Below are positions 1 through 32,247 of a stretch of 32,247 nt of DNA, in pieces (positions within the stretch are counted from its first letter, which is position 1; each line of letters begins with the position of its first letter). The notes beneath the pieces were generated by a model, which worked only from the letters and a program-made list of their open reading frames with translations, had not been told where the DNA came from and searched no databases. Position numbers and translations under genes: made by a program. Origin of the DNA: Thermoplasmatota archaeon (GTDB taxonomy: Archaea > Thermoplasmatota > Penumbrarchaeia > Penumbrarchaeales > Penumbrarchaeaceae); NCBI GenBank assembly GCA_016928095.1, contig JAFGLL010000088.1, forward strand, positions 1 through 32,247, read 5' to 3'.

Positions 1-80
1 ACCGGGTTGAGGCATCCTTGCCTCAACCTCAGCTAGATCCGAAGGATCTAGCCAGATTGACCAAGCTGAGCTACCCTCGC
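1..80 (-). ncRNA. structured RNA, possibly a divergent or intron-containing tRNA (3' end outside window)
   Basis: Read on the minus strand from 80, the segment begins GCGAGGGTAGCTCAGCTTGG, which looks like a tRNA acceptor strand plus D-arm. It is followed by a perfect 9-bp hairpin (32-40 with 44-52, GAA/TTC loop) and a second perfect 9-bp hairpin (5-13 with 20-28). An alternative 7-bp pairing (28-34 with 64-70) encloses the first hairpin. A TATA-like element at 111-120 is correctly placed to start a transcript near 88. In haloarchaea a tRNA-Leu gene lies between rpoD and rpl18e, and acceptor GCGAGGG is common for tRNA-Leu, so the position fits. However, D-stem pairing is poor, the first hairpin gives no normal anticodon loop with U33, and the second hairpin is too long for a usual variable arm. 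An intron-containing tRNA or another small RNA remains possible. Confidence 0.35.
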
Positions 81-110
81 ACTTATTATTCGTTGATTGC
101 GGATGATGGT

Positions 111-120
111 CAATTAAAGG
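111..120 (-). promoter_or_regulatory. TATA-like element upstream of the RNA at 1-80
   Basis: The minus-strand sequence CCTTTAATTG lies about 27 nt before a predicted start near 88, separating the RNA from rpoD, whose stop codon is at 164-166. The rest of the 81-163 gap shows only A+T-rich sequence, including a TTTAAAT motif at 157-163. Confidence 0.35.
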
Positions 121-163
121 CTGACCCTACCTATGTTCGATGAATGATTAGTTGGATTTAAAT

Positions 164-1018
164 CTAATCGAGGCCCGATACCTGTTCCCTCAGCTCCTCG
201 TACTTGTCCTCGAGGTTCTTCAGAGCGTATATCAGGGCGTCCTTCGCGGTTATCGATCCATCGGTCTCGAAGGTGAAAATGAACTTGTCAGTGACCTCAT
301 CCACCTCGATAAATGGCTCTCCTCTTCCATCGGAACTCTCACAATGGTCCAGGCAGTTCATGCAGAGATCGCAGTTCTCGAGGTTCTTGATAATGACCTT
401 ACCCTTTTCCACCTCGAACACTTTCCTCGGGCACGATCGTACACAATCCTCGGGATCAAAGCAGCAGTCATCGTTCTTTATTGTTATCTTCGGGAAGTTC
501 TTGTACCCGCAGATGGTGACAGACTGCCACTTTGCATGGTCCTTTCCTCTTCCAAGGATGGCCGTGGCATATATGAGAAGGGCTTGTTTCTCCTTCAGCT
601 TCACGATAGGGATAAGCTCTTCCTTGATATTGAGCGAAATGTCACCCAACGGCTGCAGGTCTCCTGAATAAACAGTGCATGGCCCTTTCTTGTTCATCAC
701 ATAGATTATGGTACAGTGGGGGCAGCCGGCACCATTGCATTCACACTGTTCCCTGAAGGTGAAATGCTGGAGGTCCGTCGGGATGGGGACCATGCCGAGC
801 CTGTGGGCGATCATTTCGTCGAAGAGGGCGGAGTTGGAGTCGTATTCGTTACCCTCCTCGTCCCTGATGGGTCCCATATGGAATTCCACTTCATCTATAG
901 CCATTTTAGGGACGTCCGCTATCAACGTCCTCCTCAGGGCGTTCACGATGTCCGGCTTCACACCGTCCACGATGAACGAGCACCTGGTGTCGGTTATCTC
1001 CCTAACCACCAGCTTCAT
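164..1018 (-). CDS. rpoD: DNA-directed RNA polymerase subunit D (Rpo3), Fe-S type
   Basis: This is the archaeal counterpart of bacterial RpoA and eukaryotic Rpb3, which pairs with subunit L to nucleate polymerase assembly. The N-terminal dimerisation region holds the motif DIVNALRRTLIADVPKMAID near residues 23-42. Cysteines 92, 94, 99, 102 and 114 lie in the inserted domain. A ferredoxin-like domain follows (about 185-226). Its second motif CDLCMNCLDHC (Cys216, 219, 222, 226) is complete, but in the first motif the second cysteine position is Pro189. The ATG at 1018 is chosen over the longer frame because GGAGG lies 10 nt upstream, just after the rps11 stop, and the longer start would run into rps11. 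It is the last protein gene of the cluster in the window, and rpl18e would be expected beyond the left edge. Confidence 0.95.
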   Translation of the reverse strand: MKLVVREITDTRCSFIVDGVKPDIVNALRRTLIADVPKMAIDEVEFHMGPIRDEEGNEYDSNSALFDEMIAHRLGMVPIPTDLQHFTFREQCECNGAGCPHCTIIYVMNKKGPCTVYSGDLQPLGDISLNIKEELIPIVKLKEKQALLIYATAILGRGKDHAKWQSVTICGYKNFPKITIKNDDCCFDPEDCVRSCPRKVFEVEKGKVIIKNLENCDLCMNCLDHCESSDGRGEPFIEVDEVTDKFIFTFETDGSITAKDALIYALKNLEDKYEELREQVSGLD

Positions 1019-1031
1019 CTTCGTTCGCCTC

Positions 1032-1418
1032 CTAGACCCTTCTTCCCCTCTTTCCGCCCTTAGGTTTTGTACCATCGTGCGGTACGGGGGTGACGTCCTC
1101 TATCCTTCCGATCCTAAGACCGGCCCTTGAAAGTGATCTTATTACTCCCTGTGCTCCGGGACCGGGCGAGGATGGTCCGTTCCCGCCAGGAGCCCTGACC
1201 TTGATATGGATATTGGTCATTCCCTTTTCCCTTGCCTTCTCGGCAATGACCTCTCCTGCTCTCATTGCGGCAAAAGGTGATGCTTCGTCCTTGGCGGCCT
1301 TGACCACCATCCCACCGGTACATTTTGCGATGGTCTCCGCACCGGTGAGGTCGGTAAGCGTGACGAGTATATTGTTGTAGGAGGCATATATGTGGCAAAT
1401 ACCCCATTTCTCGCTCAT
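1032..1418 (-). CDS. rps11: 30S ribosomal protein uS11
   Basis: This is a small-subunit platform protein that contacts 16S rRNA near the mRNA exit channel. The 128-residue length is usual for archaea. Visible family features are the N-terminal [20 protein letters not shown], the central [20 protein letters not shown], and the basic C-terminus with [19 protein letters not shown]. Its start overlaps the rps4 stop by 4 nt (ATGA at 1415-1418), which indicates translational coupling. The gene order S13-S4-S11-RpoD is the standard archaeal arrangement. Confidence 0.97.
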
Positions 1419-2020
1419 TTGCCGTCACCTCCGGGAACGTTGATGGATATCTTATCGGGGACTTGAGATGTGGCTTCGAATGGAGAGGCGGCCGTCTCGG
1501 TCTTTGGTCTCATCGGATGCTCCTCGAATGCGAAAGGTGATTTCTGATCATATTCGATGAACCTCTCATTGATCCTGGGAACTATCATCCCGGGTATCGT
1601 CACCCTTCTGTCCTTGAGGATGATATGACCATGGGTGATCATCTGCCTGGCCTGTTTCGGGGTCCCCGCAAGACCCTTGGTATATACCAGGGTCTGGAGC
1701 CTTCTTGACAGGAGAGTATCTATCTGGATGGAGAGCACATCCACAAGGGAGGCCCCCTCTTCGAGAAATCCGAGCCTGCTGCACTTCTTCAGAAGGAGGT
1801 CCCCTTCCTTGATGGCCTGCACGTTCTCGGTCCTGATCTGTGCCTGGAGTGTTCTGGCCTGTTCCCTCAGGTTACGAAGGAAGGATTGTGCCTTCCAGAC
1901 CTCCTTCTTGTTCTTCAGACCGTACTTCATGAGGAGCTCTTTCTCCTCCTTTATCCTCTCCCCCTGCCAGGGGTGGGATGGTGTCTGGTACTTCTTCTTG
2001 AGCTTCCTTGGGTCTCCCAT
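1415..2020 (-). CDS. rps4: 30S ribosomal protein uS4
   Basis: This is a primary 16S rRNA-binding protein that starts assembly of the 30S body. The 201-residue product has the archaeal N-terminus [17 protein letters not shown] and a C-terminal S4 RNA-binding fold with [20 protein letters not shown] followed by [17 protein letters not shown]. The last ~35 residues are rich in Pro, Thr and Ser and look unstructured. The gene lies 12 nt downstream of rps13 and overlaps rps11 by 4 nt, within the same operon. Confidence 0.97.
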
Positions 2021-2032
2021 TCATCTCCCCCC

Positions 2033-2530
2033 TCACTTCACCTTCTTTCTGGAAACACCCACGGTCGCACCGGTCCTGCCGTTGGAGCGTGACTTCTGAC
2101 CTCTGACCTTCTGTCCGGTCTCGTGCCGGATACCCCGATAGGACCTCATCTTTCGAAGAAGGTTGATATCCTCCCTCTGGGTCATGTCCAGGTCAGTGGA
2201 TATGGCGTGTGTGTCCTCACCAGTGTCCAGGTCCTTCTGCCTGTTCAGCATCCAGGAAGGCATTATTGCCGGGACCTCCTCTATGATATCCATGAGCTTC
2301 CTCACTTCTTCATCCGTGAGGTCTCCCATGAGCTTCTCGGGGGGAACCTGCAACCGATCGATTATTACATGCGACAATCTGTAGCTAAGCCCTTTGATGG
2401 AGGTGACACCATCGATGACCCTTCGTTCGCCAGCGATATCCGTGTTCGCCATACGGACGATGTACTTGAAGTCGGGTCCGTGTTCGACCTCCCTATCACC
2501 CTTCTGGGTCTTACCTTTCTTTTCGGCCAT
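2033..2530 (-). CDS. rps13: 30S ribosomal protein uS13
   Basis: This is a head protein of the 30S subunit that contacts the P-site tRNA and bridges to the large subunit. The start is set at the ATG at 2530 because GGAGG (2538-2542, minus strand) lies 7 nt upstream; a nine-codon-longer frame would place that ribosome-binding site inside the coding sequence. This gives 165 residues. Family sequence includes KYIVRMANTDIAGERRV near the N-terminus and the basic C-terminal MRSYRGIRHETGQKVRGQKS. It is the first gene of the cluster, behind a TATA box at 2648-2661. Confidence 0.96.
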   Translation of the reverse strand: MAEKKGKTQKGDREVEHGPDFKYIVRMANTDIAGERRVIDGVTSIKGLSYRLSHVIIDRLQVPPEKLMGDLTDEEVRKLMDIIEEVPAIMPSWMLNRQKDLDTGEDTHAISTDLDMTQREDINLLRKMRSYRGIRHETGQKVRGQKSRSNGRTGATVGVSRKKVK

Positions 2531-2647
2531 GTTGTAGCCTCCGAAGCGGCCAGACAAGGATCCCTTTCAGGGGTCCGGCCCGCAATTCAACGAGATGCGG
2601 CGGCCAGTATATTACTGGCTTTGGCTTCAGGGAGCCCCCCATATTGG

Positions 2648-2661
2648 TTCTTATTTATATC
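2648..2661 (-). promoter_or_regulatory. TATA box for the rps13-rps4-rps11-rpoD operon
   Basis: The minus-strand sequence GGATATAAATAAGA is a good archaeal TATA element. It would start transcription near 2628, leaving a leader of nearly 100 nt before rps13. The leader includes a G/C-rich block around 2625-2640, so leader-based autoregulation of this ribosomal operon is possible but not shown. Confidence 0.6.
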
Positions 2662-2721
2662 CCTTTCCCCGGGGAAGTAGCTCATCCGTGGCCTTGTGGA
2701 TGGCAGGAGGTCCAGGTGATA

Positions 2722-2732
2722 GTAATAAATAT
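2722..2732 (+). promoter_or_regulatory. TATA-like element for the UPF0179 gene
   Basis: GTAATAAATAT lies about 35 nt before the ATG at 2762, which implies a nearly leaderless transcript. With the minus-strand box at 2648-2661 it makes the 2531-2761 interval a divergent promoter region. No gene is seen in that interval. Confidence 0.5.
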
Positions 2733-2761
2733 CCCTTCGTTCTGTTGAGGCCGAGTGATGA

Positions 2762-3199
2762 ATGATGGGTAAGGTATCCCTGATCGGAAAGACCCTGGCA
2801 AAGGAAGGGCGGGTGTTCATGTACGCGGGTCCCGCGCCCGAATGCGGGAAGTGCAAGCTCAACACCATCTGTCAGAACCTGGCCGTCGGCAGGAAATACC
2901 GTGTGGTCAAGGTAAGGGACAAGGAGCATGACTGTCCCGCTCACGACCAGGACAAGGTCGTGGCCGTCGAAGTGGAGGAGCTACCGCTCGAGATGTCGAT
3001 ACCCGACAGGAAGGCTCTGGAGTCTGCGATCGTTACCATCGATGGGGATGGATGCCGTTATCGGTGGTGCGACAACAATCATCTGTGCAGATACGAAGGT
3101 ATCCCAAAGGGGACAAAGGTTCTACTGCTCACTATAGAGGAAGATCTCGTATGTCCGATAAGCCTAAAACTGAAGAGAGCGGTCGTCGAGATCAGATAA
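2762..3199 (+). CDS. UPF0179 family protein, cysteine-rich
   Basis: This 145-residue protein matches the archaeal UPF0179 family, whose function is not established. It has seven cysteines in ordered clusters: ECGKCKLNTIC (Cys28, 31, 37), Cys58 in HDCPAHD, and Cys98, 103 and 109. These suggest a bound metal, probably zinc or an Fe-S cluster. No membrane segment or signal is present. Tandem ATG codons at 2762 and 2765 are both plausible starts. The stop codon is followed within about 20 nt by the HMG-CoA reductase start, so the two are probably cotranscribed. Confidence 0.8.
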   Translation: MMGKVSLIGKTLAKEGRVFMYAGPAPECGKCKLNTICQNLAVGRKYRVVKVRDKEHDCPAHDQDKVVAVEVEELPLEMSIPDRKALESAIVTIDGDGCRYRWCDNNHLCRYEGIPKGTKVLLLTIEEDLVCPISLKLKRAVVEIR

Positions 3200-3220
3200 T
3201 TGCCCGCAGAGGTGATCCAG

Positions 3221-4477
3221 ATGGGTTCGGATATACCCGGCCTCTACCGTATGACGGTGGAGGAGAGAGTCGGGAAGATAATGGAAGCGGCAGGTCTGAC
3301 CAGAGAGGATATGGCGGGTCTATCCCCGGGAGGGACATCCATCGAGGTTCTGGACGGGATGATCGAGAACGTGATCGGAACATTTCAACTCCCGGTTGGT
3401 ATCGCCACGAATTTCGTTGTGAACGGGATCGAGCGGCTCATTCCCATGGCGACCGAGGAACCCAGTGTTGTGGCTGCAGCCTCGAAGGCGGCAAAGATCG
3501 CCAGGACCACCGGCGGTTTCTTTGCATCCTCCACCGACCAGGTCATGATCGGCCAGGTGCAGATCTGCGACCTTGAGGATCCTGGATCAGCAATAGATAT
3601 TCTCCTTGAAAGAAAACAAGAGCTGCTGGATCTCGCAAATTCTCGGGACCCTCTTCTTGTGAAGTTCGGAGGCGGGGCAAGGGATATCGAGATACGGGTC
3701 CTCGAAAGCCCTGTAGGTCCTATGATAATACTGCACATTCTGGTCGATACAAGGGACGCCATGGGGGCCAACGCCGTGAACACGATGGCCGAGGCCATCG
3801 CACCCAGGGTCGAGGAACTGACAGGGGGAAAGGTCGTCCTGAGGATACTGTCCAACCTTGCCCTTCACAGGCTTTCCACCGTAAAAGCGGTTTTTCCGAA
3901 GGAAGAGTTGGGCGGCGATGAGGGGGTCAACCTTATCCTGAAAGCTTATTACCTTGCGGAGATCGACCCGTTCCGCGCGGTCACCCATAATAAAGGGATC
4001 ATGAACGGTGTTTCCGCGGTCGTAAGGGTCACCGGGAACGATACCCGGGCAGTTGAGGCGGGAGCCCACTCCTATGCTGCCATGACAGGAAAGTACCTTC
4101 CTCTTACCAATTACAGCAGGAACGAGAACGGGGACCTGATCGGGGAGATCATTATACCCGCAGCAGTGGGACTGGTTGGAGGAGCGACGAAGGTACATCC
4201 GGCCGCGAAGGCTTCCATCAAGATACTGGGTATAAAAACAGCGGCGGAACTGGGAGAGGTCCTTGCCGCTGTGGGCCTTGCCCAGAACCTCGCGGCATTG
4301 AGGGCCCTCGCCATTGAAGGCATACAGAGGGGACACATGAAACTCCATGCCAGGAACCTTTCCATCCAATCGGGTGCTTCCCCCGAAGAGGCGGAAGCCA
4401 TCGTCTCAAGGATGCTGCAGGATGGAGATGTCTCCGCCTCGAAGGCCGCTCAGCATCTTGAAGAGATGAGAGGATAG
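3221..4477 (+). CDS. hmgA: hydroxymethylglutaryl-CoA reductase, class II (degradative-type sequence)
   Basis: The enzyme converts HMG-CoA to mevalonate, the committed step toward archaeal isoprenoid lipids. The sequence is of class II, as in Pseudomonas mevalonii, Archaeoglobus and Thermoplasma. It has the substrate motif ENVIG (Glu49), DAMGANAVNT (from Asp179), catalytic Lys258 in HNKGIMNG, catalytic Asp274 in GNDTRAVEAGAH, and catalytic His372 in GHMKLHARN. At 418 residues the length is normal. The ATG at 3221 is preferred to a TTG at 3200 because GAGGTGAT (3209-3216) is well spaced from it. The biosynthetic role is inferred from the archaeal context and from carS elsewhere in the window. 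Confidence 0.95.
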   Translation: MGSDIPGLYRMTVEERVGKIMEAAGLTREDMAGLSPGGTSIEVLDGMIENVIGTFQLPVGIATNFVVNGIERLIPMATEEPSVVAAASKAAKIARTTGGFFASSTDQVMIGQVQICDLEDPGSAIDILLERKQELLDLANSRDPLLVKFGGGARDIEIRVLESPVGPMIILHILVDTRDAMGANAVNTMAEAIAPRVEELTGGKVVLRILSNLALHRLSTVKAVFPKEELGGDEGVNLILKAYYLAEIDPFRAVTHNKGIMNGVSAVVRVTGNDTRAVEAGAHSYAAMTGKYLPLTNYSRNENGDLIGEIIIPAAVGLVGGATKVHPAAKASIKILGIKTAAELGEVLAAVGLAQNLAALRALAIEGIQRGHMKLHARNLSIQSGASPEEAEAIVSRMLQDGDVSASKAAQHLEEMRG

Positions 4478-4537
4478 ACCGAATCCACCAAAACATTTAC
4501 AATAACAACAACATTCTTGTCAAAGAGGTGAGACAGC

Positions 4538-5041
<504 letters not shown>

Positions 5042-5043
5042 AG

Positions 5044-7050
5044 ATGCCGAAGGAGAAGGAGGCTCCGAAAGAGCCAGAGGGACCGAAGGAAGATGAGGGA
5101 GCGGAGAGACCCAGGTTCAGACCTGCTCAGGCAATTCCCCCCATAGCGTTGATGGGGGTCTTCATCATCGTGACAGTTGGTCTGTCCCTCATCGTCGGCC
5201 CTCTCTATGATTCATATGGCCTCTCCTCCGGGTTCGAGGAGTTCGCCCAGGGGGACTACTGGTATCTTTATGCCTTCGGCTTCGTCATGATGATGGTGGT
5301 GGTGGCTGTAGGTATCCTTCTTCTGAGAAAGCTCCTGAAGCGGAGGAAGCTGAAGCTGAAATACCTCTTCGCCTTTGTCGTGTTCACCTCCACTTTCGTC
5401 GTGGTACAACCTTTCATCGATGTGGCCTTCAACGGGGCTCCCCCGGTTTGGAAGGAATTCTATTATGATGTCGATGAGGTGGAAAGAGCCGTCCCCCTGG
5501 ATCCCGCAGATATGGGTTTTGGATTGATAGTAGTGACCAACTCCTCTTTCCATGTCCTGGAACGTAAAATGTATGATTACAAGGAGATCGGGTCCATAGA
5601 GGGAATTTCAGATATTACCGACCCGCATTATAACCTTGGATACTGGGTGATATCCGGTATAAGGGATTCTGATCGCATCGCATGGACCATTGATAAATTC
5701 GGATCCATTGAGGAGAGAGGCGCTATCCTACATACAAATTCAACATTCCATTTTATAGGGGTCAATATTGCAAATGTGGAGGAGACACCTTACGTTCTCT
5801 CTTTTTGGGAGCATGAAGATCTCTGGTCGATCGGCGTGAACACACTGTCTCCAGCTTTCGAATTCCAGGAGATCTCGTACTTTGATCAAAACAGCGGCCC
5901 CTTGTATCCGGTCTCCGGTTGGTCCTTCGGGAATAACTATTACTGGAATGAAACCGGAGTCAGGGAGATAAGTTATACAATTCGAGACCTTGATAGCAAG
6001 GAAGTGGTGATACGCGGTGGTAGTTATGCGGGTACTATGTCTATCCACTGGGGAAAAGCAGAAGGGAATCATGCTCTCTACTGGCATAACTCGACATATG
6101 TCAGTCAAGTGAAAAGCAACGAAAATCTGTACGTGAACAACGGAGATTTCGCCACTGTGATATTCTCGGGAAAGGTCATTTCCGGGTACTTTTGCTCCTA
6201 TTCGTATGATAAGGAAGAAGATGGTCCTTTCCCTGATCGAAGCAGAACGATAGTCGTCCGCGGTTCCAGGATGACCGTTGCGACCCAGGACAGTATGTAT
6301 GGAGAAGATTATGAACTCACGAATTCAAACACAGTAGCGGTTTATCAGGAAAGTGTGGATGGGAAGATATGGTTGGTATCCACCGATGGTGCAAGTACCG
6401 GACCGATCAGCACAAAGGATCGGGGCCAGATCCATATCCAGATAATTTCATTTTTGATCGCAGCGACACTCGTCGCGGCACTTTTGATAAGACCGAAATG
6501 GTGGCTCGTGGACCTCGGGGGTCTCCTCATGGGAGCCGGTGTGATCGCAATAATGGGAATTTCTTTCCCCATACTGTTCATCATGCTCCTGCTCGTACTT
6601 CTTGCTGTATATGATTTCATATCAGTATACAAGACGAAGCATATGATCGCCCTGGCGGATTCCGTCGTGGAAGCGAAGATGCCGATCCTTCTCGTATTCC
6701 CCATGAAATGGTCCTACCGCTACGAGGACGAGACCAATCTGATGGACCCCAAACGAAAGAGGGAATCCCTCTTCATGGGCCTAGGTGACGTCATCATCCC
6801 CGGAATATTCATCCTCTCTATCGCAACCTTCCTGGATCCGGTTGGCGGAATACGGCTCTTCGATCTGTTCTATCCACCCGTGGCCGTTGCATTCTTCGCA
6901 CTAGCAGGGATGCTCGTTGGATGGGGTTCATTGATGTTCTTCGTCCTCAAGGGAAAGGCCCATGCAGGTCTTCCTCCGATCAATTCGGGAACGATATTGG
7001 GTTTCATCATAGGACACCTTATCATCTACGGGACCATTGTTTTCTGGTAG
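5044..7050 (+). CDS. presenilin/signal-peptide-peptidase-like intramembrane aspartyl protease (A22) with large extracytoplasmic insertion
   Basis: This is probably a GxGD-type protease that cuts transmembrane segments of other membrane proteins. It has 668 residues if it starts at the ATG at 5044; a GTG at 5038 is the alternative. A charged Pro/Glu/Lys-rich N-terminal tail (1-30) is followed by three TM helices (about 33-55, 72-94, 107-127). A hydrophilic region rich in Tyr, Trp and Asn with several N-glycosylation sequons spans 128-460. Six more helices follow (about 463-668). TM6 carries YD (catalytic Asp524), TM7 begins with GLGD (catalytic Asp582), and GLPPIN near 642-647 sits where family members carry the PAL-type motif before TM9. 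The nine-TM core is therefore complete. Archaeal homologues as I know them are near 300 residues, so the insertion about doubles the length. Its fold is unknown; repeated short Trp/Tyr strands suggest all-beta. Confidence 0.85.
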   Translation: MPKEKEAPKEPEGPKEDEGAERPRFRPAQAIPPIALMGVFIIVTVGLSLIVGPLYDSYGLSSGFEEFAQGDYWYLYAFGFVMMMVVVAVGILLLRKLLKRRKLKLKYLFAFVVFTSTFVVVQPFIDVAFNGAPPVWKEFYYDVDEVERAVPLDPADMGFGLIVVTNSSFHVLERKMYDYKEIGSIEGISDITDPHYNLGYWVISGIRDSDRIAWTIDKFGSIEERGAILHTNSTFHFIGVNIANVEETPYVLSFWEHEDLWSIGVNTLSPAFEFQEISYFDQNSGPLYPVSGWSFGNNYYWNETGVREISYTIRDLDSKEVVIRGGSYAGTMSIHWGKAEGNHALYWHNSTYVSQVKSNENLYVNNGDFATVIFSGKVISGYFCSYSYDKEEDGPFPDRSRTIVVRGSRMTVATQDSMYGEDYELTNSNTVAVYQESVDGKIWLVSTDGASTGPISTKDRGQIHIQIISFLIAATLVAALLIRPKWWLVDLGGLLMGAGVIAIMGISFPILFIMLLLVLLAVYDFISVYKTKHMIALADSVVEAKMPILLVFPMKWSYRYEDETNLMDPKRKRESLFMGLGDVIIPGIFILSIATFLDPVGGIRLFDLFYPPVAVAFFALAGMLVGWGSLMFFVLKGKAHAGLPPINSGTILGFIIGHLIIYGTIVFW

Positions 7051-7104
7051 ACCAGAAAGGTTATCACCGGATAGGACTTCAAGTCAAACGGAGCGTATCG
7101 GGGT

Positions 7105-7836
7105 TTGAACGAGAACCTAGCTGTCCTGGGGGTCCTTCTGCTTCTGGGCATCTTACAGGGGCTTACGGTCTGCAATCTCACATGCGGTCCCCTGCTCTTT
7201 CTCCGCCTGGCAGGTAGGGGAAATGGTGCGAAGGAAGGCTTGAGGATATCCATCCTTTACGCCCTTCCGAGGGTCCTTGTACTAACGACACTGGGAGCAT
7301 TGCTCGGGGCTGTTGGATATACCGTGACCACCATCGGCAGTTTCTCGCAGCACGCTTGGTTCCAGGCAGTGATCTACATGATCATAGGCCTGGTCATGAT
7401 CGCGACAGGACTTGTCTTCATTGGTGTTCTTAAAAGAAGGGGTCACCATGCCAAACCCCGTCCCAGGGACCGACTGATCATCTATCTCATGAAGCTGGGC
7501 CCAAGGAAAGGAAAAGGGGAAGGTCGGACGATGTTCGGTATAGGCATCCTTGTTTCGCTGGTATGCTTCGTCGAGGCTTCTGCAGCGGCCATGACCGTCG
7601 CGGGTCTGCTCGGGATCGATGCGGAAAGTATCGGTAGCGGTTTCATCCTGGGAGCCCTCTCCATGCTCTCCTATTCGATCGGTCTGACCGTGCCCCTTGT
7701 CCTTCTGGGAACCGGAGCCTCAGCGATCGGAAAGAGGTTGAGGGCCGGGGATGCCAGAGCCGTTGGTGGTGTGCTCCTGATCGCCATTGGGGCGATCATA
7801 ATCATCTTCGAGGTGATCTCCCTCTTCGCGCTTTGA
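7105..7836 (+). CDS. six-TM membrane protein, CcdA/DsbD/UreH-like transmembrane family
   Basis: The 243-residue protein has six predicted TM helices in two halves separated by a basic, His-containing loop (about 110-140). TM1 contains VCNLTCGP (Cys23, Cys27) and TM4 contains Cys154 in VCFVEAS. That arrangement resembles the cysteines of CcdA/DsbD-type electron-transfer proteins and the related UreH-like membrane family (PF13386). Thiol-redox transfer across the membrane or metal/sulfur transport are both possible. The start is a TTG at 7105 with GGAG at 7090-7093, which is weakly supported. It follows the presenilin-like gene by about 55 nt and its last 35 nt overlap the convergent DUF123 gene. 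Confidence 0.6.
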   Translation: MNENLAVLGVLLLLGILQGLTVCNLTCGPLLFLRLAGRGNGAKEGLRISILYALPRVLVLTTLGALLGAVGYTVTTIGSFSQHAWFQAVIYMIIGLVMIATGLVFIGVLKRRGHHAKPRPRDRLIIYLMKLGPRKGKGEGRTMFGIGILVSLVCFVEASAAAMTVAGLLGIDAESIGSGFILGALSMLSYSIGLTVPLVLLGTGASAIGKRLRAGDARAVGGVLLIAIGAIIIIFEVISLFAL

Positions 7837-8242
7837 AACCATCACCCAAAAAGAACAGGTGCGATCGGCACCCACAATCGGAACTTCCGAAACCTTTCAC
7901 CGCTTCATATCGTTTTGAAAGATAAGAGGCCGTCCGGCATTCCAGTCCCTCCTGATACTCTCTCCAGAGGACCTTCCGGTCGGATGCATGGGGGGTGATG
8001 TGATCTATATGCCATCTCTTCTTCACCGGGTCGGACAGGTGCCTCTTCACACGTCCCCAGAGCCCCGCCTTCGCTGAGCCGCAATAAGCATACCATCCTC
8101 TCCTCAGACCGATCTCGCCAAGGGCCCCGATGACCACGCAGATGTCCTCTTCGAGTTCCAACAGTAGTATGTAGTCAGCGCTCGCATTGACCTTGGAGGG
8201 GTCCGGGATATGCTCATATCCCGGTACCGAGAACCATTCCAT
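7802..8242 (-). CDS. DUF123 (GIY-YIG-like) family protein
   Basis: The 146-residue product matches DUF123 (PF01986), a small archaeal family related to GIY-YIG nucleases and sometimes fused to endonuclease III. The signature runs from RRGWYAYCGSA (about 48-57) through Arg64, RWHIDHITPH (76-85), LWREYQEGLEC (92-102) and GFGSSDCGCRSHLF (117-130). A nuclease or nucleic-acid-binding role is likely but unproven. The gene starts 6 nt after fttA, with GAGGG overlapping the fttA stop, so it is translationally coupled. Its 3' end overlaps the convergent membrane-protein gene by 35 nt. The basic C-terminal tail KARRGRSPRR falls in that overlap. Confidence 0.8.
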   Translation of the reverse strand: MEWFSVPGYEHIPDPSKVNASADYILLLELEEDICVVIGALGEIGLRRGWYAYCGSAKAGLWGRVKRHLSDPVKKRWHIDHITPHASDRKVLWREYQEGLECRTASYLSKRYEAVKGFGSSDCGCRSHLFFLGDGFKARRGRSPRR

Positions 8243-8248
8243 GTTCCC

Positions 8249-10165
8249 TCACTTCAACCTGATGGTCTCGAGGTTCATCGGCGTAGTGGTATACACTCCG
8301 TACTTCCGATGCAGGGATGATGCAAAATCCATCTCCTTGGCCTCGTCGCCGTGATGGAGGATGATCTTGTCGGGTTTGGGGTCCATGGTGGAGATGTAGT
8401 TGATCAGCTGTTTGCGGTCCGAGTGGCCGGAGAAACCGTCTATTGTCTCGTTGGATGCCTTCAATGATATTGCAGTGGGCCTCCCCTTCTCTGACACTAT
8501 GAGCTCGGTAAGGCCTTTCTGTATCTTCCTTCCGAGCGTCCCTTCGGCCTGATATCCAACGAACACGAGCGTGTTCTTCGGGTCGTTCCCCCAGTACTTC
8601 AGATATTCCATTACAGGCCCTCCGTTGAGCATACCGGAGGTTGCGAGTACGACGCAAGGGTCCGGATCGTGGATCACCTTATCCCTCATATCCCTTGAAT
8701 CCACCTTGTTGAAGAAATCGGAAAGGAACGGGTTCTCGTTGCGTTGGAAGATCTGGGTCCTCAGCTGGTTGTTCAGGTACTCCGGATATGCTGTATGGAT
8801 CGCCGTGGCCTCCCAGATCATACCATCCAGATAGATCGGGCATTTCGGGACCTGCCCCATCTTCATCTGTTTTTCCAGCACGATCATGACCTCCTGGGAG
8901 CGCCCCACCGCGAAAACAGGGATAAGTACCTTTCCTCCCCTTGACAGTGTTCTCTTCATGATCCCCCTGAGCTCCACTGCAGCTTCCTTGCGGGTCGGCT
9001 GGAAATCGTGTTTCCCGCCGTAGGTCGACTCTATCACAAGCGCCTCGAGCCTCGGGAACTTGTTGGTGGCAGAGTTGAAGAGCCATGTCCTCTCGAACTT
9101 GATGTCCCCCGAATACGCTATGTTGTAGAGCCCGTCACCGATGTGGAAATGAGTGGACGCTGACCCCAGGATATGTCCGGCGTTGTGAAGTGTCAACCTG
9201 ATGTCCGGAGCGATATCCGTTGTCTCATTGTACTTGATGGGAATGCAGTGGAGTATCTCGTCCTGTACATGTTTTGATTCGTATGGAGGCCTCTTACCCT
9301 CGGCAACGGCCACCTTGATGTAGTCCAGCTGCAGGAGGGCCATCATGTCCCTTGTCGGCAGAGTGCAGTAGATGGGGCCGTCATAGTTGTATTTGTACAT
9401 CAGCGGCACGAGACCGGAATGGTCCAGATGGGCATGGGTGATCACAATGGCATCGATGGATTCGAAGGGTTGAACCTCCGAGATCTGAAGATAGGGCGAG
9501 GGTTTGTCGTGGGATCCAACGTTCACTCCGATATCGATGAGCACCTTCGAGTTACGGGTCGTGAGCATGTGGCAGGACCTGCCCACCTCACGGTATCCTC
9601 CAAGGGAGGTGGTCCTCACCCAGTTCTCATCGTCGGGAATGTCCCGAAATATCCTTCTCCCAACCCTTTTAAGGAAGTCCTTGCGCTTCTCCGTCACTTC
9701 GGATTCCTTCAGGAACTGGCGGATATCCTTGACGCTCTTCGATTCGATCGGGGGGGTCCTGACCACCTGCGGGGCCCAACCGGTCCGTTTCTTGATATCA
9801 TTGAGGTTCGATCCGTGCTTGCCTATTGCCAGACCGGGGGATAGAGCCTCGATGGTGACCTCATTGGAGTCGTGGTTGAATGCAACATCCGTGACCTTCG
9901 CTTCCTCGGGGATGATATCCCTGATGATATTGCTTGCCTCGTTCACATCCTTTACTAGGGAGGTATGGGGTCGTATCGCCACTCTCCTCTTCAACCCCTG
10001 GGCAAGTCGCCTGACAAGGTTCGAATCGTAAACGAACTCGTCCATGTTCCTGGTCTGGATCACCACCACAGGTCCCTCGAATTCCACGCCAGTGATCTCG
10101 ATGTCCTTGGGGATTATCTCCTCTATATCGGTCTTTATCCGTTTCATCAGCGCTTCATATGTCAT
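8249..10165 (-). CDS. fttA: transcription termination factor FttA (aCPSF1), KH plus metallo-beta-lactamase/beta-CASP ribonuclease
   Basis: FttA is the archaeal homologue of CPSF73. It cleaves nascent RNA and ends transcription. Two N-terminal KH-type domains occupy about 1-140, with the loop IGKHGSNL at 114-121. The metallo-beta-lactamase core carries HAHLDHSG (His244, His246, Asp248, His249), AGH (329-331) and SGDIKF (352-357). Beta-CASP motifs follow: ESTYGG, GHSD (His581) and HHGD (604-607). All metal ligands appear intact and the 638-residue length is usual. The ATG at 10165 has GGAGG 9 nt upstream. A weak TATA-like element lies at 10253-10265. Proximity of the proteasome beta gene to this gene is common in euryarchaea. 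Confidence 0.96.
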   Translation of the reverse strand: MTYEALMKRIKTDIEEIIPKDIEITGVEFEGPVVVIQTRNMDEFVYDSNLVRRLAQGLKRRVAIRPHTSLVKDVNEASNIIRDIIPEEAKVTDVAFNHDSNEVTIEALSPGLAIGKHGSNLNDIKKRTGWAPQVVRTPPIESKSVKDIRQFLKESEVTEKRKDFLKRVGRRIFRDIPDDENWVRTTSLGGYREVGRSCHMLTTRNSKVLIDIGVNVGSHDKPSPYLQISEVQPFESIDAIVITHAHLDHSGLVPLMYKYNYDGPIYCTLPTRDMMALLQLDYIKVAVAEGKRPPYESKHVQDEILHCIPIKYNETTDIAPDIRLTLHNAGHILGSASTHFHIGDGLYNIAYSGDIKFERTWLFNSATNKFPRLEALVIESTYGGKHDFQPTRKEAAVELRGIMKRTLSRGGKVLIPVFAVGRSQEVMIVLEKQMKMGQVPKCPIYLDGMIWEATAIHTAYPEYLNNQLRTQIFQRNENPFLSDFFNKVDSRDMRDKVIHDPDPCVVLATSGMLNGGPVMEYLKYWGNDPKNTLVFVGYQAEGTLGRKIQKGLTELIVSEKGRPTAISLKASNETIDGFSGHSDRKQLINYISTMDPKPDKIILHHGDEAKEMDFASSLHRKYGVYTTTPMNLETIRLK

Positions 10166-10252
10166 GAATATGCTCCTCCAGTCTCCTCACCATGTAAAAC
10201 CTGGAGATACCTTCGGGAATCCTGGTATCCAGATATGTTGAAGAAGGTAAAT

Positions 10253-10265
10253 GGAAATTATAGTC
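10253..10265 (-). promoter_or_regulatory. weak TATA-like element upstream of fttA
   Basis: The minus-strand sequence GACTATAATTTCC would give a start near 10232 and a leader of about 65 nt. The remainder of the 10166-10342 gap is A+T-rich and shows no open reading frame or strong hairpin. Confidence 0.35.
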
Positions 10266-10342
10266 AAGAAAACCATTCAAAGTCCAGTATGGCTATTTTT
10301 GGGATAATTAGAAACAAGCGATCTTCGCTGGGGTTCCATATA

Positions 10343-10984
10343 TCATTTGATATTTAATTTTTCCTTACGCTTCTCGACTTCTTTTGGGGGTACCGGGTTC
10401 CACCCTTTATCATTGATCACAACGACGTCGTAACCGTTCCCGGACGCACTGTCCCTTCTCATGGCAGCGTTCAGGGCCTTGATCGCTATATCCACCCCAT
10501 CGGAAGAGGTGAGGTCTTCCTTGAAGTTATCCTCCAGTACACCGTAGGCGTACGGTGACCCTGACCCCGTAGCACAGAACTTATCGGGTATGGAGCCTCC
10601 GGCGGCGTCAAGGGAGTAAACATGCCCACCTTCAATGTCCCACCCACCCAGAAGGAGCTGGACCCAATAAGGGTAATATCTGCTTCCGGAGAGTATGTTC
10701 GCAGTGAGGGTTGCGGCAGCCTTTATCGTCATCGGCTGGTCCCTCTTCAGGCGGAACAGCTCGGCTTCTGCCGTGATATACCTCGCAAGGCTCTGTGCAT
10801 CCCCTACGAGACCGGCAGTGGTCAGACCTATGTGCTCATCTATCATGAACAGTTTCTGTGTATCGGTATGGGCTATGAGGGTTCCCATCGTCGCCCGGTG
10901 CTCCGTAGCTAGGATGACCCCGTCCTTGCATACTATGCCGAGGGTCGTTGTTCCAGTCTTCTTCAGTTCCTGATCATTTGTCAT
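10343..10984 (-). CDS. psmB: 20S proteasome beta subunit
   Basis: This is the catalytic subunit of the archaeal 20S proteasome. The 213-residue precursor has an 11-residue propeptide ending in TG, then TTTLGIVCKDG. Thr12 becomes the N-terminal nucleophile of the mature protein. In mature numbering Glu17, Arg19 and Lys33 are present, as in Thermoplasma acidophilum. GLVGDAQ, SIDAAGGS, TGSGSPYAYG and RDSASG follow in order. The ATG at 10984 is preferred over an upstream in-frame start at 11068, because the latter lies upstream of the TATA box at 11041-11050. No alpha subunit gene is in the window. Confidence 0.96.
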   Translation of the reverse strand: MTNDQELKKTGTTTLGIVCKDGVILATEHRATMGTLIAHTDTQKLFMIDEHIGLTTAGLVGDAQSLARYITAEAELFRLKRDQPMTIKAAATLTANILSGSRYYPYWVQLLLGGWDIEGGHVYSLDAAGGSIPDKFCATGSGSPYAYGVLEDNFKEDLTSSDGVDIAIKALNAAMRRDSASGNGYDVVVINDKGWNPVPPKEVEKRKEKLNIK

Positions 10985-11040
10985 GATAGAATCACTTTCC
11001 CACACCCGGCGGGGGATGTGATTTCCAACATTCAAAAGGG

Positions 11041-11050
11041 CATATTTAAA
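11041..11050 (-). promoter_or_regulatory. TATA box for psmB
   Basis: The minus-strand sequence TTTAAATATG predicts transcription from about 11019, giving a leader of about 35 nt. AAAGTGATT lies before the ATG at 10984 as a weak ribosome-binding site. Confidence 0.6.
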
Positions 11051-11121
11051 GATGTTGACAATGGTCATGATATTGGCACCATCATCTTGTCGGCGTTAAT
11101 CATCACTTTTTTCATCGTCAG

Positions 11122-11139
11122 TATAAATCTATAAATAAG
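11122..11139 (+). promoter_or_regulatory. double TATA element upstream of the giant subtilase
   Basis: TATAAATCTATAAATAAG contains two overlapping TATA-like octamers. A start near 11155 would leave a leader of about 40 nt before the ATG at 11196. Together with 11041-11050 it forms a divergent promoter region; no gene is seen in 10985-11195. Confidence 0.6.
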
Positions 11140-11195
11140 TCCTGGTGATAGTTGGAATGTGGTATGGTACCTCCTGCACGGGATGAGCGATAACA

Positions 11196-14100
11196 ATGTA
11201 CGATCACCTTTTCCGAACAACGGCGGTTATACTGCTTCTGTTCGCTCTTTTAAGCATCCCGCAGGGTCTGGCCGACTCCTCCGGACCAGTTGCATCGGGA
11301 GATTGGGAACTGCGGGAAGTGGCACCGTTCGATTGGACAGGATGGGACGGGGATGTCGACGGGGACAGGATAGATGATCTGTTGGAAGGTGACCCTTTAG
11401 CCCTGGATGGGAACGGTGATAAGATAGGTATCAACATCCATTTCCGCTACTATCCGACACCCAACGACGTAGCAAGGGTCCAGGAGTCGCTTTCATCGCT
11501 TGGACCCGGTGCCGTATTCCACAGGGTAGGTACCTCCTCCACCGCGATATATCTCTCGATCCCCAGGACCCTTGCCCCGGACATACGATCCATTCTCCGC
11601 CAGGACATTTCCATGATAGAATACAGGCCAGTATATGTGAACTTCCTCGATGTATCGTCACCGGCAACAAGGTCCAGAGGGTCCAGCATCTACTCTCCAT
11701 TGACCGCATCCGACCTGGGGTATACCGGGAACGGAATTGTCGTGGCGGTCATCGACTCCGGTGTCGATAACACCGTCCATGAATCCTTGAGGGGAAAATA
11801 TGTCTACGGCGTAGATTTCACGGGTACTACCATCGTACAAGGGCTCGATCCTGATGACATTGACGGCCACGGGACACATGTGGCGGGTACCGTCATGGGT
11901 ACCGGGGGAAACCAGGGCATTTATCAGGGTACAGCTCCCCTGGCACAGCTGGTCGACCTTCGGTATGCAAGGGTACAGGGGGATTTCACTGGAGCTGCTG
12001 ACAGGGCTCTGGAATGGGTGTTGGAGAACCATGAGGAATACGACATCAGGGTGGTCTCATGCTCCTGGGGCTCAACGGTCTTCACTTCCGGGAAAGATAC
12101 GACCTCGCGCCTTGTTGACCAGCTTGTCGAGGACGGTGTGGTCGTCGTGGTTGCCGCAGGCAACGATGGAGGACAGGGTATGCCGAGTCCCGCGTCCGCC
12201 GATGGGGCTCTGACCGTCGGGGCGCTGAACGACAGGTCATCGATCGATAGGAACGATGACACGATCGAATACTATTCCAATTACGGGCCGCGCTCGTCGG
12301 ACGGTGACAGCGACCGGATCGACGAGCTCAAACCTGATATCGTGGCTCCGGGAAGCGATATCCATGCCCCCAAGCACAATTCCATAGCTGATTATGTGGA
12401 TATGTCCGGTACATCGATGGCGACCCCACATATATCGGGTATCGCTGCCCTGATGTTGGAAGCTGATCCCGGGCTGACCCCCGAGGCAGTGAAGCTGATC
12501 CTCCGGGACACCGCAGAGCAGATGCTTTCACCCTCCAGGACAGACCTGGACACGAAATACAATTACAGGTCTGGATGGGGAGCAGTGGATGCCTACGGTG
12601 CAGTGAAGAGGGCGGAGGACCTGATGAATTTCGAGCTTTCCGTCCCTGAGCAGGTCCAACTGAACGATGCCACGAACATCGAGCTGACAGGTCCGTTCAC
12701 AAAGACGGATCATGATACTCAGGGGGACCAGGTCATGATGGAAGTGAGGTCCCCGGGTGATTGGGGCATCCCGACCGATGTTTCGGTGGACCCTGGTTCG
12801 TCAGGAGCGACATACAGGACCCAGGGCCCGATACTGCTCGGTACTGAATGGGTATCGAGGGCCTATATCGATTACAACACTTCGACCGAGGGGTCGATGC
12901 CGAGACTTGCTCTCAAGGTGAGACCATTGGGAAGGACCGGCGAGACAAGGACCTTCAACGGTGCAGTATCGATGAACGGTATCGAGGGCACAGTCGAGGG
13001 TGTGAACTCCACGATAGTCTATGATACCTCACCACCTGACCTGTCGATCACCCCTCTTGCCGTATGGATCTCCGATAACCGTCCCGAGGGAGGGGACCGA
13101 ATAACGATAACGGCACGTGTGAACAATACGGGATCCATGGATGTCAAAGATGCTCTGGTGCGTTTCATCGACGGACCCGAGCTAACGGGGACGGTCATCG
13201 GCGAGGAGTCCATAGATGTTCAAAGCGGGGGTTTTGGAATCGCCGAGGTGATATGGGAAGCGAACCCGGGCATACATGCCATCACGGTGGTTGCGGACCC
13301 GGACGATGAGATAGACGAATCCAATGAGGACAATAATTCGGCAGAGCGGCCTGTATCTGTACTGGGGTTCAATCCCCCCCCTGTAGCCCGGCTCGAGGTC
13401 CTTCCCGCTACAGGGACCACCGGTACAAGATTCACGTTCGACGGCTCCGGGTCCACGGATACCAACATCAGGGGTGGTGCGGTGGTGTCCTACAATTACG
13501 ATTTCGGGGACGGGGTCACAACGGGATGGATCGACCTGTCCGAGGTCACTCATTTCTATTCCCGAGGTGGGACATACACCGCCAAGCTTCGTGTCAGGGA
13601 CAACGGAGGGGAGGAGAGTACCAATACCGATGAGGTGTCGGTGAATGTCACCGAGATAAGCTCGGATGAAATGGACCTTTACTTCACCGATGATATGCGC
13701 CTATCGAACGATCCGGGGCCGGCAATGCCCTTCGAGGTACCATTTGCGACCTCACCCGGTAACATCGGGACCTGGGAGACCGACAGTATCGAGAGGAGCT
13801 TGATCCTACATTCGACCGTCAGAACGTATCTGGTGCTGAGCTCGATGGACCAGAGCCAGCTCGAGATAGTTATCCGGATGGTGACCGGATCGGGTGAGGT
13901 CTCCGAAACGGCCGTTCTCGATCATCCGGGTGGCGGTGTCAACAGGACCATGGAGCTGATCTTGAGCATCGAGGAACTGGAGGTCAAGAGTGGCACCAGG
14001 ATCGCCATAGGTGTTTCCGGGGATTCGAATACCTCCGGTGTGCGATTATGGGTAGGCGAGGGAGGTTCGACGATATCATTCCTCTATTATCTGGCCATGA

Positions 14101-15575
14101 ACGAGGCCCCCATCATCGATGCGGGGGAGGACAAGGATGTCAAAGCGCAGACCAGTGTGACCTTCACGGGAACCGCTGTGGACCCCGACGGTGAGGTGGT
14201 CGAGGTACGTTGGGATGTGGACTCCGATGGTGAATGGGAGATCGCATACGGGAATGAGCTGTCCTACACATATCCGGGATATGCCTCTGAGGGGCAGTAT
14301 ACCGCCAGATTGGAGGTCATGGACGATGACGGTCTCTGGTCCATGGATACCCTCATGGTCCTTGTCAGATCTGCAGATTACAATTATCCCCCCTCGGTGA
14401 CGATAACATGCCCGGAAGGTCCCCTCAAGGGACCGGTCACGCTTAGTGGGACGGCCAGCGACGATGATGAGGTCGATATGGTGGAGGTGCGTCTGGAGGG
14501 AGAGCTTGTTTCCACCGATTGGGAGCTGGCGAGCGGAGAGGAGGAATGGACCTTCCAGATGGACACACGTGTGTACGAGAACGGCAAGTACAACGTTCAT
14601 GCCAGAGCTTTTGATGGGGATCGTTATTCTCCCACAGCAACATGCGAGATCGTTGTCCAGAATCCCAATTCCCCGCCGATGATGATCCGGGTGTCAGCAA
14701 CTCCGATACCTTTGTACATAGACGGGGAGACACCTCTGCTCCTTTCCGCCGAGGTTGACGATCCGGACCTTCCCGGGGATGAGCTGACGGTCGTTGTGGA
14801 CCTGGGCCCTCTGGGAGGCCCTTCACAGGTTTACCTGAGGGATGACGGTGAACAACCCGACCCCGTGGAGGACGATGGGGAGTACACCATCGGGTTCATC
14901 CCGTCCTTCGATACGGCTCCCGGGGTCTATGCATTGATGATAAAGGTCTTCGACAGACAGGGTTCCTTCGAACAGGACGAGGTAGAGGTCGAACTCTCCT
15001 CCGTGCTAGATCTCAAGTTCTCCATGAGCGATGATGAGGTGCTCGAGGGGCGTACCGTCCATCTGGAACTTGAAACAGGTCCACTGGTCTCGATGATCGA
15101 AGTGAGGTTCGTCTCCGAGGTGGTGAAAGATGGGGGCGAGATCGAGTTGAAGGATGACGGTGGGAACGGAGACAGGGTCGCAGGGGATTCGATATACTCG
15201 GCGGACCTTGTCATCCTTGCCCCGCCAGGAAGATACGCATATACCCTGAAGGTGATCCTAGGGAACGGAAGTGAATTGTTCAGGGAGGAGGGTTCGATCA
15301 AGGTCATCTCCAATTCAGATGAGCGGTCAGGAGGGAGTGTTGTCCTTCCCGTTGTCCTGGTGGTGCTCGGAGTGATCGTACTTGCCATCGTGGCCGTTCT
15401 ACTTGTAGTTCTCGTCGACAGGACCAGGATGAGAGAGGGGGGAGAAATATATGAGGCCATCATAGAGGAACCGCTACCTCCAATCCCGGATGAAAGGCCC
15501 TACGTCGTCGCTGAGGTCCTAGATCAGTTTTCCGTCGAGAGCCAGATGCCATCCGTAACCCACAGCTCCCATTGA
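11196..15575 (+). CDS. giant cell-surface subtilisin-like serine protease (S8) with CARDB and PKD domains
   Basis: The 1459-residue protein starts with a signal peptide (about 1-26). A propeptide-like region precedes an S8 catalytic domain with Asp187 (VIDSGVD), His225 (DGHGTH), Asn323 (AAGND) and Ser407 (SGTSMATPH), all intact. A stalk of extracellular modules follows: CARDB (about 623-720), PKD (727-818, with YDFGDG), a second PKD-like domain (968-1059), an Ig-like domain (1065-1160) and two modules with a DDG..D....D..Y pattern. A C-terminal TM helix (about 1385-1405) is followed by a short acidic, Pro-rich cytoplasmic tail. It is therefore a wall-anchored protease with the active domain outside, probably for degrading external protein or processing surface proteins. 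Its last 57 nt overlap the convergent YdjM-like gene. Confidence 0.93.
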   Translation: MYDHLFRTTAVILLLFALLSIPQGLADSSGPVASGDWELREVAPFDWTGWDGDVDGDRIDDLLEGDPLALDGNGDKIGINIHFRYYPTPNDVARVQESLSSLGPGAVFHRVGTSSTAIYLSIPRTLAPDIRSILRQDISMIEYRPVYVNFLDVSSPATRSRGSSIYSPLTASDLGYTGNGIVVAVIDSGVDNTVHESLRGKYVYGVDFTGTTIVQGLDPDDIDGHGTHVAGTVMGTGGNQGIYQGTAPLAQLVDLRYARVQGDFTGAADRALEWVLENHEEYDIRVVSCSWGSTVFTSGKDTTSRLVDQLVEDGVVVVVAAGNDGGQGMPSPASADGALTVGALNDRSSIDRNDDTIEYYSNYGPRSSDGDSDRIDELKPDIVAPGSDIHAPKHNSIADYVDMSGTSMATPHISGIAALMLEADPGLTPEAVKLILRDTAEQMLSPSRTDLDTKYNYRSGWGAVDAYGAVKRAEDLMNFELSVPEQVQLNDATNIELTGPFTKTDHDTQGDQVMMEVRSPGDWGIPTDVSVDPGSSGATYRTQGPILLGTEWVSRAYIDYNTSTEGSMPRLALKVRPLGRTGETRTFNGAVSMNGIEGTVEGVNSTIVYDTSPPDLSITPLAVWISDNRPEGGDRITITARVNNTGSMDVKDALVRFIDGPELTGTVIGEESIDVQSGGFGIAEVIWEANPGIHAITVVADPDDEIDESNEDNNSAERPVSVLGFNPPPVARLEVLPATGTTGTRFTFDGSGSTDTNIRGGAVVSYNYDFGDGVTTGWIDLSEVTHFYSRGGTYTAKLRVRDNGGEESTNTDEVSVNVTEISSDEMDLYFTDDMRLSNDPGPAMPFEVPFATSPGNIGTWETDSIERSLILHSTVRTYLVLSSMDQSQLEIVIRMVTGSGEVSETAVLDHPGGGVNRTMELILSIEELEVKSGTRIAIGVSGDSNTSGVRLWVGEGGSTISFLYYLAMNEAPIIDAGEDKDVKAQTSVTFTGTAVDPDGEVVEVRWDVDSDGEWEIAYGNELSYTYPGYASEGQYTARLEVMDDDGLWSMDTLMVLVRSADYNYPPSVTITCPEGPLKGPVTLSGTASDDDEVDMVEVRLEGELVSTDWELASGEEEWTFQMDTRVYENGKYNVHARAFDGDRYSPTATCEIVVQNPNSPPMMIRVSATPIPLYIDGETPLLLSAEVDDPDLPGDELTVVVDLGPLGGPSQVYLRDDGEQPDPVEDDGEYTIGFIPSFDTAPGVYALMIKVFDRQGSFEQDEVEVELSSVLDLKFSMSDDEVLEGRTVHLELETGPLVSMIEVRFVSEVVKDGGEIELKDDGGNGDRVAGDSIYSADLVILAPPGRYAYTLKVILGNGSELFREEGSIKVISNSDERSGGSVVLPVVLVVLGVIVLAIVAVLLVVLVDRTRMREGGEIYEAIIEEPLPPIPDERPYVVAEVLDQFSVESQMPSVTHSSH

Positions 15576-16061
15576 CCCGATCATGAGGGACTGGTCCAGT
15601 GCGACGGATGCCGTGTAGAAGACATAAGCACCCCAGGCGGCCCCGAATATCAATCCGGTCCGGTTGCTGTGCCAGATCCCCCTGTGCTTTTTTGGTACTG
15701 CAAGCAGAAGGTAACCCAAAGCGGTCCCGGAAAGGAATATGAAGGACCCTGCCCCCCGGATGAACGCCATCGCCTCGGGTGCGCCTCCTGATCCGAACGA
15801 CCCGATCAGAGGAGGGAGGAAAAGGAGAGCCCCGACCGCAGGTCCGATCATCCAGCGGACCCTCCCTCTCCCGTCGATGTCCGGCAGCACCGAGCCCAAG
15901 AGCAGGGATCCACCTCCGAGGAGCAGCATTATCCCGAAGAACGCCATCGTTCCAAGAAGATCATTTAATGACCCACCCTGACCGCTCCCCAGCATTTGTG
16001 CTGACAATATGATCACGAAAGCCATCAGTCCGAAGCTAAGATGGACCTCCCATCGCGGCAT
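15519..16061 (-). CDS. YdjM-like (DUF457) membrane-bound putative metal-dependent hydrolase
   Basis: The 180-residue integral membrane protein matches the YdjM/DUF457 family (PF04307), predicted inner-membrane metal-dependent hydrolases. Probable metal ligands are His7 in the N-terminal EVHLSFG, Asp61 and Asp63 in LPDIDG, His126 and His131 in KKHRGIWHS, and His172 near the C-terminus. About five TM helices are visible. The substrate is unknown; bacterial relatives are linked to phospholipid or stress functions. It has its own TATA box just upstream (16089-16100) and lies downstream of carS on the same strand. Its 3' end is antisense to the subtilase tail. Confidence 0.75.
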   Translation of the reverse strand: MPRWEVHLSFGLMAFVIILSAQMLGSGQGGSLNDLLGTMAFFGIMLLLGGGSLLLGSVLPDIDGRGRVRWMIGPAVGALLFLPPLIGSFGSGGAPEAMAFIRGAGSFIFLSGTALGYLLLAVPKKHRGIWHSNRTGLIFGAAWGAYVFYTASVALDQSLMIGSMGAVGYGWHLALDGKLI

Positions 16062-16088
16062 GCCATCCCCTGTTAAATATCAACATTA

Positions 16089-16100
16089 TCATATTTATCA
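16089..16100 (-). promoter_or_regulatory. TATA box for the YdjM-like gene
   Basis: The minus-strand sequence TGATAAATATGA predicts a transcript beginning near 16068, only a few nucleotides before the ATG at 16061, so the message is probably leaderless. Confidence 0.55.
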
Positions 16101-16132
16101 ATATCCTGATGGATATCGACGGACATTACGGG

Positions 16133-16723
16133 TCACCAAGGTTCCTTCTTCACACCTATCCAGTACCCGATCCAGTTGGCAACCGTATGTGCGAGGAACG
16201 CAACGGCCAGGAAGAGAAGGGATGCTATCCATGCATTCTCTGCTATGAAGGTGTCATACCACCACGGATAGAAGGGCAATATGAAAATGATGGTCCCGAT
16301 GATATAGTCCCACTGGTCCAGAAGAGGCGTCTTCTTACCCCTCGGTCTGTTCAATGCACGCTTGATGAAGCTCCCGAGCATGTCCCCGAAGAGAGAACCG
16401 ATCGGCAGCAATATCAACAATAAAAGGTTGATCGGGAAAGGTCCCCAGAGGGAGTCTTCGATGCTGGAGACACCGGTGATATGCAGTACCAGGAAAAGGG
16501 AAATGCCCAGGAGGGCCGCACCGGATACACCTCCGAACAACCCCCTCCAGGTCTTGCCGTCCCCGAGATATCTGCGCCCATCCTTGCGTGCTTTGCCGAA
16601 GTCCACCGGCATCCCACCACCGAAGAAGGGAGCGAAGGTGTTAGCGGTCATTGCGGGAAGGAGGGTCACAACGACCCTCATCAGGTCCATTAGAACGGAC
16701 CCTGCGGACAGTGCATCCGGCAT
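16133..16723 (-). CDS. carS: CDP-archaeol synthase (CDP-2,3-bis-O-geranylgeranyl-sn-glycerol synthase)
   Basis: CarS activates unsaturated archaetidic acid with CTP, a step toward archaeal polar lipids. The 196-residue product has about five TM helices and the family block ANTFAPFFGGG (27-37) followed by PVDFGKARKDGRRYLGDGKT (39-58), then a basic cytoplasmic stretch FIKRALNRPRGKKTPLLDQW. It is close to the usual length. The TATA box at 16745-16754 lies about 27 nt before the ATG, so the message is likely leaderless. Together with HMG-CoA reductase it marks the window as archaeal. Confidence 0.95.
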   Translation of the reverse strand: MPDALSAGSVLMDLMRVVVTLLPAMTANTFAPFFGGGMPVDFGKARKDGRRYLGDGKTWRGLFGGVSGAALLGISLFLVLHITGVSSIEDSLWGPFPINLLLLILLPIGSLFGDMLGSFIKRALNRPRGKKTPLLDQWDYIIGTIIFILPFYPWWYDTFIAENAWIASLLFLAVAFLAHTVANWIGYWIGVKKEPW

Positions 16724-16744
16724 CGTTCCATTAATCGAAGTATA

Positions 16745-16754
16745 CCTTATAACC
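16745..16754 (-). promoter_or_regulatory. TATA box for carS
   Basis: The minus-strand sequence GGTTATAAGG is centred about 27 nt upstream of the carS ATG (16723), which predicts a leaderless transcript. Confidence 0.6.
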
Positions 16755-16802
16755 TTTCTTCATACGCCGCGATCATCGAACATCCAGCGTGTACAAGGCA
16801 AA

Positions 16803-16812
16803 CATTTTAAAG
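16803..16812 (+). promoter_or_regulatory. TATA-like element for the two-TM protein / subtilase operon
   Basis: CATTTTAAAG is centred about 30 nt before the ATG at 16838, consistent with a leaderless message. It is the only evident promoter for the two genes that follow. Confidence 0.5.
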
Positions 16813-16837
16813 ACAGGTATCCTTAACGTGGTCTAAC

Positions 16838-17380
16838 ATGGCTGCACCCGTGAAGTACACTCCGGTCCAGGGGTTTCCATCTACCCGGAACAGAAGGGGT
16901 ATACCGACAGTTCCCATTCTGGTGATGGCGATCTACCTGGTATATCTCGGTGTGTTCATTGTCGCACCCAAGTTCGTGTCCAGACTGGACGAGGAACTGG
17001 GATCCATGTTCCCGCCCCTGTGGAGACTCGTCGGAGCTGTTGTACTCTTCATAGTATTCGCCATCGTACTGGTCGTGAACCTGATGACCCGATCCACACC
17101 GGAGCCACCAGTTCAACAGAGGATCCAGGTAACGAAGGCTGCAAATGTGCCTCCGCTACCTCAGGGCCCCCCCAGGTTCAAACCCGTGGTGACCGATAAG
17201 CAGCCCGTGAAGACACCCAAGCCTGCAGGCACCGGGGTGAATATCCCTGCCCGATCACAGGTCATCGTATATCCTCAGGAGGTGGAGGGCGGCATCTTCG
17301 GGGACACCTATATCGGGATCGGGACAAACAAGGTCCTGAAGCTGAGATCGCTTGTGGTGGAGCCAGAGTATCTCGCATGA
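16838..17380 (+). CDS. unrecognised two-TM membrane protein with Pro-rich tail
   Basis: I do not recognise a family. The 180-residue product has TM helices at about 26-44 and 62-82 separated by a short acidic loop. A long Pro/Gln/Lys-rich segment (88-135) follows, then a compact C-terminal stretch with QVIVYPQEVEGG and IGTNKVLKL that could form a small beta domain. The tail contains PPRFKPV (Phe114-Val117 core), which recurs at the C-terminus of the next gene's product as PKFKPV. It ends about 48 nt before the downstream subtilase, so the two are almost certainly cotranscribed. It could be a partner or scaffold of that protease. Confidence 0.7.
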   Translation: MAAPVKYTPVQGFPSTRNRRGIPTVPILVMAIYLVYLGVFIVAPKFVSRLDEELGSMFPPLWRLVGAVVLFIVFAIVLVVNLMTRSTPEPPVQQRIQVTKAANVPPLPQGPPRFKPVVTDKQPVKTPKPAGTGVNIPARSQVIVYPQEVEGGIFGDTYIGIGTNKVLKLRSLVVEPEYLA

Positions 17381-17428
17381 TATCTTATGGTGGTCGATGT
17401 GATCGGATCTGAGAAGGAGAGTATGCCC

Positions 17429-19996
17429 ATGGAGCCAAGGAAGTTCATGATCTCGTTGCTCCTGACGATCCTGCTTTCTGGAGCTGGCCTGATTGCCTTA
17501 TCAGGTAATGGAGAAGGTTCAGTCGATGTTCCAGGGAACGGCCCTTCTCCACCAAGCATCATAATAGATGATCGAATGACCGATGAAATGGCGGATGATC
17601 CTGTGTGGAGTTTCGTCCATTTCAACGGGCGGGGGAACGGTCAGGAGCTGTCCGCAGGTATCGAAAGAACGGGAGCACAGGTCAGGCGGGTATATGATAT
17701 CGCCCCGGTGATATCGGTTTTGTTCTCATCAATGGACCAGGTCCGCTCCGTCAGCGAGATGGAAGGGGTTACCCGTATCGAGGCACAGTCATCGGTCCGC
17801 ACGATGATGGATATCTCCACCGCTTCGATCAAGGCAAACCCTTCCAGTTTATACAGTCCAAGGACCGCAAGGGGACTCGGTATGACGGGGGATGGGATCA
17901 CCATCGCGATAATAGATTCTGGTGTGGATAATGAGCATCCCACACTTCAGGGGTCCTTTGTTGCAGGTGTCGACCTCACTTTACCCATCAATACTCCTCT
18001 GAACCCTGATGATGGGTCGTTCGATCCCGACGATCGCAACGGTCACGGCACCGGGGTTGCATCGATAGCTCTTGGTAGAGGGGGTCCGGAAGGGAATTAC
18101 ACTGGAGTGGCCCCTTCGGCCGGGCTTATAGATATCAAGGTTGTTGGATTGAACGGCCTGACCATGAACCAGAACAGCCTTATGGATGCTTTCCAGTGGT
18201 GTTCGGACAACAAGGATACCGTTTGGGGGGATACAGGATATACGGGTGTGGATATCATATCGATAAGCCTTGGTATAGGGGGAGGGGCAGGAGCCTTGAC
18301 CCAGGCAATGGACCAGCTTGTGGGGGAAGGTGTCGTTGTAGTCCAGAGCGCCGGGAATTCCGGGTCGCCTTACGGGGATGATTCAGGTACGACCTGGGCT
18401 GACAGGTCGATCGTCGTCGGAGCTGTCAACGACCAGAGGACCATTGACCGATCGGATGATGAGTTCTGGTCGTCATCGACCTACGGACCAAGGACGGATG
18501 ATGGTGATAACAATCCTTATGATGAGCTGAGACCGGATGTCGTCGCTCCAGGAGTCTCCATCACTTTCGCGTCGTCATCGAGGACCTCAAGATTGCAGGG
18601 AGCCAACGGGTGGTCCACAGGATCTGGAACTTCCTATTCCACCCCTCATGTGTCGGGTACCGTGGCATTGATGCTCCAGGCAAAGGGTTCTCTGTCGCCT
18701 ACCGAACAGAACAATCACATTTCAATGATACTGCATCAGTCCTCCGAGCCCAGGGGCGAACCCTATGATGTTACCCTCTCGACCACATACGATACGAAGT
18801 ACGGATACGGTCTCCTGGATGCTTACGAGGCCGTGAAGACCTCGCTGACATACATACCGGTGAACCACAGGCCGGAGATCACCTATTTTGCCGTGGAGCC
18901 TAATGTTACTACCGCGGGATCCACCTGCCGGATCAGAGCAGTGGCATCGGATGTGGACGAGGAGATGCTCACTTATACCCTGACCGTTGATGACGGTGTT
19001 CTTACGGGTGATGGACCGATATGGGACTGGAAAGCCCCCTCGGAACCGGGCAAGTACTACTTCAACCTGGCCGTTACGGATGTATCAGGAGGGAAGGACA
19101 CCGCCTCGACCTATGTTCTGGTCGAAGAAGGGCCTCCGAACAGACCCCCCGTGATAACATCCTTCAAGACCGACCTATCGGTGGTCCCCGTCGGTGGTAC
19201 AGCGAACCTGAGGGTCATAGCCATTGATCAGGACGGTGATGAGCTCGGATATGACTATGTTGCTGAAAGAGGGTCCATCCAGGGCACGGGGGATGAGGTG
19301 GTCTACAGGGCACCGTCCCAACCCGTTCGTGATAGGATATCGGTGACAGTATCGGACGGAAGAGGAGGTACGGATACCAGTTCGCTGGAGATAGATGTGA
19401 GGGAGGAAGCTGTCAATTCACCTCCCGTGATCACCCTGGTGACCTTGGAGCCGGGGGTCATCGATTCCAACACCTCCGGGGAGAGGGTGGTGCTCTATGC
19501 CCAGATAGACGACCCTGACGGTCTGGAGGATATTGATGTGGTGATAGCGGACCTGAGCTCCATCGGAGGTGTTTCCGGAGTGGAGATGCTCAACAACGGT
19601 GTCGATCCGGACGTTGCAGCAGGGGACCTGGAGTTCACTCTCGAGCTGCCATCCATCGCAGATCTGGACAATGGTACCTACACGATCTTCGTCACTGTCT
19701 ACGACATCGGCGGTGGCTCCGATACGGCATCTGTGAAGCTGATAGTGGATATACCTTACTCCTCTACCGATGTGGAAGGACACCAGAAGGGAATAGGTAC
19801 GATGACCCTGCTTTTCCTCATTGTGGCCATCGTCCTGATCGTGATCGTTCTGGTCGCAGTATTCGTCCTCAGGTCCAGATCGAAGCGGGAAGCCGTAATA
19901 CCCCGTCAGGGGCAGTATCCAGTTCAATATCAGACCGCGGAGAACACACACCCTTATCAGACCGCCCCAAAGTTCAAGCCCGTGGGTCCTAGGTAG
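17429..19996 (+). CDS. membrane-anchored subtilisin-like serine protease (S8) with Ig-like domains
   Basis: The 855-residue protein begins with signal peptide MEPRKFMISLLLTILL. The ATG at 17429 is chosen because AGGAG (17415-17419) lies 9 nt upstream; in-frame ATGs at 17387 and 17423 fit less well. The catalytic residues Asp163 (IIDSGVD), His206 (NGHGTG), Asn310 (SAGNSG) and Ser402 (SGTSYSTPH) are intact. Three Ig-like modules follow (about 478-570, 570-660, 662-775), then a TM helix (790-814) and a basic, Gln/Pro-rich cytoplasmic tail ending in PKFKPVGPR. It is a smaller relative of the giant subtilase at 11196. The 3' end lies one nucleotide from the convergent trmJ gene. Confidence 0.93.
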   Translation: MEPRKFMISLLLTILLSGAGLIALSGNGEGSVDVPGNGPSPPSIIIDDRMTDEMADDPVWSFVHFNGRGNGQELSAGIERTGAQVRRVYDIAPVISVLFSSMDQVRSVSEMEGVTRIEAQSSVRTMMDISTASIKANPSSLYSPRTARGLGMTGDGITIAIIDSGVDNEHPTLQGSFVAGVDLTLPINTPLNPDDGSFDPDDRNGHGTGVASIALGRGGPEGNYTGVAPSAGLIDIKVVGLNGLTMNQNSLMDAFQWCSDNKDTVWGDTGYTGVDIISISLGIGGGAGALTQAMDQLVGEGVVVVQSAGNSGSPYGDDSGTTWADRSIVVGAVNDQRTIDRSDDEFWSSSTYGPRTDDGDNNPYDELRPDVVAPGVSITFASSSRTSRLQGANGWSTGSGTSYSTPHVSGTVALMLQAKGSLSPTEQNNHISMILHQSSEPRGEPYDVTLSTTYDTKYGYGLLDAYEAVKTSLTYIPVNHRPEITYFAVEPNVTTAGSTCRIRAVASDVDEEMLTYTLTVDDGVLTGDGPIWDWKAPSEPGKYYFNLAVTDVSGGKDTASTYVLVEEGPPNRPPVITSFKTDLSVVPVGGTANLRVIAIDQDGDELGYDYVAERGSIQGTGDEVVYRAPSQPVRDRISVTVSDGRGGTDTSSLEIDVREEAVNSPPVITLVTLEPGVIDSNTSGERVVLYAQIDDPDGLEDIDVVIADLSSIGGVSGVEMLNNGVDPDVAAGDLEFTLELPSIADLDNGTYTIFVTVYDIGGGSDTASVKLIVDIPYSSTDVEGHQKGIGTMTLLFLIVAIVLIVIVLVAVFVLRSRSKREAVIPRQGQYPVQYQTAENTHPYQTAPKFKPVGPR

Positions 19997-19997
19997 T

Positions 19998-20738
19998 TCA
20001 CTCTTCCTTTCTCTTTCGCTTGTAGTCCATTGCCCTGGAAAAGGTTCCCATCAGGGAATTGAACTCCCTCTTGCTCGGGGCAGCTCTGGAAACCATTCTC
20101 CTGAAATTGGTCCTGGCTATCGGTCTCTTGTGCTCAGGAACCCCCGAGATCTCCATCAACCTCTCGTAATGTTGTAGGAGCGCGTTCTTCTCCCTGACGG
20201 ATATCGTCGGAGAATTCCTTCTGATGGGCGAGTTGAGAGCAGCCCACAGCTCGTAGAATATTATCCCAGCCGAGTGGGAAAGGTTCAGGATAGGGTAATC
20301 GGGAGATGCGGTTACGGTCACCATCATATCACAAAGCTTGATCTCTTCCCTGAGGAGTCCCCGGTCCTCCCGGCCGAAAACGAGACCCACCTTACCGGAG
20401 ATCGTTCTGGACCATCTGATCATCTCATCAAGCGTCACGGGGTTCCTCTGATAGCATTTCTCTCCGGAATCGGAGATCCCAGATGTACCGACCAGGAAGT
20501 CCAGGTCCATTGATGCTTCGGCAAGGGACCCGTAGACCTTCGAGGAGAGCAGGATGTCCTTTCCATGCATGGAATATGCAATGGCCTCGTCCTGAAGCTC
20601 CGGAGGATCTATCATTGCCATCCTGGTCATTCCGAAATTCCTAGCAAGTCTGGCGATCGAACCTATGTTGCCCTGATATAGAGGGGCAACCAGCACTGGT
20701 ATGAACTCTGGCTTCTCAAGGTCCCCCATCCTGTTCAC
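19998..20738 (-). CDS. trmJ: tRNA 2'-O-methyltransferase TrmJ (SPOUT family)
   Basis: TrmJ methylates the ribose of nucleotide 32 in tRNA anticodon loops using S-adenosylmethionine. The SPOUT/SpoU knot is clear: N-terminal VLVAPLYQGNIGSIARLARN, then LVFGREDRGL and NLSHSAGIIFYEL that form the cofactor site. A C-terminal helical extension completes 246 residues, the usual size. The GTG at 20738 is given because the TATA element at 20760-20771 predicts transcription from about 20739. An ATG nine nucleotides further in (20729) is an equally possible start. It is divergent from truA, another tRNA-modifying gene. Confidence 0.9.
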   Translation of the reverse strand: MNRMGDLEKPEFIPVLVAPLYQGNIGSIARLARNFGMTRMAMIDPPELQDEAIAYSMHGKDILLSSKVYGSLAEASMDLDFLVGTSGISDSGEKCYQRNPVTLDEMIRWSRTISGKVGLVFGREDRGLLREEIKLCDMMVTVTASPDYPILNLSHSAGIIFYELWAALNSPIRRNSPTISVREKNALLQHYERLMEISGVPEHKRPIARTNFRRMVSRAAPSKREFNSLMGTFSRAMDYKRKRKEE

Positions 20739-20759
20739 GGTACGGCGAAGCAGTGTAAA

Positions 20760-20771
20760 GCTATATTTGTT
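20760..20771. promoter_or_regulatory. shared bidirectional TATA element between trmJ and truA
   Basis: GCTATATTTGTT reads as a TATA-like box on both strands (CTATATTT on plus, AAATATAG on minus). It is centred about 27 nt from the truA ATG (20792) and about 27 nt from the trmJ GTG (20738). Both messages would be leaderless and driven from one site. Confidence 0.55.
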
Positions 20772-20791
20772 TCCGATGGAATGGGGGGGCT

Positions 20792-21634
20792 ATGCATCTT
20801 GCTGTCAAGGTTGCTTATGACGGCTCCCTTTTCCACGGGTCCCAGAGACAGGGTGACGATGATATAGCGTCCGTGGAAGGGACCATTGCCCGGGCTTTGA
20901 AGAAGGTCCATCAGGGGGTGGACCTGAGCCATTGGCCTTTGAGGTTCTCATCCAGGACCGACGCGGGAGTATCGGCTCTGGGGAATGTATTCACCATTGA
21001 CGTCGAGATGGGACCTGACGAGTTCCTGAGAGCCCTCAATGCCAACATGGATGGTGTATGGTGCTGGGCTTGGGGGAGACCGAGACCCGGGCAGAACATA
21101 AGATGGGCTTCATCGAGATGGTACCGCTATCATCTGTTACCGCAGACGGTGACCCCGGACAGGGTCCAGGAGCTGAACGAGGTCCTCTCCCTGTTCAAAG
21201 AGGAGCACGACTTCTCCAATCTTTGCAGGCTGGAAGATGAGAAGAACCCTGTCACCTTTATAGAAGACATAAAGGCGATGGACCTCTCCGGGAATGGTGA
21301 GCTCGTCGTCGTGGATGTCATCGGATCAAGGTTCCTCTGGAACCAGGTCCGCAGGATGATGGGGGTGGCACTGAGCGTTCTCGATGGGACCTTTGACATC
21401 AACGATCTTCGTATACTGCTCAAAGAGAGGGAAGGAGAGACCGGCGCTCTTCTGGGCAAGGTAAAGACCCTTCCCCCCACCGGGCTAGTATTGATGGATG
21501 TTCGGTTCAAGGACATAGGGTTCGAGGTTTCCGATGAGGCGCTGGGAATAGCCATCAGAAAGAATACTGACATGTCATGGGAAGCCTCGATGAGGGTACT
21601 TCTTCATACGGCCATGCGGAGCATGAGAAGATGA
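20792..21634 (+). CDS. truA: tRNA pseudouridine synthase A
   Basis: TruA converts uridines at positions 38-40 of tRNA anticodon arms to pseudouridine. The product has 280 residues. Family features are AYDGSLFHGSQRQ (8-20), the catalytic Asp57 in SSRTDAGVSA, the tRNA-binding RYHLLPQ region, and DVIGSRFLWNQVRRMMGV. The start is an ATG without a clear ribosome-binding site but at the predicted transcription start. A T5 tract follows the stop by about 15 nt and may serve as terminator. Confidence 0.94.
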   Translation: MHLAVKVAYDGSLFHGSQRQGDDDIASVEGTIARALKKVHQGVDLSHWPLRFSSRTDAGVSALGNVFTIDVEMGPDEFLRALNANMDGVWCWAWGRPRPGQNIRWASSRWYRYHLLPQTVTPDRVQELNEVLSLFKEEHDFSNLCRLEDEKNPVTFIEDIKAMDLSGNGELVVVDVIGSRFLWNQVRRMMGVALSVLDGTFDINDLRILLKEREGETGALLGKVKTLPPTGLVLMDVRFKDIGFEVSDEALGIAIRKNTDMSWEASMRVLLHTAMRSMRR

Positions 21635-21883
21635 GGTAAGGTCCGATCTTTTTACCTTCTCGACCTCTATCTTCACTTCTGGCACCAGAGCGGTAAAAAA
21701 CTCCAGAGCGTCTATGAGCATGAGTTCACGATCGATACATGGAAGGTTTCAGGAGAAGGCCTATGGGCGATAGTGACAGCTTCATTTGTGATATATTCGA
21801 AGCTCATGGTACCAGTGCTGTTGACCCATTTCGGTGAGGAAGTAACGGAAGGAGATCGGGAGGTTACGCGTCTTATCACCCAT
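21575..21883 (-). pseudogene. possible small or frameshifted coding region in the truA downstream gap (speculative)
   Basis: The 21635-21940 gap has no clear plus-strand gene. On the minus strand three short overlapping frames look protein-like. They are MGDKTRNLPISFRYFLTEMG... (21883-21782, 33 residues), a frame entered by the GTG at 21880 ending ...ETFHVSIVNSCS (21712), and MLIDALEFFTALVPEVKIEV... (21721-21575, 48 residues). The first start sits about 27 nt from the symmetric A+T element at 21905-21917, as leaderless archaeal genes do. Reading the second frame into the third needs a -1 shift near 21720-21740. This could be a decayed gene, a base-call error or chance. The last 60 nt are antisense to truA. 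Confidence 0.2.
21649..21653 (+). terminator. possible U-tract terminator after truA
   Basis: A run of five T residues 15 nt after the truA stop could act as an archaeal U-tract terminator. TTTTTACC at 21649-21656 is also matched by its complement GGTAAAAA at 21692-21699, so a 34-nt-loop hairpin is possible; the run AAAAAA at 21695-21700 gives a U-tract on the opposite strand. Confidence 0.3.
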
Positions 21884-21904
21884 CCTCTGAGCGCATAGAC
21901 CACC

Positions 21905-21917
21905 ACAAATAATAAAT
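21905..21917. promoter_or_regulatory. symmetric TATA-like element upstream of the beta-helix protein gene
   Basis: CAAATAATAAATC lies about 27-30 nt before the GTG at 21941, supporting a leaderless start for that gene. On the minus strand GATTTATTATTTG is equally placed relative to an ATG at 21883. Confidence 0.5.
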
Positions 21918-21940
21918 CGGGATAAACAGGTCCATTCTCC

Positions 21941-24900
21941 GTGTATCGAGTCTGGATGATGATCATATCCCTCCTGATACCCGCAGTGGTCCCCTTCACG
22001 GGACAGGCCGGGTCCATCCATTCACAGACCCGGATATCGTACGATCTCGTATTCAACGGAACCTGCGTGATCGATGTGGGTACAAACGTGACATGGGAGA
22101 ACCAGCAGGTGTCATGCGAGTATGGATTGAACAACAGCGGGACCCTTCTCATCATGAACTCCACGGTGAACATGGGAGACTCGTTCATCCACAACACAGG
22201 ATGGATCAACATGGTCAACTCCACAATCCTAGTAGGAGGGCCGGGGATGTTCAACCAGGGTTATCTCAATATGACCGATCTGGATGGTGATCAGGGTACA
22301 GCCGAGGACGGGTCGTTACTCATCGGCACACGGAACTCCTCATCAGGAGAATATCCCCTCATGCAGATGGTGATCAACCTCAGGTCCACTTTGAACGCGA
22401 CACGTTCCCGCATCGATGGTCTCAGGCTTTCCGCGGGGAACCAGTTCCTGAAAGAGCTCACAATGAGGAATTCCACAATCATACGACCGAACTGGGGATC
22501 ATCCCTCGGATCGATGGAGATGTACGGAAATGGGAGTGCCACGGCCATAGAATGCTTCCACTCCATCTCCCTCACGGACATCCACATTACGGACTATGAA
22601 AAGGGAGTGGTCCTGAAAGGACCAAAAACATACACCCATCTTGTTATCTCGAACTGCGGGACCGGTATTGAAGTTGGATCGACAGGTACCACATTGGAGG
22701 ATTCAATCCTGACGAACAACACGATACAGATCATATCATCGGCGAACCTGACCATCATCGATACAGAGGTCAAGAATGGGCAGATCTATCTATCCACCAC
22801 CGGGACCTCGACCATTCATGGGAGTTCGTTTCTGAATATGACCTCGATAGAGGGCCTCTCGAGAGGGGTTGTCAGGGATTCGGAGTTCACAGGTTGCACG
22901 ATCGCCCTGGAGCGTCCCTTCAACTCCATCATCACAAGGAACCGGTTCACATGGAACCAGAAGGCCGTCGAGGAAGGGGAAGATTGTATCTTTTTCCACA
23001 ATTCCTTCATCGGGAACAAAATGATCGTGACAGGTCCACTTCTTTCGACCTGGTACAATGAAAACCTGACGGAAGGGAACTATTACGACATTTACATGGG
23101 TAAAGATGACGGGTCGAAAGGCAGGCCTTGCGGTGACGGGGTCGGTGATACGGATATCCCATTCCTGGCAAGGGACCCTTATCCTCTCCTGCAGGACATG
23201 TACTGGGATATGCCCACGATCCCCGTGCTGGAGGTGAGGTATCAGCAGGGGTCGGACAGGGTTGACCTGAGCTGGGAGGCCGGTGGAACACGTTATATCG
23301 TCCAGAGGTCCACCTCGGAGGATTTCTCGACAAGATTGGTATCGTGGTCCACTGCAGATGCCGCACTTTCCGTTCACAACAACGAGAACACGACCCTGTA
23401 TTTCAGGGTCCGTGTCTACAATACGATCGGATCGAAAGGGTGGAGTATGACCAAAAAGGTCGAGGTGAACCAGTTCCCGTTGCCTCCGAGCGTCATCTGG
23501 TTGGACCCCGTTCCCGAGGGAAAGGCCATGAAGGTCAGTTGGAAATGGGATGGAGAAGACCTGTACAGGGCTTTGATCTACTACGGTCACGGGCTATCGG
23601 ATAGCAGCGTTGTCGGGGTCTATTACCCGGAATCAAGCGTGGTGATAGACAACCTCATGAACGAATTGGAGTATTCGTTCATTATTATCACCATGGACCA
23701 TTCCGGGCTCACTTCTGAAAGTACCATGGTAATGAAGGGAGTTCCACGGGATACGGTCCCCCCACCCCCTCCAAGGGGTCTCATTGCCCGGACCAGGACC
23801 AATGCATCCATCGCTCTGGAATGGAGCCCACCTTTGACCCAGGACCTCTGGGGATATGTGATCTACCGTCGTGACCCGGGTTCGATGGAATTCCATGAGC
23901 TCACCAGGCTCTCCAAGTCCGTCCTCTACTATGAGGACAGAGGGCTTTCCGACAATACCACTTATGAATATGCGATGGCTACCATCGATGATGATGGTCC
24001 CATCTCGGTGCTTTCGGAGATCGTTTCCAACACAACGGCCCACAACAATCAGAGGCCTATCTTCATCGGCTCCGAATTGATAATCTACATGGTAGAGGAC
24101 GAAGGTCCCTCTAACAGCAGGATACTGGAGCATTTCCTTGATCCGGACGGTGACCCTTTGGTCTTCAGCATCGTCGAATATTTTCCTTTCTATGCAATGA
24201 TCGCTGAAGGTCTTCTATGGGTGGTCCCGGAACCTGACCAGGCCGGCGAGGGGTATGTGCAGATAGGGGTTTTCGACGGTGAAGAATATTCCTATTATCT
24301 GATAGGAGTACTTGTCGAGCCGGTGGAGGACCCTCCGCGGAATGTACGTATCATAAGTCCAGTGAACGGCAGTATAATACTCCCCGGGACAATGGTGGTC
24401 CTTGAAGCTTCGGGATACGATCCGGATGTCGACAACGGTGATGTCCTGAATGTCACATGGACATCGGACAGGGATGGTCAGCTCCAGATCAGCACTCAGT
24501 CGATAATGAGGACGGTAAGAGAGCTTGGTCCGGGAAAGCATCTGATCTCGATCACCGTCGAGGATAAGGCCGGCAATGTCGCCAGGGATTCGGTAGAGGT
24601 CATGGTATCCCTGTGGGGTTGGGGTGAGGTCCCCTGGAGGGTCGCCTTCTCGGACCCGGAACGCAGGATAGACCTGACGGACCCGTATCTCGAGATCACA
24701 ATAAACAACGATTCCCCCCTCGTTCTGAGGTTCCATATCCAGGGTGAGATCGGAGGGATATCACTCTCCGGAGAACGGAACGTGCTGATCGGACCGATGT
24801 CCAGCGGTAATATTGCCCTTGAGGTCCCGACAGGTCTCGATCCGGACGATGAGTTGCTGGTCGGTCTTGCAATAGAGGTCCAGACCCTGAACGGGACCTA

Positions 24901-25075
24901 TGGGGGCACGATGGAGATATCCGATGTTTACAGAGTGGTATCCGGAAATGATACAGGGTCCACAGAAGCCTGGATGGTCATCATCATCATTGCGGTTTCC
25001 ATCCTGGCCTTGATCGGTATAAGCTCATATACCATTATCAGCCTGAAGACCAGGAACGACCGCAAAGGTGATTAG
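21941..25075 (+). CDS. secreted/anchored beta-helix protein with fibronectin type III and Ig-like domains
   Basis: The 1044-residue product starts with a signal peptide (MYRVWMMIISLLIPAVVPFT) from a GTG; ATGs at 21956 and 21959 are alternatives. Residues ~35-420 hold repeated short strands such as GTLLIMNSTVNMG and GMFNQGYLNMTD with many Asn-X-Ser/Thr sequons, resembling a right-handed parallel beta-helix of the NosD/pectate-lyase-like type. FN3-like modules follow (about 435-510, 511-600, 606-700), then cadherin/Ig-like domains (703-900) and a further beta region. A C-terminal TM helix (about 1010-1034) ends in a short basic tail. Extracellular polysaccharide or surface binding is possible; no catalytic residues can be assigned. 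It lies 30 nt upstream of hypE on the same strand. Confidence 0.8.
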   Translation: MYRVWMMIISLLIPAVVPFTGQAGSIHSQTRISYDLVFNGTCVIDVGTNVTWENQQVSCEYGLNNSGTLLIMNSTVNMGDSFIHNTGWINMVNSTILVGGPGMFNQGYLNMTDLDGDQGTAEDGSLLIGTRNSSSGEYPLMQMVINLRSTLNATRSRIDGLRLSAGNQFLKELTMRNSTIIRPNWGSSLGSMEMYGNGSATAIECFHSISLTDIHITDYEKGVVLKGPKTYTHLVISNCGTGIEVGSTGTTLEDSILTNNTIQIISSANLTIIDTEVKNGQIYLSTTGTSTIHGSSFLNMTSIEGLSRGVVRDSEFTGCTIALERPFNSIITRNRFTWNQKAVEEGEDCIFFHNSFIGNKMIVTGPLLSTWYNENLTEGNYYDIYMGKDDGSKGRPCGDGVGDTDIPFLARDPYPLLQDMYWDMPTIPVLEVRYQQGSDRVDLSWEAGGTRYIVQRSTSEDFSTRLVSWSTADAALSVHNNENTTLYFRVRVYNTIGSKGWSMTKKVEVNQFPLPPSVIWLDPVPEGKAMKVSWKWDGEDLYRALIYYGHGLSDSSVVGVYYPESSVVIDNLMNELEYSFIIITMDHSGLTSESTMVMKGVPRDTVPPPPPRGLIARTRTNASIALEWSPPLTQDLWGYVIYRRDPGSMEFHELTRLSKSVLYYEDRGLSDNTTYEYAMATIDDDGPISVLSEIVSNTTAHNNQRPIFIGSELIIYMVEDEGPSNSRILEHFLDPDGDPLVFSIVEYFPFYAMIAEGLLWVVPEPDQAGEGYVQIGVFDGEEYSYYLIGVLVEPVEDPPRNVRIISPVNGSIILPGTMVVLEASGYDPDVDNGDVLNVTWTSDRDGQLQISTQSIMRTVRELGPGKHLISITVEDKAGNVARDSVEVMVSLWGWGEVPWRVAFSDPERRIDLTDPYLEITINNDSPLVLRFHIQGEIGGISLSGERNVLIGPMSSGNIALEVPTGLDPDDELLVGLAIEVQTLNGTYGGTMEISDVYRVVSGNDTGSTEAWMVIIIIAVSILALIGISSYTIISLKTRNDRKGD

Positions 25076-25105
25076 CAAGTTCTACATGGTCGTTCCGAGG
25101 CTCCT

Positions 25106-26197
25106 ATGATGGGCGATGGAAAGAAGATATCACTGGGGGAAGGCGCCGGTGGCGAGCTCATGCAGAAGATGCTCAAGGAGCTTGTCCTTCCATTGGTCAG
25201 AAGGACCAATGTGCCTGCAGACCCGACCGGCCTACCGCCAGAGCTCCTGGACGATTCGGCAGCTGTCGATGACATGGCCATCACCATCGACGGCCATACG
25301 GTTTGGCCTCTGGAGTTCCCCGGCGGAGATATCGGTTCGCTATCGGTCTACGGGACCGTGAACGACCTGTGGGTCGTGGGTGCAAGGCCGAAGGCCCTCG
25401 CACTCTCGATGGTGATCGAGGAAGGCCTGGACCGCTCCCTGCTCTCCCGGATATCGTCATCCATCGGGTCAGCATCGGAGCTTGCGAGTGTCCAGATCGC
25501 AACGGGTGATACAAAGGTCGTGGAGAGGGGTGGGGTAAAAGGGATGGTCATCACGACCGCAGGTATCGGCCAGCGGCACTCTCTTCTCGAGGACAACCAT
25601 CGACGAGCAACGCTACTGAGAGAGAAGAGAGGGGTCGAGAGGCCCATGTCATCCTGGTTGAGGGATGATGGCATCCGGGAGGGAGATGTGATAATCCTGT
25701 CCGGTTCTGTCGGGGATCACGGGATATCACTACTTTCTTTCAGGGAAGGCTATGGTTTCGAAACGGAACTGGGATCTGACCTTGCATGCGTGGGAGAGGT
25801 TATCGAGTCCTCTCTGAAAGTTGGTGGGGTCATAGCCGCCAAGGACCTGACAAGGGGTGGTCTCTCCAACGGTTTGAATGAATGGTGCGGGAAAAGCGGG
25901 TGCTCTATAGAGGTCCGTGAGATGGACATCCCTGTCAAACCGGCGGTCATTAGCGCATGTGACATGCTTGGTCTCGACCCTTACGAGATAGGGAACGAAG
26001 GCAAGGTCATCCTTGGTGTTGCTCCTGGTAGCGAGGAAGAGATACTGAAGGCGGTGAAAGGGACCCCTATCGGAAGGGAAGCCTCCATCATAGGTCGGGT
26101 AGGAGTAAAAGGTAGGAGGGTAGTCCTTGAGACCGAGGTCGGGGGAAAGAGGATCATGGACCCGCCCTATGGTGATCCAGTCCCTCGTATCTGTTGA
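25106..26197 (+). CDS. hypE: HypE-like hydrogenase maturation protein (carbamoyl dehydratase)
   Basis: HypE converts a carbamoylated C-terminal cysteine to thiocyanate, the cyanide source for [NiFe]-hydrogenase. The 363-residue protein has the family N-terminus LGEGAGGELMQKML, then DDSAAVDDMA, PGGDIGSLSVYGTVNDLWVV (about 87-106), ATGDTKVVERG, GDHG and KDLTRGGLSNGLNEWCGKSG. It ends in PRIC, the conserved tail with the substrate cysteine, so it should be active. It is slightly longer than usual because of extra residues around 160-185. GAGG at 25097-25100 fits the second ATG (25109) somewhat better than the first. No other hyp gene or hydrogenase subunit occurs in the window. Confidence 0.88.
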   Translation: MMGDGKKISLGEGAGGELMQKMLKELVLPLVRRTNVPADPTGLPPELLDDSAAVDDMAITIDGHTVWPLEFPGGDIGSLSVYGTVNDLWVVGARPKALALSMVIEEGLDRSLLSRISSSIGSASELASVQIATGDTKVVERGGVKGMVITTAGIGQRHSLLEDNHRRATLLREKRGVERPMSSWLRDDGIREGDVIILSGSVGDHGISLLSFREGYGFETELGSDLACVGEVIESSLKVGGVIAAKDLTRGGLSNGLNEWCGKSGCSIEVREMDIPVKPAVISACDMLGLDPYEIGNEGKVILGVAPGSEEEILKAVKGTPIGREASIIGRVGVKGRRVVLETEVGGKRIMDPPYGDPVPRIC

Positions 26198-26269
26198 AAA
26201 GGATGAGGGACCCGACCATCCGTGACGTTACCTGAAAGGTTACTTGGGACAACAGGCCATTCTCCGGTC

Positions 26270-27088
26270 CTAAAGCTTCATGTTCCATCCGTCACAGCCG
26301 TATTTCCTTTCCACGAAAAGGTCCGCCATCTTTCTCTCCTGCTTTGAATATTCAGAGTGTTCCAGCTCCATCTCGAACACTTCCTCGAACCCTTTTGAAA
26401 AGTTGCTGAACAGATCTTCCAGGTCCGGCCTTCTTCCCAGCTGCTCCGATACGGTGGTCGCCCTGTTCCTGAAGAGGTTCTTGAAGACCTCCCTGTTCTC
26501 AAGGGGTACCCCCATCACATCGAACTGTTTGTCGATATCCCAATCTATCGGGATGGAACCGTGCTGGAGGATGACGAGCTTCTCTCTCGTCTGAGCTGAC
26601 CCGATGATCTTCCTCCCCCCTGCAACGATCTCGTAGACCGTGGGGGTGTAGAAGCAGACCCCCTGTCCGGCAGGGTCGGGTCTCGTTGGAGCTCCTCCTG
26701 CCATCGTGGAATCGACACCCGTGAGCTCAAGTCCCCTCACAAGGGCCCTGGAGATCGTCCTGTATGTGTCGACGACCCCCCGCCCCTCGAACCTGGGATG
26801 TGTCACGGGGATGATAAGTGAATAGGTGATCTCGTCGTCATGGAGAACGGCCTCTCCTCCAGTTAACCTCCTGACGACCCCTACACCGTATCTTCTGCAG
26901 GCTTCAAGGTCCACCCCCTTGTCGATGCTCTGGAACCGACCAAGGGAAAGACCGGCGGGTCTCCACTGATAGAACCTCAAGCAGGGAATGGAGACCTTGG
27001 AAATGACCATTCTCAAAAGAGCTTCATCCCTGGCCATGTTCAAGGCGGGGGGCCCATAACCGTCAATAAGCAGTCTGAACCTGTCCAT
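26270..27088 (-). CDS. lipoate-protein ligase A / octanoyltransferase (LipM-type) family protein
   Basis: This family attaches lipoyl or octanoyl groups to carrier domains of 2-oxoacid dehydrogenase complexes or the glycine cleavage H protein. The 272-residue product has RRLTGGEAVLHDDEITYSLI (73-92), Cys145 in GVCFYTPTVYE, Lys160 in GGRKIIGSAQTR, and LQHGSIPID. The conserved Cys and Lys suit a LipM-type octanoyltransferase, and the separate LplB-type accessory domain of archaeal bipartite ligases is absent, so LipM is slightly favoured over ligase. The gene begins 11 nt after the phosphohexomutase stop, in the same operon. The acceptor protein is not encoded here. Confidence 0.8.
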   Translation of the reverse strand: MDRFRLLIDGYGPPALNMARDEALLRMVISKVSIPCLRFYQWRPAGLSLGRFQSIDKGVDLEACRRYGVGVVRRLTGGEAVLHDDEITYSLIIPVTHPRFEGRGVVDTYRTISRALVRGLELTGVDSTMAGGAPTRPDPAGQGVCFYTPTVYEIVAGGRKIIGSAQTREKLVILQHGSIPIDWDIDKQFDVMGVPLENREVFKNLFRNRATTVSEQLGRRPDLEDLFSNFSKGFEEVFEMELEHSEYSKQERKMADLFVERKYGCDGWNMKL

Positions 27089-27099
27089 TTCGATCCCCT

Positions 27100-28449
27100 T
27101 CAGATGCTGTCGATGAGGTCCAGGACCTCACCTGTTCTCCGGTCCAGAAGTTCCCGGTCGCCCCTGGTCTCAATGTTCAAACGTATCAGCGGCTCCGTAT
27201 TGGAGGACCTCAGATTGAACCGGTAGTCCTTGAACTCCATGGACACTCCATCGGTGTGGTCCACCGATAAGGCCATGGGAGAGTATTCGCTCTCAATTGC
27301 ACTGATCACCGCCTTCTGGTCGGAAACCTTCCTGTTGATCTCCCCGCTAACAGGGAACCTCGCCATCCTCTCACCCATCAGCTCGGAGAGCTTCGTCCCG
27401 GTCCTTATCATGTGCTCAAGCACCATGAGCCAAGGAACCATACCCGTATCGCAGTAATAGAAATCCCTGAAGTAATGATGGGCAGACATCTCACCCCCGT
27501 AGATCGCATCCTCATTCCTCATACGATCCTTGATGAACGCGTGTCCCGTGCGGTTCATGACGGGAACCCCTCCTTTCCCTCTCACGATCTCGATGGTGTT
27601 CCATGTCAGCCTCGGATCGTGGACGATCCTTCCTCCCTTCTCCCTCTCCAGTGATATACCTGCAAGCAGGCCGACAATGTAATAGCCCTCGATGAAGCAA
27701 CCCTTCTCGTCAAAGAGGAAGCAGCGGTCATGGTCCCCATCCCAAGCCACTCCAAGTCCGGCGTCCGTTCGGGCGACCCTCTCGGAGATGGCCCCCCTCA
27801 TCTCAGGGAGAAGAGGGTTGGGTACTCCGGCGGGAAAGTTACCATCAGGTTCATGGTGCAGCCGGTCAAGTTCCAGACCGGTGGCCTCGGCAACAAGGTC
27901 AATGGCCGGGCCTGCGCACCCGTGCCCGGGGTCCGTTACAACGGGGAACCCCTCAAGGGAACCCGCGTTCTTAACAAAGGAGAGGATCTTTTCGATATAG
28001 GGATCCCAGATGTCCACCTCCTTTATGCTTCCTTTTGAACAGGATGCCTTCAACTCCCCCTTTTCCACCATGTCCTTTATGGTATAGAGGCCGTTGTCCC
28101 TCGAGATGGGGACCGATCCCTTCCGGACCAACTTCATACCGTTATATCCCTTTGGATTGTGGGATGCGGTGATCATTATCCCCCCATCCGCATCCAGATA
28201 AGGAGTGGCAAAGTAAACAACCTCCGTGCCGCAGAGACCTATGTCCAATACGTCCGCCCCGCCATCGGTCAATCCTTCGGAAAGCACCCTGGAGAACATA
28301 TCGGAGGAAGGTCTGATGTCTCTTCCAACAACCACCCTGCGGGCTCTAACCAGTTCGCAGTATGCAAGGCCGATACGGTAGACCATCTCCTCTGTGATCT
28401 CCTCGCCAACCTTCCCCCTCACATCGTATGCCAGGAACGGAGATCCCAT
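27100..28449 (-). CDS. phosphomannomutase/phosphoglucomutase (alpha-D-phosphohexomutase family)
   Basis: The enzyme interconverts hexose 1- and 6-phosphates, feeding nucleotide sugars for glycan or surface decoration. All four family motifs are present in 449 residues: phosphoserine loop TASHNPKG (Ser96), metal loop DGDHDR (237-242), sugar loop GEMSAHH (319-325) and phosphate loop SSNTEPLIRL near the C-terminus. The GEMSxH loop and WDGDHDRCFLFDE resemble PMM/PGM rather than GlmM. It sits 16 nt after moxR in the operon. The many N-glycosylation sequons in neighbouring surface proteins make a link to protein glycosylation plausible. Confidence 0.9.
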   Translation of the reverse strand: MGSPFLAYDVRGKVGEEITEEMVYRIGLAYCELVRARRVVVGRDIRPSSDMFSRVLSEGLTDGGADVLDIGLCGTEVVYFATPYLDADGGIMITASHNPKGYNGMKLVRKGSVPISRDNGLYTIKDMVEKGELKASCSKGSIKEVDIWDPYIEKILSFVKNAGSLEGFPVVTDPGHGCAGPAIDLVAEATGLELDRLHHEPDGNFPAGVPNPLLPEMRGAISERVARTDAGLGVAWDGDHDRCFLFDEKGCFIEGYYIVGLLAGISLEREKGGRIVHDPRLTWNTIEIVRGKGGVPVMNRTGHAFIKDRMRNEDAIYGGEMSAHHYFRDFYYCDTGMVPWLMVLEHMIRTGTKLSELMGERMARFPVSGEINRKVSDQKAVISAIESEYSPMALSVDHTDGVSMEFKDYRFNLRSSNTEPLIRLNIETRGDRELLDRRTGEVLDLIDSI

Positions 28450-28465
28450 ATCTCATCCTCCCATC

Positions 28466-29419
28466 TCAAGCTCCCTGAGGTCTTACCACTTCCACACTGG
28501 ACAGTATATCCTCCACAATGCTTTTGGGGGAAATGCCATCAAGTTCACTGTCCAATGATAGAGTGAGCCTGTGCGGGACCATCTTCCTCGCGACCCTCTT
28601 GACATCGTCGGGAATGACGTAATCCCTTCCGGCCAGTGCAGCAGCCGCCTTGGAAGCATACAGGATCTGCTCACCCGCTCTTGGACTGGCCCCCAGTACG
28701 ATCTTGTCATTGACCCTGGTCGCATGGACCACATCCCGTATGTATGTGAGGATGCTCGTGTCAGCTCTGCATGAGTGGGAATCCCTGAGGAAGACCTGGT
28801 AGATATTCTCCCCCAGCGGTCGGTGTTTCTGAGCTCTCCAGTCACGGTTCTTCAATGCCAGGAGCCTCAATTCATCCGAGACGGATAGATAATCCATTAT
28901 ACTTTTCACCATGAACCGATCAAGCTGGGCTTCGGGTAGAACATATACGCCTTCGTGCTCTACGGGGTTGATAGTGGCGATCACCAGGAACGGCTCCTCG
29001 AGCTTGAAGGTCGTGCCCTCCACGGTGACCTGCTTTTCTTCCATGGCCTCGAGAAGGGCCGACTGGGTCTTGGTAGGAGCCCGGTTGATCTCGTCCGCAA
29101 GGACTATATTGGAGAATATCGGACCCTTCCTGAAATTGAACTCCTGCTGTTTTTGGTTGTAGAAATAGTGTCCGGTAATATCCGCTGGCAGGAGGTCCTG
29201 AGTGAACTGGATCCTCTTGAAGGTCAACCCCACGACATCGGACAGGGTCTTTGCCAGCGTTGTCTTGGCTATACCGGGAACACCCTCCAGAAGGATGTGA
29301 CCCCCGGCGGAGAGACAGATAAGGAAATCCTCGATTATATCCTCATATCCGATGATGGACCTGCTTATTTCGACCTTCACCCTCTGATACAGGTCCTGCG
29401 ATCCTGTTCCCATGTTCAT
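28466..29419 (-). CDS. MoxR family AAA+ ATPase
   Basis: MoxR ATPases act as chaperone-like machines that mature or activate envelope and redox complexes, usually with von Willebrand factor A partners. The 317-residue product has Walker A GVPGIAKT (46-53), Walker B VLADE (106-110), the MoxR signature EINRAPTKTQSALLEAMEE, a sensor motif ATINPVEHEG and LPEAQLDRF. The C-terminal lid includes GASPRAGEQIL. It overlaps the upstream DUF4350 gene by 4 nt (ATGA), indicating translational coupling. A DUF58/vWA partner gene, the usual companion, is not adjacent. Confidence 0.93.
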   Translation of the reverse strand: MNMGTGSQDLYQRVKVEISRSIIGYEDIIEDFLICLSAGGHILLEGVPGIAKTTLAKTLSDVVGLTFKRIQFTQDLLPADITGHYFYNQKQQEFNFRKGPIFSNIVLADEINRAPTKTQSALLEAMEEKQVTVEGTTFKLEEPFLVIATINPVEHEGVYVLPEAQLDRFMVKSIMDYLSVSDELRLLALKNRDWRAQKHRPLGENIYQVFLRDSHSCRADTSILTYIRDVVHATRVNDKIVLGASPRAGEQILYASKAAAALAGRDYVIPDDVKRVARKMVPHRLTLSLDSELDGISPKSIVEDILSSVEVVRPQGA

Positions 29420-30525
29420 CCCCCTATATCATTAATCAATCTCTCAAGCACTTTCCTGTCCCAATCAGGGTGCCTTCCCATGACAACCTGGATAGGTGTG
29501 CTTCCATCACCAGGTCCAACCGGTTCCTCCGATAGAAACCTGTCGATAAGCTGCCTCGCCGATCTAATGATCTTTCTCGGGAGTGCAGTATTAAAAACCA
29601 GGAACACAATGGAAAGAGCGATCATTATTCCGATCTTCTGGATCGGGTCAAATGCTGACATGAAGGAATTTGTCAACTGCACTGGGTTCTCCAGGTCGCG
29701 ATGGGATTCATCGATCATCACGTTCTCCTTCCCTTCTGTCAGGGATCGAAAAAGGTTCCGAACGAAGATCCCGTTATCCATCTCATCCCTCATCTGATTG
29801 ATGAGCAGGCTAGGTTCCGAGAGGACGACGAGCATTCCCCGCCCGTATCTCTCCACAGTGAGTATCGGGAATGGTCCCTGAGGTTCGTCCGGGTCCCACC
29901 ACCCGTTCTTGTCAAGGCTCAGCCAGGAGGTCCTCGATGAATTGATGACAGCCACCGCCTTCGATGAAGGTACCACTATGGATGGCATGTTCATGAGCAG
30001 CATGGTCAGGTTCCGGGTGATCTCGTGTTCGGAGAACTCGGTGGTTACAGCGAAATTGCTGCTCTTCATGTAGGAGAGGTCCAGCATTGTCCTGCCTGAT
30101 ATCCTCGTGGTCGTATTGAGGAACGATAGCAGTTCGTTACCTGTCCCGAAATCGTCCGCTAGCAGGAGAGAACCTCCATTGGAGAGGAAATCATGGGCGA
30201 ATTCACCCTCCTTCCTTGTAAAAGTCAGATCTGGTCCGATGATAAGAAGTGATGACCTTGAAGGCCTGATGTCTCCTGTCGTCTCCGAGAAAGAACTGTG
30301 TACGACCCTTTCCTCGGAAGATGCGGACAGATCGATGGTCGGGACAAAGGATCCGGCCGAATACGTGTCCTTCCCCAATTCGGAGCATCCGTTCCATCCG
30401 GTGTTGTATATGGAGAAATCGGAATCCGAAGAAAGAACGGGTATCATCACGGAGAACAGAAGGAGTATCATTCCCGCACCCAATACGAGAAGGTACCTGT
30501 AAGCCGTTCTCACCTGTTCTATCAT
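29416..30525 (-). CDS. DUF4350-type membrane protein
   Basis: The product (369 residues from the ATG at 30525) has an N-terminal TM helix (about 14-32), an extracytoplasmic domain with LLIIGPDLTFTRKEGEFAHD and FLSNGGSLLLADDFGTGNEL, and a second TM helix near 310-330 (GIMIALSIVFLVFNTAL) followed by a cytoplasmic tail. This matches DUF4350, a GATase-like extracytoplasmic domain found beside moxR and DUF58 genes in bacteria and archaea. Its function is unknown. The frame is open to a TTG at 30582, but the TM follows the 30525 start well. It is the first gene of the operon, behind the shared TATA element at 30629-30641. Confidence 0.8.
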   Translation of the reverse strand: MIEQVRTAYRYLLVLGAGMILLLFSVMIPVLSSDSDFSIYNTGWNGCSELGKDTYSAGSFVPTIDLSASSEERVVHSSFSETTGDIRPSRSSLLIIGPDLTFTRKEGEFAHDFLSNGGSLLLADDFGTGNELLSFLNTTTRISGRTMLDLSYMKSSNFAVTTEFSEHEITRNLTMLLMNMPSIVVPSSKAVAVINSSRTSWLSLDKNGWWDPDEPQGPFPILTVERYGRGMLVVLSEPSLLINQMRDEMDNGIFVRNLFRSLTEGKENVMIDESHRDLENPVQLTNSFMSAFDPIQKIGIMIALSIVFLVFNTALPRKIIRSARQLIDRFLSEEPVGPGDGSTPIQVVMGRHPDWDRKVLERLINDIGG

Positions 30526-30628
30526 ATGGACACACGACCTTCCATGGACCATTCCCCGATCCTTTCTGTAAAGAATGACCAAGGACGTTCAACGGTAGTG
30601 AGAATATCGTTCAACATAAATGTTTCGA

Positions 30629-30641
30629 CATATTTATCTAC
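30629..30641. promoter_or_regulatory. shared bidirectional TATA element between the DUF4350 operon and the 30663 gene
   Basis: CATATTTATCTAC reads as a TATA-like box on both strands (minus: TAGATAAATATG). It is about 27 nt before the plus-strand ATG at 30663. On the minus strand it predicts a start near 30608 and a leader of about 80 nt for the DUF4350 gene. Confidence 0.55.
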
Positions 30642-30662
30642 AGCAAGGGCATAGTTAAGGTA

Positions 30663-31454
30663 ATGGACAGTGGAGGTATCATGAAAAAGGCGGTCTTTGT
30701 ATCCATTGCACTTTTCGGTCTGATATTGATATTGATATCGGGAGAGATCGTTCCTCAGACGCAATTGGACCTCCCGGACAGGTCATCAGAATTCCTCCTC
30801 CGCGCAGGTTTTGGAGTGATGCTGATAGGGATACTTTCGCTTTTCCTTTACTCTTACAGTTCTTTACCAAAGGAGTTGGTGGACCCTCTCATGATGGATC
30901 AGGAAAGGAACATCGCAAGAATGGTAGCTTCGCTGGAATTGAAGGGCAACGGAGTGTACATACCCGCTCAAGGAAGGTTGAGGGAGGAGCGTGTTTACAT
31001 ACCCGCTGAGGAGAGGCCTCTTCCACTGCCGAGCCTGATAGCCGAACAGGTACTGATAGTCGGGACCACCGGAGCATCGATGGGGATCTCTCTGATACCA
31101 CCGGGATCGGGTCTTGTGGACAGGATAGAGAAGGAGACAGGAAAAAGGTTCAATGAGGAGAACCTGGTAGACCTTCCCGAGATCCTTGAGCGTTTGTCAA
31201 AAGGATCGGGACTCACGGGGTCGATCAATGCCAGTGTGAAAGGGGACCGTATCTTCCTTGAGTTGGTCCACTCCCGGTTCAGGGAGGTGTGCGAGGAGAG
31301 TTGGAAGAACGATCCAGGCATGCATGCAAAGATAGGTTGCTCCGGATGTTCGTCGGTCCTGTCCGCAACTGCCAGGGTTTCCAGGTCGCCATTGAGGATC
31401 ATAAGTGTGGAACGGAAGGACAGGAAGGTCCGATACGAACTGGAGAGGTGGTGA
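30663..31454 (+). CDS. unrecognised two-TM membrane protein
   Basis: I do not recognise a family with certainty. The product (263 residues) has TM helices at about 8-27 and 45-65. A cytoplasmic or soluble region follows with a duplicated VYIPA sequence (VYIPAQ near 98, VYIPAEERP near 110), a mixed alpha/beta stretch, and a CSGCSS motif near residue 230. ATGs at 30663 (leaderless position) and 30681 (after GGAGGT, but only 3 nt away) are both possible; the N-terminus MKKAVF of the latter looks natural. Genes of this kind next to a MoxR cluster suggest a role in the same membrane system, an inference from position only. Confidence 0.75.
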   Translation: MDSGGIMKKAVFVSIALFGLILILISGEIVPQTQLDLPDRSSEFLLRAGFGVMLIGILSLFLYSYSSLPKELVDPLMMDQERNIARMVASLELKGNGVYIPAQGRLREERVYIPAEERPLPLPSLIAEQVLIVGTTGASMGISLIPPGSGLVDRIEKETGKRFNEENLVDLPEILERLSKGSGLTGSINASVKGDRIFLELVHSRFREVCEESWKNDPGMHAKIGCSGCSSVLSATARVSRSPLRIISVERKDRKVRYELERW

Positions 31455-31456
31455 TA

Positions 31457-31702
31457 TTGGGTCCGGAATCCCGCCTCGTTCTTGTCCTTACCATATGGAC
31501 CGCAATATGCCTTGTATTCGTTGAAACACTTGAGGTGTTCTTCGTTCTGATACTGCTTGGAATACTGGTTATGCGAGAGCTAACGGACATGTATACTCTG
31601 GGACCTTTGAAGGACAGGTTGAATTTCTTTATTTACACATTCCTGTTCATCTTCTCGTTCATCGTAATAAGAAAGGTATATCTCATACTGCAGGTCGCGT
31701 GA
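31457..31702 (+). CDS. small hydrophobic membrane protein
   Basis: The 81-residue product starts at a TTG (31457) just after the preceding stop, with GAGGTG 31445-31450 as ribosome-binding site. A longer frame from 31289 only covers the out-of-frame end of the upstream gene. It is almost entirely TM: about residues 5-20, 23-40 and 57-76, with a short MRELTDMYTLGPLKDR loop. No family is recognised. Coupling to the 30663 gene suggests a shared complex. Confidence 0.65.
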   Translation: MGPESRLVLVLTIWTAICLVFVETLEVFFVLILLGILVMRELTDMYTLGPLKDRLNFFIYTFLFIFSFIVIRKVYLILQVA

Positions 31703-31710
31703 TTAAATAA

Positions 31711-31772
31711 TATCACTATTGTGAGGGGAGAATATATATACAACTGTGTATTGTAATCGACTAATAGTGATA
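31711..31772. promoter_or_regulatory. inverted repeat flanking a strong TATA box (possible operator)
   Basis: TATCACTATT at 31711-31720 is matched exactly by its reverse complement AATAGTGATA at 31763-31772. The left arm also belongs to a palindrome, TCAC-TATT-GTGA (31713-31724). The TATA box GAATATATATAC (31730-31741) lies between the arms. The right arm falls at the predicted transcription start (about 31762). A repressor bound to either or both arms could block TBP/TFB or polymerase. Confidence 0.5.
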
Positions 31773-31855
31773 ATAACTTGGATGGGTTCTGAACAGAAGA
31801 GGGCAGATCGGCTCGTTATTACATGAGATAGGATGTTCGTATAGGAGTAGGTAAA

Positions 31856-32247
31856 ATGGAGGGAAAGTATAGAGAGAAGTTGATAGTCGGCATAGCAGCG
31901 ATATTGTTCTTCGCAGCGTTCGGTGCGGTGGCATATTTTGACAGGCCACACGGGGCAGCGGGGGACGATTTCGGTCAGGATGATTTCAATGTGGTGATGG
32001 AAAAGAACGAAGGCCATCTATCCATAGCGGAGTTCCCTCCTGATCTTTACATTTTCGGTGCCGGGAACAAGGCGAGCCTAGATTTCACGGTGACCAACAA
32101 TGACGAGGACAACGACATCGACACGGTCTATATCACGGTTCCCGATGGCGAGGTTCTTAACGCCACGACGGAATGGTATGATAGTCTTTTCACGCATGAT
32201 TGGGATTTCTCGAAGGCAGGGGATGATGTCGCCAAGTTGTCGGCCGG
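31856..32247 (+). CDS. secreted or surface-anchored protein, truncated by the window end
   Basis: The frame opens at the ATG at 31856 after GGAGTAGG and is still open at the window edge (130 codons). A short basic N-terminus (MEGKYREK) leads into a TM or signal helix (about 9-27). A small acidic linker precedes a beta-rich domain containing KASLDFTVTNNDEDNDIDTV, typical of an Ig-like or CARDB-like fold of surface proteins that carries N-glycosylation sequons (NATT). Function is unknown. Its long leader (about 95 nt) and the inverted repeat around its promoter suggest regulated expression. Confidence 0.75.
   Translation, partial: MEGKYREKLIVGIAAILFFAAFGAVAYFDRPHGAAGDDFGQDDFNVVMEKNEGHLSIAEFPPDLYIFGAGNKASLDFTVTNNDEDNDIDTVYITVPDGEVLNATTEWYDSLFTHDWDFSKAGDDVAKLSA

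What the first reader, a model, noticed from the sequence alone, without database searches (positions are those of the whole stretch)
5044..7050. Presenilin-like protease with a ~330-residue extracytoplasmic insertion between TM3 and TM4
The nine-TM core with YD (Asp524), GLGD (Asp582) and a GLPPIN motif is complete, yet residues 128-460 form a large hydrophilic region outside the membrane. Archaeal presenilin homologues that I know are near 300 residues. The insertion could be a substrate-recognition or gating domain built into the protease, similar in purpose to nicastrin in gamma-secretase. Catalytic motifs are seen directly; the gating idea is inference.
Basis: partly seen in the sequence, partly recalled or inferred. 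Interest (0 to 1): 0.78.

Follow-up and report, generated by a model that had tools for sequence, protein, structure and literature searches.

The report
Presenilin-type protease with built-in outer domain
An uncultured archaeon makes a membrane-embedded protease related to presenilin (the Alzheimer's-linked enzyme) with a large extra domain, probably a beta-propeller, spliced into its outer face; the same arrangement runs through several lineages of this archaeal phylum and may work like nicastrin, the separate partner that screens substrates for our own enzyme.

Summary
Window 5044-7050 (+) encodes a 668-residue A22/PSH intramembrane aspartyl protease (PF06550 1.5e-51; NCBIfam PSH 215 bits against a cut-off of 125). 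YD (Asp524), GLGD (Asp582) and GLPPIN are in place, and a 331-residue non-membrane stretch (131-461) lies between TM3 and TM4. Positive-inside charges put that stretch outside the cell.

The insertion is not unique. It sits at the same point in all 10 genomes of the window's class that have an A22 match, in nearly every complete A22 gene of a second family (50 of 54 genomes, open frames 684-902 aa), and in at least three more lineages of the phylum. The other archaeal A22 genes examined are about 300 aa.

In one relative (L064) the insertion is clearly an FG-GAP-type beta-propeller (Pfam above cut-off; AlphaFold model matching propellers at 1e-7). The window's own insertion is all-beta, diverged and poorly modelled; its best non-presenilin structural matches are propellers, so 'propeller' is likely but not shown. 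It is under purifying selection yet evolves about four times faster than the catalytic core.

Most likely role: a covalently attached, nicastrin-like ectodomain that selects substrates by their outer part. This is inference. New variant of a known kind.

The parts
5044..7050 (+). A22/PSH intramembrane aspartyl protease gene, 668 aa (alternative GTG start at 5038)
5122..5433 (+). TM1-TM3 (residues 27-130); strongly positive TM2-TM3 loop (RRKLKLK), so cytoplasmic
5434..6426 (+). Inserted extracytoplasmic domain, residues 131-461, all-beta, probably a diverged beta-propeller; 4 N-x-S/T sites, net charge -23
6427..6633 (+). TM4-TM6 (residues 462-530)
6610..6615 (+). YD motif, catalytic Asp524 (TM6); invariant in 40 aligned homologues
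6778..6789 (+). GLGD motif, catalytic Asp582 (start of TM7); G579, G581 and D582 invariant in 40 aligned homologues
6967..6984 (+). GLPPIN motif, the archaeal counterpart of PAL, before TM9
4538..5041 (+). Upstream operon partner: adenosine-specific kinase (PF04008, 6.8e-73)
7105..7836 (+). Downstream operon partner: CcdA/DsbD-like membrane protein (PF13386, 6e-11)

Best explanation
The gene encodes a single-chain, presenilin-type (A22/PSH) protease that cuts transmembrane segments with Asp524 and Asp582. Between TM3 and TM4, on the outer face of the membrane, it carries a folded all-beta ectodomain of the beta-propeller kind, tethered at both ends. The ectodomain most likely sits over the side of the enzyme where substrates enter and screens them by their outer part, either excluding proteins that still have bulky ectodomains or binding a particular class. 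It would do in cis what nicastrin does as a separate gamma-secretase subunit. Shown: family, motifs, topology by charge, insertion site, conservation across lineages, propeller fold (predicted) in a relative. Inferred: propeller fold in the window's own copy (about 0.7), substrate gating (about 0.45), protease activity.
For: Family and motifs. Nine TM helices and an all-beta insertion. Extracytoplasmic side by charge; in family f18 five of five aligned inserts keep the same two cysteines, as expected for an outer disulfide. Same insertion point (column about 105-109 of a 310-column A22 profile) in all lineages that have it. Propeller in relative L064: BBS2_Mid 3.5e-14, FG-GAP_3 6e-7 and FG-GAP, all over cut-off, and a model with 1212 PDB matches at E<=0.001, the best 50 listed being WD40-type or other propeller proteins. 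For the window's own model the best non-presenilin matches are mainly propellers (LGI1 EPTP domain 2.1e-4; clathrin terminal domain, WDR26, Groucho). Insertion dN/dS 0.19 against 0.047 for TM4-9, with 54% against 89% identity between two species of one genus. In gamma-secretase TM3 and TM4 of presenilin contact PEN-2, nicastrin's ectodomain touches PEN-2, and nicastrin hinders substrates with long ectodomains (PMC7248309).
Against: The window's own insertion has no significant Pfam or PDB sequence match, no profile-level link to the FG-GAP inserts, no excess of FG-GAP motifs, and a model below pLDDT 50 over most of its length. Most archaeal PSHs lack any ectodomain, and the experimentally studied PSH is active without partners (PMC9282858), so an ectodomain is not needed for catalysis. 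No natural substrate of an archaeal PSH was found in the papers read.
Confidence: 0.55

Rival explanations
1. The ectodomain is a sensor: it binds an extracellular ligand or ion and switches the protease on or off, with no direct part in choosing substrates.
For: Propellers are common ligand-binding domains (own knowledge); FG-GAP inserts in L064/L021 keep DxDxDG-type loops typical of calcium sites; the insertion evolves fast while the core is nearly frozen.
Against: The window's own insertion does not keep the calcium-type loops; no other signalling module is seen in the operon.
Confidence: 0.2
2. The ectodomain is an assembly or anchoring platform that holds the protease next to partner proteins such as the secretion machinery, the neighbouring CcdA-like protein or the cell surface layer.
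For: Propellers often act as scaffolds (own knowledge). The order adenosine-specific kinase - protease - CcdA-like gene is kept across genera of family f1. In L109 the inserted protease is followed by an A24 prepilin peptidase gene.
Against: The neighbours differ between lineages with the insertion (L015, L064, L021, L109, L112), so no single partner fits all.
Confidence: 0.2
3. The insertion is a passenger: an ectodomain gained by chance with little effect on the protease, or an assembly or annotation artefact.
For: The inserts of the different lineages share little sequence, and one lineage holds an unrelated Ig-like DUF11 domain at the same site.
Against: Purifying selection (dN/dS 0.19 and 0.27); presence in all 10 genomes of the class with a match and in 50 of 54 of family f18; same insertion point. 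A chimera is excluded by independent genomes.
Confidence: 0.05

Closest known systems
Archaeal PSH / MCMJR1 of Methanoculleus marisnigri (PDB 4hyc, 4hyg, 4y6k)
   Same: Same family, catalytic motifs, nine TM helices, presenilin-like topology; 35-36% identity over TM4-TM9
   Different: 301 aa in 4hyc, without an ectodomain; this protein has 331 residues inserted between TM3 and TM4
Human gamma-secretase (presenilin 1 with nicastrin, APH-1, PEN-2)
   Same: Presenilin-type core with a large outer domain beside it; PS1 is matched by the model (TM 0.43 of target)
   Different: Nicastrin is a separate subunit and, from own knowledge, has an aminopeptidase-like fold; here the domain is in the same chain and all-beta, and no PEN-2 or APH-1 counterpart was looked for
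SPPL2a/b (eukaryotic A22B proteases with a lumenal PA domain)
   Same: A22 protease with a large non-cytosolic domain in the same chain (own knowledge)
   Different: There the domain precedes TM1 and is a PA domain; here it lies between TM3 and TM4
FG-GAP / BBS2-type beta-propellers (PF13517, PF14783, integrin-alpha-like)
   Same: The insertion of relative L064 belongs here by sequence and predicted fold
   Different: The window's own insertion shows no sequence membership

Membership tests
A22 / PSH intramembrane aspartyl protease (PF06550, NF041679) | Profile score over curated cut-off | tested here: met
   PF06550 176 bits (cut-off 23.9); NF041679 215.2 bits (cut-off 125)
A22 / PSH intramembrane aspartyl protease (PF06550, NF041679) | YD and GxGD aspartates in adjacent TM helices | tested here: met
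   D524 in TM6 and D582 at the start of TM7; both invariant in 40 homologues
A22 / PSH intramembrane aspartyl protease (PF06550, NF041679) | Nine TM helices with the PSH fold | tested here: met
   Nine long helices in the model; Foldseek to 4y6k/4hyg/4hyc, probability 1.00
A22 / PSH intramembrane aspartyl protease (PF06550, NF041679) | PAL motif before the last TM (defines the eukaryotic members; not required in archaea) | tested here: not met
   No PAL; GLPPIN stands there. MCMJR1, an active PSH, also lacks an obvious PAL (PMC2947513), so this is not disqualifying
A22 / PSH intramembrane aspartyl protease (PF06550, NF041679) | Proteolytic activity in the membrane | not testable with these tools
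   Needs expression and assay
Beta-propeller (window's own insertion) | Repeated four-stranded blades closing into a ring | tested here: inconclusive
   All-beta, strand-rich, non-presenilin Foldseek matches mainly propellers at best 2.1e-4, but pLDDT mostly below 50
Beta-propeller, FG-GAP type (insertion of relative L064) | FG-GAP repeats and propeller fold | tested here: met
   FG-GAP_3, FG-GAP and BBS2_Mid over cut-off; Foldseek 3.7e-8, TM up to 0.60 of target
Beta-propeller, FG-GAP type (window's own insertion) | FG-GAP / DxDxDG repeats | tested here: not met
   No Pfam match; one motif hit against one expected
Nicastrin | Aminopeptidase-like (mixed alpha/beta) ectodomain | tested here: not met
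   Insertion has no Pfam match and is modelled as mainly beta with only short helices, at low confidence; works-like is not membership

The most novel reading that the evidence does not exclude
Archaeal presenilins gained ectodomains more than once at one and the same outer loop (propellers in several Thermoplasmatota lineages, an Ig-like DUF11 domain in another). This would be a repeated, cis-acting counterpart of nicastrin, showing that ectodomain screening of substrates arose in archaea independently of gamma-secretase.
Probability: 0.35. Interest if true: 0.8.

Novelty: new variant of a known kind. Interest (0 to 1): 0.58.

Why it matters
How presenilin-type proteases pick substrates, and why gamma-secretase needs a large outer partner, is an open question studied mainly in a four-protein complex of about 20 helices. 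A one-chain archaeal enzyme with a built-in ectodomain, alongside many close relatives without one, would allow the effect of an ectodomain to be tested by deletion and by swaps at a natural site. It also shows that the picture of archaeal PSHs as bare cores of about 300 residues misses whole lineages of one phylum.

Tried and rejected
Assembly chimera or frameshift fusion: rejected, the same architecture is in independent genomes. ORFs of 395-517 aa in several other lineages (L053, L068, L070, L102, L103, L105): not insertions but upstream extensions of the frame, since the A22 profile matches them in one piece. Sequence link of the window's insertion to the FG-GAP inserts: none by profile comparison, PDB profile search or motif count. 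A second copy of the insertion in the genome: none. A stand-alone propeller gene beside the ordinary short forms, as a split nicastrin-like partner: none among the flanks held, by single-sequence search. Single origin of the insertion: not settled; the trees need 7-8 changes of state, of which at least 3 are forced by well-supported branches, and gain cannot be told from loss (the first tree wrongly counts two cut-off rows, L038 and L124, as long). The survey paper of archaeal homologues (Raut et al. 2021) is not held, so earlier mention of these insertions cannot be excluded; open-access searches found none.

Full report
WHAT IS THERE. The frame at 5044-7050 (+) gives 668 residues. It is a member of the A22 / PSH family by Pfam (PF06550, 1.5e-51), NCBIfam (NF041679 'presenilin family intramembrane aspartyl protease PSH', 215 bits, cut-off 125) and the PDB (4hyc, 1e-39). 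All three match only residues from about 464 to 660; TM1-TM3 are separated from them by the insertion. Asp524 (YD), Asp582 (GLGD) and GLPPIN are in place, and Y523, D524, G579, G581, D582, G642, L643 and P644 are invariant among 40 aligned homologues. It is the only A22 match in the genome.

TOPOLOGY. Hydropathy and the AlphaFold2 model agree on three helices before and six after the insertion. Charges alternate as the positive-inside rule expects, with the TM2-TM3, TM6-TM7 and TM8-TM9 loops positive and the insertion at net -23. The insertion is therefore extracytoplasmic and the enzyme is oriented as presenilin. In family f18 the inserts keep an invariant pair of cysteines in five of five aligned sequences, which fits an oxidising outer side. 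These are predictions; no topology experiment exists.

HOW COMMON. A profile built from the short archaeal forms (310 columns) shows in each long protein a break at column about 105-109, between TM3 and TM4, filled by 220-390 residues. In the window's class, 10 of 12 genomes have an A22 match. Those with complete genes are long forms (595-749 aa open frames); the three cut by contig ends also carry extra sequence before TM4. In another family of the phylum (f18), 54 of 58 sampled genomes in 11 genera have a match and 50 of them have open frames of 684-902 aa (count made from the list); eight of eight examined show the insertion at the same place, and of the four exceptions at least two are visibly partial. 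Further long forms are L064/L021, family f20 (L109) and family f10 (L112). A neighbour lineage of f18 (f28, two gene copies in one genome) lacks it, with only about 35 extra residues. Among the 80 best loci elsewhere (Methanosarcina relatives, Methanomicrobia, Bathyarchaeota, Aenigmatarchaeota) the forms examined are short. The window's genome belongs with 'Candidatus Thermoplasmatota archaeon' MAGs: L013 (Zod_Metabat.266) has the protein sequence of the same-genus genome G003, L015 (ETNP2_MAG_1) that of G011 of the same class.

WHAT THE INSERTION IS. In L064 it is an FG-GAP / BBS2-type propeller by Pfam (several families over cut-off), weakly by PDB sequence search (BBS2, 1.5e-4), and by predicted fold: an AlphaFold2 model with pLDDT of about 70-90 across the middle of the domain matches propellers at best 4e-8, with 1212 chains at E<=0.001. 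L094, from the window's own class, matches the L064/L021 profile by hhalign (84.8% probability, 6.6e-6). The window's own family (f1) has diverged beyond sequence recognition. Its model is nearly all beta strands but mostly below pLDDT 50; even so, the best non-presenilin structural matches are mainly propellers, led by LGI1 EPTP (2.1e-4). I put 'propeller' at about 0.7 for the window's own copy. In L117 (family f6) the same site carries a 94-residue DUF11 Ig-like domain (1.7e-8), so the loop has accepted more than one kind of domain.

SELECTION. Between the window and L013 the insertion is 54% identical with dN/dS 0.19, the TM4-9 core 89% identical with 0.047; between two relatives (L005, L010) 0.27 against 0.017. 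dS is near saturation in the first pair, so the ratios are rough. The domain is thus kept by selection but changes much faster than the catalytic part, as recognition surfaces often do.

CONTEXT. In family f1 the order adenosine-specific kinase - protease - CcdA/DsbD-like membrane protein recurs. Outside f1 the neighbours differ; in L109 the next gene is an A24 prepilin peptidase. No stand-alone propeller gene was found beside short forms.

MECHANISM. From gamma-secretase: substrate enters laterally near TM2/TM6, TM3 and TM4 of presenilin contact PEN-2, nicastrin's ectodomain contacts PEN-2, and nicastrin hinders substrates with long ectodomains (PMC7248309). PSH is active alone (PMC9282858). 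A domain tied at both ends to the outer ends of TM3 and TM4 would stand close to that side. The most likely role is screening of substrates by their outer part, in cis. This is an inference from position and evolution; sensing and scaffolding are live rivals.

VERDICT. Real, conserved and, as far as the readable literature shows, not described: a new variant of the known PSH family. Membership in A22 is firm; 'cis-nicastrin' is a works-like claim, not a membership claim.

Noticed in passing
window 4538-7836: Adenosine-specific kinase, inserted presenilin-type protease and CcdA/DsbD-like membrane protein form a gene order kept across genera of the same family; why these three go together is unclear.
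   Followed up: partly
L109:2096-3049: In family f20 the inserted A22 protease is followed by an archaeal A24 prepilin peptidase, putting two GxGD-type aspartyl membrane proteases side by side.
   Followed up: no
L117 (about residues 108-201 of the frame): A DUF11 Ig-like domain occupies the same TM3-TM4 site as the propellers, so this loop has received unrelated domains.
   Followed up: partly
L114 and L127 (G146): Two A22 copies without the long insertion in one genome of f28, the lineage next to f18, suggesting loss of the domain there.
   Followed up: no
window 11196-15575 and 17387-19996: Two large S8 subtilases with PKD/Ig-type repeats (1459 and 869 aa) lie downstream, with a third large Ig/fn3 protein at 21941-25075.
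   Followed up: no
window 28466-30582 (-): MoxR-type AAA ATPase next to a DUF4350 protein, overlapping by four bases.
   Followed up: no
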